From Prochlorococcus marinus XMU1410 (GTDB lineage: Bacteria; Cyanobacteriota; Cyanobacteriia; PCC-6307; Cyanobiaceae), in contig NZ_JAAORH010000001.1 in the NCBI RefSeq assembly GCF_017696085.1, forward strand, positions 496,001 through 560,000: a stretch of 64,000 nucleotides of DNA. Reading direction: 5' to 3'. The notes beneath the pieces were generated by a model that was not told the origin of the DNA, ran no database searches, and was given only the letters and a program-made list of their open reading frames with translations. This document shows positions 1 through 64,000 of this stretch, one piece after another. Both the position numbers and the translations under genes were made by a program. Numbering within the stretch: position 1 is the first letter of the stretch; every line of letters starts with the position of its first letter.

Positions 1-1410
1 AAGAAGTATGATGCAGGGGTAAAGGAGTACAGAGATACCTACTGGACTCCAGAATATGTACCCCTAGACACCGATTTACTAGCCTGTTTCAAATGTACAG
101 GTCAAGAAGGTGTTCCCAGAGAAGAAGTTGCAGCAGCTGTTGCCGCTGAATCTTCAACAGGTACTTGGTCAACAGTTTGGTCCGAGTTACTTACAGATTT
201 AGAATTTTATAAAGGACGTTGTTATCGAATCGAAGACGTTCCTGGAGATCCTGAAGCTTTTTATGCTTTTATTGCATATCCCTTAGATCTTTTTGAAGAA
301 GGTTCTATTACAAACGTATTAACATCTCTAGTAGGAAACGTTTTTGGATTTAAAGCTCTAAGACACTTACGTCTCGAAGATATTAGATTCCCAATCGCTT
401 TCATCAAAACTTGCGGCGGTCCACCAAATGGAATCGTAGTTGAAAGAGATCGTTTAAACAAATATGGAAGACCTCTACTTGGTTGTACCATTAAACCTAA
501 ATTAGGATTATCTGGTAAAAATTATGGTCGAGTTGTATATGAGTGTCTTAGAGGTGGTCTCGATTTAACGAAGGATGACGAGAATATAAACTCTCAGCCA
601 TTCCAACGTTGGAGAGAAAGATTTGAGTTTGTTGCAGAAGCAGTTAAGCTTGCTCAGCAGGAAACTGGCGAAGTTAAAGGTCACTACCTAAACTGTACTG
701 CCAACACTCCTGAAGAACTTTACGAAAGAGCTGAATTTGCAAAAGAGCTAGATATGCCAATCATCATGCATGATTATATAACTGGCGGATTTACTGCAAA
801 TACTGGATTAGCAAACTGGTGTCGTAAAAATGGCATGCTCCTACATATTCATAGAGCGATGCATGCTGTTATTGATAGACATCCAAAACACGGTATCCAT
901 TTCAGGGTTCTAGCAAAATGTTTGAGACTCTCCGGAGGCGATCAACTACATACTGGAACTGTTGTTGGAAAACTAGAAGGTGATCGTCAAACAACTCTTG
1001 GTTACATTGACAACTTAAGAGAGTCATTTGTTCCCGAGGATAGATCAAGAGGTAACTTCTTTGATCAAGATTGGGGTTCAATGCCAGGAGTATTTGCTGT
1101 CGCATCAGGTGGTATTCACGTATGGCATATGCCTGCACTCCTAGCGATTTTTGGAGATGATTCTTGTCTTCAGTTTGGTGGAGGAACACATGGTCATCCA
1201 TGGGGTTCAGCTGCTGGAGCTGCAGCCAACAGAGTTGCTTTAGAAGCTTGCGTAAAAGCACGTAATGCTGGTCGCGAAATCGAAAAAGAGAGTAGAGACA
1301 TTCTTATGGAAGCTGCTAAACACAGTCCTGAATTAGCTATCGCTCTTGAAACTTGGAAGGAAATTAAGTTTGAATTTGATACCGTCGATAAACTAGACGT
1401 TCAAGGTTAA
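1..1410 (+). CDS. rbcL: RuBisCO large subunit, form IA (5' end cut)
   Basis: Carboxylates or oxygenates ribulose-1,5-bisphosphate inside the carboxysome. The open frame enters at base 1 with [19 protein letters not shown] and runs to TAA at 1408-1410, giving 469 visible residues. Close homologues begin MSKKYDAG, so only about two codons appear to be missing. The active-site lysine in TIKPKLGLS lies near 493, and the carbamylated lysine in [11 protein letters not shown] is at 571-573. The motif [10 protein letters not shown] and the C-terminal phosphate loop HVWHMPAL are also intact. It is the first visible gene of the cso operon. In related genomes a csoS1 shell gene lies just upstream, outside this window. 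A hairpin follows the stop codon. Confidence 0.98.
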
Positions 1411-1425
1411 ACCAGATTTCAAAAA

Positions 1426-1447
1426 TTGAGGAGATTCTTCTCCTCAA
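1426..1447 (+). promoter_or_regulatory. Intercistronic hairpin between rbcL and rbcS
   Basis: A perfect inverted repeat has 9-bp arms, TTGAGGAGA and TCTCCTCAA, around a TTCT loop. It sits 15 bases after the rbcL stop and 54 bases before the rbcS start. No T-tract follows, so it is not a classic terminator. It could protect the rbcL 3' end or mark an RNA-processing point that sets the RbcL to RbcS ratio; that role is inference. Confidence 0.7.
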
Positions 1448-1501
1448 ACTTCCACAAATCTCGTTGTATTACGAGTAATTTCATTCACATTTAAATTAAT
1501 T

Positions 1502-1843
1502 ATGCCTTTCCAGAGCACAGTAGGCGACTATCAAACAGTTGCAACCCTGGAAACATTCGGTTTCTTACCACCGATGACCCAGGAGGAAATATACGATCAA
1601 ATTGCATACATAATTGCTCAAGGATGGAGTCCTGTTATTGAGCATGTTCATCCTAGTGGAAGTATGCAAACTTATTGGTCTTATTGGAAGCTCCCATTCT
1701 TTGGGGAAAAAGACCTTAACTTGGTTGTAAGTGAATTAGAGGCATGTCATAGAGCATACCCTGATCATCATGTAAGAATTATCGGATACGATGCTTACAC
1801 TCAAAGCCAAGGAACAGCTTTTGTAGTTTTCCAAGGACGTTAA
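1502..1843 (+). CDS. rbcS: RuBisCO small subunit, form IA
   Basis: Small subunit of the L8S8 RuBisCO, 113 aa, the usual size for carboxysomal cyanobacterial RbcS. It opens MPFQSTVGDYQTVATLETFGFLPP and carries the conserved WSPVIEHVHP, YWSYWKLPFFGE and HHVRIIGYDAYTQ blocks. It caps the octameric core of large subunits and helps recruitment by CsoS2, which in this family binds at the L-S interface. It starts 91 bases after rbcL on the same strand. An intrinsic terminator follows directly, so rbcL-rbcS may be expressed above the shell genes downstream. Confidence 0.98.
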   Translation: MPFQSTVGDYQTVATLETFGFLPPMTQEEIYDQIAYIIAQGWSPVIEHVHPSGSMQTYWSYWKLPFFGEKDLNLVVSELEACHRAYPDHHVRIIGYDAYTQSQGTAFVVFQGR

Positions 1844-1866
1844 ATCTACTTTTATGTAGTAAATAT

Positions 1867-1901
1867 CTTTCTCCAAAAAATATTTTTGGAGAAAGTTTTT
1901 T
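1867..1901 (+). terminator. Intrinsic terminator between rbcS and csoS2
   Basis: A perfect 13-bp stem, CTTTCTCCAAAAA pairing with TTTTTGGAGAAAG around a three-base ATA loop, is followed at once by six T residues (1896-1901). It lies 23 bases after the rbcS stop and 25 bases before the csoS2 ATG. This is the clearest terminator in the window. As csoS2 has no obvious room for its own promoter, partial read-through is the likely mode; that is inference. Confidence 0.85.
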
Positions 1902-1926
1902 CAAAAGAGTTTCACATTTGAAGATT

Positions 1927-4221
1927 ATGTCAAAAAAAACCAGTAGAGAGATTGCACTAGAAAGAAGAAAGGCGTTGAGTGATAGCGGTAAAAAAGCTGC
2001 TGCTTATTCTTCAACTACTAAAGATAGAGTTCGATCTTCTCAAGATATACAGATTTCTGGGACTCAGTCTTCTCCTAATAATCATAATATTTCTAAACCA
2101 GCTACAAAACATATTCCAAAAACTCAGGTAAACAGAAATTCTTCAACAACTTTATCTAGTAAAGAGTTAGTAATAGAGAGAAGAAAAGCAATGTCTACCC
2201 ATGGGAAATCAGCTATAACTTCATCCGATAGAACCCGTACTGATGTTAAAAAAGAAAGTCCTGTAAACACAGTTAAAACTTCCACAAGCAAAAATCAGGA
2301 AGTTCAAAACTCACATAATACAGAAATTAAAACATCAAAACCTAACGTTAAAAGAAGAATTAATCAGAAGAGAAAGCCTATTACTAATACAAGTAGAGAT
2401 ATTGTTTTAGCGAGAAGAGAAGCTCAATCTAAGCATGGTAAATCAGCAACTAAACAAAATACTAGTGCAGCTTCTTTAGCTAGAAGGGGAGACCCAGATT
2501 TAAGTAGTAGAGAAATTTCTCAGAGAGTGAGAGAGCTAAGAAGTAAAACTGGTGCCACAAGCAAAAAGGGTAATGGTAAATGTAGACCATGTGGTCCAAA
2601 TAAAAATGGAGCCAAACAAAATATTGCAGATGCTAGCTTGAAAGTTGGTAAAAGTGAAACTGATTCAGGTCAAATAGTTACTGGAACACAAGCTAATAGA
2701 TCTGTAAAAACTACAGGTAATGAAGCAAGTACATGCAGAACTGTCACTGGTACTCAATATATGGGAGCAGAAGTAGTTGACCAATTTTGTCAAGATAGAC
2801 CAAGTTATAAACAACCACTTAGATCTACTGTTACCTCTACAACTTCAGGTAATAAAGTAACCGGAAATGAAGTCGGTAGATCTGAGAGGGTCACAGGTGA
2901 TGAGCCAGGAACTTGTAAAAACCTTACAGGTACTGAATATGTATCTGCTAATCAATCACAGAAGTATTGTGGTGATGTTCCAAAAAATCCTTCAAAGGTT
3001 AAACATAGTACTACAACTGATGGATTAAAAGTATCTGGATCACTTCCAGGTAGATCAACTCTTGTTACTGGAGATGAATCAGGTTCTGGACATCAGTTAA
3101 CTGGAGATCAATATCTTGGATCAGAGCCAAATCCAAAAGGTAAAGCATTTGAAAAAGTAGGCAGTTACAACACTCTTAATGGGAATAATGTAACTGGTAC
3201 AGGTGTAGGAAGATCAGACCATATGACAGGCAATGAACATGGTAGTTGCAAGAATATAACTGGTGATGAGTACATAGGATCTCAACAATATGAGAAGTTC
3301 TGCGGCTCAAAACCAAAACCAGAAGCTAGAAAAGTAGGTTTAAGCCTTTCTTCAAAGTCAAATTTAATAAGCGGGACTATGACAGGAAGTTCAAAAATAG
3401 TAACTGGAGATGAACCAGGTTCATGCAAAGTGCTAACAGGAACACCATACGCAGGCTTAGATCAGATTAATGATAATTGTAGTACCGAGATTTCTGAAGA
3501 TATGAAATCCCGATCAACAGTTAATTCTGGAAATAATTCAAATGCCAGACTTACGGGACAACAACCAGGAATTGGAGGAGTAATGACAGGTGCTAAGAAA
3601 GGTGCTTGTAAAAACCTAACAGGGACTCCTTATGTTGGTGGAGATCAGTTCTCACAAGCTTGTGATAATCCTCCACATGATACTGCTTATGCGAATCCGG
3701 AAAAGTCAGCAGGTAAGTCTTGGAATGAATTCTCAGTTAAATCACCATCAAGAGACAAATATTCTGAAAAAAATACTCAAGGTGTTACGGGTAATGAATA
3801 TGAAAATGGTTCTAAGGTAACAGGACCTTTTGATATGGCAGTTGATAAGGTCACTGGCACTGAAAAATTTAGATTTGAACCAAATAAAAATATTACTTAT
3901 AAACAAAAAATGGAAATTGAAGAGGCAGACCGTGCTGCAAAGACACCAGAAAAAAGAGTCGCTTCAAGGATTACTGGAGAAGGACAATCAGTGGGAAACG
4001 TAACTGGTGATGATTGGGATCGCGGTGATAAGGTAACAGGCACAGAGGGAGCTTCTTCTAGAAAGCGAAATCCATCAAGAGCCGGATTCATGAGTGCAAT
4101 GCCCCCTATGGAAGTTAAAAGAAATGAAGAAACAGAAAAACCAGATTTCTTGATAACTGGATCTAGTGGGAATACTCGTGAAGGACAACTTGTTACCTTT
4201 TCAGGTGGTGCAAGAGGTTAA
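1927..4221 (+). CDS. csoS2: Carboxysome scaffold protein CsoS2
   Basis: Intrinsically disordered scaffold that links RuBisCO to the alpha-carboxysome shell, 764 aa from the ATG at 1927. A TTG at 1918 is an alternative start with a better-spaced AAAGAG, but homologues start MSKKTSREIALERRKA. The N-terminal quarter holds four basic repeats of the SREIALERRKA type, the RuBisCO-binding elements. The middle holds six repeats built on VTG(N/D)E, CKxLTGTxY and a closing Cys. The third repeat lacks its cysteines (GSGHQLTGDQY). The C-terminal part has degenerate VTG repeats and ends FSGGARG, the shell-anchoring tail. The reading frame is continuous, and I see no sign of the programmed frameshift known from Halothiobacillus. 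Confidence 0.96.
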   Translation: MSKKTSREIALERRKALSDSGKKAAAYSSTTKDRVRSSQDIQISGTQSSPNNHNISKPATKHIPKTQVNRNSSTTLSSKELVIERRKAMSTHGKSAITSSDRTRTDVKKESPVNTVKTSTSKNQEVQNSHNTEIKTSKPNVKRRINQKRKPITNTSRDIVLARREAQSKHGKSATKQNTSAASLARRGDPDLSSREISQRVRELRSKTGATSKKGNGKCRPCGPNKNGAKQNIADASLKVGKSETDSGQIVTGTQANRSVKTTGNEASTCRTVTGTQYMGAEVVDQFCQDRPSYKQPLRSTVTSTTSGNKVTGNEVGRSERVTGDEPGTCKNLTGTEYVSANQSQKYCGDVPKNPSKVKHSTTTDGLKVSGSLPGRSTLVTGDESGSGHQLTGDQYLGSEPNPKGKAFEKVGSYNTLNGNNVTGTGVGRSDHMTGNEHGSCKNITGDEYIGSQQYEKFCGSKPKPEARKVGLSLSSKSNLISGTMTGSSKIVTGDEPGSCKVLTGTPYAGLDQINDNCSTEISEDMKSRSTVNSGNNSNARLTGQQPGIGGVMTGAKKGACKNLTGTPYVGGDQFSQACDNPPHDTAYANPEKSAGKSWNEFSVKSPSRDKYSEKNTQGVTGNEYENGSKVTGPFDMAVDKVTGTEKFRFEPNKNITYKQKMEIEEADRAAKTPEKRVASRITGEGQSVGNVTGDDWDRGDKVTGTEGASSRKRNPSRAGFMSAMPPMEVKRNEETEKPDFLITGSSGNTREGQLVTFSGGARG

Positions 4222-4228
4222 CTAAATA

Positions 4229-5758
4229 ATGCCTTTAAGAGGACTGGCTAAAGCCAAGAACTTCACATTGGGGCCAACAGCTCCAATGAAAACTTTTACT
4301 GAAAATATCCATATACAAACTAAAGAATCAAATAATTTCCGAAATTCTGGAAAGTCTCATAAATTAACCAATAATATCCAAAATGAAAATCTATTTAGGT
4401 ATGAAAGCAAAATAAAAAGTGACTTTGATGAAATTGTTCCAACTCTCAAGGAAATTGCTCGAATTCAACATCACGAAGATTTTATAAATAAGGCACAGAA
4501 AATATCAAGAAAAAATTTGGGAATAGATTTACCCCTACATGTATTAGATAAATCTTGGGTTAAGCCTCTTGATATGAGAGCTTTATATGCATGGTGTGCT
4601 TTTAAACAGCATGACAAACTAAGCGACAATTTTTTTAACAATGATCCACTTGAAGGTGCTGCTGGAAGTAGGGATGCGGAAGACTTTGAAAAATTTCTCT
4701 TAGATTGTGGAATACATTTACTTGATATAACTCCCTGTTCAGATGGAAGATTAGCTCATTCAGTTGCTTATGTAATGAGAATACCTTTTAGTTCAGTAAG
4801 AAGAAGGTCCCATGCTGGAGCACTGTTTGATATTGAAAATACCGTTAATCGATGGGTGAAAACTGAACATAAAAGATATAGAGAGAATGTTCCTAATGAA
4901 GCTCATAAGGATACAAGGTACTTAAAAGTTGTGACTTATCACTTTAGTTCAGTAGATCCTTTGCATCAGGGATGCGCAGCTCATGGGAGTAATGATGAGT
5001 TAGCTGCAGCAGAAGGTAGAAATAAATTATATGCTTTCAAAGAGGCTGTAGAGAATAGCTTTTGCTGCGGAGCTTCAGTGGATTTAATGTTAATTGGACT
5101 TGATACAGACACTGATTCATTAAAAATACATTTATCAACTAGCGATGGAGGTATAGATTTAGAAAAAACTATTTCTACATTAGAAATTTATAATTCAACA
5201 ATAAATTTCTCAAGAGAGGATGCAGAAAGAGAAATTTGCCAAACAATTTCTAAGCAATCTTCAAAAGATAAACTCAGTGGACTGGAAAAATTTACGTATA
5301 AATTAATTGTCAATAATATTTCTCAAATTGATTATGTTAAGAGTTTTCATAATGGTTCTTATAAAGATATTGGACATGCAGAGAGGTTTATTGGAGTAGG
5401 TATAGGTTTCAAAGAAGTACATCTCAGAAATTTAACTTATTTTGCTCATTTAGATACAGTCGAAGAAGGGGCTCCAGATTTAGATGTAGGAGTGAAGATT
5501 TTTACTGGATTAAATGTTTCTCAAGATTTACCTATTCCGGTAGTAATAAGATTTGATTACTCTGGAAAAGTTCCGGGAGCAAAAGAGAGGGCAATAAATG
5601 ATTGTGAAAGAGTTAATAATGCGATATCAATTAGATATAAAAATTTAGTTGAGCAAGGTTTGTTACACACTTGCTCTACTATTAGAGATAGGGACAACAT
5701 TCATTCCGCTCAAATTATTGGAATGTCTTTAGATAAAAAAACAGAGGAGGCTCACTAA
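4229..5758 (+). CDS. csoSCA: Carboxysomal carbonic anhydrase CsoSCA (epsilon/beta-type)
   Basis: Dehydrates bicarbonate to CO2 inside the carboxysome, 509 aa. The zinc site is visible: Cys170 and the Asp172-Arg174 dyad in CSDGR, His238 in TYHFSSVD, and Cys249 in HQGCAAHG, matching the spacing in the Halothiobacillus enzyme. The first ~55 residues are basic, polar and low in complexity, as expected for the RuBisCO-binding tail of this family. The C-terminal third is the degenerate, catalytically silent repeat domain. The ATG is 7 bases after csoS2, preceded by AAGAGG at 4212-4217. It is also known as CsoS3. Confidence 0.96.
   Translation: MPLRGLAKAKNFTLGPTAPMKTFTENIHIQTKESNNFRNSGKSHKLTNNIQNENLFRYESKIKSDFDEIVPTLKEIARIQHHEDFINKAQKISRKNLGIDLPLHVLDKSWVKPLDMRALYAWCAFKQHDKLSDNFFNNDPLEGAAGSRDAEDFEKFLLDCGIHLLDITPCSDGRLAHSVAYVMRIPFSSVRRRSHAGALFDIENTVNRWVKTEHKRYRENVPNEAHKDTRYLKVVTYHFSSVDPLHQGCAAHGSNDELAAAEGRNKLYAFKEAVENSFCCGASVDLMLIGLDTDTDSLKIHLSTSDGGIDLEKTISTLEIYNSTINFSREDAEREICQTISKQSSKDKLSGLEKFTYKLIVNNISQIDYVKSFHNGSYKDIGHAERFIGVGIGFKEVHLRNLTYFAHLDTVEEGAPDLDVGVKIFTGLNVSQDLPIPVVIRFDYSGKVPGAKERAINDCERVNNAISIRYKNLVEQGLLHTCSTIRDRDNIHSAQIIGMSLDKKTEEAH
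5744..5750 (+). promoter_or_regulatory. Strong ribosome binding site of csoS4A
   Basis: GAGGAGG lies inside the last codons of csoSCA, 10 bases before the csoS4A ATG. Sites this close to consensus are uncommon elsewhere in the window. It fixes the csoS4A start and suggests translation independent of csoSCA, or reinitiation. Confidence 0.7.
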
Positions 5759-5760
5759 TT

Positions 5761-6012
5761 ATGTTAATTTGCAAGGTTGTAAAACCACTTGTTTCTACCA
5801 ATAGGATTCCTGGTTTTGAACATAAACATCTGCAGGTTGTATTAGATGGTTCTTCAAGTAAAGTTGCAGTTGATGCTGTTGGCTGTAAGCCAGGAGATTG
5901 GGTTATTTGTGTTGGAAGCTCTGCAGCTAGGGAAGCAGCGGGAAGTAAATCTTATCCAAGCGATTTAACGATTGTTGGAATAATTGATCATTGGGATCCT
6001 GACAAGTCATAA
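5761..6012 (+). CDS. csoS4A: Carboxysome pentameric vertex protein CsoS4A
   Basis: Small shell protein of the BMV (EutN/CcmL) family, 83 aa. Pentamers of it close the twelve vertices of the icosahedral shell. Recognisable features are the opening MLICKVVKPLVSTNR, the GCKPGDWVICVGSSAAREA loop and the closing TIVGIIDHWD. It starts only 2 bases after the csoSCA stop and is followed by its paralogue csoS4B. The two share about the same length and the same GSSAAR/GSAAR signature, so they are a tandem duplication within the family. Confidence 0.96.
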   Translation: MLICKVVKPLVSTNRIPGFEHKHLQVVLDGSSSKVAVDAVGCKPGDWVICVGSSAAREAAGSKSYPSDLTIVGIIDHWDPDKS

Positions 6013-6014
6013 AA

Positions 6015-6021
6015 AAGGAGG
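6015..6021 (+). promoter_or_regulatory. Strong ribosome binding site of csoS4B
   Basis: AAGGAGG stands 9 bases before GTG at 6031 and 18 bases before the first in-frame ATG at 6040. The spacing decides for the GTG start. Confidence 0.75.
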
Positions 6022-6030
6022 ATATAAATT

Positions 6031-6279
6031 GTGGAAATTATGAAGGTACTAGGAAGAATGGTATGCACTCAAAGAGTAGCTGGCTTAGGTTATATGAATT
6101 TACGAATTTTAGAAAATAATAAAGGAAAGAAAGTAGTTGCTGTAGATCCTGTTGGAGCAAGAGAAGGTAACTGGGTTTTTACTGCTAGTGGCTCTGCCGC
6201 TAGATTTGCATGCCCTAATCCAGAAGTTCAAACCGATTTAACAATTGGAGGTATTATTGATTATTGGGAGAGTGACTAA
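6031..6279 (+). CDS. csoS4B: Carboxysome pentameric vertex protein CsoS4B
   Basis: Second BMV-family vertex protein, 82 aa from a GTG start chosen because of the AAGGAGG site 9 bases upstream. It opens MEIMKVLGRMVCTQRVAG and shows the family loop AREGNWVFTASGSAARFA and the closing TIGGIIDYWE. With CsoS4A it caps the shell corners and limits CO2 leakage. The gap from csoS4A is 18 bases. This is the last shell gene of the cluster; a 74-base gap separates it from the assembly factor. Confidence 0.95.
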   Translation: MEIMKVLGRMVCTQRVAGLGYMNLRILENNKGKKVVAVDPVGAREGNWVFTASGSAARFACPNPEVQTDLTIGGIIDYWESD

Positions 6280-6353
6280 AAATTTTAACTTCAAAAATTT
6301 ATTGAGAAACTTTCTTGAAGGTATAGTGTAATTAGACTTGAATAAAGAATGTA

Positions 6354-6593
6354 ATGTGGAAAGAAAGAGAATCACCATTGAGGATTGAAAAAAGATTTGA
6401 ATTTGATCAATACTCAAAAATTAGTAAATTCATGGGGGAAATTGAGAAATTATGTAAAGAGAGGGATATTTATCCAAATATCAGCTTCGGTAAGAATTTT
6501 GTAAGTCTTTCAATATTTTTAGATAATAAAGAAATATCAGATAAGGAAAAAGACTTTTCAATAGATATTGATAAATTTTATTTAGAAGATTAG
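6354..6593 (+). CDS. Pterin-4a-carbinolamine dehydratase-like RuBisCO assembly factor (acRAF)
   Basis: A 79-aa protein of the PCD-like fold found next to alpha-carboxysome genes in many autotrophs, where it acts as a RuBisCO assembly factor rather than a pterin enzyme. Supporting features are the RFEFDQYSKISKFMGEIEKL opening helix, the short YPNISFGKNFVSLSIF strands and the acidic tail. The catalytic histidine-rich motif of true dehydratases is not seen. It is codirectional with the cso genes, 74 bases after csoS4B, with no clear Shine-Dalgarno. The family call rests on context as much as on sequence. Confidence 0.75.
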   Translation: MWKERESPLRIEKRFEFDQYSKISKFMGEIEKLCKERDIYPNISFGKNFVSLSIFLDNKEISDKEKDFSIDIDKFYLED

Positions 6594-6599
6594 TCCTTT

Positions 6600-6827
6600 T
6601 TAATAATTATTTGGCTTTGCAATATCTCTTTTGATTAAAGCCATTAAATATGTTGGAGCTTTATATCTACCAGGTAGACATCTATTTAAAGTTTCAAGAT
6701 GACTCCAACACACTGTCTTTTCTATATCTTTAACTGAGTTTCCTTTTAATATTAATAGTCTAAGAGCTTTGCAAAATAAAGGATAACCTGCTTCTAGTTC
6801 ATCTATATTAAGCTTTGCTGCTGACAT
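6600..6827 (-). CDS. DUF3136 family protein
   Basis: A 75-aa conserved picocyanobacterial protein of unknown function, convergent with the carboxysome operon and only 6 bases from its last gene. It is helical, with no signal peptide or membrane segment. The conserved block runs from DELEAGYPLFCKALRLL through VCWSHLETLNRCLPGRYK to YLMALIKRDI. The two Cys-containing helices and the GRYKAP turn suggest a small nucleic-acid or protein-binding domain, but no function can be assigned. The DUF3136 assignment is from memory of the family pattern. The strand means it is not part of the cso transcript. Confidence 0.7.
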   Translation of the reverse strand: MSAAKLNIDELEAGYPLFCKALRLLILKGNSVKDIEKTVCWSHLETLNRCLPGRYKAPTYLMALIKRDIAKPNNY

Positions 6828-6892
6828 AGATCAAAGATGAATTTTCAACTAATAATCTATACAACTATGGTGCAAAATTGGTTCATATTTCA

Positions 6893-6914
6893 AATTTCTA
6901 AATAATTAGAAATT
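6893..6914 (-). repeat. AT-rich hairpin at the end of ridA
   Basis: Perfect 9-bp arms AATTTCTAA and TTAGAAATT surround a 4-base loop and overlap the ridA stop codon. There is no T-tract, and the stem has one G-C pair per arm. It may be a weak transcript end or a protein-binding dyad. Confidence 0.4.
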
Positions 6915-7305
6915 AATCTAGAAATGCGACGCAATCTATTTCAATTGAAACTCCTTTTGGTAGAGATGAAACTTCTACACAAGCCCTTGCTGGAGGATTC
7001 TCTATATTAAAAAAATCACTATATATTTTATTGACAATTTGAAAATTACTTAAGTCCGTTAAGTAAATAGTTGTTTTTATTACATCCTCTATTTTGGCAC
7101 CACCAGCTTTAAGAACTTCTGTGAGATTTTTTAAAACTTGAATAGTTTCCTTCTCTATATCACCTAAACATGTTATTTCATTTAAAGCTGGGTCTAGAGC
7201 AATTTGACCAGAACAATAGATAAAATCCCCAGCTTTTATTGCTTGATTATAAGGTCCTACTGGAACTGGAGCATTTGATGTTTTAATTACTTTTTTGGGG
7301 GACAT
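6913..7305 (-). CDS. ridA: RidA family reactive intermediate deaminase
   Basis: Hydrolyses reactive enamine/imine intermediates produced by PLP enzymes such as threonine dehydratase, protecting the cell from 2-aminoacrylate damage. It is 130 aa, the standard length, and the fold works as a trimer. Signature blocks are NAPVPVGPYNQAIKAGDFIYCSG near the N-terminus and PPARACVEVSSLPKGVSIEID near the end, in which Arg107 is the substrate-carboxylate ligand. The ATG at 7303-7305 is followed by a normal MSPKKVIKT start. It lies 24 bases downstream of gloB on the same strand, so the two protective enzymes are probably cotranscribed. Confidence 0.95.
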   Translation of the reverse strand: MSPKKVIKTSNAPVPVGPYNQAIKAGDFIYCSGQIALDPALNEITCLGDIEKETIQVLKNLTEVLKAGGAKIEDVIKTTIYLTDLSNFQIVNKIYSDFFNIENPPARACVEVSSLPKGVSIEIDCVAFLD

Positions 7306-7329
7306 TAGTTTAAGAAGATACCTATCTAT

Positions 7330-8070
7330 TTAAACCCATAAATCTTTATTTGCTCTTAAAAAAGTAAATTCTTCTAAATTTTTTGCTCTTAAGAAAAGGT
7401 TTATTTTCATCTCTTCATCAAGTAAAAATGGAATTGTCAATTCATTAAGAGAAAGTTTTTTTTCAACTTCTGAAAGTTTATTTTTTATATCTTGATCTTT
7501 TGGCTTGAGATTCAATGCCCACAATATATTTGCTTTTGTATATTCATGTGCACAATATATGAGAGTATTTTTTGGCAAAGATTTGATTCTTTCTAGTGAG
7601 GAATACATTTGTTGATAAGTTCCATCAAAAATTCTTCCACAGCCTCCAGAAAATAATGTATCACCAATAAAAAGAACAGGATTTTCCCCATTCAAGAAGA
7701 AGGCAATATGTGAGCTTGTATGCCCTAATACTTCGATTATTTTTACTTCTTCACCTAAAATATTCAAAGTTTCTCCATCTTCTACAGATACATTTTGGAA
7801 AGGTATTCGCTTTTTTTCTTTGGAGGAAGCAATCACCTTTACATTTGGCCATCTTTCAATAAGAGACGTCGTCCCTCCAATATGATCGGAATGATGATGA
7901 GTTTGCAAAATAGCTTCTAAGTGAAAATTGTTTTCATTTATATATCTAACAACTGGTTCGTGAACAGATGGATCTACAACCACAACGGATTTATCTTTTA
8001 CCAACAACCAAATGACGTTATCACTTAAAACTCTAAGTCCGATTATATTTTGAGCTTTATTAAATTCCAT
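7330..8070 (-). CDS. gloB: Hydroxyacylglutathione hydrolase (glyoxalase II)
   Basis: Releases D-lactate and glutathione from S-lactoylglutathione, the second step of methylglyoxal detoxification. It is a metallo-beta-lactamase fold protein of 246 aa, with the binuclear metal motif THHHSDH at residues 57-63, a later GHTSSHIAF histidine, the [11 protein letters not shown] block, and CAHEYT near residue 180. I place the start at the ATG at 8068-8070 ([14 protein letters not shown]). The frame stays open for a further 57 codons, but those lie antisense to the start of hisG. The gene is divergent from hisG across 40 bases. Confidence 0.93.
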
Positions 8071-8110
8071 TGTTAAATTAGAATGAAGAATCCTTGGAAG
8101 AAATTGATCT

Positions 8111-8749
8111 ATGTTTACTATAGCTTTACCAAAAGGAGCTCTGCTAAAAGATTCAATTTCAACTTTTAAAAAAGCTGGGTTAGATTTCTCTGATGCGTTG
8201 GACGAAAATAATAGATCATTGACCTTTGAATCAAATTGCAAAAGGGCTAAAGCACTACTTGTAAGAAATGGAGACGTTCCTGTTTATGTAAGTTATGGTC
8301 AGGCTGATTTGGGTATTGTTGGTTATGACGTTTTACGAGAATCTGAATTAAAAGTCGCAAAGTTATTAGATTTAGGCTTTGGGGGTTGTCATATGTCGTT
8401 GGCGGTTAAGAAAAATAGTAATTATTCAAAACCAACTGATCTTCCAGCAAATTGTAAAGTAGCAAGTAAATTTATAAAAACAGCAAGATCTTATTTTGAA
8501 GAATTAAATATTCCTGTAGAAATAGTTCATTTAACAGGATCTGTAGAGCTTGGTCCTATTACAGGTATGGCAGAGGCAATAGTTGATTTGGTCGCAACCG
8601 GAAAGACTCTTAAAGAGAATGGTTTAATTAAGATAGATAATCTTTTTTACTCAACTGCAAGACTTATTGGAAATCCTTTATCGATGAGGTTAGATGATAA
8701 TCATCTCAGAGATACGATTTTATCAATAGAATCAACTAATGCTTTATAG
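8111..8749 (+). CDS. hisG: ATP phosphoribosyltransferase, short form
   Basis: Catalyses the first step of histidine biosynthesis, joining ATP and PRPP. At 212 aa this is the short form, lacking the C-terminal regulatory domain, and in known systems it needs HisZ as a partner; hisZ is not in this window. Visible blocks are [11 protein letters not shown] at the start, [14 protein letters not shown], and the PRPP-binding loop at [15 protein letters not shown]. It is the first gene of a probable run with the ABC exporter (12-base gap) and the GNAT gene. Another his gene, hisIE, is at 23.4 kb, so the pathway is scattered. Confidence 0.95.
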
Positions 8750-8761
8750 AAGATTAGCTAA

Positions 8762-10558
8762 ATGTTTTTTAAAGATTTTAGAAGGATTAAAAAGTTAGGT
8801 AAATATTTAACTAAAGATAAAAAAACAATTTATTTAATCTTAATAGTTTTGCTACCTGTCTCTTTCTCTGGAGCTATTCAGCCATTATTGGTAGGCCAAG
8901 CAATTACTATTCTTAAAAACGAAAGTACAGATGTTTGGCTAAGTAAAACTTTTTTTGGGCAGTCAATAAATGCCATAATCTTAACTTTATTCATAACTGT
9001 CCTATTTAGATTGGTTCTGCAAGGATACCAAACTTACAATATCCAAGCAGTGGGCCAACGTTTGACTGCAAGAATAAGAAGAGAACTTTTTGATCATTCA
9101 ATATCTTTATCTCTTAATTATCACGATAAAATGCCTGTAGGGAAATTACTAACGAGACTAACAAATGATGTTGATGCTTTAGCAGAGGTTTTTGGTAGTG
9201 GGGCAGTTGGAGTCATTGCTGACTTCGTCAGTCTGATAGTAATTTCCTTGACAATGCTGTCAATTGATAGAGGACTTGCGATTTTATTGCTTTTGACTCA
9301 AATCCCAGTTTCATATTTCATTATTTGGCTTCAAAAACGTTACAGAAGAGCCAATTATCAAGTTAGGGAAGAATTGTCTCAACTTAACTCTGATTTTCAA
9401 GAGAATCTTCAAGGTTTAGAAGTTGTTCAGATGTTCAGAAGAGAGGCTTTCAATAGCAAGAAATTTTCGAATACTGGAGTTGCTTATAAGAAAGCAGTAA
9501 ATGGAACAATATTTTATGACAGTAGTATTTCAGCATTTATAGAATGGATTTCTCTTGCCGCAGTTTCTTTGGTTTTGGCAGTTGGAGGATATCTTGTTAC
9601 TTCTGGAAATATTGGTTTAGGAACATTAACAACTTTTATCTTATATTCCCAAAGACTTTTTGAACCTTTAAGGCAGCTTGCAGAAAGATTTACTCAGATA
9701 CAGGGAGGTTTAACAGCTGTAGAAAGAATAAATGAATTATTGGATGAAGAAATACAGATTAAGGACTCAACTTCCGCGAAATATTTTTTAGAAAATACTA
9801 AAAATTTAAATAAGAAATTTAAGGGCAAAATTGAGTTCAAGAATGTAAATTTTTTCTATAACGAAGGAGAGCATATCATAAAAAATTTATCTTTCATTAT
9901 CAATCCAGGAGAGCATGTGGCTTTTGTAGGGCCAACTGGTTCAGGTAAAACTACCATAATTAGACTATTGTGTAGATTATATGAACCTCAATCAGGCCAG
10001 ATATTAATTGATGATATAGATATAGGAGATATTCCTATTGCAACACTTAGAAATATGTTGGGAGTGGTTTTGCAAGATACCTTTATCTTTAGTGGAAATG
10101 TCGCAGAAAATTTGAAACTAAATTCGAATTTAGACAATCTTGAACTAGAAAATCTTTGTAACGAATTAGGTCTAGATAATTTGTTGAAAAAATTACCACA
10201 AGGTTTGAACACCTTACTTAGAGAAAGAGGGGGGAATCTTTCTTCTGGAGAGAGACAACTTCTTTCAGTAGCTCGAGTAGCGATTAGAGATCCTATTGTT
10301 TTAATAATGGACGAAGCTACAGCGTTTATGGATCCGTCTACAGAGGCTACTTTGCAGAAAGATCTTGAGAGAATTCTGTCAAAAAGAACAGCATTAGTAA
10401 TAGCTCATAGATTAGCAACTATTGAAAGTTCTGATAAGATATTAGTCTTAAAAGGTGGAACATTAGTTGAAGAGGGAACACATAGTGAATTGAGACTGAA
10501 AAAGGGTTTATATTTTCAGCTTTCTGAGCTTCAACAAAAAGGATTTGCGAATTTTTAA
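8762..10558 (+). CDS. ABC transporter, fused permease and ATPase (exporter type)
   Basis: A half-transporter of the MsbA/multidrug type, 598 aa, expected to work as a homodimer in a membrane. Six hydrophobic segments occupy about residues 20-310, with the first near residues 22-42. The nucleotide-binding domain has Walker A GPTGSGKT at 390-397, the signature LSSGE at 493-497, Walker B VLIMDEA at 513-519 and an H-loop in VIAHRLAT. The substrate cannot be read from the sequence; lipid or peptide are possibilities. Its TAA overlaps the ATG of the next gene by one base, so the GNAT protein is translationally coupled. Confidence 0.92.
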   Translation: MFFKDFRRIKKLGKYLTKDKKTIYLILIVLLPVSFSGAIQPLLVGQAITILKNESTDVWLSKTFFGQSINAIILTLFITVLFRLVLQGYQTYNIQAVGQRLTARIRRELFDHSISLSLNYHDKMPVGKLLTRLTNDVDALAEVFGSGAVGVIADFVSLIVISLTMLSIDRGLAILLLLTQIPVSYFIIWLQKRYRRANYQVREELSQLNSDFQENLQGLEVVQMFRREAFNSKKFSNTGVAYKKAVNGTIFYDSSISAFIEWISLAAVSLVLAVGGYLVTSGNIGLGTLTTFILYSQRLFEPLRQLAERFTQIQGGLTAVERINELLDEEIQIKDSTSAKYFLENTKNLNKKFKGKIEFKNVNFFYNEGEHIIKNLSFIINPGEHVAFVGPTGSGKTTIIRLLCRLYEPQSGQILIDDIDIGDIPIATLRNMLGVVLQDTFIFSGNVAENLKLNSNLDNLELENLCNELGLDNLLKKLPQGLNTLLRERGGNLSSGERQLLSVARVAIRDPIVLIMDEATAFMDPSTEATLQKDLERILSKRTALVIAHRLATIESSDKILVLKGGTLVEEGTHSELRLKKGLYFQLSELQQKGFANF

Positions 10559-11088
10559 TGATTTTCAGGAACCAAGGATCGTTAATAAAAAAATCAAACA
10601 GCTTATCAAGAGATGAGCTGATAAATCTTTATGGTTTAAATTCTTACGAGTTCACTCAAACAAATAAAGAATCAATATTTGTATGTAGTAAAAATAAAGA
10701 TTTAGATCTTATAGAATTAGATCAACTTTTGCAAACTGTTGGTTGGAGTAGAAGACCTATAAGAAGAGTGAAAAGAGCTTTGGATTTCAGTATTTTGGTG
10801 GTTGGGTTATGGCTTCATGATGATAAATTCCCAAGATTAGTTGGATTCGCAAGATGCACTGGCGATGGAATTTTAGAAGCAACAGTTTGGGACGTGGCTA
10901 TTAACCCTGTCTATCAAGGGCTTGGATTGGGGAAAGAGTTAATGAAATATATCCTAAAAGAATTAAAAAATATTGGAATTTCCAAAGTAACCCTTTTTGC
11001 TGATGCTGAAGTGGTTTCGTTTTACAAAAAACAAGGTTGGATATTAGAACCAAGAGGCTCTAAATGCGCTTTCTGGTATGCAAATTAA
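10558..11088 (+). CDS. GNAT family N-acetyltransferase
   Basis: A 176-aa acetyl-CoA-dependent transferase. The first ~60 residues are a non-catalytic extension. The GNAT core follows, with the pyrophosphate-binding loop QGLGLGKEL at residues 120-128, after the beta-4 strand TVWDVAINPVY, and the closing VSFYKKQGW strand. The acceptor is unknown. It overlaps the ABC transporter stop by one base (TAATG), and its own stop overlaps the convergent glycosyltransferase gene by four bases. Similar cyanobacterial and plastid GNAT proteins exist, some of which acetylate protein lysines or N-termini. Confidence 0.88.
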   Translation: MIFRNQGSLIKKSNSLSRDELINLYGLNSYEFTQTNKESIFVCSKNKDLDLIELDQLLQTVGWSRRPIRRVKRALDFSILVVGLWLHDDKFPRLVGFARCTGDGILEATVWDVAINPVYQGLGLGKELMKYILKELKNIGISKVTLFADAEVVSFYKKQGWILEPRGSKCAFWYAN

Positions 11089-11771
11089 TCATTTTTATAG
11101 TAGTCAGAATATATAGATTCTAATGATTCGCCTTTTAACCATCTTCTTCTCAATTGCCAGTTCTTAATTGCTTGGAGGAAAATATTAGTTCTTTCCCATT
11201 TTCTTGAACTTATCAAAATATTTGAATTTAATTGTTTTAAATCTTTTTTATTCTTTAATCTCCTTAAAAAATCTACATCTTCCATCAAAGGTATCTTTCT
11301 AAAACCATTATTCTTAAAGTAGTTAGACCTATGTATTATTAAACCTTGATCACCATACGGTTGTTTAAAATATTTACTTCTAAAATTTACAAGAATTTCG
11401 AGGACTCTATAAATTATCTTTTTGTTATTTATTTTAAATTTAAAATAGTAAATAAAATTCTTGTTTTCCTTTAATAATGAATATGTTTTTCTAAACCAAT
11501 CATGAGCTAATTTTGTGTCTGCATGCAAAAAAATAAGCCATTCTCCTTTTGAATTTTTAGCTCCTATATCTAATTGTAAACCCCGATTCCTTTCTTGAGC
11601 TATAAATACTTTTGCTCCATAAATACTTGCTATATCAACAGTTTTATCTCTACTTCCACAATCAACAATTATAATTTCTCCCTCTTTCTGAATACTTGAT
11701 AAGTCTGAAAGCAATAATGGCAAATTTTTAGCTTCATTAATAGTTGGAATGATAATTGAGAATTTAGACAA
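11085..11771 (-). CDS. Family 2 glycosyltransferase, TIGR04283-like (arsenosugar-associated)
   Basis: A 228-aa GT-A fold glycosyltransferase. It opens FSIIIPTINEAKNLPLLLSDL and has the nucleotide-sugar segment VDCGSRDKTVD and the DxD equivalent in FLHADTKL. It keeps the family block PYGDQGLIIHRSNYF and PLMEDVDFLRRL. These patterns match the TIGR04283 group, which is named for its association with arsenosugar biosynthesis; the actual substrate here is not proved. It sits 5 bases downstream of the DUF2064-type partner gene, an arrangement that recurs in cyanobacteria. Its stop overlaps the GNAT gene by four bases. Confidence 0.85.
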   Translation of the reverse strand: MSKFSIIIPTINEAKNLPLLLSDLSSIQKEGEIIIVDCGSRDKTVDIASIYGAKVFIAQERNRGLQLDIGAKNSKGEWLIFLHADTKLAHDWFRKTYSLLKENKNFIYYFKFKINNKKIIYRVLEILVNFRSKYFKQPYGDQGLIIHRSNYFKNNGFRKIPLMEDVDFLRRLKNKKDLKQLNSNILISSRKWERTNIFLQAIKNWQLRRRWLKGESLESIYSDYYKND

Positions 11772-11776
11772 GTCGA

Positions 11777-12412
11777 TTACTTTCTATTTTCAATATCAAT
11801 AATTGTATCTATATCTATTTTTTTATCTAAAAACTTATATTTCAATTTTGTAAAAGCAAAATTATCAATTGTTTTTTGAAGAACATTTTCTGTACCCCAC
11901 TTAATATTTATAAAAGGTAAATACATATGTGAAGACATTATTTTTTCTGATAAACCAATAAGCCAATATCCTCCATCATTAGATGGTCCTAAAACAAGAT
12001 CATTGTGTTGAAGAAACTTTAGAGTATTCAATAAATCTTGATGGCATAAATCTGGAAGGTCAGTACCAATAAAAATAATATTTTTGATCTTTTCTTTAGT
12101 ACAAAATTTTTTGTTGATAATTATTTGCCTTTTCATTTTTTCTCCCAAGCAGCCTTTACCCTGTAAATTAAATTTTTTGATGCCTAATTCTCTAGACCAT
12201 CTTCTACAATTCCTTACCCCCAAACCAGATATAGCAATAGAAATATCAATTTGTTTAGTTTCCTGGAGAAATTTTGCGACTGAAATAGTGTGTTTGGTCA
12301 TCACACTTTGTACCTTTGCAGAATTAATTTTACCTATATCTTTTGATAATCTTGTTTTGCATCTTCCAAAACCATGCCATTTTGCCATGATAACAAGTAA
12401 TGCTTTATCCAA
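11777..12412 (-). CDS. TIGR04282-like glycosyltransferase (DUF2064)
   Basis: A 211-aa nucleotidyl/glycosyltransferase-like protein of the DUF2064 family. The motif GFGRCKTRL near residue 15 is the family's variant of the nucleotide-binding loop, and the GTDLPDLCHQDL and LGPSNDGGYWLIGL blocks are conserved. The start is probably a TTG, since the first beta strand (ALLVIMAKW) would be cut by using the ATG at codon 9. No Shine-Dalgarno is visible. It is the promoter-proximal member of the pair with the GT2 gene and lies divergent from dnaA across 170 bases. Confidence 0.83.
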   Translation of the reverse strand: MDKALLVIMAKWHGFGRCKTRLSKDIGKINSAKVQSVMTKHTISVAKFLQETKQIDISIAISGLGVRNCRRWSRELGIKKFNLQGKGCLGEKMKRQIIINKKFCTKEKIKNIIFIGTDLPDLCHQDLLNTLKFLQHNDLVLGPSNDGGYWLIGLSEKIMSSHMYLPFINIKWGTENVLQKTIDNFAFTKLKYKFLDKKIDIDTIIDIENRK

Positions 12413-12554
12413 TATTTTAGTGATATTTAAGATAATTATATGCCTCTAAAAAAAATATAAAATTTATCTTGATATATTTAGTTGATGCTTTGTTAAATAA
12501 TCTTAAATTTGTCGTGATCTTGTGATTTGATAATGGCCAATTATTAAATTCCAA

Positions 12555-12571
12555 CTAGATTAATAATCTAG
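12555..12571 (+). promoter_or_regulatory. Dyad in the dnaA leader
   Basis: CTAGATTA and TAATCTAG form 8-bp arms around a single A, ending 11 bases before the dnaA start codon. The position fits an operator or a leader structure for dnaA. No DnaA box matching TTWTNCACA is visible in this gap. Confidence 0.4.
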
Positions 12572-12582
12572 AGAATAAAACT

Positions 12583-13977
12583 TTGCAAGCAACTAATCCT
12601 ATTTGGGCGGAAGTTCAACAATCACTCCAAAAAACATTAAGTAAGCCTTCATTTGAGACATGGATAAGGCCTGCTAAATTTAACTGTTTTGAAAATGGCG
12701 TATTGACCTTAATCGCTCCAAATACATTTTCCAGTGATTGGTTAAGAAAGAATTATTGTGAAACTATTGAAAAAGCTGCAAAAGCAATCTGCGGCCATGA
12801 TGTAAAAGTGGTTTTTAAATCTGAAACAAATTCCGTTAGCGATTTAATAAATGAAGAGAAACCTAAAGAACAGAATGTTAATTATAAAACAAGATCTTTT
12901 TCTAGTAAGAACCAAAATAATTCTTCAAAAAATCAATTCAAAAATCCTAATGGTTTAAATTTACGCTACGTATTTAAAAGATTTGTAGTAGGTCCAAATA
13001 GTAGGTTGGCTCATGCCGCAGCTTTAGCCGTTGCCGAATCTCCCGGGAGAGAATTTAATCCATTATTTATTTGTGGTGGAGTAGGTCTTGGTAAGACTCA
13101 TTTAATGCAAGCAATAGGTCATTATCGAGTAGAAATAGATCCAGAAGCAAAAGTTAAATATGTATCCACAGAGACTTTTACCAATGATGTTATTAGTGGT
13201 ATTCGGAGAGATGGAATGACAGCTATTCGAGATAAATATAGAAATGTGGATTTAATTTTAATTGACGATATACAGTTCTTAGAAGGCAAAGAGTATACAC
13301 AGGAAGAATTCTTTCATACTTTTAACGCTCTTCACGAATCAGGAAGTCAAATAGTTATTGCAAGTGATAGGCCTCCAAATCAATTGTCGGGAATTCAAGA
13401 GAGATTAATTTCTAGGTTCTCAATGGGTATGACTGCTGATATACAACCACCTGACCTTGAGACGAGGACAGCTATCCTTCAAAAAAAGGCGGAACTAGAA
13501 AGGATGAGTCTTCCAAGAGATTTAATTCAATTTATAGCAGGAAGATTCACTTCGAATATTCGAGAATTGGAAGGAGCATTTACTAGAGCTGTTGCATTTG
13601 CATCAATAACAGGCTTGCCAATGACAGTCCAATCAATTGCTCCAATGCTTGATCCTAATAGCGTTGGTGTAGTTGTTACCCCAAAACAAGTTATTAATAA
13701 AGTGTCAGATTTCTTTAAAGTTTCTACTGATGAATTGATTAGTTCCAGTAGGAGGAAACCAGTAAGTCAAGCTAGGCAAATAGGCATGTATCTTATGCGA
13801 CATGGAACGGATTTAAGCCTACCAAGAATTGGAGATGAGTTTGGAGGAAAAGACCACACAACAGTTATGTATGCTATAGAACAAGTTGAAAAAAAATTGT
13901 CTATTGATCCTAACATTGCAAGTCAAGTTCAAAAAATAAGAGATTTACTTCAAATAGATTCAAGAAAAAATTTATAG
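12583..13977 (+). CDS. dnaA: Chromosomal replication initiator DnaA
   Basis: Binds DnaA boxes and opens the origin, 464 aa. Domain I occupies about residues 1-80 ([14 protein letters not shown]), followed by a polar Asn/Lys-rich linker to about residue 125. The AAA+ domain has Walker A GGVGLGKT at 165-172 and Walker B LILIDD at 224-229. The domain IV signature GGKDHTTV is near residue 425. The start is a TTG, fixed by the conserved [11 protein letters not shown] opening. No origin features are evident beside it, which fits cyanobacteria, where dnaA is often away from oriC. Confidence 0.97.
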
Positions 13978-13985
13978 TTTTACTG

Positions 13986-15215
13986 TTAAATAGAAATAAA
14001 ATTTCTAGGATCTTGATCATATCTATGCCTGCAAGGTATCTTATCTATTTTATTAATATCACTAAGAGATTCAATTTTATTTAATGATTGCCTTAATAAC
14101 CTTGCTGAAATAATTGGCATATCTCTTGGAACTGAGATTCTATTTTTTAAGTATCTTAGAGAGTTGCCTGAAAGTTTTTTAGGGATTAATACTTCACCTG
14201 TGATCATATGGGTCAAAGCTGATCTCAATGATTCCTCAAAGGATTCTTTATTGTATGGGTTTACTTTTAGTAAATTGTCTTTATGCTTTATGACTCTTTT
14301 GAGAGCGATTTTTGCGAAATATTTTGAATCATAATTTTTATTTAATTCATAATTACCTAGACCCTCCCCAGTATCAATTAGCTTAGAGAAAGTAATCTGT
14401 TTTTCATTGCTTTCTTTATAACATCCTCCCATTTGTGGGGGTAAATCATGAGAGTGAGTATGAAAATCTCCTTGAGTGCCTCTATAAGCACTTGTCCCTT
14501 CAAAAAGAGTAAGCCAGTTAGCTATATGAGGGTAATTAGATCTTAAATTAAACCCTTTATAATAAATTAGTGATGCATTCATTCTCTCCATATAGGGAAT
14601 AAAAATTATATCTCCAACACCAGGCTCCATATCACCCGTATTAGATACTGATGGATCAATAAACCCTGAGTTTGATCTACTTAAGATTTCATCTAGTTTA
14701 GAAATCGATTCTTTAAATCTTTTTTTTCTAAAAGAGTTATCTATAAAATTTAAGCTTTCTCGGCAGAGCCAATTACACCAGGATCTGAAAATTTCTCTTT
14801 CTAATTCTCGAATTTTGAAAAGGTGACTAGATGTTATAAAAGATCCAAGTGCTCCAAATTCATTTTCTAAAAAAGCTATGATATCGTCGCTTTCAGTTAT
14901 AACTTGACCTTTAAATTCAATTGCAGGTAGTTTCCCTGATCTAACTTTTTCAAGGAACCAACTTTCTTTTTGACCGTAGCAAAACATATTTATTTTTTTG
15001 ACTCTGTATGGAATTTTCTTAAATTCGAGCCATAACCATATCTTCTGACAGTAAGGACACCAAGAATGCCTATCCCTATAGAGGGTAACTAATAAATCAT
15101 TTTCACTATGCCCAAATAATCTTAAATTTGCGTAGGAATTATTTATACCATGGACTCTATCATGATCTTCAACTTCAAATTTATTTAAATCATCCCATGA
15201 CAAAATCTCATTCAT
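13986..15215 (-). CDS. Glutathione S-transferase family protein, long form
   Basis: A 409-aa protein with a thioredoxin-like GST N-domain carrying the CPYC redox motif at residues 53-56 (RHSWCPYCQKIWLWLEF), then the GST SGKLPAIEFKGQVITESDDI segment and a helical C-domain. It is roughly twice a standard GST in length. The last ~170 residues (from HSHDLPPQMGGCYKE) are an extension that I do not recognise outside cyanobacteria. Two cysteines in CPYC point to glutaredoxin-like thiol transfer rather than simple conjugation. It is divergent from glutathione reductase across 36 bases, which supports a glutathione-linked role. Confidence 0.85.
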   Translation of the reverse strand: MNEILSWDDLNKFEVEDHDRVHGINNSYANLRLFGHSENDLLVTLYRDRHSWCPYCQKIWLWLEFKKIPYRVKKINMFCYGQKESWFLEKVRSGKLPAIEFKGQVITESDDIIAFLENEFGALGSFITSSHLFKIRELEREIFRSWCNWLCRESLNFIDNSFRKKRFKESISKLDEILSRSNSGFIDPSVSNTGDMEPGVGDIIFIPYMERMNASLIYYKGFNLRSNYPHIANWLTLFEGTSAYRGTQGDFHTHSHDLPPQMGGCYKESNEKQITFSKLIDTGEGLGNYELNKNYDSKYFAKIALKRVIKHKDNLLKVNPYNKESFEESLRSALTHMITGEVLIPKKLSGNSLRYLKNRISVPRDMPIISARLLRQSLNKIESLSDINKIDKIPCRHRYDQDPRNFISI

Positions 15216-15243
15216 TATTTGAATTAAAGCTATAAACTAACGT

Positions 15244-15249
15244 TATAAT
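15244..15249 (+). promoter_or_regulatory. Candidate -10 box of gor
   Basis: A consensus TATAAT lies 17 bases upstream of the TTG at 15267. If it is used, transcription would begin near 15256, inside the longer version of the gene, and would favour the TTG at 15267 as start. No good -35 box is seen. Confidence 0.35.
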
Positions 15250-15251
15250 AA

Positions 15252-16631
15252 TTGATTAAAAAGGTCTTGGAATTTGAATTTGATTTAATTGTTGTTGGCG
15301 CTGGATCTGGAGGACTCGCCGCGGCTAAACGTGCGGCTAGTTATGGAGCAAAAGTCGCAATCATAGAAGTAAATCAAATAGGAGGAACTTGTGTGATAAG
15401 GGGATGTGTTCCTAAAAAATTGATGGTTTATGCCGCTAAAAGTAAAAAAAATATTGATTTTTCTGAAGGATATGGATTAAAAAATGAAGGGATTAATTTT
15501 GAGTCAAATGTTTTATTGAAGAATGTTAGAGAGGAGGTTTCTAGATTAAGTAATTTACATAGAAATTCTTTAAAGAAATTGAATATAACTGTTTTTGAAG
15601 GCTTAGGAAGATTTACGACTCAAAATGAATTAGAAATTATTTGTCCAAAAACGAAGAAAATTAAAAATAAAATCAGTTCAAAAAAAATTCTTATTTCAGT
15701 TGGAGGTAAACCAAAGAAATTAAGGATTCCTGGAGTAGATTTGGCATGGACTAGTGATGATATTTTTGAATTAGAAAAGTTTCCCAAATCAATATTAATA
15801 GTAGGAGGCGGATATATTGCTTGTGAATTTGCTTCTATTTTCAGAAATTTAGGTACTGAAGTAACCCAATTAATCAGAGGTCAACATTTACTTAATGGTT
15901 TTGATGAGGATCTTTCTTCATGCTTAGAGGAGTCACCTACTTTTTCTGAAATCAATATAATCTCAAATACTCAACTAAAGTCTATCAACAGAGTAAATGG
16001 AAATCTGGAATCTACCCTAGACTCAGGGGATAAACTCCTAACTAATAATATCCTTATTGCTACAGGAAGAGAACCAAATCTTCTGCCTTTAAATTTAGAT
16101 TTTTTAAATCTAAAAATGGATGGCCAATATTTAGATGTTGATGAACTTAATCAAACAAGCAATGCAAATATTTTTGCAGTTGGCGATATAATAAATAAAC
16201 CAAACTTAACTCCTGTAGCAATAGAACAAGGGAGAGTTTTTTCGGATAATTTTTTTAACGATCAAAAAAGAAAAGTAAATTATGAATATATCCCTAAGGC
16301 CGTTTTTACTATTCCTGAAATTTCAACAGTTGGCTTAAGTGAGAAAAGAGCTAAAGAGATTTACTCTGAAAAAAATATAAAAATTTTCAAATGCAAATTT
16401 ACCCCTATGTCTAATACCTTTAAAAAGAATAAATCAAAATGTATGTTGAAGATTGTAGTTCACAAGCTAACTGACAAAGTCTTGGGATGTCATATGTTTG
16501 GAGAAACATCATCTGAGATTATTCAAATGGTATCAATTTCATTAAATGCAGGGATAACAAAAAAAGACTTTGATATTACTATGGCTTTGCACCCAACCAT
16601 CTCAGAAGAATTCGTAACTATGTACGGATAA
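15252..16631 (+). CDS. gor: Glutathione reductase
   Basis: NADPH-dependent flavoenzyme that regenerates reduced glutathione, 459 aa as drawn. The FAD-binding GAGSGG is near residues 16-21, the redox-active disulfide Cys47 and Cys52 is in GGTCVIRGCVPKK, the second Rossmann motif is GGGYIACE, the FAD motif ends VGDI, and the catalytic HPT motif is near the C-terminus (ALHPTISEE). The drawn start is TTG at 15252. TTG at 15267, giving MEFEFDLIVVG, matches homologues and a possible TATAAT just upstream, so the protein may be five residues shorter. It is divergent from the GST-like gene. Confidence 0.94.
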   Translation: MIKKVLEFEFDLIVVGAGSGGLAAAKRAASYGAKVAIIEVNQIGGTCVIRGCVPKKLMVYAAKSKKNIDFSEGYGLKNEGINFESNVLLKNVREEVSRLSNLHRNSLKKLNITVFEGLGRFTTQNELEIICPKTKKIKNKISSKKILISVGGKPKKLRIPGVDLAWTSDDIFELEKFPKSILIVGGGYIACEFASIFRNLGTEVTQLIRGQHLLNGFDEDLSSCLEESPTFSEINIISNTQLKSINRVNGNLESTLDSGDKLLTNNILIATGREPNLLPLNLDFLNLKMDGQYLDVDELNQTSNANIFAVGDIINKPNLTPVAIEQGRVFSDNFFNDQKRKVNYEYIPKAVFTIPEISTVGLSEKRAKEIYSEKNIKIFKCKFTPMSNTFKKNKSKCMLKIVVHKLTDKVLGCHMFGETSSEIIQMVSISLNAGITKKDFDITMALHPTISEEFVTMYG

Positions 16632-16633
16632 AA

Positions 16634-17713
16634 TTATGAATTAGAAAATTTTAATTTTTCTTGAAAAATGAGAAACACTATAAGTAGAGCAAAGTAAATA
16701 AATAAACCTATCCTCAATTCAGAAAGAAAGTTAAATCCATTTAGGAAAAGTATCTTATCGATAATGTAAAAAATATAAAGATTAAGCAAAATAAATCCTT
16801 CAATTCGGGTGATTTTCCCTTTGCTCCAGAAAATCGGCAAGCATGCGAAGGTAGTTAAAACCATAAAAGGTAAGTCAACTTTTATTAGACTTTGTTCAAT
16901 TACTAAACCTTTAAATCCTGAAAAAATACTGCAACTTCCAAGGATTAGAAGTTGATTGAGCAAATTGCTTCCTATTACATTCCCAATCGCAAGATCTGTT
17001 TTGCCTTTAAATGCAGCAATTATTGAGGCTACTAATTCTGGTAAAGATGTCCCAGTGGAGACGATAGTTAAACCAATAACAATTTCATTTACACCCAAAA
17101 GATTAGCAAGCGTTTGAGAACCATTTACTAAAATATTTGAACCAAAGCTTAAAAGAAATATTCCCAATATTAACTTTAGTAAAATATTAAGCTTTCCTTT
17201 GTAATTATCTTTTAATTCTTCTATCTCAGGTTCAGCATCTTTTGTCTCCTCTCCTTTCTCATTAATAGTATTGATTTCCCATATTGTATTTAAAATTAAA
17301 CAAAATATTAGAAATACCCCTGCTTGCAATGTTAATAAGCCTGTTGATGACATAGCCCAAACTCCACAAGAAATTGCCATTAAAAGAGGCACATCTCTTC
17401 TGACTATTCTGCTTTTTACCTTAAGAGGTGTTATCAAAGAGCTTATACCCAAAACAACGAGAACATTAAAAATATTACTTCCAATTACATTGCTTGCCGC
17501 AAGCGAATCGCTGCCTTTTAAAACTGAACTTAAACTTACCAACAACTCAGGAGCGCTTGTTCCAAGAGAAACAACTGTTAAACCAATTACTATTTGAGGT
17601 ATTCTTAAAATTAAAGATAAAAATATGGCTCCTTGAATAAAGAACTCTCCTCCAGCAAAAAGTAGAACTATGCCTAAAACTATTTCTATTATTGGAAATA
17701 AAAAATCATTCAT
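16634..17713 (-). CDS. Calcium/sodium antiporter, CaCA family
   Basis: Membrane cation exchanger of 359 aa with about ten hydrophobic segments. The two inverted alpha-repeats that form the ion site are plain: GLTVVSLGTSAPELLVSL in the N-terminal half and GLTIVSTGTSLPELVASI in the C-terminal half, each followed by the GNVIGSN-type helix. A charged cytoplasmic loop (NEKGEETKDAEPEIEELKD) separates the halves. The family exports Ca2+ in exchange for Na+ or K+. The stop is 2 bases from the convergent gor stop, and the gene is divergent from pyrC. Confidence 0.92.
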   Translation of the reverse strand: MNDFLFPIIEIVLGIVLLFAGGEFFIQGAIFLSLILRIPQIVIGLTVVSLGTSAPELLVSLSSVLKGSDSLAASNVIGSNIFNVLVVLGISSLITPLKVKSRIVRRDVPLLMAISCGVWAMSSTGLLTLQAGVFLIFCLILNTIWEINTINEKGEETKDAEPEIEELKDNYKGKLNILLKLILGIFLLSFGSNILVNGSQTLANLLGVNEIVIGLTIVSTGTSLPELVASIIAAFKGKTDLAIGNVIGSNLLNQLLILGSCSIFSGFKGLVIEQSLIKVDLPFMVLTTFACLPIFWSKGKITRIEGFILLNLYIFYIIDKILFLNGFNFLSELRIGLFIYFALLIVFLIFQEKLKFSNS

Positions 17714-17831
17714 AATTAGGCATTTATTTTGATAATAAAAATTTTCATAATTGTTTAATAACTATCCTCAAATATCTATAATTTATTGTCAATTTTAATT
17801 TGCTGTTAAAATTGATTAAGTAGAAAAAATT

Positions 17832-18881
17832 TTGAAGACTTTAACCATAATAAAACCTGATGATTGGCATTTGCATTTAAGAGAAGGTCTTGTATTAAAA
17901 AATATCATTCATTTTACTTCAGAATATTTTGGAAGAGCAATAGTCATGCCAAATACTAAAAGACCCATCACATCAATCAATAGAGCTATTTTTTATAAGA
18001 AATCTATTGTTGAAGCGTTACCAGAAAGTTCTAAGTTTGAACCACTAATGACAATTTATCTTACAGATGATACTGATAAAGGGGAACTAATAAATGGTTT
18101 TAAAAATAATGTCTTTTTCGCAGCAAAATTATATCCTGCTAATGCAACAACAAATTCCAGTCATGGAGTAAGGAAAATAGAAAATCTATATAAGATCTTT
18201 GAATTAATGCAAGATTCTGGAATGCCTCTTTTAATTCATGGGGAAGTAACTGATTCTGAAGTAGATGTATTCGATAGAGAAGAAGTTTTTATAGATAAAG
18301 AACTCTCTCAAATAACTAAAAGATTTCCAAAATTAAAAATCGTTTTAGAACATATAACTACTTCATATGCAGTGAATTTTGTTCAAGAAAATAATATTGC
18401 AGCTACTATAACTCCTCATCATTTGCATATAAATAGAAATGCAATGTTTTTTGGAGGTTTAAATAGTGATTTTTACTGCTTACCAGTTGCTAAGAGGGAA
18501 AATAATAGACTCGCTTTAAGGAAAGCTGCAACAAGTGGGGAGAAATGTTTTTTCTTGGGGACTGACTCTGCTCCACATCTAAGAAAGTGGAAGGCTTTTT
18601 GTGGATGTGCAGGTATTTTTAATTCGCCAGTAGCTATAGAAAGCTATTTAACGGTATTCGAAGAGGAGGATGCACTAGATAATTTTGAAAAGTTTGCAAG
18701 TTTGAATGGCCCTAATTTTTATAATGTGCTCCCTAATAAAGAAAAATTAAAATTAGTTTCTAGACCCAATAAAATTAATGAATTTATTGATGTAGTTGAA
18801 GAAAAAAATATTGTCGGACAAATAAAACCATTTCATGCAGGTGAAACTTTACAATGGCAAGTAGAAGGGATAGTAAATTAA
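17832..18881 (+). CDS. pyrC: Dihydroorotase
   Basis: Closes carbamoyl-aspartate to dihydroorotate in pyrimidine synthesis. It is a zinc amidohydrolase of 349 aa, the E. coli-type (class II) length. Metal ligands are His13 and His15 in DDWHLHLREG, the carboxylated Lys99 in FFAAKLYPA, His136 in LLIHGEV, His174 in LEHITT and Asp244 in LGTDSAPH. The start is a TTG giving MKTLTIIKPDDWH. A weak promoter with TTGTCA at 17786 and TAAAAT at 17807 can be drawn upstream, with a short 15-base spacer. It is followed by the tRNA-Leu gene. Confidence 0.96.
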   Translation: MKTLTIIKPDDWHLHLREGLVLKNIIHFTSEYFGRAIVMPNTKRPITSINRAIFYKKSIVEALPESSKFEPLMTIYLTDDTDKGELINGFKNNVFFAAKLYPANATTNSSHGVRKIENLYKIFELMQDSGMPLLIHGEVTDSEVDVFDREEVFIDKELSQITKRFPKLKIVLEHITTSYAVNFVQENNIAATITPHHLHINRNAMFFGGLNSDFYCLPVAKRENNRLALRKAATSGEKCFFLGTDSAPHLRKWKAFCGCAGIFNSPVAIESYLTVFEEEDALDNFEKFASLNGPNFYNVLPNKEKLKLVSRPNKINEFIDVVEEKNIVGQIKPFHAGETLQWQVEGIVN

Positions 18882-18930
18882 AAAATTAGATTTAATCTGA
18901 CAATTAAAAATGTAAATATTCCAATTTTTC

Positions 18931-18960
18931 TTGGTTAAATGGGTTGCTTTCGGCTACGAT
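18931..18960 (+). promoter_or_regulatory. Candidate promoter of tRNA-Leu
   Basis: TTGGTT at 18931-18936 and TACGAT at 18955-18960 are separated by 18 bases, with the tRNA starting 20 bases further on. The GC-richer block around it differs from the AT-rich surroundings. The boxes match the consensus only partly. Confidence 0.35.
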
Positions 18961-18980
18961 AAAAAAGCGCAAATTCCTTT

Positions 18981-19066
18981 GGGAGTGTGGCGGAATTGGT
19001 AGACGCGCCGGACTTAAAATCCGTCGAGCGATTTAGCTCGTGGGGGTTCAAGTCCCCCCACTCCCA
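18981..19066 (+). tRNA. trnL-UAA: tRNA-Leu (anticodon UAA)
   Basis: An 86-base class II tRNA. The acceptor stem is GGGAGTG with CACTCCC, discriminator A at 19066. The D-arm is GCGGAATTGGTAGACGC, the anticodon loop is CTTAAAA with TAA at 19015-19017, the long variable arm is CGAGC-GATTTA-GCTCG, and the T-arm is GGGGGTTCAAGTCCCCC. CCA is not encoded. There is no intron in the anticodon loop, where many cyanobacteria and plastids carry a group I intron. Confidence 0.97.
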
Positions 19067-19144
19067 TTATTTAATTATTTATTTTTAGTTCTGACGATAA
19101 CTTCCAATAGTTGTTATGTTTTAACTAAGCAACCATAAATTAAA

Positions 19145-19378
19145 ATGGAAAGTTTTTTCAATAATTCATTCGCTACTTTAATTGCTTATATCGGAATTAT
19201 TTCTACCTATTTATTGGTTATCCCATTGTTACTATTTTACTGGATGAATAATAGATGGAATATTATGGGGAAATTTGAAAGATTAGGGATTTATGGCCTT
19301 GTATTTCTTTTCTTTCCAGGTTTAATTTTATTTTCTCCATTTTTAAATCTCAGACTAAAAGGAAGTGGTAAAGGGTAA
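19145..19378 (+). CDS. ndhL: NAD(P)H-quinone oxidoreductase subunit L
   Basis: Small membrane subunit of the cyanobacterial NDH-1 complex (photosynthetic complex I), 77 aa, taking part in cyclic electron flow and CO2 uptake. Two hydrophobic segments, about residues 10-35 ([20 protein letters not shown]) and 48-68 ([19 protein letters not shown]), flank the conserved YWMNNRWN turn. The stop is 4 bases before the DUF3007 gene, and the ndhL, DUF3007, trpA order recurs in related genomes. Confidence 0.93.
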
Positions 19379-19382
19379 ATAA

Positions 19383-19703
19383 TTGACTAAAGGAAAAGTT
19401 ATACAAATAGGTTTATTTATTTCATTAATAGGATTAATTAGTTATAAATTTGTACCTCAAATTGGTGTCGATAATTTTACGGCCACTACTCTATCAAGTT
19501 GTATTTTAATTTTGATTGTTATTACTTGGGTAACGTCTTATGTTTATAGAGTTGTAAATGGAAAAATGACTTTTATGGAACAAAGGAAGCGTTATAGAAA
19601 AGAGTATGAAAAAGTTGTTAATGATAAACTAGAAACCAAATTCAACTCATTGTCAAAGGAAGAGCAGCAAAAACTTATGGAAGATTTAGAGAAAAATTCA
19701 TAA
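19383..19703 (+). CDS. DUF3007 family membrane protein
   Basis: A 106-aa cyanobacterial protein of unknown function with two hydrophobic segments, about residues 7-25 and 38-58 (SSCILILIVITWVTSYVYR). A basic and acidic helical tail follows (MTFMEQRKRYRKEYEKV) that looks like a coiled coil. The start is a TTG 4 bases after ndhL. Tight linkage to ndhL suggests a thylakoid or NDH-1-related role; plant and algal relatives have been tied to photosynthetic complexes, but no function is assigned here. Confidence 0.82.
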   Translation: MTKGKVIQIGLFISLIGLISYKFVPQIGVDNFTATTLSSCILILIVITWVTSYVYRVVNGKMTFMEQRKRYRKEYEKVVNDKLETKFNSLSKEEQQKLMEDLEKNS

Positions 19704-19731
19704 ATTTTTCATAGAAAAATATCTAAAAATT

Positions 19732-20574
19732 ATGAAAGATAACAAAATGCAAATTACTAAAAATGAATCTTTATCTAAGATAGATGAGATGTTTTGTGAG
19801 TTAAAAAATAAAAAAAAATTTGCTTTAATGCCTTTTATAATGGCTGGAGATCCCAATATTGAAATAACGTCTGAGATCTTATTAAGGTTACAAGAAAATG
19901 GAGCTGACCTTATTGAGTTAGGTATCCCTTATAGTGACCCACTCGCAGATGGACCTGTTATTCAAGTGGCGGCCTCTCGCGCCTTAAAGTCAGGTACTAG
20001 CTTAAGAAAAGTAATTAAACTTTTAGAGTCTTTGAAAGGTAAATTAAATATTCCCATCATCCTTTTTTCTTACTTGAATCCATTACTATGTTTTGGCTTT
20101 GAAAGGTTTTGTGAGATGGCATCTGATGCGGGAGTTTCTGGACTAATAGTTCCTGACCTCCCTTTGGAGGAAGCTTATAAATTTTCTAAAATAGTTAGTA
20201 ACCATTCTATGGACTTAATTTTATTGGTAGCGCCAACTACTCCTTTTGAAAGAATGAAACAAATATCAAATCATACAAAAGGTTTTACTTATTTGGTAAG
20301 TGTAACAGGTGTTACTGGTGAGAGAAACAAAATGGAAAGTAGAGTAGAAAATCTTATCGCTAAATTAAAAGATATAAATAGCAATCCAATTGCTGTTGGT
20401 TTTGGAATATCAACTCCAAAACATGTTAATAAAGTTCGTGAGTGGGGAGCAGATGGAGTAATTATTGGGAGTGCATTTGTAAAACGAATCTCGAGCTCAA
20501 GTGAAAAAGATGTTGTCGATCATGTTGGTGAGTTTTGTAAAGAAATGCGTTTAGCTGCTGATCAAAAAAAATAA
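19732..20574 (+). CDS. trpA: Tryptophan synthase alpha subunit
   Basis: Splits indole-3-glycerol phosphate to indole, which passes to TrpB. It is a TIM barrel of 280 aa, slightly longer than usual at the N-terminus; a second ATG at codon 6 (MQITKNESL) is an alternative. Catalytic residues are Glu62 and Asp73 in ELGIPYSDPLADGPVIQ. The phosphate-binding strands are GFGIS and GVIIGSAFV. A small AT hairpin, ATTTTTC/GAAAAAT at 19704-19720, precedes it. trpB is not in the window. Confidence 0.95.
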   Translation: MKDNKMQITKNESLSKIDEMFCELKNKKKFALMPFIMAGDPNIEITSEILLRLQENGADLIELGIPYSDPLADGPVIQVAASRALKSGTSLRKVIKLLESLKGKLNIPIILFSYLNPLLCFGFERFCEMASDAGVSGLIVPDLPLEEAYKFSKIVSNHSMDLILLVAPTTPFERMKQISNHTKGFTYLVSVTGVTGERNKMESRVENLIAKLKDINSNPIAVGFGISTPKHVNKVREWGADGVIIGSAFVKRISSSSEKDVVDHVGEFCKEMRLAADQKK

Positions 20575-20656
20575 ATACAAAGATAATTTATTAATTAAAA
20601 GAATTATTTATAGAAAATTAATTAAAAATGTTATGACCAATTTATTTTTGTTGTCT

Positions 20657-21013
20657 TCAAGATTCTTCTGTAGGTAATAATCTGATTTGTTTTCTTCCGA
20701 GCTTAATTTCGAATTCATCACCTGCTTTTAAATCAAGAAGTGCTGTATATGCTTTCCCAATCAGAAGATTTCCATTGCCTTGAACTGTAGCAATATAACT
20801 AAGTTTTCTGCCACCTTTTCCAATACCTGCAACTCCAGAATCACCAAGATTAACCCCTTTTGCTTCTAAAAGTGCTTCATAAAATGCGGTAAAGTTTAAG
20901 CGTTCACCTCCGTTTTTCTTAGTGGAAACATATCCACAGGCGCGAACTAGGTCAGATTTGCTAACATCACCAAGTTCTTTAACTTTTGCAAGGAGATCGC
21001 TACCAGTTAGCAT
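20657..21013 (-). CDS. AbrB-like transcriptional regulator (cyAbrB)
   Basis: A 118-aa cyanobacterial AbrB-type regulator. The N-terminal half (MLTGSDLLAKVKELGDVSKSD, then RACGYVS) is the cyanobacteria-specific part. The C-terminal half, IGKAYTALLDLKAGDEFEIKLGRKQIRLL, is the swapped-hairpin DNA-binding fold, placed at the C-terminus as usual for cyAbrB and opposite to Bacillus AbrB. Members control carbon and nitrogen balance and act as nucleoid-like proteins. The gene is divergent from the YciI-like gene across about 100 bases of AT-rich DNA. Confidence 0.92.
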   Translation of the reverse strand: MLTGSDLLAKVKELGDVSKSDLVRACGYVSTKKNGGERLNFTAFYEALLEAKGVNLGDSGVAGIGKGGRKLSYIATVQGNGNLLIGKAYTALLDLKAGDEFEIKLGRKQIRLLPTEES

Positions 21014-21110
21014 AATTAATTAAAAGAAAGTTGTATTAAATAACATAGCAATCTGCGTGTAATATATGCAATTATTAAGTATCTATTCATTCAATTATTT
21101 ATATTTAAAA

Positions 21111-21380
21111 ATGGAAAAGTTTGTAGTTTTTGGAAGGTACTGTGAAGATGCAATTATTAAAAGGGAACCGTTTCGAGAACAACATCTTAAGAGACTTAAA
21201 AACTTAAAAAATAGGGATATTTTAATTACATTAGGGCCAACAAAATGTACCAAATATTTGTTTGGAATTTTTAATGCTAATGATGTAAACGAGTTGAAAG
21301 ATCTTATTGAGGAGGATATATATTGGGAAAAAGGTATATGGATTAATTATGATATTTATCCCTGGATTCAAGCATTTTAA
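21111..21380 (+). CDS. YciI-like (YCII domain) protein
   Basis: An 89-aa protein of the dimeric alpha/beta barrel YCII family. The start is placed at the ATG at 21111 (MEKFVVFGRYCEDA); an upstream ATG at 21066 adds 15 residues with no family similarity. The typical REQHLKRLKNLKNRDILITLGP block and a C-terminal WINYDIYPWIQAF strand are present. Members may be hydrolases or dehydrohalogenases; the substrate is unknown. Confidence 0.8.
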   Translation: MEKFVVFGRYCEDAIIKREPFREQHLKRLKNLKNRDILITLGPTKCTKYLFGIFNANDVNELKDLIEEDIYWEKGIWINYDIYPWIQAF

Positions 21381-21573
21381 ATATGATTTACGAAAAATTT
21401 AGTAATTATTAACTATTTATTAAAAGAATTAATTTAACTTAAAAATACATAATATTTTTGCTTTAATAATTCAATTATTTATATTATTTAGGAGTTAAAA
21501 CGATATTTATTTAAACGTTAGTTTAAAGAGGTTATATCATTTTTAATTAAAAATATATTGTTTTAAATAATAT
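21381..21573. other. AT-rich gap with a small dyad
   Basis: This 193-base gap is almost pure A/T. It holds a 7-bp inverted repeat, TTTAAAC-GTTA-GTTTAAA, at 21510-21527 and the self-complementary TTTTTAATTAAAAA at 21540-21553. I see no credible gene or strong promoter. It separates the ends of two convergent genes, so it may contain weak transcript ends in both directions. Confidence 0.5.
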
Positions 21574-21894
21574 TTATTTGCTAGTATCTTGATTTATTTG
21601 GTTTACTAATGAGTCGATATCTAATTGATTATATGGTGGTGTTTGTTTTGTTTCTAGATAATCGTTCTTGATATTATTTAACCATTTTTGCTCAATCTTT
21701 ATAAGATTTTTTGCAATATTGAACATGCCCCCTTTTTTATATAATTCTTTAATTTTGAGAATAATCTCGGAGGTCCTACTCGATTTAATATTTAATTCAT
21801 TTGCTAAGTCTTTTTGGGTAAATCCATGCGTTTTTAACCAATCTTTAATGAAGGAGACGAGTTCTTTTTCTTCTTGTATAGATAATTTACTCAT
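21574..21894 (-). CDS. Helix-turn-helix protein of unknown function
   Basis: A 106-aa protein with a probable helix-turn-helix at about residues 24-46 (GFTQKDLANELNIKSSRTSE), resembling Cro/C1-type DNA-binding folds. The remainder is helical and polar, with no enzyme motif. Its ATG follows the stop of the DUF1232 gene with no gap (TGAATG), so it is the third gene of the sigma factor cluster. A role as a transcription regulator is inferred only from the fold. Confidence 0.7.
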   Translation of the reverse strand: MSKLSIQEEKELVSFIKDWLKTHGFTQKDLANELNIKSSRTSEIILKIKELYKKGGMFNIAKNLIKIEQKWLNNIKNDYLETKQTPPYNQLDIDSLVNQINQDTSK

Positions 21895-22263
21895 TCAATA
21901 AAAAGGAAATAACTTATTAAGCTTATTCTCTGCTCTTGCTCTTATTGAAGGAGTCATGTATTTGCTCCATATACTGAGTACTGCTGTGAGGGCTACAAAA
22001 TCATCACTAAAGCCAACTAAAGGCATAAAGTCAGGGAAAAGATCAAATGGCATAATCAAATATGCTAGAGCAGCCATTAATGAAACTCTCACTTGTGCAG
22101 GAGTATAAGGATCTAATGCCATCTCCAAAACTTCTAAGGCAGGCTTGGCAATTGTTCTTCCCGCTTTAACAAGTATCTTGATAATGATATTTTCATCAAA
22201 TGTTGAACTTTCTAAAACTTCAGCATCATAGATTTTTTCTTGAGTTTTGTAATTCTCTTTCAT
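21895..22263 (-). CDS. DUF1232 (YkvA-type) protein
   Basis: A 122-aa protein with one hydrophobic stretch at about residues 60-80 and the DUF1232 core AALAYLIMPFDLFPDFMPLVGFSDD, the PxDxxPD pattern that defines the family. The function is unknown in all members, which are small membrane-associated proteins. It lies 37 bases downstream of the sigma factor and abuts the HTH gene (TGAATG), which suggests cotranscription. Confidence 0.87.
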   Translation of the reverse strand: MKENYKTQEKIYDAEVLESSTFDENIIIKILVKAGRTIAKPALEVLEMALDPYTPAQVRVSLMAALAYLIMPFDLFPDFMPLVGFSDDFVALTAVLSIWSKYMTPSIRARAENKLNKLFPFY

Positions 22264-22300
22264 CCTTGTAAATGAAATTTAAATATTTTTAATGAAATTT

Positions 22301-23224
22301 TTAGCTAATACTATCAACTAATCCATTCTGTATTCCTGCTTTTCTAAGTTTTCTTAAAGCACGTTGAACAACTTGTCGGCAATATTCCCTGCTACAACTC
22401 ATATGTCTTGCAACTTCAGCTAAAGTTCTCCATTCATTTGAGCCGTCTAAACCAAATCTTAAGCTTACTATCTTTCTTTCTTTCTCAGTTAAATTTGCTT
22501 TATCTAATAACTTCCAAGCCGAGGCTGTCCTTTCGGCTAATTCGGCTAATTCCATTGGGGGAGTTTGATCACTTGGAAGAATATCAACTAACTCGGAAGG
22601 ATCTGATTTTGATTTAACAGTACCTTGGAGACTAACAGTGATGCTTCTCAATTCACAAGAAAGGAGTTCGTCAATTTCCTCTTTTGTTATTTTCATTTCT
22701 TCAGCTAGCTCATCACTAGTAGGTGGAATACCCTTGAGTTGCATAAGCTTTGATTTTGCTGATCTTAGTTTTGTAAGCTTTTCATTAATGTTAACAGGGA
22801 TTCTTATCGTTCTACTTTGAGTTGACAATGCTCTATTTAAACCTTGCCTAATCCACCAATAAGCATAGGTGGAAAATCTATGTCCTCTAGAGGGATCATA
22901 TTTTTCTACGGCCCTTGTAAGACCTAATGTACCCTCCTGAATTAAGTCCAGCAACTCTAATCCTTTGCCTTGGTATCTCTTGGCGAGGTTGACAACTAGT
23001 CTTAGGTTGGCTGTTATCATCTCGTTTTTAGCTTTTTCACCAATTTTTATCTTTTTTCTCTCAGCTTCGGAGTATTCACAAGCAGGGCCTTTACCTCCTG
23101 CCTCATGACATCTATTAACAAGTACTACCATTTCTTGGACTTTTCTGCCCATTGTGAGTTCTCTTTCGGGAGTCAAAAGTTGATGACGACCTATTTCACC
23201 AAGAAAATCGCTTAACGAACTCAC
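22301..23224 (-). CDS. Group 2 sigma-70 family sigma factor
   Basis: An alternative primary-like sigma factor of 307 aa from a GTG start. Region 1.2 is SLSDFLGEIGRHQLLTPEREL, regions 2.1-2.4 span MITANLRLVVNLAKRYQGKG, the RpoD box DLIQEGTLGLTRAVEKYDP and FSTYAYWWIRQ, region 3 follows, and region 4 ends with the HTH EVARHMSCSREYCRQV. It lacks the long N-terminal region 1.1 of the housekeeping factor. Group 2 factors in cyanobacteria serve circadian, light and nutrient responses. An AT-rich gap of about 160 bases with a 24-bp palindrome lies upstream. Confidence 0.95.
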   Translation of the reverse strand: MSSLSDFLGEIGRHQLLTPERELTMGRKVQEMVVLVNRCHEAGGKGPACEYSEAERKKIKIGEKAKNEMITANLRLVVNLAKRYQGKGLELLDLIQEGTLGLTRAVEKYDPSRGHRFSTYAYWWIRQGLNRALSTQSRTIRIPVNINEKLTKLRSAKSKLMQLKGIPPTSDELAEEMKITKEEIDELLSCELRSITVSLQGTVKSKSDPSELVDILPSDQTPPMELAELAERTASAWKLLDKANLTEKERKIVSLRFGLDGSNEWRTLAEVARHMSCSREYCRQVVQRALRKLRKAGIQNGLVDSIS

Positions 23225-23300
23225 GATTTACCTCATTGATTGATATATTTAACTTATAGTCAATTCAGTGATAAGCCATACATGTAATAATTTATTAATA

Positions 23301-23324
23301 ATTAATTAATAATTATTAATTAAT
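23301..23324. repeat. Perfect 24-bp A/T palindrome upstream of the sigma factor
   Basis: The 24 bases from 23301 to 23324 equal their own reverse complement, with the repeating unit ATTAATTAATAA about a central axis. The palindrome lies 77 bases upstream of the sigma factor start and 60 bases past the hisIE stop. It contains only A and T. It could be a regulator site, a weak hairpin, or chance in AT-rich DNA. Confidence 0.5.
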
Positions 23325-23383
23325 AAATTAAAGTTATTTTTAAATTTTTAGGTAAAAAATTTGAAATTATAAACTTTAATTAT

Positions 23384-24043
23384 TTAATTTTTTCTTCTTG
23401 ATTCTAGAACAGCAAGTACATCTCTCCACTCAACTCCTTTATGCATAAGGGCTACTTGCAGATGATAAATTAAATCAGCAGCTTCATTTGAGATTGAATT
23501 TTTATCATTATCTTTGCAAGCCATTATAAATTCTGCAGATTCCTCTCCTATTTTTTTCAAAATAGTATTACTACCTTTAGTTAATAAATGATTTGTGTAA
23601 CTTTTTTCTGATGGATTTATTGATCTTTCGTTAATTGTATTGAATAATTCAGAGCAAATATTTGAGAAGGGAGTTGTTTTTTTCTCTTTTTTATCACTTT
23701 GATTAATTTTGATTTCGTTGAAAAAACAACTTTTTTCTCCAGTGTGGCATGCTCCTGAACCATTTTGTTCAATCAAAAGGATTATTGCATCATTATCGCA
23801 GTCGAATCTTATCTCCTTAAGTATTTGGGTACTTCCACTTGTAGCTCCTTTTCTCCAAATTTCGGATCTTGATCTACTCCAATAATGAACGTTTTTGGTT
23901 TCAAGTGTGATTGTCAAAGATTCTTTGTTCATCCAAGCAAGCATAAGAATTGATCCGTCAAGCCAATCTTGTGCTATTGCAGGGATTAATCCATAATTAT
24001 CAAAGCGTAGATCCTCTATCGAAAAATTAGTTGAATAAGTCAT
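23384..24043 (-). CDS. hisI: Bifunctional phosphoribosyl-AMP cyclohydrolase / phosphoribosyl-ATP pyrophosphatase
   Basis: HisIE fusion of 219 aa that performs histidine steps 2 and 3. The HisI part occupies about residues 1-115, with MLAWMNKESL, YWSRSRSEIWRKGATSG and the zinc ligands in DCDNDAIILL and GSGACHTGEKSC. The HisE part from about residue 125 has the KKIGEESAEFIMACK and NEAADLIYHLQV helices. The start is the ATG at 24041-24043. It is divergent from the QueD-like gene across about 60 bases. Confidence 0.96.
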   Translation of the reverse strand: MTYSTNFSIEDLRFDNYGLIPAIAQDWLDGSILMLAWMNKESLTITLETKNVHYWSRSRSEIWRKGATSGSTQILKEIRFDCDNDAIILLIEQNGSGACHTGEKSCFFNEIKINQSDKKEKKTTPFSNICSELFNTINERSINPSEKSYTNHLLTKGSNTILKKIGEESAEFIMACKDNDKNSISNEAADLIYHLQVALMHKGVEWRDVLAVLESRRKN

Positions 24044-24106
24044 TATGTTCGTTATGTTAAATCCTACTCAATGTGTTTTATTAAGAATTATCCTAACAGT
24101 TAATTG

Positions 24107-24577
24107 ATGTATATTCATTCTCTGAAATTTTCATGCAGCAAAAGTTACGAGGATTTTCCCTGTTCACATAGGCAATGGCGCCATGAAGGCCACTGCAGAT
24201 TTGTGCATGGATATTCAAGATCATTCACCTTTTGGTTCACTGCAAAAAAATTAGACCTAAATGGTTTTGTTGTGGATTTTTCAAGTCTAAAGCCCCTAGA
24301 ATATAGACTAAAGGAGCAATTTGACCATACTTTTCTAATAAATAAAGATGACCCTTTGCTAAATTACTGGGAAAAATTACATGACTTAGATGCTTTAGAT
24401 CTGAGAATTATGGATAATGTGGGAATGGAGTTCACCTCTGAATTAATTTGGAGATGGGCTAATGAATACTTACAGGATAAGGATAAGGGCAGAACATGTT
24501 GTTGGAAAACAGAATCAAAAGAAAATAAATCGAATAAAGCAAGTTATGAGGAAATTCCTGATTGGTTCAAATCTTAG
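24107..24577 (+). CDS. 6-pyruvoyl-tetrahydropterin synthase/QueD-like protein with altered zinc site
   Basis: A 156-aa member of the T-fold PTPS/QueD family; TTG at 24104 adds one residue. The conserved catalytic Cys (HCRFVHGY) and the VVDFSSLKPL and FDHTFLIN blocks are present. The zinc ligands differ from QueD: the FxAAH histidine aligns with Lys in KFSCSKSY, and the HGH pair reads HGY. An extra His/Cys-rich stretch, FPCSHRQWRHEGH, precedes it. It may be a paralogous family with another substrate or metal site; queuosine precursor synthesis is not assured. Confidence 0.75.
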   Translation: MYIHSLKFSCSKSYEDFPCSHRQWRHEGHCRFVHGYSRSFTFWFTAKKLDLNGFVVDFSSLKPLEYRLKEQFDHTFLINKDDPLLNYWEKLHDLDALDLRIMDNVGMEFTSELIWRWANEYLQDKDKGRTCCWKTESKENKSNKASYEEIPDWFKS

Positions 24578-24625
24578 ATTAAAGTTGTTAATTTTAAAGT
24601 CATATAGGGTTCTTTAATTAGATAT

Positions 24626-27208
24626 TTAATCAACATTTATCTCTCCATTAACCAGATAAATATTAACCTCGTCTTTATTAAGGTAATGATTATTCAATAT
24701 ATTATTTGAAATTTTTGTCTCAATTTGTTTTTGAATAATTCTTTTTAAAGGCCTTGCACCAAAGGCATGATCGAAACTATTTTCGACAAGTTGGTTAATT
24801 GCTTCATCCGTAATTTTGAATTTTAAGTTTTTTTTGTTAAGTCTTTTTTCTAAATGTTGAAGCTGGATTTTTGCAATTTCTTTTATGTCATTTAATTCTA
24901 AATTATTAAAAATAACTATTTCATCAAGTCGATTTAAAAACTCAGGCTTGAAAAAATTTTTAATTTCATTATCTACAACTTTTTTAATTTCATTTGTATC
25001 TTCTTTTCTAATTGATAAATCATTTATTGATTGACTTCCTAAATTACTTGTGAGAACAATGATTGAATTTTTGAAATTGACTGTACGACCTTGACCATCA
25101 GTAATGATTCCATCATCAAGAACCTGTAAGAGAATATCTAAAATATCTTTGTGAGCTTTCTCTATTTCATCTAGGAGTATTAATGAATAAGGATTTTTGC
25201 GTACAGCTTCAGTTAGTTGACCGCCTGATTCGAAACCTAAATATCCAGGAGGCGCACCTATAATTTTGCTCACTGAATGCTTTTCCATATATTCAGACAT
25301 ATCCAGTCTTGTAATGGAAGAATTTGAATCGAATATTATTTTGGCTGTTACTTTACTTAGCTCTGTTTTCCCAACACCAGTTGGACCTAAAAAGAGAAAA
25401 CTGGCTAATGGCTTGCTTGGATCATTTAGACCAGTCCTTGATCTCTTAATGGAATCTGCAACAGCCCTAATTGCACTATCTTGACCAATAATTTTTTCTT
25501 TAAGGATTGACTCGAGGCTCAAGAGTTTATCTTTTTCTGACTGGTTTAAATTCTGTACTGGAATAGAGGTCCACTTTGAGACAACTTCTGCAATATCATC
25601 AAAAGTTACCTCTTGTCTTAAAAGACTTGTATCTCCATTTTTTTGGGAATTTACTAGAGACTCACTTTTTTCTTTCAATTTTTTTTGCAAAGAATTTAAA
25701 GTTCCAAATTCTAATTCTGCTGCTTTGTTGAGGTCAAAACTCCTTTTGGCTTGATCTATTTGCAATTGAACAGATTCAATTTCTTCTTTTATGGTGCTAA
25801 TCTCATCTATTTCATCTTTTTCTTTTTTCCATTGAGCGCCTAATTCTGCCTGTTTATCTTTAAGGGATAAAAGTTCATTATTGATTTTTTTTAATCTTTC
25901 TATAGAAAAATCATCCGTTTCTCTTTTTAAAGATAATTTTTCCATCTCAAACTGTAGAACTTTTCGATCAATTTCATCAATTTCTTCAGGTTTGGAAGTT
26001 ATGACCATATTTAATCTTGAGGCTGCTTCATCGATAAGATCTATTGCTTTGTCAGGAAGAAATCTATCGTTTATATATCTTTCGCTTAGGGTTGCAGCAG
26101 CAACTAAAGCATTATCAGAAATTCTCACACTATGATGAACTTCGTATCTTTCTCTCAATCCTCTTAAAATTGATACAGTATCATCAATTGAAGGAGCATC
26201 AACTTTTATCTTTTGAAATCTTCGTTCTAAAGCAGGATCTTTTTCTATATTTTGTTTATGTTCATTAATAGTTGTAGCACCAATACATCTAAGTTCTCCT
26301 CTCGCAAGCATTGGTTTTAATAGGTTGCTTGCATCTAAAGAACCTCCACTAGCGCCTGCACCAACTACTGTATGAATTTCATCAATAAAAAGAATAATCT
26401 TACCGTCTGATTCTTTCACTTTCTTTAGAATATTTTTTATTCTTTCTTCAAATTCTCCACGATATTTTGCTCCAGCTAAAAGTGAACCCATATCTAATGA
26501 AATTAGTTTCCTATCTTGTAGCGCAGAAGGTACATCGCCATTAATAATTCTTTGAGATAACCCTTCTACAATGGCTGTTTTGCCAACCCCAGGTTCTCCA
26601 ATAAGAACGGGATTATTTTTTGTTCTTCTACTCAATATTTGAATTGTTCTTCTAATCTCTTCATCCCTACCAATAACTGGGTCTAAAATCCCATCTCGTG
26701 CAGATTGAGTTAGATCAATACCATATTTTTCCAAAGACTCATCAGAACTATTAAATTCATTTTTTACTGCGGGATCTGACTTCATTTTCTTTATAATTTC
26801 AAGAAATTCTGGAATACCTTTTTGATTTAAAATTTGTAATCGATATTTATCATCATAAGTGAAACCGTAAACTAAGTGTTCTGTTGATATCACTACATCA
26901 TTTAAAGTATTTTTTATATCATTCGCCTTCAAAAATATTTTGTGAAGAGTATCACCAATATATAAATTATCTTGTTTATTTTTCATTTTTGCCTTCGCAT
27001 TTAATGAAAAGATTATTTCCCTCTCAATATGTTTTAAATTTACATTATTATTTTTTAAAATCTTTTTTGTAATATCGTCATCTTTTATAAGAGCTAATAA
27101 TAAATTATCAGAGTCTACGTTTTGTTGATAATTTTTATAAGCAATTTCTTTGGCAAAAATAAAATAGTTCCAAGCAGAATTTGAGAATTCGCTGGGAACT
27201 ATTTTCAT
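24626..27208 (-). CDS. clpB: ATP-dependent chaperone ClpB
   Basis: Hexameric disaggregase of 860 aa that works with DnaK to rescue aggregated proteins. The N-domain (1-150) is divergent. The first AAA+ module has Walker A GEPGVGKT at 204-211 and the [17 protein letters not shown] signature. A coiled-coil middle domain of about 120 residues follows near 400-530. The second module has GPTGVGKT near 607-614. No LGF/IGL-type ClpP-binding loop is evident, so it is ClpB rather than ClpA/C. It is 64 bases downstream of petE, and its divergent N-domain suggests the second clpB paralogue of picocyanobacteria. Confidence 0.93.
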
Positions 27209-27272
27209 TAATCAAAATATAATTGTGACGGCAGTAAGTGTTAAGTAAAAAATTAATTAAAAATTAAAATAT

Positions 27273-27623
27273 TTATTCAACAACAACTTTACCTACCATT
27301 CCAGCTCCTCTATGAGGCTCGCAATAGTAATCATAAGTCCCTGCAGTATCAAATGTTTCTTCCCAAGACTCTCCTGGAGCAAAAGCTAAATCTGCATGAC
27401 TTAGTTCCTCATGCCCATCAAAAACTGCATTGTGAGGAGCCAACTTATTATTGACGAATTTAACTGTATCACCAGCGCTAATAGTCACTGTACTTGGTTC
27501 AAACGCAAGCATTCCTGCATCTGTTCCAAGTTTCACTTCAACAGTCTTAGCTGAAACTGATGAAATTCCTAGACCTAGAGTTAAAACTATTGCGAATAAC
27601 CCTGCAAAGATTGAACGTAACAT
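27273..27623 (-). CDS. petE: Plastocyanin
   Basis: Blue-copper protein of the thylakoid lumen carrying electrons from cytochrome b6f to photosystem I, 116 aa. Residues 1-25 are a signal peptide ending SSVSA before KTVEV. The copper ligands are His64 (APHNAVFD), Cys101 and His104 (YYCEPHRG), and Met109 (GAGM). The acidic DGHEELSH segment after the first ligand is an insert typical of picocyanobacterial forms. A short hairpin and an AT-rich run lie upstream. Confidence 0.97.
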
Positions 27624-27654
27624 AATTAAAATTTGCTTATCTATATATATTACA

Positions 27655-27669
27655 AGGCTTTGGGAGCCT
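27655..27669 (-). promoter_or_regulatory. Hairpin upstream of petE
   Basis: AGGCT and AGCCT arms surround a 5-base loop in an otherwise AT-rich gap, followed on the transcribed strand by TAATATATATAG, which resembles a -10 region. It lies 32 bases before the petE start. It may end transcription from the epimerase gene or be part of the petE promoter. Confidence 0.4.
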
Positions 27670-27682
27670 AACTGTGAGAATT

Positions 27683-28666
27683 TTAATTGTTATTACAGCT
27701 TGGTAACTTTGATAACCTCAAAATATCATTCAGTGATTTCGCATAACTTTTAAGTTTGAAAGTCTCGGGATTAGTGATGGGAACATGATTAAAGTCATAT
27801 TTCTTGATACTGAAGCTATCCCAAGGGGTGGTTTGGATGGGAAGAATTCTTAATAATATTTTTAGAATTTTTTTTGTAAGGGGTATCGAAAAATATCTCC
27901 TCATATTGTTTCTCTTTAAAAGTGTAATTATGGCATGATCAATTGAAATAAATTTTTGACCTAGGACAAATTTTCTAAAGCCTTTATATTTCTCTTCTTT
28001 ATGATTTTTAATTAGAAATCCACAAATTTGAGCGATATCATTTGCGTGTATAAAGTGGAATTTAGAATCTATTTTTAAAAATCTTGCTAACCAAAGCCAT
28101 TTCCCGATTTCTTTCAATCCACTAGTTAAATAACTTATAGGATATTTACTTTTTTTTCCAAGATTTCCTCCAAAAACCAAGGTAGGGAAAACAGCGAAAG
28201 TTTTCTCTGCAAATGAGCTTTCTCTAAGTCTCTGGAAACATTCGTATTTTGTTTGAATATACTCTGTTCCATAAATCAATGATTCCCTCATTAATTCTGT
28301 TTGGGGATCAAGAATGCTAGCTGTTGAAAAATAAATAATCTTTTCTAACTTTTCAATATCAAGCATTTCAAGTAATTCTTCAAAAGCTTTAATGTTTACT
28401 TCATAGGCTCTTTTTGGATCTCCCCAAGCTGTAGCAGTATGTATTAGGTAATTAATTTGACTAATTTCCTTTTTATATCTATGTGATTCCCTGATATCAC
28501 AGACCATTAACTTTACTTTTTTATTTTCTTGAACAGAAATTGGCAACTTACTTTTGTCTCTTACCATGAGATAAAGCCTGAATTTTGTGTTTTTTAAAAA
28601 CCAATTAACTAAATATTGGCCAACACATCCATTCGCACCTGTAATTAGTAAGTTTTTATATGCCAA
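27683..28666 (-). CDS. NAD-dependent epimerase/dehydratase family protein
   Basis: Short-chain extended dehydrogenase of 327 aa. The Rossmann motif GANGCVGQ is at residues 9-16, and the catalytic Tyr and Lys are in the YIQTK element after the FSTASILDP segment. The start is a TTG, 8 bases after the hemE stop. Substrate is unknown; NDP-sugar epimerisation and lipid or chlorophyll-related reduction are both possible. Clustering with hemE is probably cotranscription only. Confidence 0.85.
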
Positions 28667-28674
28667 GACTTTGA

Positions 28675-29715
28675 CTAGTAAGTGAGTTTTTTTCCATATT
28701 CAAAAAATGTTTGAGCATTTTCTTCTGGAGTTCCAGGTAAAATTCCATGACCCAAATTAAGAATATATTTCCTGCCTTTAATTTTACTGAAAGTATTATC
28801 TATCCTTTCTTTTATTGATTGTTTGTTTCCGAATAAAATGCCAGGGTCAACATTACCTTGAATTCCTATCCCACTAGGGATTCTTTTACAAGCCTCTTCA
28901 ATATCTACTGTCCAATCTAATGAGATTATATCTACTCCAGTTTTTGCCATTCTTTCTATAACACCAGCACTTCCAGAAATGTAAAGTATTACTGGTGTTT
29001 CAGGGTATTCCGCTTTTACAATGTCAACAACTTTTTTTTGATACGGCCCAGCAAAGATATCGTAATCTTGTGGGCTTAGTTGGCCTGCCCATGAATCAAA
29101 AATTTGTACTACTTGAGCTCCAGATTTTATTTGATATTTAAGATATTCACCAATAGATTTTGCAAAATGATCAAGAAGTTTATGAAGTAAATCTGGTTCA
29201 TTAAAAGCCATTGACTTTATTAAAGAATAATTTTTACTGCTTTTACCTTCAACTACATATGCAGCAAGAGTCCAAGGTGCGCCAACAAAACCTAAAACTG
29301 TTGCCTCATTATTCACATCTTTTTTTAGCGAAGAAAGAACTTGCCCAACAAAACTTAAACTCTCACTTGGATTTAATTCTTTTAAATTTTCTACCTGGTC
29401 AAGAGTTCTTATTGGGTCCTCAATTATTGGACCTTTACTTTCTATTATTTCAAAATTTATACCCATCCCTGGAAGAGGTGTGAGAATATCTGAAAAAAGG
29501 ATCACACCATCCGGTTTGAAAGCATGAAAAGGCTGCATTGAAATCTCATATGATAGTTCTGGATTCTCAGACCTCTCTCTAAAGCTTGGATAACGCTCCC
29601 TTAAATCTCTATAGATTTTCATATATCTTCCTGCTTGCCTCATCATCCATACTGGAGGCCTATTTACTTTTTTACCTAAAGCGGCAGAAAGTAGTAGCGG
29701 TAAATTTTCACCCAT
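28675..29715 (-). CDS. hemE: Uroporphyrinogen decarboxylase
   Basis: Converts uroporphyrinogen III to coproporphyrinogen III on the way to heme and chlorophyll, 346 aa. It opens with the family signature [14 protein letters not shown], which includes the substrate-binding arginines. The catalytic Asp is in [10 protein letters not shown], and the second signature is [12 protein letters not shown]. The C-terminal [12 protein letters not shown] closes the barrel. The start is an ATG at 29713-29715. Confidence 0.97.
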
Positions 29716-29774
29716 TTTTCAATTCAATATGTTTTTAAAAAAAATTTTTAAAATTCCAACTTAAAAATCTTACA

Positions 29775-29828
29775 ATGCTAAGCCGAGCAAAAGCGTTATA
29801 TGAACATTTATATGAAGCACTAAGTTAA
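29775..29828 (+). other. Possible tiny reading frame between glgB and hemE
   Basis: A 17-codon frame starts ATG at 29775 (MLSRAKALYEHLYEALS) on the + strand, opposite to both neighbours, in the 123-base hemE-glgB gap. TACAAT just before it may be chance. Its composition is a little richer in GC than the flanks. I cannot say it is translated. Confidence 0.2.
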
Positions 29829-29838
29829 ATGAACCTTC

Positions 29839-32103
29839 TTATTTTTTTGATTGATGTTTGAAGATACTCACGCTTAATGGGGGCAAAGCAAGTTCTAGAG
29901 CATTTTGATAATCATGAATATTGTAATTTATAGTTTCTTTTCCTCCCATATTTCCTTTATTACTGCCTCCATATCTACATCCATCTGAATTAAATATCTC
30001 CTTATAAAATCCTTCTACAGGAACACCTACTTTATATGAACCATGAGTATTAGGTGTAAAGTTAGCAACGACAACAAGCCACTCATTGGTATCGTTTTCT
30101 CTTCTCATAAAACTTATTACCGAATTAGATTTGTCATTACAATCAATCCATTGGAATCCATAAGGATCAAAGTCGTTTTTCCATAACGCAGGTTCATTTT
30201 TATAAAGTACGTTTAGGTCATCAATCAAATTCCTGATACCTTTATGAGGCTCAAATTCTAGTAGCTCCCATTGCAGATCATCCCAAACATTCCATTCTTG
30301 CCTTTGTCCAAATTCCATTCCCATAAATATCGTTTTTTTACCAGGGTGGGTCCACATATAAGTCAGTAAAGCTCTAGTATTTGCATATTTCTTCCAGTCA
30401 TCGCCTGGCATTTTATGTAAAAGATGACTCTTCCCATGGACAACCTCATCATGACTAAGAGCAAGCATAAAGTTCTCTGTATAGTTATATGTTATTGAGA
30501 AAGTCACACTATTCTGATGGAATTGCCTAAACCAAGGATCTATCTCAAAATAATCGAGCATATCGTGCATCCATCCCATATTCCATTTCAAGTTAAATCC
30601 TAACCCTCCCATGTCAGTTGGTTTGGTTACCATTGGCCAAGTTGTTGATTCTTCAGCGATAGAAAGTGCACCTGGGAAGTGTTGGAAGAGTACATGATTA
30701 GCCTGTTGAAGAAATTTAACGGCTTCAATATTTTCATTCCCACCATTTTCATTGGGTATCCATTCTCCCTCAGGACGTAGATAATCTCTGTAAAGCATGG
30801 AAGCTACAGCATCTACTCTTATGCCATCAATATGAAACTCTTCAAACCAATAAACGAGATTTGCTACTAAGAAATTTCTTACTTCGTTTCTGCTGTAATT
30901 AAATATTAGGGTTCCCCATTCTTTGTGTTCACCTATTCGTGAATCTCCATGTTCATAAAGATGGCAACCATCAAAAAATGCTAAACCATGCTTATCTTTT
31001 GGAAAATGTCCAGGGACCCAATCAAGAATTACGCCTATGCCCTCTTCATGACATTTATTTACAAACTCTCTAAATTCATTTGGGGTGCCAAATCTACTTG
31101 TTGGTGCATACCATCCTGTAACTTGGTATCCCCATGAACCATCGAAAGGATGTTCAGATATTGGCATTAGTTCAATATGAGTGAATCCTCTTTCTTTTAC
31201 GTAAGGGATTAGTTTCTTGGTTAATTCTGGATAAGTTAATAATCGTGTTCCAGGTTTTAAATCGGCTGCAGGTACTGGGTCTCTTGGTTCACCATTTTCC
31301 TCCAGATATTTATTATCTGTTGATTCATGTAGCCAACTCCCTAAATGCATTTCATAAACTGAAATTGGCTTGTTAATTTGACTAGAAGAATCTCTGTTTG
31401 AAATCCAAGAACTATCATTCCAATTAAAGTTTTTCAACTTTGAAACTATTGAACCATTTTGAGGTCTGATTTCATGAAGGAAACCATATGGATCAGCTTT
31501 CTCATAAATATGACCTTGTTGTGTTCTTATTTCGTATTTATATGTGTCGCCCTCTTGCATTGATGGCATGAATAGTTCCCAAATTCCCCCTAATCTTTTT
31601 TGCATTGGATGATGTCTTCCATCCCAAGAATTTATATCTCCAATTATCGAGATTGATTTTGCATTTGGAGCCCAAATGCAAAACATGACCCCTTTTTGAT
31701 TCTTTTCTTCAATGAGATGTGCTCCCATTTTTTCCCAAATATGATGATGATTACCTTCTGCAAAAAGATGTCTATCAACTTCTCCCATCCACTCTTGTCT
31801 ATATGACCAAGGGTCATGTTGTGTATGTGTGATCCCTCCTCGTGAAATATTTATTTCGTAATTGTGATTTGGATTTTCAGGCAGGATAGCTTCAAAAAGC
31901 CATTTATGGTTTATGCTTTCCGCCTTATAGGTATTGTTTTTAAAATTTATTTTAACTTCGTCGGCTTCAGGCATCCATACCCTAATTACCCATTGTTCTT
32001 CATAAAAATGAGGACCTAATATTTTTAATGGATTATCATTGCAACAATTTTCTAGGTTGATAGCTTCTGATTTAATCCAGTCTGCTTGAATTGTCTCGAT
32101 CAT
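29839..32103 (-). CDS. glgB: 1,4-alpha-glucan branching enzyme
   Basis: Adds alpha-1,6 branches to glycogen, 754 aa. Two CBM48-type beta domains occupy about residues 1-230, followed by a GH13 barrel. Catalytic Asp is in [13 protein letters not shown], Glu in [10 protein letters not shown] and the third Asp in [12 protein letters not shown]. The C-terminal beta domain ends with [13 protein letters not shown]. glgA is in this window at 59 kb, and other glycogen genes are outside. An AT dyad, GATATTA/TAATATC at 32112-32133, lies just upstream of the start. Confidence 0.97.
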
Positions 32104-32155
32104 GACTGGTAGATATTAACGATTAATAATATCAAATGATTAACCAAAAAATTAA

Positions 32156-33736
32156 TTATTTAAAAAAAAAGGGGGTCATTTTCATAAATGTTTTATCAAG
32201 GCTAAAGCTTAGAGTAATAACTCTATGATTTGCTGAAGGAGATCCAATATTTCCCTCCCCAAATCCAGGATTAACTCCAATAGCGGGATAAGCTGCTGCA
32301 GATATAGATAAGCGAAGCTTGCTATCTTTAATTAAACAAATATTTGTTGGTTGCATTGTGATTTGATAAATACATTCTTCACTTATTTTGGAGTTTTTAA
32401 CCCTTAAGAATCCAGTTGAAAATTGATTCACTTTTTCATTACCATCTTCAACTAGAGATAAAGCAAGGCAGATATCGAAATTGGGCTGATCACTTTTTAC
32501 TTGGATTTCTAATGTGGGGACTCCTGTTAAATATTGATCTTCTTCAAAAGAATTGGTTTGAAAAACACCTACGTCCAGTCGTTTATCAATAATGCTTCTG
32601 TTAAACTTTCCTGGATTTGGACCTAAATGTCCACCGTCAGATGGAGTAGGTCTCCATGGGTCATGAACAATTGTGAACCATCCTGATCCTTTTGAATTTA
32701 TGGTCAGACTTCCATATTCAACCTCTACATTTGCTTTACCATCGCTTTTGAGTCCAAAAATAAATTCAGGATTAAATTTGTTATCTAATTCTTCCCATTT
32801 ATTTAATGAAATATTCCATATTTTTTTCTCGTCTTTTAAATTCTTAGAATTAAAATCTTCATCTAATTTTAAATGTTTATCAAAAAAATTTAATAAAGAT
32901 TCTTGTGATCCCTCCCACCAATTTAGATGTGTTGCATTCCCAATAATAATCTCTGGGCTTCCACCAGCTTCTTTAGATTTTTTATAAAGATCAAAGGCAC
33001 CTTTTAAGTGTGGATCCCAAAGTCCTCCAATAATTAACATAGGTTGTTTAATCCATGTTGAAATTGGTTTAAATTCTTCAAATGGGCGAGCATTATTTAA
33101 ATTTTTAAGCCATTCCAAAACAAAGCTATTAGGATCATATTTTTTTAAAATTTCAAGTCCTTCCGTTAAATAACTTTTATTTTCTAAGGCTAATCTTATC
33201 TTTCCCCACTCAAACAAATTATTTTCTTTTTTCATCTTTAGTGCCGCGATTTGAAGTCCCCATGCAATATTGTTATGCCACCAATATGCCCCTCCATCTG
33301 AGCACCAATGATCCTTAATATTCATCCCAGTCATTGCTGGAGATAAACAATCTGGCGGCTTTGAATTTAATTCACCGGTTAGTTGAGTAAATCCTTGATA
33401 TGAAAAACCATATAAGCCAAGTTTCCCATTACATTCTTTTAGAGACCTTACCCATTCATGAGTTTCTGAAGTATCGCTAGCTTCTTGAGAAAAACCATTA
33501 AAGACTCCTTCAGAAGAACCCATACCTCTAACGTCTTGAATTATGACCATATACCCTTTGGAAGCCCACCATTCAGGATGAGAATAGGTAATAGTCGAAG
33601 CAATTTCCCTGCCATAAGGTTGTCTCATTAATAATGCAGGCCATGGCCCATTACTATTAGGTAACCAAATCCTTGATATAAGTTTTACTCCATCTCTAAG
33701 TATTAGAGACTTGTCAAACCATCTTAAACCAGACAT
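32156..33736 (-). CDS. CocE/NonD family alpha/beta hydrolase (peptidase S15-like)
   Basis: A 526-aa hydrolase of the X-Pro dipeptidyl-peptidase/cocaine esterase type. The alpha/beta-hydrolase part has the RQPYGREIAST opening region, VQDVRGMGSSEG and the nucleophile elbow GFSYQG, with Asp in GLWDPHLKGA and a His in ATHLNW. The C-terminal third is a beta-rich jelly-roll (DQPNFDICLALSLVEDG). The substrate is unknown. It follows the small secreted protein gene by 7 bases, so the two may be cotranscribed. Confidence 0.9.
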   Translation of the reverse strand: MSGLRWFDKSLILRDGVKLISRIWLPNSNGPWPALLMRQPYGREIASTITYSHPEWWASKGYMVIIQDVRGMGSSEGVFNGFSQEASDTSETHEWVRSLKECNGKLGLYGFSYQGFTQLTGELNSKPPDCLSPAMTGMNIKDHWCSDGGAYWWHNNIAWGLQIAALKMKKENNLFEWGKIRLALENKSYLTEGLEILKKYDPNSFVLEWLKNLNNARPFEEFKPISTWIKQPMLIIGGLWDPHLKGAFDLYKKSKEAGGSPEIIIGNATHLNWWEGSQESLLNFFDKHLKLDEDFNSKNLKDEKKIWNISLNKWEELDNKFNPEFIFGLKSDGKANVEVEYGSLTINSKGSGWFTIVHDPWRPTPSDGGHLGPNPGKFNRSIIDKRLDVGVFQTNSFEEDQYLTGVPTLEIQVKSDQPNFDICLALSLVEDGNEKVNQFSTGFLRVKNSKISEECIYQITMQPTNICLIKDSKLRLSISAAAYPAIGVNPGFGEGNIGSPSANHRVITLSFSLDKTFMKMTPFFFK

Positions 33737-33743
33737 TTAGGCT

Positions 33744-34016
33744 TTAGATAATGTCTGGACAGTGCAGCCCAATGACGTAAATAGAAAAGATCTCTGCATT
33801 AACGGGTGTTAACTTTGTTTTGTTTGATACATACTCTATAGCTTTATCTGAACTAGCTGAAATACCTTTTGAATTAAACTCTCTTAACTTATTACATAAA
33901 TTCCTAGCTTCTTTTGGATTCTTTTTTACATTTTCCAGTAGGTTAGATTGACTAAAAACAGGGAATAAAGTGTTGGAAAACAAAAATAATAAAAATAGCA
34001 GAGGTTTCATTTTCAC
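33744..34016 (-). CDS. Small secreted protein of unknown function
   Basis: A 90-aa protein whose first ~22 residues (MKMKPLLFLLFLFSNTLFPVFS) form a signal peptide. The mature part is about 68 residues with two cysteines, in LCNKL and GLHCPDII, that could make a disulfide. I do not recognise a family beyond cyanobacterial hypothetical proteins. It lies immediately upstream of the CocE-type hydrolase on the same strand. Confidence 0.7.
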   Translation of the reverse strand: MKMKPLLFLLFLFSNTLFPVFSQSNLLENVKKNPKEARNLCNKLREFNSKGISASSDKAIEYVSNKTKLTPVNAEIFSIYVIGLHCPDII

Positions 34017-34062
34017 TAACTTTTTCTAAATTCTACATTAAAAAATTTTTTTAACCAAGATA

Positions 34063-34470
34063 TCAAATAGATTTGTAGATTTGACTAGCTTTTTTAATCC
34101 ATTCTTTTAAGAGAGCAAAAGTTGTATCTGTTTCAGTTTTTACTCTAAGAATTCTCTCTAATCTACCAATTTTGCGCTCTAATTCGTAAGGAGTAGATAG
34201 TGATAATGATTTAATAGAAGATATTCCGCAATGCAAAAGTAGATATGCTTGCGAAGGAGAAATTCCAATTTCTTTTTTAAAAATAGCTATAGCTCTAATT
34301 TTCTTTAGATTATTCAATGTGCATAGTGAATATGTTCTTTGAATCTCATTTATTTCTAGGTCAGAAAGATTACTTAATTTTTCAATGTCAGTTAAATTAT
34401 TTTGAACAAAAAAAGATTTCTCATGTCTAAAATTATTTGGCAAAATATCTAAAAAGGTTTTACTTTCCAT
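34063..34470 (-). CDS. DUF4332-like helix-hairpin-helix protein
   Basis: A 135-aa protein built from short helices in helix-hairpin-helix-like repeats. ELERKIGRLERILRVKTE and ISPSQAYLLLHCGISSIKSL resemble the DUF4332 family, which often binds nucleic acids. It opens MESKTFLDILPNNF. No catalytic motif is seen. It lies 11 bases after the Ycf51-like gene on the same strand. The family name is a best guess. Confidence 0.55.
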   Translation of the reverse strand: MESKTFLDILPNNFRHEKSFFVQNNLTDIEKLSNLSDLEINEIQRTYSLCTLNNLKKIRAIAIFKKEIGISPSQAYLLLHCGISSIKSLSLSTPYELERKIGRLERILRVKTETDTTFALLKEWIKKASQIYKSI

Positions 34471-34481
34471 TGTTTAAGAAA

Positions 34482-34925
34482 CTAATTCATTTTGACATTT
34501 TTCTGAACTTCTCCTATAACCACTGGTTTACTTACGCCATCTGAAATTTTTTCAAGTTTTCTTATCTTTATTTTTACATTCGCACCAGATCTGCTACCTT
34601 TCCTTAAGTTTTCCGATAATTGTTCTAAAGTTGGTTCAATAGATTCTTCTGAAAAGTCATCATCGGCTTTAGCAATAATCAAATCGAACCCATTGTCATA
34701 AACAATTGGAACATATTTTGCATCTTCTATTACAACCTTTTCGGAGTAACTTTGTATAAATGCCCAACTACTCAAAGAAAGCAATAATGAAAAGATAGTT
34801 GCTCCAATTATTCGAAATTTAAAACCAAAATTAAATATAAAAGCTGCTATTGTGCAAAGGAAAAGAAATATTCCAAAGAATCCAAAAATTTTGGGTGTGT
34901 TCTCTAATAGTTCAAAAAAAGACAT
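34482..34925 (-). CDS. Ycf51-like (DUF2518) membrane protein
   Basis: A 147-aa protein with two membrane helices at about residues 12-33 and 36-58 (FRIIGATIFSLLLSLSSWAF), then a soluble acidic beta-rich part. The topology and sequence fit the cyanobacterial/plastid Ycf51 group, whose function is unknown. The gene is divergent from the tamB-like gene across about 50 bases and could share a promoter region with it. Confidence 0.7.
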   Translation of the reverse strand: MSFFELLENTPKIFGFFGIFLFLCTIAAFIFNFGFKFRIIGATIFSLLLSLSSWAFIQSYSEKVVIEDAKYVPIVYDNGFDLIIAKADDDFSEESIEPTLEQLSENLRKGSRSGANVKIKIRKLEKISDGVSKPVVIGEVQKNVKMN

Positions 34926-34977
34926 TTACTGGCTTTGACCTGATTAATTTCTTATATTTTGTAAGCCTACTCTATTT

Positions 34978-37900
34978 TTGGGCTCTAACTTGAAAAAAAT
35001 TAGATCTCTAAATTTAAATACTAAGATTCTTTTGGTAGGGATGCTTTTACCTTTAGTTTTTTTAGGCACTTTTTTATTAAATAATTTTTTAAAAGAAACT
35101 TATAGTTCTAGGAAATTAGAACTAGAAAAAAGTATTGAGAATCTTTTAGATAAAAATGTTGATTTAGGTGATTATGTCGGGATTAGATTTCTAGGTATTT
35201 CTTTGGGTAATTCAAAAATTAATAGTAAAAACAATATTGATTCTGAAATTACAGCCAAAAATGTATATGTTGGCATTATGCCTTTTAGATCTTTTTTCAA
35301 ACAAAAATGGATTGTAAAAATAAGTCCTAAGGAAGCCGCCATAAATATAGATAGAGATTTTTTTAAAAGGGACGAATCTTACAAAGATGATCGAATTAAA
35401 AAAAAATCAAAATCTAAGTATGAATTGAACTTTAACTTAAATAAATATTCAGATCTGAAGTTTAATAATGCAGGATTAAAAACAAAAGTAAAAGGTAATG
35501 TTATTTACAAATCAAGAAATAGACAAATCATTGCAAATGTAAAATCAAATTTTGATGAAAAAGGTTTTTTAAAATTTAAATTTAATACAAAATTAAATCA
35601 AGACTTTTTAACACTGGATTTATTTTCTAAGGGTTTAGATCTTGATAATTCTGAATATATTATTGGTAATAGAAAAATTAGGTTTAAAAAGGGTACCTTT
35701 AAATCTAACTTTAAATTTAATAAATCATCAAAGCGCACATTTTGTGAAGGAAGATTTTCTTTTACTAATTTAAAAATAAAACCTGAAGATTTCGCTGAGA
35801 ATATAAATTCAGATTCAACTTGGTTTATTTGTAAAGAAAATAATTTAATGGGAAACTCCCAAAACTTAAATTACGGAACTTTGACATCGAATTTTAATCT
35901 AAATATCCCATTTAAAAAAAGTTCCAATAATATTGATCTAAAAGGAAGTATTGGATATATTAATAGCCTGAATCCAGATATCAAATTATCGGGTAATATT
36001 CCCTATTGGTTTGATAGAAGAGGTATAAATTTTGGTGATATAGATACTAGTTTCAAAATAAATAGAACACAATTATCTAATTTAAATATTTTCCGAAAAA
36101 ATGATATAAGGGGTTTCATTACTGCTAGAGGCGAATTAAAAGGAAAAATTACTGATCCTGATATTTCTATAAACTTTAATCTTGATTATCCGCACTTTAA
36201 AGGCATCCGCATTAGAGAAACATGGGAGGGAGATATTAAAAATGAAAATAACGAATTTCTGCTAAATATGAAAAATAGATATTCTCCAATACCTTCATTT
36301 CTTTCAATTAAGTTTGATTCTGATCTTAAACTAGATAACGCAAATTTTATAAGAGTTTTTAACTCAAATAAAGGGACTTTAGGTATAGTCAATGAGGACG
36401 ATAGTTATAACTGGCGAGCGGATAATTTTCCTCTTGATGAGCTTGAATTATCTTTAAACAAAAATCAATTCAATAGAATTGATGGAATTATTAATGGTGA
36501 GGGATCAATTTCGTCAGATCAGTCATACCTTGATGGGCGACTTGCTTGGAGTTTAGGTAAATATAGAAATATTAATCTGGCCAATTCATTATTTGATTTC
36601 AGCGCAAAAAATAATTTTTTTTATATAAATTCTTCCTTGTATCCAATTGATGGAGGAGTTATTGAAGTCGAATATGATTCAAACAAAAATAATTTTATTA
36701 ATTCAGAATTCAAGAATGTAAGCACTAGTTGGACTATCCTTACCGCTGTGGATATTTTTAACTTTGATAATAAAAAAGTTATTCCAATAAGTAAATCGAA
36801 TATATTGGATGATTTGGAAATAAATAATGATAATAAATCATTTAAAGAGAGGATCGAATTTATAAAAAACTTTATTGAAAATAGTAATGTGCTAGAGGAC
36901 AAATTTAATTTGCAAAAATATTTAAATAAATTTAGAAGTAGATACAATGGAAAAATTACTATTCAGGGCGATAGAGCAGTCAATTATAAATTGAATGCAA
37001 AATTAAATGGCTATCTTGATGTACCTAAAGATGACTATGAGGGTAATAAAGAGGAATTTTCTATTGATTTGGAAGGAGGATTATTAACAGGGAAGGGTTC
37101 TTTAAGAATTAATAAATTACCACTAAGTACTGCAAATATCTTTTTAAACAAACCAAGAGATTTTCTTGGAGGGTTAGATATGATTTTATTTTATGATCTT
37201 GATACAAAATCTTTCTCTAGTGAAATTTCTTCCAATAATTCATCAATTAAAAATAACACAATAATATTTAATAAAGGACTAGTTGAATTTGATAATTCTA
37301 TTTTTGATATTGATTTTTCACTTTTAATAAATGATTCTGAAATCCCAATTAATATTGAAGGCTCAATACCTATAAATAAATTAGATAACTTAGATCTAAG
37401 ATTGATTGGGAATGGAAAATTTATTGAGTTAATAGATATTTTTGCTGCTGAATACTTTACCTTTAAAGAAGGTGATGTGAATCTTAGAATGATTCTAAAA
37501 GGGACCTTAAATAAACCTCTATTAAATGGATTTGTAGTAATTAAAGATTCTGAAATTGATATTTTCAACAACATAATAAAGGATATTAATAGCACAATAA
37601 TTTTTGATTTTGATTCTTTAGAGATCAATAATCTAGAAGCAAAGACTAAAGATTCTGGGAAAATTTTTATAAAAGGGTCTTTGCCTTTTTATAGTATGAA
37701 TGTTTCTGAGAAGGCAGAAATTAATTTGATAACGAATAGATTTACTTTAAAGAAAGATAATTTTAATTTTTTAGTAGATTCAGATATCGATTTAAGCGGA
37801 TCATTTGAAAGTCCTGTTTTGGGAGGTTCTCTAGCTTTTAATAATGGATTTATTAATTTTAATAGCACCAATCAAAATAACAAAAAAGGAAACAATCTCA

Positions 37901-38937
37901 TACAAAAAGAAGACAAAAAAGATTGGCCAGAACTCTATTGGAATAATAATGAAAATATTGAAATAATTTCAAATGAAACAATTTTGAATTCGGTTCTTTT
38001 AGGAGAAACTTTACCAAATTATTTGGATAATTTGAGTTTTAATAATCTTAAATTAAAACTTGGACCTGAATTTAAACTTCAATATTCAGAGATAGTTCAA
38101 GCTTATTTAGATACCAAATTAGACCTTACTATAAATGGCGAAGTAGGGAAAGATTTAAATGCTCGGGGTCTTATTTACCTTAAGAAAGGTAGAGCAAATC
38201 TATATACGACCCCGTTTAAACTTAATAAAAATAAAGATAATTATATTTTATTTGCGTCGAGAAGTGGTGTTGTTCCATTTATTAATTTTTCTCTAGTCAG
38301 TAAAGTTCCAGACTCAATAATACCTATAAGTGAAAATAATCAGGATTTAAACATCTCAAGTGATGTTGCTGTGGATTCTACTTCAAGTGGTAATGGTTCA
38401 TTTGGAATTGGTAATACTAGGCTTATCAAAATTGAAGCATCTTATGAAGGATTTTTAGATCAATTATCTTTCGCTGATGAAAATAGAAGAATCCAACTAA
38501 GGAGCACGCCAAGTTATAACAGATCACAAATAATTGGTTTAATTGGAGGTAACTCTGCAAATTTAATAAATAGAGCATTTATTTCTCAACTTAATAATGC
38601 AGATGCATTTAGTGAAAGATTTCAGTTTTCTTTATATCCAGCGTTAATAGAAAATAATGATTCATTAAATAATATTTTTTCCAATGAAAATTTAGATATA
38701 GAAAATGATGATCAATCATCTTCTAGTGAGGAATTTTCTTCTCAAGCTTGGGTAGCCGAAATAGGCCTTGATATTACTGATGCGATAAATTTTGCCTTTC
38801 AAACCGTTCCAGGTAGAGATGATATTTCACCTTTAGGAATTTTGACTTTTCAGGCAAATCCAAACTTAGAATTATTAGGTTCTTATGATTCCAATGGGGA
38901 TTGGAAAAGTCAAGTTCAGTTATTTTTTAGATATTAA
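34978..38937 (+). CDS. TamB/Tic236-like translocation and assembly module protein
   Basis: A 1319-aa protein with one N-terminal hydrophobic segment at about residues 17-35 (ILLVGMLLPLVFLGTFLL) and a very long beta-rich body of the AsmA/TamB bridge type. The C-terminal TamB domain (DUF490) is recognised around GEVGKDLNARGLIYLKKGRA and VPGRDDISPLGILTFQ. TamB works with an Omp85 protein; the plastid homologue Tic236 spans the envelope in protein import, and bacterial TamB proteins move lipid between membranes. The start is a TTG; a second TTG at codon 5 (MKKIRSLN) is possible. No Omp85 gene is in this window. Confidence 0.85.
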   Translation: MGSNLKKIRSLNLNTKILLVGMLLPLVFLGTFLLNNFLKETYSSRKLELEKSIENLLDKNVDLGDYVGIRFLGISLGNSKINSKNNIDSEITAKNVYVGIMPFRSFFKQKWIVKISPKEAAINIDRDFFKRDESYKDDRIKKKSKSKYELNFNLNKYSDLKFNNAGLKTKVKGNVIYKSRNRQIIANVKSNFDEKGFLKFKFNTKLNQDFLTLDLFSKGLDLDNSEYIIGNRKIRFKKGTFKSNFKFNKSSKRTFCEGRFSFTNLKIKPEDFAENINSDSTWFICKENNLMGNSQNLNYGTLTSNFNLNIPFKKSSNNIDLKGSIGYINSLNPDIKLSGNIPYWFDRRGINFGDIDTSFKINRTQLSNLNIFRKNDIRGFITARGELKGKITDPDISINFNLDYPHFKGIRIRETWEGDIKNENNEFLLNMKNRYSPIPSFLSIKFDSDLKLDNANFIRVFNSNKGTLGIVNEDDSYNWRADNFPLDELELSLNKNQFNRIDGIINGEGSISSDQSYLDGRLAWSLGKYRNINLANSLFDFSAKNNFFYINSSLYPIDGGVIEVEYDSNKNNFINSEFKNVSTSWTILTAVDIFNFDNKKVIPISKSNILDDLEINNDNKSFKERIEFIKNFIENSNVLEDKFNLQKYLNKFRSRYNGKITIQGDRAVNYKLNAKLNGYLDVPKDDYEGNKEEFSIDLEGGLLTGKGSLRINKLPLSTANIFLNKPRDFLGGLDMILFYDLDTKSFSSEISSNNSSIKNNTIIFNKGLVEFDNSIFDIDFSLLINDSEIPINIEGSIPINKLDNLDLRLIGNGKFIELIDIFAAEYFTFKEGDVNLRMILKGTLNKPLLNGFVVIKDSEIDIFNNIIKDINSTIIFDFDSLEINNLEAKTKDSGKIFIKGSLPFYSMNVSEKAEINLITNRFTLKKDNFNFLVDSDIDLSGSFESPVLGGSLAFNNGFINFNSTNQNNKKGNNLIQKEDKKDWPELYWNNNENIEIISNETILNSVLLGETLPNYLDNLSFNNLKLKLGPEFKLQYSEIVQAYLDTKLDLTINGEVGKDLNARGLIYLKKGRANLYTTPFKLNKNKDNYILFASRSGVVPFINFSLVSKVPDSIIPISENNQDLNISSDVAVDSTSSGNGSFGIGNTRLIKIEASYEGFLDQLSFADENRRIQLRSTPSYNRSQIIGLIGGNSANLINRAFISQLNNADAFSERFQFSLYPALIENNDSLNNIFSNENLDIENDDQSSSSEEFSSQAWVAEIGLDITDAINFAFQTVPGRDDISPLGILTFQANPNLELLGSYDSNGDWKSQVQLFFRY

Positions 38938-39003
38938 TTTAGAAAGAAATTTACTTTAAAGAATCTTTAATTTGATTTATTATTAAATTAACTAAAAAAT
39001 ATT

Positions 39004-40314
39004 ATGGCTAATATCTTTGAAGTTCCTCAACCAGGTAATGATCTTTTAGAAAAAGCTAATAAAGTTCGTTCGGCATCAATAGAAATAAGTCAGACTGAAA
39101 ATCAAAATCGAATTAAAGCCTTAAATTTTATGGCTGATTATCTAGAAAAAAATTCTAATGAAATATTAGATGCTAATAATGCGGATTATTCAAGTGCACA
39201 AACAAAAGGTATTTCTAGGGCTTTACTTTCTAGATTAAAGTTATCAAAATCAAAATTAAATTCAGGAATTGAAGGAGTAAGAAAAGTTGGAGACTTAGCT
39301 GACCCTGTAAATCAAGTTCAAATTAAAAGAGAGCTTTCAAAGGGATTGATCTTAGAAAGAAAAACTGTGCCAATCGGAGTTTTAGGGGTTATTTTTGAAT
39401 CAAGGCCGGATGCCGTGATGCAGATTAGTTCTTTAGCAATAAGATCAGGTAATGGGGTAATGCTAAAAGGTGGTAGTGAAGCTAATTTAACAAATACAGC
39501 AATAGTCAAGGCATTGCAAGAAGGTTTAAATAAATCAGGTCTTGATAAAAATGCAATATGTTTACTAACAAGCAGAAAAGATAGCATGGCAATGTTAAAT
39601 CTTGAGAAATACATTAATTTAATAATTCCAAGAGGAAGTAATGAATTAGTTAAATTTATTCAGGAGAATACAAGAATTCCTGTGTTAGGCCATGCTGATG
39701 GAATTTGTCATTTGTTTATAGATATTGAGGCAAATCTAGAGATGGCTTTATCAGTCGCTTTGGACAGCAAAATTCAATATCCTGCAGCATGTAATGCTAT
39801 CGAAACTTTATTAGTCCATAAAGATATCGCACCAGCTTTTTTAGAAAAGGCCATCCCTTTATTTAATTCAAATGATGTTAAATTAATTGGAGATAAGAGA
39901 TCAGTTGAATTAGGATTAAAGTATGAGGCTAGTGAAGAAGATTGGCAAACTGAATATTTAGATTTAATTTTATCGATAAAAATTGTTGATAATCTGGAGG
40001 AAGCAATAACACATATTCAGAAATATAGTTCAAAACATACAGATGGAATAATTACTGAAAATTTAAGTGCAGCCAATAAATTTATGAATGTAATTGATAG
40101 TGCAGGTGTTTTTCATAATTGCTCTACTAGGTTTGCTGATGGCTTTAGATATGGATTCGGAGCTGAAGTTGGTATATCTACTCAAACTCTTCCACCAAGG
40201 GGACCTGTAGGTCTTGAAGGTTTGGTAACTTATAAATATTTTCTAAAAGGCGATGGGAATATAGTTGATGATTTTTCATCAGGAAAAGCTATCTATACAC
40301 ATAAAGATCTTTAA
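39004..40314 (+). CDS. proA: Gamma-glutamyl phosphate reductase
   Basis: Reduces gamma-glutamyl phosphate to the semialdehyde in proline synthesis, 436 aa. It is an aldehyde dehydrogenase-fold protein with VPIGVLGVIFESRPDA, the GSEANLTN segment, and the catalytic Cys in QYPAACNAIETLLVH. The C-terminal FGAEVGISTQTLPPRGP matches the family. The ATG is at 39004, and the gene is codirectional with folB 11 bases further on. Confidence 0.97.
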   Translation: MANIFEVPQPGNDLLEKANKVRSASIEISQTENQNRIKALNFMADYLEKNSNEILDANNADYSSAQTKGISRALLSRLKLSKSKLNSGIEGVRKVGDLADPVNQVQIKRELSKGLILERKTVPIGVLGVIFESRPDAVMQISSLAIRSGNGVMLKGGSEANLTNTAIVKALQEGLNKSGLDKNAICLLTSRKDSMAMLNLEKYINLIIPRGSNELVKFIQENTRIPVLGHADGICHLFIDIEANLEMALSVALDSKIQYPAACNAIETLLVHKDIAPAFLEKAIPLFNSNDVKLIGDKRSVELGLKYEASEEDWQTEYLDLILSIKIVDNLEEAITHIQKYSSKHTDGIITENLSAANKFMNVIDSAGVFHNCSTRFADGFRYGFGAEVGISTQTLPPRGPVGLEGLVTYKYFLKGDGNIVDDFSSGKAIYTHKDL

Positions 40315-40325
40315 AACTTTTAAAG

Positions 40326-40688
40326 ATGGAAACTTTTTTGAAAATTGAGAATATTAAACTTTGGGCTAGAGTTGGCGTACTTGATGAAGAAAGGGAATTA
40401 GGACAACTATTTATTTTAGATATATTTTTGTGGACTGATTTTGAAAAATGTACAGTAAATGATGATATAAAAAAAACAGTTGACTATTCAAAATTAGTTC
40501 AAATTTTAAAAGATCAATCAAAGAAAATATATTGTTTCACAATTGAAAAATATTCAAACGCAATTTTAGAAATCATTGATCAGGAATTTAAGCTTTCTAA
40601 AATTAAAATTATTTTGACAAAATGCAATCCTCCAATCACTGGTTTCAATGGGAAGGTGTCAATAGTAAGAATTCTTGAAAATAATTAA
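40326..40688 (+). CDS. folB: Dihydroneopterin aldolase
   Basis: Cleaves dihydroneopterin in folate synthesis, 120 aa. It is a T-fold tunnel protein with LKIENIKLWARVGVLDEERELGQ, VDYSKL and FTIEKYSNAI segments, and the conserved catalytic Lys in LTKCNPPI. It overlaps or abuts the following lipase-like gene, depending on the start chosen for that gene. Confidence 0.93.
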   Translation: METFLKIENIKLWARVGVLDEERELGQLFILDIFLWTDFEKCTVNDDIKKTVDYSKLVQILKDQSKKIYCFTIEKYSNAILEIIDQEFKLSKIKIILTKCNPPITGFNGKVSIVRILENN

Positions 40689-41286
40689 AGTATTGAAAAA
40701 AAGAAATCCCATTATATTGATTCATGGTCTTTGGAATACTTCAAGTATTTTTTCTTCTATTACATCAAAACTTGATGATATTGGTATTGAATATTTTGCC
40801 CCAACTCTTAAGCATTCATTTGGAATGACTTCAATTCTGGAGTTGACTAATAAATTAAACGAATTGATTTTAGAGAAATATGGTTTAGAAAAAGAAATAG
40901 ATATTTTGGGATTTTCAATGGGAGGAATAATTGGAAGGTCCTGGCTTCAAAAATTTAATGGGTGTAAAAGAACAAGAAGATTAATATCTATAGGCTCCCC
41001 TCACAAGGGAACTTTGATGGCTCAATTAATACCTAAATACCCTTTTAGAGGAATATCAGAAATGAAAATAAATAGTAAGTTTTTAAGGGAACTCGCAAAT
41101 AATGATTTTTTACTTGATGATATTGAGTGTATAAATTTTTTTACTTATTGGGATATGATGGTTTTTCCTGGTTGGTGGACAAATCTAAAATTTGGGAAAA
41201 AAATATCAGTAAAAGTATATAAACATAGAAATCTAGTAAGAAACAAATCTGTGGTCGACAAAATAATCGATGAGATTATTGTGTAG
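40675..41286 (+). CDS. Alpha/beta hydrolase, lipase class 2-like
   Basis: A 203-aa hydrolase with the oxyanion HG motif in LIHGLWN and the nucleophile elbow GFSMGG. The catalytic His is probably in VYKHRNLV near the end. The start drawn is TTG at 40675, overlapping folB by 14 bases; TTG at 40693 (MKKRNPIILIHGLWN) avoids the overlap and looks better. It ends 11 bases inside the convergent oligopeptidase gene. Substrate unknown; acyl glycerols are suggested by similar proteins. Confidence 0.82.
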   Translation: MKIIKVLKKRNPIILIHGLWNTSSIFSSITSKLDDIGIEYFAPTLKHSFGMTSILELTNKLNELILEKYGLEKEIDILGFSMGGIIGRSWLQKFNGCKRTRRLISIGSPHKGTLMAQLIPKYPFRGISEMKINSKFLRELANNDFLLDDIECINFFTYWDMMVFPGWWTNLKFGKKISVKVYKHRNLVRNKSVVDKIIDEIIV

Positions 41287-43366
41287 CTCCTGATAGACCT
41301 AAGTGTCTTATTAAAGAATCTGTTTGTGGCTCTCTTCCCCTGAATAGTTTAAATATGTCTACTGGAGGTAAGCTTCCACCCAAGCTAAGTATAGTATCTT
41401 TAAATTTCTTTCCAATTAACTTTAAATCTTCAGAGTTTTCTAGATCAGCTTCTTCAAACATTGAAAATGCATCAGCACTTAGAACTTCAGCCCATTTATA
41501 TGAGTAATATCCTGCAGAATATCCTCCTGCAAATATATGACTAAAACAACAAAGAAATTGATCTTCTTGAATAGGTTCAATAACAGTAGTTTGTTTTGCA
41601 ATTTCTCTTCTTATTTCATCTGCTGTTTTACCTTCGTTTTTATCAATGTTACTGTGCAATCTGAGGTCTGTTATTGCAAAATGTAGTTGTCTAAGAGTAG
41701 CCATACCACAATTAAAAGTTCTATTCTTTAGGAGCTTCTCAAAATTCTCATCGGATAATTTTTCTCCTGTTTTGTAGTGCTTCGCAATATTCATAAGTGT
41801 ATTTTTATGAAAACACCAGTTCTCCATAAATTGACTTGGAAGTTCGACTGCATCCCACTCAACGTTGTTGATGCCAGCTGCTTGAGGAAGATTTACAGTA
41901 GTAAGCATGTGTTGAAGGCCATGACCAAATTCATGGAAAAGTGTCTGAACTTCTTCAAAACTCATCAAACTAGGTTTATCTTTTGATGGTGGAGTCTGAT
42001 TACAAACGAGATAAGCCACCGGGAGGGTCTTTTTGCCAACATTATTTTTATTCAAACATTCATCCATCCAAGCCCCTCCCCTCTTTGATTCAGGCCTCGA
42101 ATATGGATCTAGGTAAAATGATGCTATTTTGTCATTTTCTTTATTGAGGATATTAAAAAATAAAACGTCATCATTCCAAAGAGGTGCCTCATCAGTTGCC
42201 TCGACTACTTTAATTTCAAAAAGCTTTTCACTTAATTTAAATAACCCTTTTAAAACATCATTTAGTGGGAACCAAGGTCTCAAAGACTCTTGATCCAAAT
42301 TGAGCTTTTCCTTTCTAAGAAGTTCGGACCAATAACTGATATCCCATGGCTCGATATTCTGTGATTTTGGAAATCCATTAGCTTTAGAAAACTTATCAAG
42401 GGTTTCTAATTCAATTTTTGCGGTTTTGAATGCTGGCTCTCTCAATTCTTCTAAGAGGTTTTCAACATTTTTAATTTCTTTCGCCATTTTCGTTGACAAA
42501 CTTAGTTCTGCCCAATTTTTATAACCGAGAAGATTAGCCTGTTTAGTTCTAAGAGATAATATCTCTTCAATGATTTGAGAATTATTTTTTTCTCCTTGAG
42601 ATGCCCTACTAACGAATGCCTTATAAAGTTTCTCTCTAAGGTTACGGTCAGTGGCATATGTCATGAACGAAGTATAAGTTGGAATATCCAGACTTAATTT
42701 CCAAGGACCATTTTTAATATCAAGTTCTTTATCTTTTTTAAAGTGATTGTGTGCAGAAATTGCCATCAATTCAAGTACTCGCTCAGGAAGACCATCTATT
42801 TCAGATTTTTTATTTAATATTAAAAACCATTCGTTAGTGGCATCAAGAACATTGTTACTGAATTCGGTTGACAGCTTTCCAAGTTTTTCTGAAATTTTGT
42901 TAAATTCTTCTTGATCATTTTTTTGTAGTGAAATTCCTCTATGCTGCATTTCAAGAATTTCTTTATCTAAAATTCTGTTTTTAATTTGATCAAAGTTATT
43001 TTTTTCTTTAAGCTTGACTAAAGAATTGTAAATTATTTTGCTTTGTCCAAATTTATTACTCAAGCTAATAATCTCTGGGAGAAATCTTGAATAAATATCT
43101 CTTAAACTTTCAGAATTATTTACAGCATTTAGGTGACTTATTACTCCCCAACTCCATCTAAGAATTTCATTTACTTCATTCAAAGGATTTATTACCTTAT
43201 CCCAATTTAAATCATTTTGAATCAAATAATTAGATAAATTTTTTTCTATGGTTTTAAATTCTTCAGTTATATTTTCTAGTACTACTGGAAATTGTTTAAT
43301 TATGTTTTCGGGAGTAAATTTTTTAAATTCTGGTAATTCTCCATATTTAAAAATTGAGGTATCCAT
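41276..43366 (-). CDS. M3 family oligopeptidase
   Basis: Zinc metallopeptidase of the thimet/oligopeptidase A family, 696 aa. The zinc site HEFGH is near residue 477 in TLFHEFGHGLQHML, and the third ligand lies in the following ELPSQFMENW segment. It degrades short peptides in the cytoplasm. The start is the ATG at 43364-43366, and the end overlaps the convergent lipase-like gene by 11 bases. Its 696-residue length is close to OpdA/PrlC. Confidence 0.95.
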   Translation of the reverse strand: MDTSIFKYGELPEFKKFTPENIIKQFPVVLENITEEFKTIEKNLSNYLIQNDLNWDKVINPLNEVNEILRWSWGVISHLNAVNNSESLRDIYSRFLPEIISLSNKFGQSKIIYNSLVKLKEKNNFDQIKNRILDKEILEMQHRGISLQKNDQEEFNKISEKLGKLSTEFSNNVLDATNEWFLILNKKSEIDGLPERVLELMAISAHNHFKKDKELDIKNGPWKLSLDIPTYTSFMTYATDRNLREKLYKAFVSRASQGEKNNSQIIEEILSLRTKQANLLGYKNWAELSLSTKMAKEIKNVENLLEELREPAFKTAKIELETLDKFSKANGFPKSQNIEPWDISYWSELLRKEKLNLDQESLRPWFPLNDVLKGLFKLSEKLFEIKVVEATDEAPLWNDDVLFFNILNKENDKIASFYLDPYSRPESKRGGAWMDECLNKNNVGKKTLPVAYLVCNQTPPSKDKPSLMSFEEVQTLFHEFGHGLQHMLTTVNLPQAAGINNVEWDAVELPSQFMENWCFHKNTLMNIAKHYKTGEKLSDENFEKLLKNRTFNCGMATLRQLHFAITDLRLHSNIDKNEGKTADEIRREIAKQTTVIEPIQEDQFLCCFSHIFAGGYSAGYYSYKWAEVLSADAFSMFEEADLENSEDLKLIGKKFKDTILSLGGSLPPVDIFKLFRGREPQTDSLIRHLGLSGATQ

Positions 43367-43379
43367 TTATTAAAATAAT

Positions 43380-44921
43380 TTAATTTACTAAAGTTGGGAT
43401 TAACCCAACTAATTTAGCTAAAGTAAGTTGCTGACTGAGAGCATTGGTGGAAGATTCATATAGATTTATGGCGATTTTTGGCCAAAAACCTATAACCAAA
43501 GTAGGCAATAATAAACTAAAACCAATCGTCAATTCTCTACCATTCATCTCTTTGACTGTAGCTAGTGCAGGAATTCTAGGGCCAAAGAATACTCTTCTAC
43601 ACATTGATAATAAGTATATTGGTGTCAGAACTAATCCTATAGCTGCAATTAGAATCGTGATTGATCTAAAGATAGAGCTAAATCCTTCTTGACTAGTGAT
43701 ACCTAAAAATACAGTAATTTCACTTATAAAACCGCTCATTCCAGGTAGTGCTAAAGAGGCCAATGAGCTTGCTAAGAAAAAAGCAAAAGTTATTGGCAAG
43801 ACTTTTGCTAAGCCGCCCATATTTGGTATAGAAAGAGTATTTGTTCTTTCATAGAATGAGCCAGTAACAAAGAACATAGCTGCAGCTATGAGTCCGTGAC
43901 TGATCATTTGTAGCATTGCTCCGCTAATCCCTAGAGCATCTACTGCTCCAATCCCTAACAGAACAAAACCCATATGACTTACAGAGCTACATGCAATTCT
44001 CCTTTTGACATTATCTTGTGCAAATGCATTTAGAGCTCCATAAATTATATTAATGATTCCAAGAATAATTAAAGCAGGTGCAATTTGAAGATGTACTTCA
44101 GGTAGTAGTTGAACATTGAATCTTAAGAGAGCATAACCTCCCATTTTTAAAAGTATTCCAGCTAGTAACATTGAAACTGGAGCATTAGCCTCTCCATGTG
44201 CATCGGGTAACCAAGTATGTAATGGAAAGATAGGAAGTTTTACTCCAAAACCAATTAAAAATCCTAAATAGGATAATAAAGCTAGGCTGCCCGTCACATG
44301 TTTATTTGTTAAATCGGTAATATTCAAAGTAAAGGTATCACCACTCAAGGCAAGTGCTAACCCACTTATGAGTATTAATAAAGAAGCTAAAGCTGTATAA
44401 AGAATGAATTTAGTTGCCGCATATAATTTCTTTTTCCCTCCCCAAATCGCAATAAGAAGATATACCGGGACTAATTCAAGTTCCCATGCCAAGAAAAACA
44501 ATAGGAAATCTTGAGAAAGGAAAACTAGTGCCTGTGCTGATGCTTGTACTAATAGAAGAGCAAAATATAGATTAGATTTTTTCTTAATTTTCCAACTAGC
44601 CGCAGCCGATAAAAATGTAATTAACCCACTTAAAGCTACTAAAGGCGCAGATAACCCATCTACCCCGAGAGACCACTCCAAGCCTATAGATGGTAACCAA
44701 GAAGTTCTCTCTACCAGTTGTAAAGAGCTATCTGAAGTATTGAATTTTTGAAAAAGGACGCCGATTATTAATAAAAAATCTATAAATAAAAAACTTAATG
44801 AGATATTTCTGGGGAGTGAATTATCTTCTCCTTCTTTTGAACTCAAGAAAGGCATTATTAATGCCCCAATTAAAGGCAGTAAAACAATAGATGATAGCCA
44901 AGGAAAAGATTCTAAATTCAT
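43380..44921 (-). CDS. ndhD: NAD(P)H-quinone oxidoreductase chain 4 (NdhD)
   Basis: Antiporter-like proton-pumping subunit of NDH-1, 513 aa, with about 14 membrane helices. Conserved charged motifs include [19 protein letters not shown] with the essential Glu, the Lys-bearing [23 protein letters not shown], and the [13 protein letters not shown] helix. It is one of several NdhD paralogues; which complex (respiratory, or a CO2-uptake form) cannot be read from this sequence alone. It is codirectional with thrB upstream, across a 79-base gap. Confidence 0.95.
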
Positions 44922-45000
44922 TTATGTAATGAATAATTTTTTTATTCTAGTTGAAGTTGTACTAGCTTGAGACTATAACATTAAAAATGCCTAAGTAAAA

Positions 45001-45948
45001 CTACTTATCCGAGATAGTGCTAAATTGGCTGCCCGTTGTTTGAAGATTTAAGAACGGTGCTCTGCTAGCTACACCTGACTTCTCCCAAGCTTTCACCATA
45101 GCTTGACTGACGTTTTTACCATTTTCTTTTTTACACAAAGCTAGGATACTTGGCCCAGCTCCACTGATTGCGCATCCCAGAGCGCCTGCATTTAGTGCGG
45201 CATCTTTAACTTCTAATCCACCCTTGATAAGTTTCCATCTGTAGGGTTCATGTAACTTATCAAACATTCCCTCTTTTATAAGTTCCGCATTACCTGCTTT
45301 TAAGCCGTTTAATAACAAAGTAAGTGCCCCCATATTTGTAACTGCATCAGATATGGGTACATTCTTGGGCATAACCTTTCTTGCTTCACTTGTGCTTAGA
45401 CGAATTGCAGGTATTGCTACAACAGCTTTAATTGAATCGTGCCAATCACATCTAATGATTCTCCATCTATGAGAAGAAGACCTAGCTGTCAAGCAAAGCC
45501 CACCCAGAAGAGAGGGAACTACATTATCAGGATGACCCTCTATGTCAATAGCAAGTTCAAGGAGTTTTTCTTTGGACAATGGAGAGTTCATTATTGCATT
45601 TGCTCCGATTAGTCCGGCAACTATTGCAGTAGCACTACTTCCTAGCCCGCGTGCAGGCGGCACTGCTAACTTAACTCTTGCTTCAAGTGCAAAAGGATCC
45701 ATATTTGCGCTCTCCCATACTTTCTGAGCTGCTCTAAAAACTAAATTTTCAGGCCCTCCCCTTAAATGATTACCATCAGTACTTTCCATTATTAAATCAA
45801 ATCTATCTCCACCACCTTCAATTCTTGTAAAAATAAACTCGTTATATAAATCTAATGCTGCTCCAAGACAATCGAATCCAGGCCCTAAATTGGCAGTTGT
45901 GGAAGGCACTGTTACCCTTATTTTTTTACCTACTTCAGGAATAGACAT
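45001..45948 (-). CDS. thrB: Homoserine kinase
   Basis: Phosphorylates homoserine on the threonine pathway, 315 aa. It is a GHMP kinase with the ATP-binding PPARGLGSSATA at residues 97-108, an N-terminal VTVPSTTANLGPGFDCLG and the C-terminal GCAISGAGPSILAL loop. The ATG at 45946-45948 is followed by MSIPEVGKKIRV. It is preceded by glk in an apparent run glk-thrB. Confidence 0.96.
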   Translation of the reverse strand: MSIPEVGKKIRVTVPSTTANLGPGFDCLGAALDLYNEFIFTRIEGGGDRFDLIMESTDGNHLRGGPENLVFRAAQKVWESANMDPFALEARVKLAVPPARGLGSSATAIVAGLIGANAIMNSPLSKEKLLELAIDIEGHPDNVVPSLLGGLCLTARSSSHRWRIIRCDWHDSIKAVVAIPAIRLSTSEARKVMPKNVPISDAVTNMGALTLLLNGLKAGNAELIKEGMFDKLHEPYRWKLIKGGLEVKDAALNAGALGCAISGAGPSILALCKKENGKNVSQAMVKAWEKSGVASRAPFLNLQTTGSQFSTISDK

Positions 45949-45958
45949 TTTTTGTTTT

Positions 45959-46993
45959 TTAAGTTTTTAAAAGCATTTTTGCTCTGCAGGCTGCACTAAA
46001 AAGTCCAAACTCTTCATCTAAAATTACTTTCATAGGTATTGTTTTAAGAATATCTTTTAATCTTCCCTTGTCGAAAAATTGTTTTAAAAATAAATCTGAT
46101 TTAAAGTTTTTGAAATGTTTTGATGCGGTTCCTCCAGAAATCCATAACCCGCCAAAGCACAATTCTTGAAGAGCAACATCTCCCAATAAAGAGGCATAAG
46201 CACTTAACCAAATCCTCTCAACTTCAATCATTAGCTGATCCCCTTCTTTAGAAAGATTACAAATTTTTTCAGGTAGTTCTTTTCTAGCAGCATCAAAAAT
46301 TTTAATTTTTTTTATATATTGTTGTAGAGGATGGTTTTGAGCATCAGGTTTGCTTAGTCTCCATTCGGCAATTCTTGATAAACCAATGCCGCTAATAATT
46401 CTTTCACAAGATATCCTTTCAACTTTAAGGTAATTTTTAAGCCAAATTTTTAATTCCCATTCTAATTTTGACTTTGGGGAATACTCAACATGACCACCTT
46501 CACTAGCTAAAACTTTTACCTTTTTCCCTGATATTAGGCCTCTTGCTATGCCCAAACCAGTCCCCGCACCAACAATGGCATGCAAATCATTATTAGCACC
46601 TTCTGAATGTGATCCATTTTGGATAGTAGAATACTGATCTTTTTTTAAAAAAGGTATTCCATAAATTTGCACTGCAAAATCATTTATTAGCTCGCATTGT
46701 TCAAATTTAAATTTATTTTTTAATTTATTTCCTGAAATATTCCATGACAAGTTCATGATTTTTGCGTTGTTGTTAGATAAAGGACCAGCTACAGCAAAAC
46801 ATGCAGAAGAAGGATGGGTAATATTTTTGCATTCATTTTTAAGAAAATCTTCTAGAATTAGCTCAAAAGATTTCCAATCAGAAGATATATATTTCTTTTT
46901 TAATATCAATTTCGGCGAATCATCATTTATTACTCTTTCGAATATTCCCAATAGAACTTTGGTACCTCCTAAATCACAAGCCAGAAAATTCAT
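45959..46993 (-). CDS. glk: Glucokinase
   Basis: Phosphorylates glucose, 344 aa, of the bacterial Glk type. The phosphate loops are FLACDLGGTKVLLGIF at the N-terminus and VGAGTGLGIARG near residue 145, with the glucose-binding EGGHVEYSP. The C-terminal GGLWISGGTASKH matches. It lies 10 bases upstream of thrB and 10 bases downstream of thrS on the same strand, so a thrS-glk-thrB transcript is plausible. Glucose uptake is known in Prochlorococcus. Confidence 0.92.
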   Translation of the reverse strand: MNFLACDLGGTKVLLGIFERVINDDSPKLILKKKYISSDWKSFELILEDFLKNECKNITHPSSACFAVAGPLSNNNAKIMNLSWNISGNKLKNKFKFEQCELINDFAVQIYGIPFLKKDQYSTIQNGSHSEGANNDLHAIVGAGTGLGIARGLISGKKVKVLASEGGHVEYSPKSKLEWELKIWLKNYLKVERISCERIISGIGLSRIAEWRLSKPDAQNHPLQQYIKKIKIFDAARKELPEKICNLSKEGDQLMIEVERIWLSAYASLLGDVALQELCFGGLWISGGTASKHFKNFKSDLFLKQFFDKGRLKDILKTIPMKVILDEEFGLFSAACRAKMLLKT

Positions 46994-47003
46994 TTATACA
47001 AAA

Positions 47004-48920
47004 TTATTTTGTTCTCCCTTTTTTTTCTATTAATTCATCCATTAATTTGTATAGATTAGGTAGGTCGAAAATTCCTAAATTTGTTCCATCGAAAGCTCTT
47101 AAAGCAACAGAATCAATTTTCTCTTCTTTATCTCCAATAACTGCAATTAAAGGAACTCTACCGAGAGTTGCCTCTCTTATTTTATATCCTATTTTTTCAT
47201 TCCTAACATCAACTTTTGATCTGTAACCATTATTATTTATTAATTCATTAAACTTTAAACACTTTTCAATATTTCTATCAGTAATGCTCAATAAAATTAT
47301 TTGATAAGGTGCAAGCCAAATTGGGAATTTTGCCTCATATTGTTCAATTAAGATTCCGATAAATCTCTCAAAGGATCCTAAAATTGCTCTGTGAAGCATA
47401 ACTGGATTTCTTTTCTCATTATCAATATCTACATAAGTTGCATCCAATCTAATAGGCATTGAGAAATCAACCTGAATAGTGCCGCATTGCCAGACTCTAT
47501 TAAGACAATCTTTTAAGGAGAATTCTATTTTTGGACCATAAAAAGCCCCTTCGCCTGGTTGAAGTTCCCATTTTAGGTTCTTATTATCGAGAGCTTTGGT
47601 AAGAGCCTCCTCTGATTTATCCCAAATCTCTTCACTACCTACCCTTTTTTCAGGACGGGTTGATAATTTGATAATGATTTCATCAAAACCAAAAGTTTTA
47701 TAAACCTCGAAAACGAGATCTATAAAAGTTGATACCTCCTCTTGAATTTGCTCTTCTGTGCAGAATATGTGTGCATCATCTTGAGTAAAGTTTCTTACTC
47801 TCATTAAGCCGTGCAATGCACCAGAGGGCTCATTTCTGTGACAAGAACCAAATTCAGCAAGACGAATAGGTAAATCCTTATAACTTTTTAAACCTTGATT
47901 AAATACTTGTATATGGCATGGACAATTCATTGGTTTAATTGCATAAGTTCGATTTTCTGATGCAGTAGTGAACATATCGTCTCTAAATTTTTCCCAATGA
48001 CCGGATTTTTCCCAAAGAGATTTATCAACAGCTTGTGGGGTTTTAATTTCTAAATAATCACTTTTTTTGAGTATTTCTCTTATGTACTTTTCCAGTACTT
48101 GGTAAATTGTCCATCCATTTGGATGCCAAAAAATCATTCCTGGAGATTCTTCTTGTATATGGAATAGTGAATGTTTTTTACCTAGTTTTCTATGATCCCT
48201 TTTTTCCGCTTCTTCAATTCTTGTTAAATAATCTTTGAGTTCTTTTTCTTTTGCCCATGCAGTTCCGTAAATTCTCTGTAATGATTCATTCTCACTATTC
48301 CCTCTCCAGTATGAACCTGATAATTTAAGTAATTTAAAGTGTCTCAAATGTCTAGTATTGGGTACGTGAGGCCCTCTACACATATCGATATATTCTTCGT
48401 GTTTGTATAAATTTATGAGCCCTTCTTCAGGAATTTCTTCAATTATCTTTAATTTAAAAGTCTCATCTCTTTCTTTAAAAGTTTTAATTGCCTCTTCTTT
48501 AGAAACTTGTAAAATTTCAACGTCATAGTTTGTTTTTATTAATTTATTAATTCTATTTTCGATTTTTATTAAATCTTCAGGAGTAAATCTGTATTCAGAG
48601 TAAACATCGTAATAAAAACCATCTTCAATTACGGGTCCAATCGCCATTTTAATATCAGAGTAAATTTGTTTTACTGCATGACCAATAAGGTGAGCGAAAG
48701 AATGTCTTATTATTTCAATTCCTTCTTTATCTTTTGATGTGATGATTACAACGTTGGAATCTTTACTTATAGGAATTGTTGCATCAAGAAGAACATCATT
48801 TACTTTCCCAGCAATTGTTGCTTTAGCTAATCCAGCGCCTATACTCTGAGCAATTTCTAGAATAGTTACAGATTTTTCGAAAACCTTTTTTGAACCATCA
48901 GGCAAGGTAATTATTGGCAT
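47004..48920 (-). CDS. thrS: Threonyl-tRNA synthetase
   Basis: Charges tRNA-Thr, 638 aa, a full-length class II enzyme. The TGS domain occupies residues 1-60. The editing domain has the [14 protein letters not shown] zinc-like motif near residue 72. The catalytic domain has motif 2 in [15 protein letters not shown] and motif 3 in [16 protein letters not shown], and zinc ligands include Cys in PMNCPCHI and His in QDDAHIFC. The anticodon domain closes the protein. The ATG at 48918-48920 lies 3 bases after the trpS stop. Confidence 0.97.
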
Positions 48921-48923
48921 AAT

Positions 48924-49940
48924 TTATTTCTCCATTTCAAAAAATCCCAATTTTGATTTAACTCTTTTTAAAGTCTGATTTGCTAAATCTTCAGCTTTTC
49001 CCTTCCCTTCATTTAGGATTTTATTTAATTGATAGGGATCATTAATTAATAATTTATATTTTTTCTGAATAGGTTCTAGTGATTCAATAAGTTGTTCGGT
49101 AATTAATTTTTTAAATGTCCCCCATCCAGTCTCTAAGAATTCATTTTCACATTGAGAAATTTCTTTGCCAGATAATATTGAATAAATCATCAAAAGATTT
49201 TTAGATTCTGGTCTCTCAGGGTTGTTAAATTCAATTCCAATAGAACTATCACTTTTTGCTCTTTTAATTTTTTTTGTGATTATTTCAGGAGGATCTAATA
49301 AGTTAATGCGACTGCCCTCATTAGGATCACTTTTGCTCATCTTTTTTGAACCATCAATTAAACTCATTATTTTTGAACCATTCTTCATGATGATTGGTTG
49401 AGGGATCTTTAAAATATTTTTATCCTTACTAAATCTGGCATTAATTCTCTGTTGTGCAATATCTCTGGCAAGTTCAAGATGTTGTTTTTGATCCTCACCT
49501 ACTGGTACGAAGTCAGCATCATAAAGAAGGATGTCTGCAGCCATAAGTATTGGATAGTCAAATAATCCAATAGATACATTATTACCTTGTTGTATGGATT
49601 TTTCTTTAAATTGAATCATTCTTTCCATCCAGTTTATTGGGGTCATGCAATTTAATATCCAACAAAGTTCTGAATGCGCTGAAATCTGACTTTGGACAAA
49701 AATTGAACATATATTTGGATCTATCCCACAAGCGACATACAAAGCCGCTGTAGAGATAGTGTTTTTAGATAATTCTTTGGGATTATATGAGGCTGTTATT
49801 GCGTGCAAATCAACTACACATAGAAATGTTTCATATTGCTCTTGAAGCGTAACCCAATTATTTATGGCCCCAAGCCAATTTCCAATATGTAAATCACCAG
49901 TTGGTTGAACTCCCGAAAGAATTCTTTTTTTATTTGCCAT
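48924..49940 (-). CDS. trpS: Tryptophanyl-tRNA synthetase
   Basis: Charges tRNA-Trp, 338 aa, class I. HIGN at residues 18-21 in PTGDLHIGNWLG and KMSKS in GSKKMSKSDPN near residue 205 are both present. The DLHAIT and GEDQKQHLELARD segments belong to the active site. The start overlaps the upstream basic RGG-rich gene by 11 bases, implying coupled translation. With thrS it forms a synthetase pair. Confidence 0.97.
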   Translation of the reverse strand: MANKKRILSGVQPTGDLHIGNWLGAINNWVTLQEQYETFLCVVDLHAITASYNPKELSKNTISTAALYVACGIDPNICSIFVQSQISAHSELCWILNCMTPINWMERMIQFKEKSIQQGNNVSIGLFDYPILMAADILLYDADFVPVGEDQKQHLELARDIAQQRINARFSKDKNILKIPQPIIMKNGSKIMSLIDGSKKMSKSDPNEGSRINLLDPPEIITKKIKRAKSDSSIGIEFNNPERPESKNLLMIYSILSGKEISQCENEFLETGWGTFKKLITEQLIESLEPIQKKYKLLINDPYQLNKILNEGKGKAEDLANQTLKRVKSKLGFFEMEK

Positions 49941-50352
49941 CCTCTTCTACTTCGCTAGATTGGATCTCTTCAGTTGATGTACTTTTTACAGGTCTTGCAA
50001 AAGGGTCAGGTGATGTTTCTGTCTTTTCTTCATAAGAATTTTGTGATTGTCTATTCGGAGAAGAGTTTTTATTATTTTTTGCATATTCTTTGATTGATTC
50101 AATTAATTTTTCGTCTTTAATCATTTCGCTAAGTGTTCTAACAGAGAAACCCAGAACTGCAACGGTAGATCTTAATTGAAATGTCTCTTGTATTGATTTA
50201 ACAGCTTTCATTTCGTTATCACTCAATCTTATGCGGAATCCTCCTCCATCTCTTCTGCCGCCCGATCTATCTCTGAAATTAGATCTTTCGTTGTTAGAAC
50301 GACCTCTGAAATTTTCTTGTCCAGGATTATTGCTGAAATTTGAATTAGACAT
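49930..50352 (-). CDS. Basic protein with RGG-rich N-terminus and ribbon-helix-helix-like core
   Basis: A 140-aa conserved picocyanobacterial protein of unknown function. Residues 1-40 are Arg/Gly/Asn-rich (RGRSNNERSNFRDRSGGRRDGGG), as in RNA-binding disordered tails. The core at about 40-85 (FRIRLSDNEMKAVKSIQETF then STVAVLGFSVRTLSEMI) has a strand-helix-helix order that resembles a ribbon-helix-helix or a similar dimeric fold. The C-terminal third is acidic and low in complexity. It overlaps trpS by 11 bases and may couple to it. Function is not known. Confidence 0.65.
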   Translation of the reverse strand: MSNSNFSNNPGQENFRGRSNNERSNFRDRSGGRRDGGGFRIRLSDNEMKAVKSIQETFQLRSTVAVLGFSVRTLSEMIKDEKLIESIKEYAKNNKNSSPNRQSQNSYEEKTETSPDPFARPVKSTSTEEIQSSEVEEDGK

Positions 50353-50517
50353 CTTAATCTTTCTTAAGTTATTTAAATAGTCTATTAACTTAGCATCTTG
50401 TTATGCAATAAGTCATTTTAAAAGGCTTAAATTTTTATCTTTTGATTAACGACTTATGAAATTTTGCTTTTCTCATTCACAACTTGCATTAAAATAAAAT
50501 TAGAAAAATAAAGTATT

Positions 50518-51852
50518 GTGTTTGATATTAGTAAAGACAACCTTTTAAAGGATTTTATAAAGTTTCCAAAAAAAAATATTCTTATTATTTTATTATTGTT
50601 AGGTTTTGGGGAATGGTTTGTCAGTGACCTAATTCATTTTGCAGGAGGCTCGATAGGATTTTTTGCGTTGTGTTTGGGGGGATATTTTTACTTGAAGAAT
50701 GATAAGCCTAAATTTAATGAGCCAAATAATTTAGATGGTTGGATAAATCTATGTAATGAAGATTTAAATTTTTTTGAAGAACTTGAAGCAACGAATGAAT
50801 TAGAAAAACAGAATTCAAAAAGACAAAAAACACTTGAATCTATCCTAAATAGATGTGAAAAAGAAAAAATAAGTTGCATTGGACAAAAAGATTATCAAAG
50901 TTTTCAATCTATTTTGAAAAGTAATTTCAAAGCAGATAAGTTTGACTTTGATTTATACGAAAAACTGCCTAAATATAATTCTTCTCAAGTTATTCCAGAA
51001 GAAGCTTTGAAGAGTGATGCAATCTTGTATTTTATAAACTTGCCTTTGTCGGCAAATGATTTTTTGTGGCTGGAAAAGTTTCCTAAAAATATGCCAATCT
51101 GGTTGGTGGCTTTAACTTCCAACCAAATAGAAGCCAAAAATCAGATAGAAGACCTAAAGTCTGAAATTTCAAGTGACTTTATAAACAAAATTATTACTTT
51201 TGATGTGAATAAGAGTGAAATAACAAATATACCTTTTTCTTTAAGGAAGTTTTTCATAAGTTCATCTAAAAATATTGAAAATACAAAAAAAAGGCTCTTG
51301 AAAGAACTTCATGTTGCCTGGCAATCTGAAATTGAAGGTATAAGAAGAATGCAGTTAAAAGGTATACAAAGAAAAAATCAAATTCTTGTCGCAACAACTG
51401 TTTTCTTATCTCCTATCCCATCAATTGATGTTATGGCAATGACAGTATTAAATTCTTTAATGATTAAAGAAATTAAGTCTATATGGGGATGTAATTGGTC
51501 TCCTGAAATTTTAGATAAAGTATCCAAAGAGATTTTAAAGACTGCAATTGCTCAGGGAGTTATTGAATGGAGTGGACAGACTCTAATTGGCATAACAAAA
51601 TTACATGGCCCTAATTGGCTTGTCTCTGGAACATTTCAAGCTGTCAGTGCTGCTTATTTAACAAGAGTAGTATCAAGTTCTTTGGCTGATTTTATGGCAA
51701 TAACAAAAGGAGTAGAAGAACCTGATTTGGATTTTATAAAGAAAAATTCTGAGAAAATTGTTGAAGAAGCTTTTGAAAAAGAAAAAATAAATTGGAAAGG
51801 ATTTATTTCTGATCTTAGAAAACCACTAATGAAACTATCTTTTAATTCATAA
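50518..51852 (+). CDS. DUF697 family membrane protein without a GTPase domain
   Basis: A 444-aa protein from a GTG start (MFDISKDNL). A hydrophobic stretch with two close helices lies near residues 20-55. The middle ~200 residues are hydrophilic and alpha/beta, ending in a helical bundle of the DUF697/YcjF type (GIQRKNQILVATTVFLSPIPS, then the amphipathic helices ending MAITKGVEE). No P-loop is visible, so the GTPase activity of relatives is absent. It is divergent from the RGG-rich gene and precedes the metal importer by 11 bases. Confidence 0.75.
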   Translation: MFDISKDNLLKDFIKFPKKNILIILLLLGFGEWFVSDLIHFAGGSIGFFALCLGGYFYLKNDKPKFNEPNNLDGWINLCNEDLNFFEELEATNELEKQNSKRQKTLESILNRCEKEKISCIGQKDYQSFQSILKSNFKADKFDFDLYEKLPKYNSSQVIPEEALKSDAILYFINLPLSANDFLWLEKFPKNMPIWLVALTSNQIEAKNQIEDLKSEISSDFINKIITFDVNKSEITNIPFSLRKFFISSSKNIENTKKRLLKELHVAWQSEIEGIRRMQLKGIQRKNQILVATTVFLSPIPSIDVMAMTVLNSLMIKEIKSIWGCNWSPEILDKVSKEILKTAIAQGVIEWSGQTLIGITKLHGPNWLVSGTFQAVSAAYLTRVVSSSLADFMAITKGVEEPDLDFIKKNSEKIVEEAFEKEKINWKGFISDLRKPLMKLSFNS

Positions 51853-51863
51853 TCTTGGGATGA

Positions 51864-52772
51864 ATGTTAAATATGAAAAAAAATATTCTTTTTTTAAGTT
51901 TGATACTTCTGCTTTCTATTACTTCAGGCTCATGTAAGAGAATATCAAATAAAAATGAAACTAAAGAAGTAATACTGGCAAGTTTCACTGTTTTGGCGGA
52001 TATAATTAGCAATGTCGCTAAAGATGATTTTATTGTTAGATCAATTACGAAACCTGGAGTTGAAGTTCATGGCTACCAACCAACTCCAAGCGATTTGGTA
52101 AATGCCTCTAATGCTTTTGTTTTTATTGATAATGGATTTGGATTTGAATTATGGGCTGAAAAATTTGTTTCTAATTTAAAAGTTAAAAGAATTACTGTCG
52201 CGGAAGATTTGGATCCTATTTTTATCAGTGAAGATTTTTATAAAGGGAAGCCCAATCCTCATGCCTGGATTTCTCCAAAAAGAGGGATCCTATACGTAGA
52301 TATTATCGTGGATTCTTTATCAGAATTGAGGCCATCCAAAAGGACATTATTTGAAGAAAATGGAAAAATTTATAAAGATAAACTATCTAAAATAGATAAA
52401 GAATTCTCACTTTTTATTAATAACTTAAATAAAGACAGGAGGTATCTAGTAAGTTGTGAAGGTGCTTTTTCGTATCTAACAAATGATTATGGATTAGAGG
52501 AAGTTTATTTGTGGCCAGTTAATGCTGAAAGTCAAATTACTCCCAAAAGAATGGCAAGAACAATCTCACTAGTTAAAGAAAAAAATGTTCCATCTGTATT
52601 TTGCGAAAGTACTGTTAGTAACGAATCTCAAATGGTAGTTGCAAACGAAACTGGGGCTAATTTTGGAGGAAATCTTTTTGTTGATTCATTATCTGATGAT
52701 AGTGGGCCTGCTAGTTCCTATATGAAAATGCTTGAGCATAATTTGGAATTGATAAAAAAAGGGCTTTTTTAA
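51864..52772 (+). CDS. mntC: Metal ABC transporter substrate-binding protein, manganese type
   Basis: Cluster A-I binding protein of 302 aa. The signal peptide has a probable lipoprotein Cys at residue 24 (SGSC); an ATG at codon 4 is an alternative start. The metal ligands are His69 (VEVHGYQP), His133 (NPHAWISP), Glu199 (SCEGAFSY) and Asp274 (FVDSLSDD). The Glu at the third site matches Mn2+/Fe2+ binders such as MntC and PsaA, while ZnuA-type zinc binders have a His there and a His-rich loop, missing here. Mn2+ supply fits photosystem II demand. It begins an mntC-mntA-mntB run. Confidence 0.86.
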   Translation: MLNMKKNILFLSLILLLSITSGSCKRISNKNETKEVILASFTVLADIISNVAKDDFIVRSITKPGVEVHGYQPTPSDLVNASNAFVFIDNGFGFELWAEKFVSNLKVKRITVAEDLDPIFISEDFYKGKPNPHAWISPKRGILYVDIIVDSLSELRPSKRTLFEENGKIYKDKLSKIDKEFSLFINNLNKDRRYLVSCEGAFSYLTNDYGLEEVYLWPVNAESQITPKRMARTISLVKEKNVPSVFCESTVSNESQMVVANETGANFGGNLFVDSLSDDSGPASSYMKMLEHNLELIKKGLF

Positions 52773-52775
52773 ATT

Positions 52776-53540
52776 ATGGAAACAATCAATTATCAAAACT
52801 TTAGGATTGAGGCAGAGAATATTTGCGTAGATTACAACGGTAAGGTGGCTTTGTATGATGCCAATTTAAGATTGAAACCTGGCCAGATTTGTGGGTTAGT
52901 AGGGATGAACGGGGCTGGTAAAACAACTTTTTTTAATGCTTTAACTGGCTTTGTAAATATTTCAAAGGGAAAAATTAGAATAAATGGAGAGTCTGTAAGA
53001 TCTGCTCAAAAAGATCAGACAATTGCTTATGTTCCTCAAAATGAGGGGATTGATAGTCAATTCCCAATAAGTGTTTGGGATGTAGTGATGATGGGAAGAT
53101 ATGGTTCGATGAATATTTTTAGGTGTCCTAGAGAGTCTGATGTTCAGGCGGTTAAAGATGCTATTGAGAGAGTTGATCTTACTGATCATTTATCTACACC
53201 TATTGGAAACTTATCTGGAGGTCAGCGAAAAAGAACTTTTTTAGCTAGAGCTATTGCCCAAAGAGCGTCAATATTACTTCTTGATGAACCTTTTTCAGGT
53301 GTTGATATAAGAACTGAGAAACTTATCTCAGAATTATTTATTCAATTTAAAAATGAGGGAAAAACTATATTACTATCAACACACGATATGATTCATGTCC
53401 GTGAATTTTGTGATTTGGTTCTTTTAATAAATAAAACTGTTGTAGCTTATGGCGAGACCTCTGAAGTGTTTACCCCTGAAAATATTACAACCACTTTTGG
53501 AGGGATCTCACCTGATTTCTTGTTTGGACCTGAATCCTAA
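52776..53540 (+). CDS. mntA: Metal ABC transporter ATPase
   Basis: Cytoplasmic ATPase of the metal importer, 254 aa. Walker A GMNGAGKT is at residues 43-50, the LSGGQ signature near 147, and Walker B with LLLDEPFSG follows; the switch His is in LLSTHDM. The start is the ATG 3 bases after mntC. The gene names follow the cyanobacterial MntCAB order of Synechocystis and are assigned by context. Confidence 0.9.
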   Translation: METINYQNFRIEAENICVDYNGKVALYDANLRLKPGQICGLVGMNGAGKTTFFNALTGFVNISKGKIRINGESVRSAQKDQTIAYVPQNEGIDSQFPISVWDVVMMGRYGSMNIFRCPRESDVQAVKDAIERVDLTDHLSTPIGNLSGGQRKRTFLARAIAQRASILLLDEPFSGVDIRTEKLISELFIQFKNEGKTILLSTHDMIHVREFCDLVLLINKTVVAYGETSEVFTPENITTTFGGISPDFLFGPES

Positions 53541-53552
53541 ATTTTAAATTGT

Positions 53553-54425
53553 ATGGAGCTCTGTTCTTTTTTAACTTTAGATTCATTCATTACAGATCCA
53601 TTAACTCATGACTTTATGAGAAAAGCACTTCTTATGAGTTCATTAGTTGCAGCTGTTTGTGGTTTCCTATCAAGTTATTTGACTCTTAAAGGATGGGCTT
53701 TAATGGGAGATGCAGTGTCACATTCAGTAATGCCTGGTGTTGTGGTTGCTTATGCATTAGGTCTTCCTTTCTCATTAGGGGCATTTATTTTCGGGGTTGG
53801 TTCTGTAGCATTGATAGGGTTTATTAAGCAGAAATCTAGAGTTAAGGAAGATACTGTTATTGGGTTGGTATTTACTGGATTTTTCGCTCTTGGAATCGTA
53901 TTGGTTTCTAAGATTAAAAGTAATATTGATCTGCATTCTATTCTTTTTGGTAGTCCATTAGGAATATCACTTTCAGATGTAAAACAAACCATATTCATTT
54001 CTTTATTGGTAGTAATCCTTTTATCAATTTTTAGAAAAGATTTAATGCTCTATTGTTTTGATCCTAGGCATGCAAAAACAGTTGGGATTAACGTGTTTTT
54101 TCTTCATTATTTACTGCTCACATGTTTATCTTTGGCGGCTGTTGTGGGCTTACAGTCTGTTGGCATTATTTTAGTAGTTGCAATGTTGATTACACCAGGG
54201 GCTACAGCATATTTACTGACGGATAAGTTTGATAATATGACAGTAATTTCAGTATTAAGTGCAATTATCTCAAGCCTAATAGGAATCTATGTTAGTTTTT
54301 GGTTTGATCTTGAAACAGGTGGATCAATTGTCTTAGCACAAACTTTTATATTTTTATTTGCCTTTTTATTCGCTCCAAGATACGGAATATTTAAGCTAAA
54401 GAAATTATTTGCTGGGTATAAATGA
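53553..54425 (+). CDS. mntB: Metal ABC transporter permease
   Basis: Membrane subunit of the same importer, 290 aa, with about eight hydrophobic segments of the ABC-3 family. The conserved GDAVSHSVMPGVVVAYALG near residue 55 and the DPRHAKTVGIN segment are in place. Its TGA overlaps the ATG of the DUF4336 gene by four bases (ATGA), so the four genes are tightly coupled. Confidence 0.9.
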   Translation: MELCSFLTLDSFITDPLTHDFMRKALLMSSLVAAVCGFLSSYLTLKGWALMGDAVSHSVMPGVVVAYALGLPFSLGAFIFGVGSVALIGFIKQKSRVKEDTVIGLVFTGFFALGIVLVSKIKSNIDLHSILFGSPLGISLSDVKQTIFISLLVVILLSIFRKDLMLYCFDPRHAKTVGINVFFLHYLLLTCLSLAAVVGLQSVGIILVVAMLITPGATAYLLTDKFDNMTVISVLSAIISSLIGIYVSFWFDLETGGSIVLAQTFIFLFAFLFAPRYGIFKLKKLFAGYK

Positions 54426-55594
54426 TAGTGGTGGAAGAAACTTTAAATAAAAAATGGAATTGGTGGCCATTATTCCCCTTATATCCTTATGGAAAAAAGA
54501 AAACAATTTTGAGAGAATTAATTCCTGATCAAATATGGTCCTTGGAACAAATACAGGGACTTTATTATGTTGCGGTTCCAATAAGAATGACGGTAATAAA
54601 GGTTGATGATGGATTGATGCTAATAAATCCACTACCTCCGACAAAAGAATTGATAAATGAGTTAGAAAAACTAATTGCGGTTCATGGCAAAGTAAAAACA
54701 ATAATTTTACCGAGTGCCTCTGGACTAGAACATAAAATCGGACTGCCAGCTCTTTCAAGAATTTTTAAAGATGCAGAAATTTGGCTTTGTCCTGGACAAT
54801 GGAGTTTCCCCATAAATCTCCCTCTAGATTTTTTAGGAATTCCATCAAAAAGATCAAAAATACTGTTTGAGGATGGTACTCCACATTCAAAATCCTTTAA
54901 ATGGTCTTCATTAGGTCCACTGAATTTAGGTCTTGGAAGATATCAGGAGATAAGCTGTTTCCATTATCCTACAAATACTCTTCATGTGACAGACGCAATA
55001 GTTGGAATAGACTCCATACCACCTGAGATATTTAATTTTGATCCAACACCACTTCTTTTTCATTCTAGAGAGAGAGGAGATGAACCTTTGATTGACTCCA
55101 TCGAACAAAGAAAAAAAGGATGGAAAAGGTTAGTCTTGTTTTCTTCTTTTTTGAAACCAGGTAAATTAAATATTCCACCTTTGAAAAAAATATTTAAGTA
55201 TTCATTCAAAAAAGATCTTAGAAATTGGAGATCTCATTTCGGTATTTATCCCTTTTTATGGGATGAAGATTGGGAATCCTCGCTTATTGAAATAATGGGT
55301 AAAGATACTCCTAAGGTTCAAATTGCACCAGTTTTACAAAAATTAATTTTTCCACGTTCAAAAGAAGTTTTACTTAAATGGTTGGAAAATATCAAGTCTT
55401 TTGAAGATATGGAATATTTAATTCCAGCTCATTTTACGGCCCCTATAAAATTTAAAATAGAAGACTGTCAAAAATTAATTAATGAAATTAATTCCCAAGA
55501 GTGGGAAAAACTTCCTGAGGATAATAAATTTTTAATGGGTTTATATAAAAAGTTGTTTGAACTTGGAATAATTCCTGAAGAAGTAAATCTTTAA
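54422..55594 (+). CDS. DUF4336 family protein
   Basis: A 390-aa protein related to the metallo-beta-lactamase fold (VDDGLMLINPLPPTKELINEL, LPSASGLEHKIGLPALSRIF). The metal-binding HxHxDH of active hydrolases is not present in its usual form, though SGLEHK and FHYPTNTLHVTDA keep isolated histidines. Family members in cyanobacteria and plants have no proven role. The four-base overlap with mntB places it in the metal importer operon, suggesting a metal-related role by context only. Confidence 0.85.
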   Translation: MIVVEETLNKKWNWWPLFPLYPYGKKKTILRELIPDQIWSLEQIQGLYYVAVPIRMTVIKVDDGLMLINPLPPTKELINELEKLIAVHGKVKTIILPSASGLEHKIGLPALSRIFKDAEIWLCPGQWSFPINLPLDFLGIPSKRSKILFEDGTPHSKSFKWSSLGPLNLGLGRYQEISCFHYPTNTLHVTDAIVGIDSIPPEIFNFDPTPLLFHSRERGDEPLIDSIEQRKKGWKRLVLFSSFLKPGKLNIPPLKKIFKYSFKKDLRNWRSHFGIYPFLWDEDWESSLIEIMGKDTPKVQIAPVLQKLIFPRSKEVLLKWLENIKSFEDMEYLIPAHFTAPIKFKIEDCQKLINEINSQEWEKLPEDNKFLMGLYKKLFELGIIPEEVNL

Positions 55595-55597
55595 AAA

Positions 55598-55933
55598 CTA
55601 TTCTTCAATAGACATTTTTTCATCATTTTTAAGAGTTTGTTCCAGCTCTTTTCTTTGCTCCATTTGTCTTAAGAAATATCCTGTCATCATTGCAGAAGAT
55701 AATAAATTAGCAATGTTGTCTTTTGAAGATGTTATTTTTACATCAAATTGATCTGAAGGAAGCATTCCAAGAAGACCTTGAACATTATGTCTAATAATTT
55801 CTTGAATATCTTCACTAGCTGATTTTGCTACTCTTTGCAAAACTTCTGGAGATTGTTTTTGTAAATATTGGATTAAATCATTCTCATCGTTTGGATCATT
55901 ATTTTCAGTAGCAAGAAATTCTGGATTAAACAT
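55598..55933 (-). CDS. DUF760 family protein
   Basis: A 111-aa small helical protein (MFNPEFLATENNDPNDENDLI, then the LQKQSPEVLQRVAKSAS helices and the MMTGYFLRQMEQRKELEQ helix). It fits DUF760, found in cyanobacteria and plastids, without known function. It ends 3 bases from the convergent DUF4336 gene and lies 45 bases downstream of lepB. Confidence 0.85.
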   Translation of the reverse strand: MFNPEFLATENNDPNDENDLIQYLQKQSPEVLQRVAKSASEDIQEIIRHNVQGLLGMLPSDQFDVKITSSKDNIANLLSSAMMTGYFLRQMEQRKELEQTLKNDEKMSIEE

Positions 55934-55978
55934 TTCTACAACTTCAAGATATAAAAACCCTACAACATCACGTACCCA

Positions 55979-56563
55979 TTAATCTAAATTATTAAGGGCA
56001 GGGAACCGAATAGGTCCAATTTTATTGAACGGCCAATATCTAAAAATAGCTTTACCAATAACCTTTTCATAGGGTAAAAATCCCCAAATATGTGAGTCCA
56101 TACTGTTATTTCTATTATCTCCCATCACCCATAATGATTCTTCTGGGACAATAAAAGGACCCATTGAATAATTAATATTTTTGTCAAAAATGTAATTGTT
56201 TTGAGCGATATCATTTAAGTAAAGGTTCCCATCTCTTACTTCTACCTTGTCTCCAGGTATTCCAATTACTCTTTTTATTAGCGCAGTATCTGCTTCATAA
56301 CCAGCATTAATTAATTGTTCAGGAACGTTAAAAACAACTATTTTATTTTTTAATTTTGAAAGATTTGATTTGGATGTGATTTTGGGGGTTAGTTTCTCAA
56401 CAAGAATTTTATCTTGTATTTGAAGAGTTGGAAGCATTGAACCAGATGGGATCCATCTTGGCTCTATAACCTGCCATCGTATAATTAAAGCTATAGATAT
56501 CCAGATTAAAAGATTTTTTAAATCCTTTATTATTGAATTTCTTTTTTCTTGAGTTTTAGACAT
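55979..56563 (-). CDS. lepB: Signal peptidase I
   Basis: Membrane endopeptidase that removes signal peptides, 194 aa. An N-terminal membrane helix spans about residues 17-34. The catalytic Ser42 is in PSGSMLPTL, and the catalytic Lys97 is in DTALIKRVIGIPGD. The box MGDNRNNSMDSHIWG near residue 146 completes the family signature. It is divergent from menD across 50 bases. Confidence 0.95.
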   Translation of the reverse strand: MSKTQEKRNSIIKDLKNLLIWISIALIIRWQVIEPRWIPSGSMLPTLQIQDKILVEKLTPKITSKSNLSKLKNKIVVFNVPEQLINAGYEADTALIKRVIGIPGDKVEVRDGNLYLNDIAQNNYIFDKNINYSMGPFIVPEESLWVMGDNRNNSMDSHIWGFLPYEKVIGKAIFRYWPFNKIGPIRFPALNNLD

Positions 56564-56613
56564 GTTTTATTTAATTCAGTTATAAGGAAAATCTCAAAGC
56601 ATTTATATAAATT

Positions 56614-58377
56614 ATGACATCATCTATTGAATGCAAAAATTTTCTTAGAAGTCTACAACTTTTGAATCTTCTTATAAAAATAGGAGTTCAAAATTTAATA
56701 ATATGTCCTGGAAGTAGATCAGCACCTTTAGCAATAGCTGCTGGAGAATTAAATAAATTAGGACTGGTAAATATTTTTAATTCAATAGATGAGAGATCTG
56801 CGGGATTCCACTCTCTTGGAATTTCTGCTGCATCAGGTAATCTCTCTTTAGCTATTACGACTTCTGGGACTGCTGTAAGTAACTTATTGCCGGCAGCAGT
56901 TGAGGCAGACCGATCTTGTAAAGGTATTATATTTCTTACAGCTGATAGACCCTTAAGATTAAAAGATTGTGGCGCTAATCAAACAGTAAATCAAGAAGAT
57001 TTTTTGAGTTCAGTCTGCAGAAGAGTTTTAAGTACAAATCTAAATGGACTTCATGAAACACAAGAAAATGAAATCTTGAATTTAGTTCGAACTATTGAGA
57101 AACAAATATCAACCTTTCCTGGTCCTATTCATTTAAATATTCCTATAGATAAGCCTTTAGATATTTCATTTTTAAATAAAAAAAATGTTTTAGAGGTTTT
57201 TGAGAGAATTTATTTAAAGAAAAAATATATATTTCAGGAAGTTGAAATAAAGTCTGATAAAAATAAATTCTTCGAAATTTCAGAAAATTTAAATTTAGAT
57301 GAATCTGGCATTATTTTGGTAGGTCCCTATCAAGGTTCCATAAATGATTTAACTTCTTTCAATAAGTCTTTAGAACGATTACAAGAGATTACTGGTTGGC
57401 CAGTATTTGCTGATCCTGTTTCAGGTGTTTACTCTGGGTTGAGAGGACTAGTCGTGAATTGGGAATTAGTCTTAAGAAAAAATAAAAATTTAATAAATTG
57501 TCATCAACTTTTGAGGCTTGGCCCTATGTCATCCTCAATTGATTTAGAGAAGTTTTTAATAAACTTCAAAGGGATACAAATTCTTATAAAAGAAAAAAAC
57601 TATAGAAAATTGGACCCTATAAAAAAATCATTTGAATATGATTTTGGGCTATCAAATTTTACTACTCTATTGTTCGAAGAATTATCAATCAACGAAAAAA
57701 ACAAAAAGTCTCTTACTCCAATGGCTTTAAATCTAATAGAGGAAGGCGAGCAGATTAAAGAAATTTTAAAAGAGCAAATTAATCAAGATAATCAAATTAC
57801 TGAGTATATGCTTGCAAATCTTGTTCCAAAACTTTGGCCAACTGAAAATCCTATAATGCTCTCCGCGAGTAGCCCGATTAGAGATTGGCTCACATTTTCA
57901 GAAAATGGTACTTTAACAAGAAATTGTTTCAGCTTTAGGGGCGCGTCTGGCATAGACGGTACTTTATCTCTTGCATTAGGTATTTCTAGAATTAAAAATC
58001 CTCTACTGCTTGTGACTGGAGATTTGGCTTTTATTCATGATATAAACGGTTGGCTGATTGAAAATTCAATCGACATGAATTTAACAATTCTTCTAATAAA
58101 TAATAATGGCGGAAATATATTTAATCGTATTTATAAAAAAAATTTAAAAGAAGATGAACTAAAAAAACTATTTCTTATGCCAAAAGAAATAAACTGGCCA
58201 AAACTCGCAGAGGCCTATCAAGTAAACTTTAAAAGTGTGGCAAATTTTAAAAAATTACGAGAGGCATTAGATTGGAGCATTTCTATCCAGAAATCTGTAA
58301 TAATTAAAGTTGATGTTGATCCAGAAAATGAAATTTGTGAAAAAAATGCCTTGCTAGAAAAAATAATTGGCAGTTAA
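56614..58377 (+). CDS. menD: SEPHCHC synthase (MenD)
   Basis: ThDP-dependent enzyme joining isochorismate and 2-oxoglutarate on the way to phylloquinone, the photosystem I quinone, 587 aa. The N-terminal domain has [13 protein letters not shown] and the Glu in [14 protein letters not shown], and the ThDP-binding [13 protein letters not shown] with NNNGGNIF lies in the C-terminal domain. menB follows after 35 bases on the same strand. Confidence 0.96.
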
Positions 58378-58412
58378 ATTTATCATTTTCTATCTTTGAA
58401 TAATTAGATTTC

Positions 58413-59270
58413 ATGAAAGTATTACCTGGAAAAACAACTTTAAATTGGTCAGAATGCAAATCTTATGAGGATATATTGTTTCACAAATCAGATGAGGGAA
58501 TCGCGAGAATTGCAATTAATCGGCCTGAAAAAAGAAATGCATTTAGGCCACAAACTGTAGATGAACTCATTGACGCATTTGATATCGTAAGAAATGATGA
58601 AACTATTGGCGTAGTTCTCTTTACAGGTGCGGGACCTGACAAGAAAGGCATTTATTCTTTTTGCTCTGGAGGTGATCAGAGTGTAAGGGGTAAAAATGGA
58701 TATAAAAATGATGAAGGGAAGCAGAGATTAAATGTACTTGAACTTCAAAGATTAATAAGAAGTTTGCCTAAAGTGGTTATTGCTTTAGTTCCTGGTTTCG
58801 CTATTGGAGGAGGGCAGGTACTTCATCTAATATGTGATCTCAGTATCGCCTCTGAAAATGCAATTTTTGGTCAAACAGGTCCAAGAGTTGGTAGTTTTGA
58901 TGCGGGTTTTGGATCTAGTTATTTAGCAAGACTTGTTGGTCAAAGAAAAGCAAAAGAAATTTGGTTTTTATGTCGAAAATATAATTCCAAGGAAGCTTTG
59001 AAGATGGGCTTGATAAATGCAATTACAAAGATTGAAGAATTAGAAGCTGAGGGTGTAATCTGGGCAAGAGAGATTTTACGAAATAGTCCAACTGCTATTC
59101 GTATTCTTAAAGCTTCATTCAATGCAGAGAATGATGGGATTGCAGGTATTCAAGAATTATCTGGATACACAACTCAATTATTCTATTCTACTGAAGAAGC
59201 TCAAGAAGGTAGAGATGCCTTTCTTGAGAAGCGTCCACCAGACTTTTCTGACTATAAGTGGACACCCTAG
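58413..59270 (+). CDS. menB: 1,4-Dihydroxy-2-naphthoyl-CoA synthase
   Basis: Crotonase-fold cyclase in phylloquinone synthesis, 285 aa. The core blocks are [29 protein letters not shown] with the oxyanion GG pair, and [40 protein letters not shown] and YYS-like [20 protein letters not shown] complete the family pattern. It follows menD and precedes glgA by 35 bases. Confidence 0.96.
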
Positions 59271-59305
59271 TTTATTTTTCAAAAGAACTTTTTAAATAAT
59301 TATCA

Positions 59306-60763
59306 ATGAGAATTCTTCTTGCCGCTGCTGAATGTGCTCCAATGATCAAAGTTGGAGGTATGGGAGATGTGGTTGGTTCGTTGCCTCCATCTTTGATAAA
59401 ACTTGGTCACGATGTAAGGGTAATAATTCCAGGGTATGGAAAATTGTGGAGTCTTTTAGAGGTATCGAATGAACCCGTCTTTAGAGCAAATACAATGGGC
59501 ACTGATTTTGCCGTATATGAAGCAAAACATCCCATTCATAATTATGTGATTTACCTAGTGGGTCATCCAACATTTGACTCTGACCAAATATATGGAGGCG
59601 AAAATGAGGACTGGCGCTTTACATTTTTTGCTAGTGCCACTGCAGAATTTGCCTGGAATTGTTGGAAACCTCAAGTTCTCCATTGCCATGATTGGCACAC
59701 TGGAATGATTCCTGTGTGGATGCATCAGGATCCCGAAATTAGTACTGTCTTCACAATTCATAATTTAAAATACCAAGGCCCTTGGAGGTGGAAACTTGAA
59801 AAAATGACTTGGTGTCCTTGGTATATGCATGGAGACCACACGATGGCCGCGGCAATGTTGTACGCAGATAGGGTCAATGCTGTTTCTCCGACTTATGCAG
59901 ATGAGATTAAAACCCATGAATACGGGGAAAGCCTCGAAGGATTACTTAATTACATTTCAGGTAAATTAAGGGGAATTCTTAATGGCATAGATCTTGATGA
60001 ATGGAATCCAGCCAAAGATCCAGTTTTACCTGCACAATTCAGTATTAAGAATTTAGAAAATAGGCTAGAAAATAAAAAAATTCTGCAGAGAGAAATGGGT
60101 CTCGAAGTTAATCCTAGAAAATATCTTTTAGGTATGGTCAGTAGGTTAGTTGATCAGAAAGGGGTTGACTTACTTTTACAAGTTTCAAGAAGACTATTAG
60201 CCTATACAGATTCTCAAATTGCTGTTTTAGGGACTGGAGATAGATATTTAGAGTCTGGATTATGGCAACTGGCATTAGATTACCCAGGAAGATTCTCAGT
60301 ATTTCTTACCTATGATGATTCTTTATCAAGGCTTATCTATGGTGGCTCTGATGCATTTTTAATGCCAAGTAGATTTGAACCTTGTGGTATTAGTCAACTC
60401 CTTGCTATGAGATATGGCTCTATCCCTATAGTAAGGCGAGTTGGAGGTTTAGTTGATACAGTTTTACCTCACGACCCAGAAAATAATAATGGTACGGGAT
60501 TTTGCTTTGATCGCTTTGAACCTATAGATTTCTATACTTCTTTGGTAAGGTCCTGGGAAGCCTTTAGGCATAAAGATAGTTGGAAATTACTGCAAAAAAG
60601 AGCTATGAGCCAAGAGTTTAGTTGGCAAAGATCAGCTCTTGAATACGAAGTTATGTATAAGGATGTTTGTGGAATAAAAGAACCATCGCCAGATGTTGCT
60701 GAAGTTGAAAAATTTTCTTACGGACAATCAGCCGATCCATCTTTAAAAAAAAGTATGACTTAA
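59306..60763 (+). CDS. glgA: Glycogen synthase
   Basis: GT5 transferase that extends alpha-1,4-glucan from ADP-glucose, 485 aa. The ADP-glucose loop is [13 protein letters not shown] from Lys15, in place of the usual KTGGL. The WHTGMIPVW and TIHNLKYQG blocks are kept, as are the catalytic C-domain motifs [27 protein letters not shown]. The C-terminal tail is longer and polar ([20 protein letters not shown]). It works with glgB at 30 kb. Gap to murF is 7 bases. Confidence 0.96.
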
Positions 60764-60770
60764 TTTTTTA

Positions 60771-62144
60771 ATGGAATTCTCTTTATCAGAATTAAACGAT
60801 GTTTTGGGGGATATTAGAAATCTGAGAGAGGGGAAAAGAGATTTTTTGAATTTTAAGAATATAAGTATTGATAGTAGAACTTTATTAAAAAATGATCTTT
60901 TTATAGCTATCAAGGGTAAAAATTTTGATGGACATAGTTTTCTCCCAGAGGTTTTAAATAAAGGAGTTAAATCTGTTGTAATTAAAAAAGGGATGCAGAG
61001 ATTACTCCCTAGTAATTTTCCTTATTGGGTTGTAAATGACACAACAGAGGCTTTTCAAAAATTAGCCTTGCTAAAAAGAAAAAAATTAAATATCCCTATT
61101 GTTGCAATAACTGGCTCAGTGGGTAAAACCACAACAAAAGAAATGATTGGTGGAGTTTTAAATAAACTTGGAAGAATTAAATTATCTCATGCAAATTTCA
61201 ATAATGAGATTGGAGTTGGTCTTACTATTCTTGCTACAGATAAAGAAGATAAAGTTTTAGTTCTTGAGATGGGGATGAGAGGTCTTGGACAGATCGAGAA
61301 TTTATCTAAATATAGTGAACCCGATATTGCAGTTATTACTAACATTGGGACAGCTCATATTGGATTGTTGGGCTCAAAAAAAAATATTACTCATGCAAAG
61401 TGTGAAATTAGTAAGTTCTTAAATCCAAAGGGAGTTGTAATAATTCCAGCAAATGATCCATTCCTAGAAAAAACTTTAAAAGGATTTTGGAAAGGTAGAG
61501 TGATAAAAGTAAAACTATTAAATATAGAAAATCAAAAGGATAGTTTTAAGAAAGATGATAATTTGCGAGGATTTTATAATCCTTCGAATAAAACAATTCT
61601 AATTGAAGAAAATACCTTTGAAATTTCATTTGAGGGATTTCATAATGCTTCGAATTTCTTATTTGCTTATGCAGTTGCTAAAGAGCTAGGACTTAATTTT
61701 GCAAGTTTTAATAAATTTGATTTTGTAAGTTTAGGTGGAAGAAATAAAATTCTTAAATCAATAAAAACAACTATATATGATGAATCATATAATGCTTCTC
61801 CGGAGTCAGTAAAAGCATGTATTAAAACCCTACTTGAAAAACCGAGAAATAAATTTTTCATATTTGGAAGTATGCAAGAATTGGGAAAAGAATCTGAAAA
61901 GTATCACAAAGAAATATTCAAATTAATAAATAATTCAGATATAGAAAAGTGTCTATTTATTTGCGATAAAGAAAATGAAAAAATTTACTCCAATTTTCTA
62001 AAAGATAAGAATAAATTCTTAGTTTTAAATAATATTAAAGATGTACCTCAAGAGATAAACAAATCTACAAAAAAAGGTGATTCTATTCTTATAAAAGGGA
62101 GCAGATGTTGGCAACTTGAAAAAATTATTGAATTAATTAACTAA
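60771..62144 (+). CDS. murF: UDP-MurNAc-pentapeptide synthetase
   Basis: Adds D-Ala-D-Ala to the peptidoglycan precursor, 457 aa. The Mur ligase P-loop GSVGKTT is at residues 115-121 in [14 protein letters not shown], with the carbamylated Lys region, the [10 protein letters not shown] block, [14 protein letters not shown], and the [13 protein letters not shown] motif near the C-terminal domain. It is convergent with glmU and overlaps it by 12 bases. It is one cell-wall gene of the two that end here. Confidence 0.95.
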
Positions 62145-63494
62145 ATCAGGATTTCTTTTTTTCCAATTCTCTATATTTACTTGCTTAGTTCTTGAGATCG
62201 CTAATGAATTATCTTTAGAGTCTTTTGTGATCACTGAACCAGCACCTGTTGTTACTGATTCCCCTAGATTTATTGGTGCTACAAAAACTGTGTTTGCTCC
62301 TATACTTGAATTTTTGCCAATTTTTGTTTGATGTTTTTTCTGTCCATCAAAATTTGCAGTAATAGTACCTGCTCCAATATTTGTAGATCTTCCAATAATA
62401 GAATCACCAATATAACTAAGATGGTTTACTTTAGATTCTTCCTCTAGTTGACTATTTTTGATCTCAACAAAATTACCTATTTTGCTATGGGAAGATATTT
62501 TGGAATTAGGTCTTATATGACTATAAGGGCCAATTTTTATATGATCCATTATTTGAGAATCATAAACAGTAGAGTTTAAAATTTCACAATTTAATCCCAC
62601 ATTAGAATTCTCAATAAAAGTATTTGGACCGATAATGCAATGACTTTTTATTTTCGTATTTCCTCTTATATGTGTATTAGCCTCAATGATTACATCCTTA
62701 CCAATTTCAGCTTCTTCACTAATTGAACAACTTGCTTTATTTATAAAAGTTACACCATTAAGCATATGTTTTTCTTTAATTGAATTCTGAATACATTCCT
62801 CGCACTCTGATAGTTGAATTCTGTTATTAATTCCTTGAAGCTCTCCATTATCCTCTACCTCGAGACTTGAGGAATTTTTTAGCAGAGCTATTGTATCTGT
62901 TAAGTAAATCTCTTTTTGATTATTATTGCTTTGCAAGGTATAAATTATTTCTGATAAGTTACCCCAGTTAAAACAGTAAACACCTGCATTGATTAATGGA
63001 TTTTCTCTTTCCAGATCATTGCAATCTTTTTCTTCAACAATTCTCTCTATTAAACTCCCCTTCAAAAAAACTCGGCCATATCCATGAGGATTTGTTTTCT
63101 TTGTGGTAATTAAAGAAACATCAGCATTTTTTGAATCGTGTAAATACAAAAGTCTTTTTAGAGTACTAGGCCTAATGAGTGGCACATCGCCGTTTAGTAC
63201 CAAAAGTTTTCCTTCATGTTTTTTTACTTCTTTACAAAGTACCTGGATAGCATGACCGGTTCCTGATTGAGGTTCTTGAACAACAACATGGATTTTTTTA
63301 TCGTTTGGGATTGACTTTTGTACTTCTTTTGATTTGTGTCCAGTAATTATGAAAATCTTGTCGGGCTTTAATTCGACACATGAATCAATTACTCTTTGTA
63401 GAAGACTTTTGCCAGAAATTTTATGTAAAACTTTTGGCAATGAGCTTTCCATCCTAGTGCCCTTGCCTGCCGCTAATATCGCAACACTTAACAT
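62133..63494 (-). CDS. glmU: Bifunctional GlmU: glucosamine-1-phosphate acetyltransferase / GlcNAc-1-P uridyltransferase
   Basis: Makes UDP-GlcNAc, 453 aa. The pyrophosphorylase domain has LAAGKGTRM at residues 7-15, [11 protein letters not shown] and the [11 protein letters not shown] segment. The acetyltransferase domain from about residue 250 is a left-handed beta-helix of hexapeptide repeats ([20 protein letters not shown], then [20 protein letters not shown]). The C-terminal IENWKKRNP matches the family. The stop lies 12 bases inside murF. It is 25 bases downstream of the mnmC-like gene. Confidence 0.97.
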
Positions 63495-63519
63495 GTTTAT
63501 TTGAAATCCTAATTTAAAT

Positions 63520-64000
63520 CTAACTCTTAAAGGATAACTTCGTCATTCCCCACTTCTCTCTCCATTTATTTGTAGATAATAGATTTGAGAATAATTGCTC
63601 ATCTAATCTTCTCTTGATTATATCGTCTTTACTTGAGCTCAAATCTTGATCTCTATATGGAATACTAGCTTTAGTTAAGAGATGTTCTTCTTCCATTAAA
63701 GATAACTTTTCAAAATTGAAATTAGGTTTTAATTTATTCTTATCAAATTTTGATATTGCGACAGTTCCCTGACTCCAAAGAGGTCTGTTTTTAAAACTTG
63801 GCTTAATAGTAAAAATTTCTAATCCAAGATTTCTTAGGGTTTTTCTTACTGCCGCTGATGAAGAATAAGTTATTAAATAACCATAAGGATTGAGATTTTC
63901 TGTGACTTTGGATAAAAATTCAATCGTCCATACTTGTGGGCATTTTTGAGGAGAAAAACCATCTAAATAAATCAGATCGAATTTAATAGAGGAAGGAATA
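63520..64000 (-). CDS. MnmC-like tRNA (5-methylaminomethyl-2-thiouridine) methyltransferase, C-terminal part (5' end cut)
   Basis: The frame enters from beyond base 64000 and ends TAG at 63520-63522, with 159 visible residues. [19 protein letters not shown] followed by [21 protein letters not shown] is the conserved end of the DUF752/MnmC methyltransferase domain, with the DGFxPxxxPxLW motif. The tail ([19 protein letters not shown]) extends past the catalytic region. A fused FAD domain as in E. coli MnmC is absent at this end. It lies 25 bases upstream of glmU. Confidence 0.85.

Follow-up and report, generated by a model that had tools for sequence, protein, structure and literature searches.

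The gap between rbcS and csoS2 in the carboxysome (cso) operon of Prochlorococcus marinus XMU1410 holds a hairpin, here called hairpin A, with a run of T residues abutting its 3' side. A hairpin is kept at this place across the Cyanobiaceae; its stem covaries between types, and in the high-light lineage a U-tract directly adjoins it. Hairpin A is probably, if only narrowly so, the conserved 3'-end hairpin of the rbcLS message, serving in the high-light lineage as a partial intrinsic terminator that lowers the transcripts of csoS2 and of the minor shell genes. We infer the following course of events. Hairpin A would form the 3' end of the csoS1-rbcL-rbcS message, its stem folding when RNA polymerase exits rbcS; in high-light Prochlorococcus the adjoining U-tract would cause a fraction of the polymerases to terminate, and those reading through would transcribe csoS2, csoS3 and csoS4A/B. 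A single promoter could in this way yield scaffold and minor shell transcripts below the level of the RuBisCO transcript, and the hairpin remaining at the 3' end should protect the rbcLS RNA as well.

Hairpin A lies at the boundary between cargo and scaffold genes

The window, that is, the whole stretch of 64,000 nucleotides that was analyzed, starts inside rbcL and continues with rbcS, csoS2 and tightly packed frames at 4229, 5761 and 6031 (Table 1). Assignment of these three frames as csoS3 and csoS4A/B fits the gene order given in PMC4499774. The original prediction described an intrinsic terminator between rbcS and csoS2, with a perfect 13-bp stem, a 3-base loop and six T residues, 25 bases upstream of the csoS2 ATG (1927). 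All of this is found at 1867-1901, within a gap of 83 nt; the arms are CTTTCTCCAAAAA and TTTTTGGAGAAAG, the last T is followed by 25 bases before the ATG and, by gene order, the element falls precisely between the cargo and scaffold genes. A TTG in frame with csoS2 at 1918, upstream of the ATG, is not conserved. The weak hairpin that follows hairpin A is a possible counterpart, by putative homology, of a second hairpin of relatives (hairpin B, see below); RNAalifold did not recover it in the high-light alignment.

Table 1. Positions in the window of hairpin A, its flanking genes and the hairpins nearby
Feature	Position	Strand	Description
First rbcL-rbcS hairpin	1426..1447	+	9 bp; + strand lacks a T tract
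Second rbcL-rbcS hairpin	1460..1475	+	5 bp
rbcS	1502..1843	+	Gene upstream of hairpin A; homologs annotated as RuBisCO small subunit
Hairpin A	1867..1895	+	Perfect 13-bp stem, loop ATA, 24 nt after the rbcS stop codon
T6 tract (TTTTTT)	1896..1901	+	Abuts the 3' side of hairpin A
Weak hairpin (UUUUCAAA/UUUGAAGA)	1898..1924	+	Would absorb the end of the T tract; just upstream of the csoS2 ATG
csoS2	1927..4221	+	Gene downstream of hairpin A; gene order matches annotated homologs

The terminator-like anatomy of the element would also agree with near-complete termination, csoS2 and the genes after it then depending on a separate promoter within the gap or within rbcS. We consider this quite improbable. 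A scan for sigma-70-like sites, limited to promoters of that type, found none on the + strand before 4348, and so does not indicate a separate csoS2 promoter. RNA-seq of MED4 places the cso cluster on its operon map (PMC3898218), and for Acidithiobacillus ferrooxidans RT-PCR primed in cbbL1 and csoS2 served to demonstrate a single transcript (PMC2942843). Counting against our own reading, the MED4 map, as its excerpted text describes it, joins genes that are not separated by a sharp drop in coverage (PMC3898218); should rbcS and csoS2 be joined in it, a strong terminator would be unlikely.

Folding stability and terminator score

Intrinsic (Rho-independent) terminators consist of a stable stem-loop, usually G-C-rich, with a U-tract directly after the stem. 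In the window the T6 tract adjoins the stem as this anatomy requires; the stem itself, with G-C at 4 of its 13 pairs, is A-T rich. The segment 1840-1930 folds with an energy of -20.9 kcal/mol (z of -3.6; none of 200 dinucleotide shuffles was equally stable), and the rbcS-csoS2 gap folded alone has a z of -3.95. The claim that hairpin A is the strongest RNA element in the window fails by folding energy, since at -13.9 kcal/mol it ranks 58th among single local hairpins (span of at most 50, both strands). Its terminator score d, which combines folding energy and U-tract, is 20.4 and is the maximum of the window. A higher score was present somewhere in two of four shuffles of the 64 kb, nine hairpins outscore hairpin A in 120 kb sampled from this genome, and the score alone can be reached by chance. 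What goes beyond chance is the position of hairpin A in so short a gap together with its conservation, and it is the conservation that carries the evidence.

A terminator scan of 1-12000 on both strands gave 10 sites against 5.3 expected (sd 2.4), hairpin A having the longest stem among them. With crude ORF calling, d exceeded 0 at convergent gene ends versus co-directional gaps in 1/19 versus 1/35 cases (genome G000), 3/30 versus 1/28 (G034) and 0/8 versus 0/27 (G039). At 27161-27205 the window also holds a long hairpin followed by a T-run on either strand, which resembles a terminator whichever way it is read (d of 1.9 on the + strand and 16.5 on the - strand). At the gathering score, the sole Rfam match in the whole window is a tRNA, and hairpin A was accordingly rejected as an Rfam-listed element. 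It was also rejected as a repeated hairpin, the pattern CTTTCTCC(3-22)GGAGAAAG occurring at one site of the genome.

The stem and its U-tract are kept within the high-light type

The closest loci (L001-L081) are the best 80 of 437 relatives together with the window's own genome, a selection that is weighted towards close Prochlorococcus and contains many identical gaps. A CTTTCTC stem is present in 78 of these 81; two others (L075 and L077) have a different hairpin at the place of hairpin A, and L079 is truncated by the end of its contig. Loss of the stem in close relatives, a point raised with the original prediction, was not seen. The high-light type, as we use the term, comprises these 78 loci and nine from the wider Cyanobiaceae search, 87 in all, and includes MIT 9107, MIT 9302 and MIT 9401; this and the other type labels (HL, LLI, LL, mSyn and FW) were assigned here from the sequence of the stem. 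At least four T residues (4-8) immediately follow the stem in 81 of the 87. The upper stem and loop are variable, and L056 has changes from A-T to G-C on both arms. RNAalifold predicted seven pairs from 18 high-light gaps, only one of which has a two-sided change, so that covariation is little informative within this type. Four rows (L024, L045, L073 and L076) were added by hand to the high-light alignment (A3). In five loci (L011, L049, L058, L060 and L061) a GTTTTTTAAAGA-like unit is repeated after hairpin A, and the U-tract occurs twice.

The base of the high-light stem, exactly CTTTCTCC/GGAGAAAG, is identical letter for letter in 82 of the 87 loci, which exceeds what pairing demands; by contrast, across 76 distinct rbcS sequences the third codon position is variable in 77 of 114 cases. 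Such invariance could point to structures that act on csoS2 translation, or that bind a small RNA or a protein, and not on transcription or decay. The weak hairpin directly upstream of the csoS2 start codon would suit this explanation, as would the finding that Yfr10 pulls down csoS1 and csoS2 of MED4 and, according to the excerpted text, no other gene of the operon (PMC6778093). Nevertheless, we hold it to be quite improbable, about as much so as near-complete termination, because the 3' end of hairpin A lies 31 nt upstream of the csoS2 ATG, Rfam gave nothing for it at the gathering score, and the gap contains no complement of at least 7 bases to the Yfr1/Yfr10 motif. A Yfr1/Yfr10 site in the gap was rejected on this last ground.

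Within 1-6400, complements of that length to the motif occur at 1427 and 3575. The former, TGAGGAG, is contained in the 5' arm of the first rbcL-rbcS hairpin, the 3' arm of which resembles the motif itself. The latter, GAGGAGT at 3575-3581, is within csoS2 and, judged by its letters, is a candidate site for the Yfr10 contact reported for MED4 csoS2.

In the wider family the hairpin is kept and its stem sequence changes

RbcS is present in 182 of the 201 Cyanobiaceae genomes searched. The full set of 190 loci consists of L001-L081, 29 further loci from the RbcS search and 80 regions of others. In 174 of the 190 a hairpin could be assigned to one of five stem types (CTTTCTCC, ATAGCCTCGA, TTAGCC(C/T)(C/T)(G/A)A, GAGCCCTGA and GGTCCCGG), at a median position, by type, of 18-22 nt after the rbcS stop. 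Since the assignment chose the arms as paired (pairs 3-8 by construction), pair counts across types are illustrative only, and in the GC-rich freshwater gaps hairpins arise easily by chance. The 16 unassigned loci are the truncated L079, L174 and 14 in which the first 110 nt contain a different hairpin (-14.0 to -24.3 kcal/mol). L174 is a Cyanobiaceae region with rbcS for which a simple search over 500 nt yielded no csoS2 start. Stems of the form AGCC..GGCT, as in the relatives, are common genome-wide, at 101, 35, 34, 32 and 172 places in G034, G039, G056, G110 and G064, respectively; the reversed-pattern control gave 23, 4, 2, 2 and 30.

For alignment, 57 gaps were drawn at random within types. 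The all-type alignment (A1; 56 rows, L173 being omitted) has the high-light 3' arms misaligned. A second alignment (A2), made without regard to structure, omits L090, L099 and 14 high-light rows and keeps 40 non-high-light rows, from which RNAalifold predicted hairpin A and hairpin B. In pair statistics that are biased towards the structure, which was derived from this very alignment of related sequences, 96.1% of the A2 cells are paired, against 42-58% with sliding partners; two-sided changes affect 9 of 13 pairs, a figure matched by 4 of 500 shuffles, and the covariation score was reached by none of 500. By hairpin, the two-sided changes fall at 4 of the 8 pairs of hairpin A (two pairs being invariant) and at all 5 of hairpin B. 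L090 and L099, both low-light, have short gaps lacking the hairpin B region. The compensatory changes named in the original prediction are therefore found between types in the wider family, and are scarce within the high-light type.

The quality of the U-tract differs between types. It has a median score of 4.59 for the high-light type, compared with 3.02, 2.88, 2.52 and 2.12 for the remaining types. Immediately after the stem, TTT stands in 30 of 35 distinct high-light rows, whereas in 79 of 81 distinct rows of the other types it begins at least 2 bases past the stem or is absent. Counted over the first eight bases, T residues are similarly numerous in the high-light, LLI and marine Synechococcus types (median of 5), and the tails of the relatives are thus U-rich, yet offset or interrupted. 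Hairpin A of G039 has a d of -5.7; that of G034 is absent from a list of hairpins with d > -20, and 120 kb of G034 contain 12 other hairpins with scores of 25 to 60. Terminator-like anatomy, with the U-tract directly adjoining the stem, thus belongs to the high-light type; in the other types the U-tract is offset, interrupted or missing. As the hairpin is kept there all the same, efficient termination is not the feature conserved in the family, nor need termination be a family-wide function.

Other gaps of the operon

Immediately before the window begins, the csoS1-rbcL gap has one hairpin, of -6.3 kcal/mol; the rbcL-rbcS gap has two (Table 1). A z of -3 or lower was obtained for 86 of 148 distinct rbcS-csoS2 gaps, against 2 of 34 control gaps (co-directional, 60-130 nt, from three genomes, with simple ORF calling and 80 shuffles each); in the marine Synechococcus type only 3 of 15 rbcS-csoS2 gaps reach it. 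The rbcL-rbcS gaps, with 127 of 155, are at least as structured, which suggests a role for hairpins in this operon other than termination. These conserved hairpins, at least as strong, were left out of the original prediction, the overall interpretation of which is supported in part.

The two gaps differ in what follows the hairpin. In the high-light type a run of at least four T residues within 12 nt past the hairpin is found in 35 of 35 hairpin A rows and in 7 of 72 rbcL-rbcS gaps, distinctness being judged by arms and tail for the former and by whole sequence for the latter, here and in the counts that follow. The corresponding figures are 13/48 and 6/49 in the low-light loci, and 12/14 and 10/16 in the marine Synechococcus type, in which the two gaps show no clear difference. 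The contrast does not hold across all types; in the high-light lineage it is the best argument for termination, which in the rbcL-rbcS gap would spoil the ratio of the subunits.

The observations outside the high-light type bring forward RNA processing and stabilization without termination, the chief rival explanation, possible if doubtful. The message would be cut in the linker past hairpin A, hairpin A would shield rbcLS from 3' exonucleases, and the downstream part would be less stable or less translated. Consistent with this, hairpin A persists family-wide even beside a poor U-tract; the 40 aligned non-high-light gaps show covariation in hairpin A, a pyrimidine-rich linker and hairpin B; hairpins also occur in other gaps preceding abundant cistrons, whereas csoS2 and csoS3 are only 7 nt apart; and hairpin A is a stem-loop at the 3' end of an abundant cistron, as such elements require. 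There is, in addition, a precedent in a scaffolded complex, the cellulosome (PMC4423207). Processing has, however, no need of an adjoining U-tract, which the high-light type nonetheless keeps in nearly all of its loci, and the short low-light gaps of L090 and L099 do without the hairpin B region. Furthermore, distal genes of MED4 operons are generally less abundant and yet more slowly decaying, 5 of 9 CO2-fixation genes falling in a cluster of such genes, although csoS2 is not named in the excerpted text (PMC2897979). Since the distal genes are rarer but more stable, lower transcription fits better than faster decay downstream. Processing with stabilization may be the older role, and could act together with termination.

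Partial termination at hairpin A in the high-light lineage is favoured by a stem with an adjoining U-tract that has the top score of the window and is kept in the type, by the contrast in T-runs, and by a place that, judged by gene order, separates cargo from scaffold genes within one operon; the A-T-rich stem, a score reachable by chance and the poor U-tract of the other types speak against it. The protein ratio comes from another organism: in Halothiobacillus carboxysomes rubisco, CsoSCA, CsoS2A and CsoS2B stand at 13:1:2:2.5 (PMC12918739). The top transcripts of MIT9301 include rbcL, and a common expression cluster takes in rbcLS and csoS2 (PMC10294614). In Synechococcus PCC 7002, transcripts with a hairpin and U-tract are longer-lived (PMC7406221).

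Outside the cyanobacteria, two plasmid-borne proteobacterial cso operons were compared, and one of the two has a hairpin. The cbbS-csoS2 gap of Candidatus Thiodictyon syntrophicum, of 226 nt, folds at -123 kcal/mol (z of -6.35), whereas that of Nitrobacter hamburgensis is unremarkable (z of -0.11). Very strong nested inverted repeats lie between cbbS and csoS2 on the Thiodictyon plasmid (L212:3846-4071). Tentatively, and with some doubt, we put forward a more general proposal: the cyanobacterial alpha-carboxysome operon may set the proportions of cargo, scaffold and shell in its RNA, through a conserved series of hairpins after csoS1, rbcL and rbcS, and not after csoS2. The boundary hairpin would be a processing or stabilizing element in Synechococcus and the low-light types and a true partial terminator with a U-tract in high-light Prochlorococcus, and a gammaproteobacterial cso operon would fill the same boundary with an unrelated strong hairpin.

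Significance and comparison with known systems

RuBisCO packaging in Prochlorococcus and marine Synechococcus bears on how carbon is fixed in the ocean. Being conserved and placed between cargo and scaffold genes, the element is a direct candidate for the cause of unequal cargo, scaffold and shell output, and its natural variants, with strong or weak U-tracts, form a series in which its effect could be measured. Among the literature matches listed, none points by its title to the rbcS-csoS2 hairpin, and in the excerpted text of those matches the unequal output of cargo, scaffold and shell from one operon is left unexplained for cyanobacterial alpha-carboxysomes. For Halothiobacillus, Cai et al. 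in 2008 reportedly proposed that secondary structures of the cso operon help to set unequal protein levels. If so, the concept as such has a precedent; the organism is a different one, and the likeness concerns the idea.

The principle, that internal terminators or stem-loop-guided processing set ratios, is known from clostridia, while this place for it is, as far as the excerpted sources go, apparently undescribed. In the ABC-importer operons of Ruminiclostridium cellulolyticum, internal intrinsic terminators set the subunit ratios, their partial efficiency having been established by experiment (PMC9045158). There, as here, a stem-loop follows the gene of an abundant subunit inside an operon, and the quality of the U-tract is variable; premature termination lowers the downstream genes, as we propose for the cso operon, and a U content below the canonical recalls the non-high-light types. 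Efficiency was measured in that case and is inferred in ours, for another operon in another phylum. The cip-cel operon of the cellulosome is subject to selective RNA processing and stabilization (PMC4423207). Its processing sites were mapped, whereas those of the cso operon are hypothetical, and hairpin A of the high-light type has a U-tract that processing would not need. In both cases, the operon encodes a scaffolded protein complex and its abundant cistrons carry stem-loops at their 3' ends.
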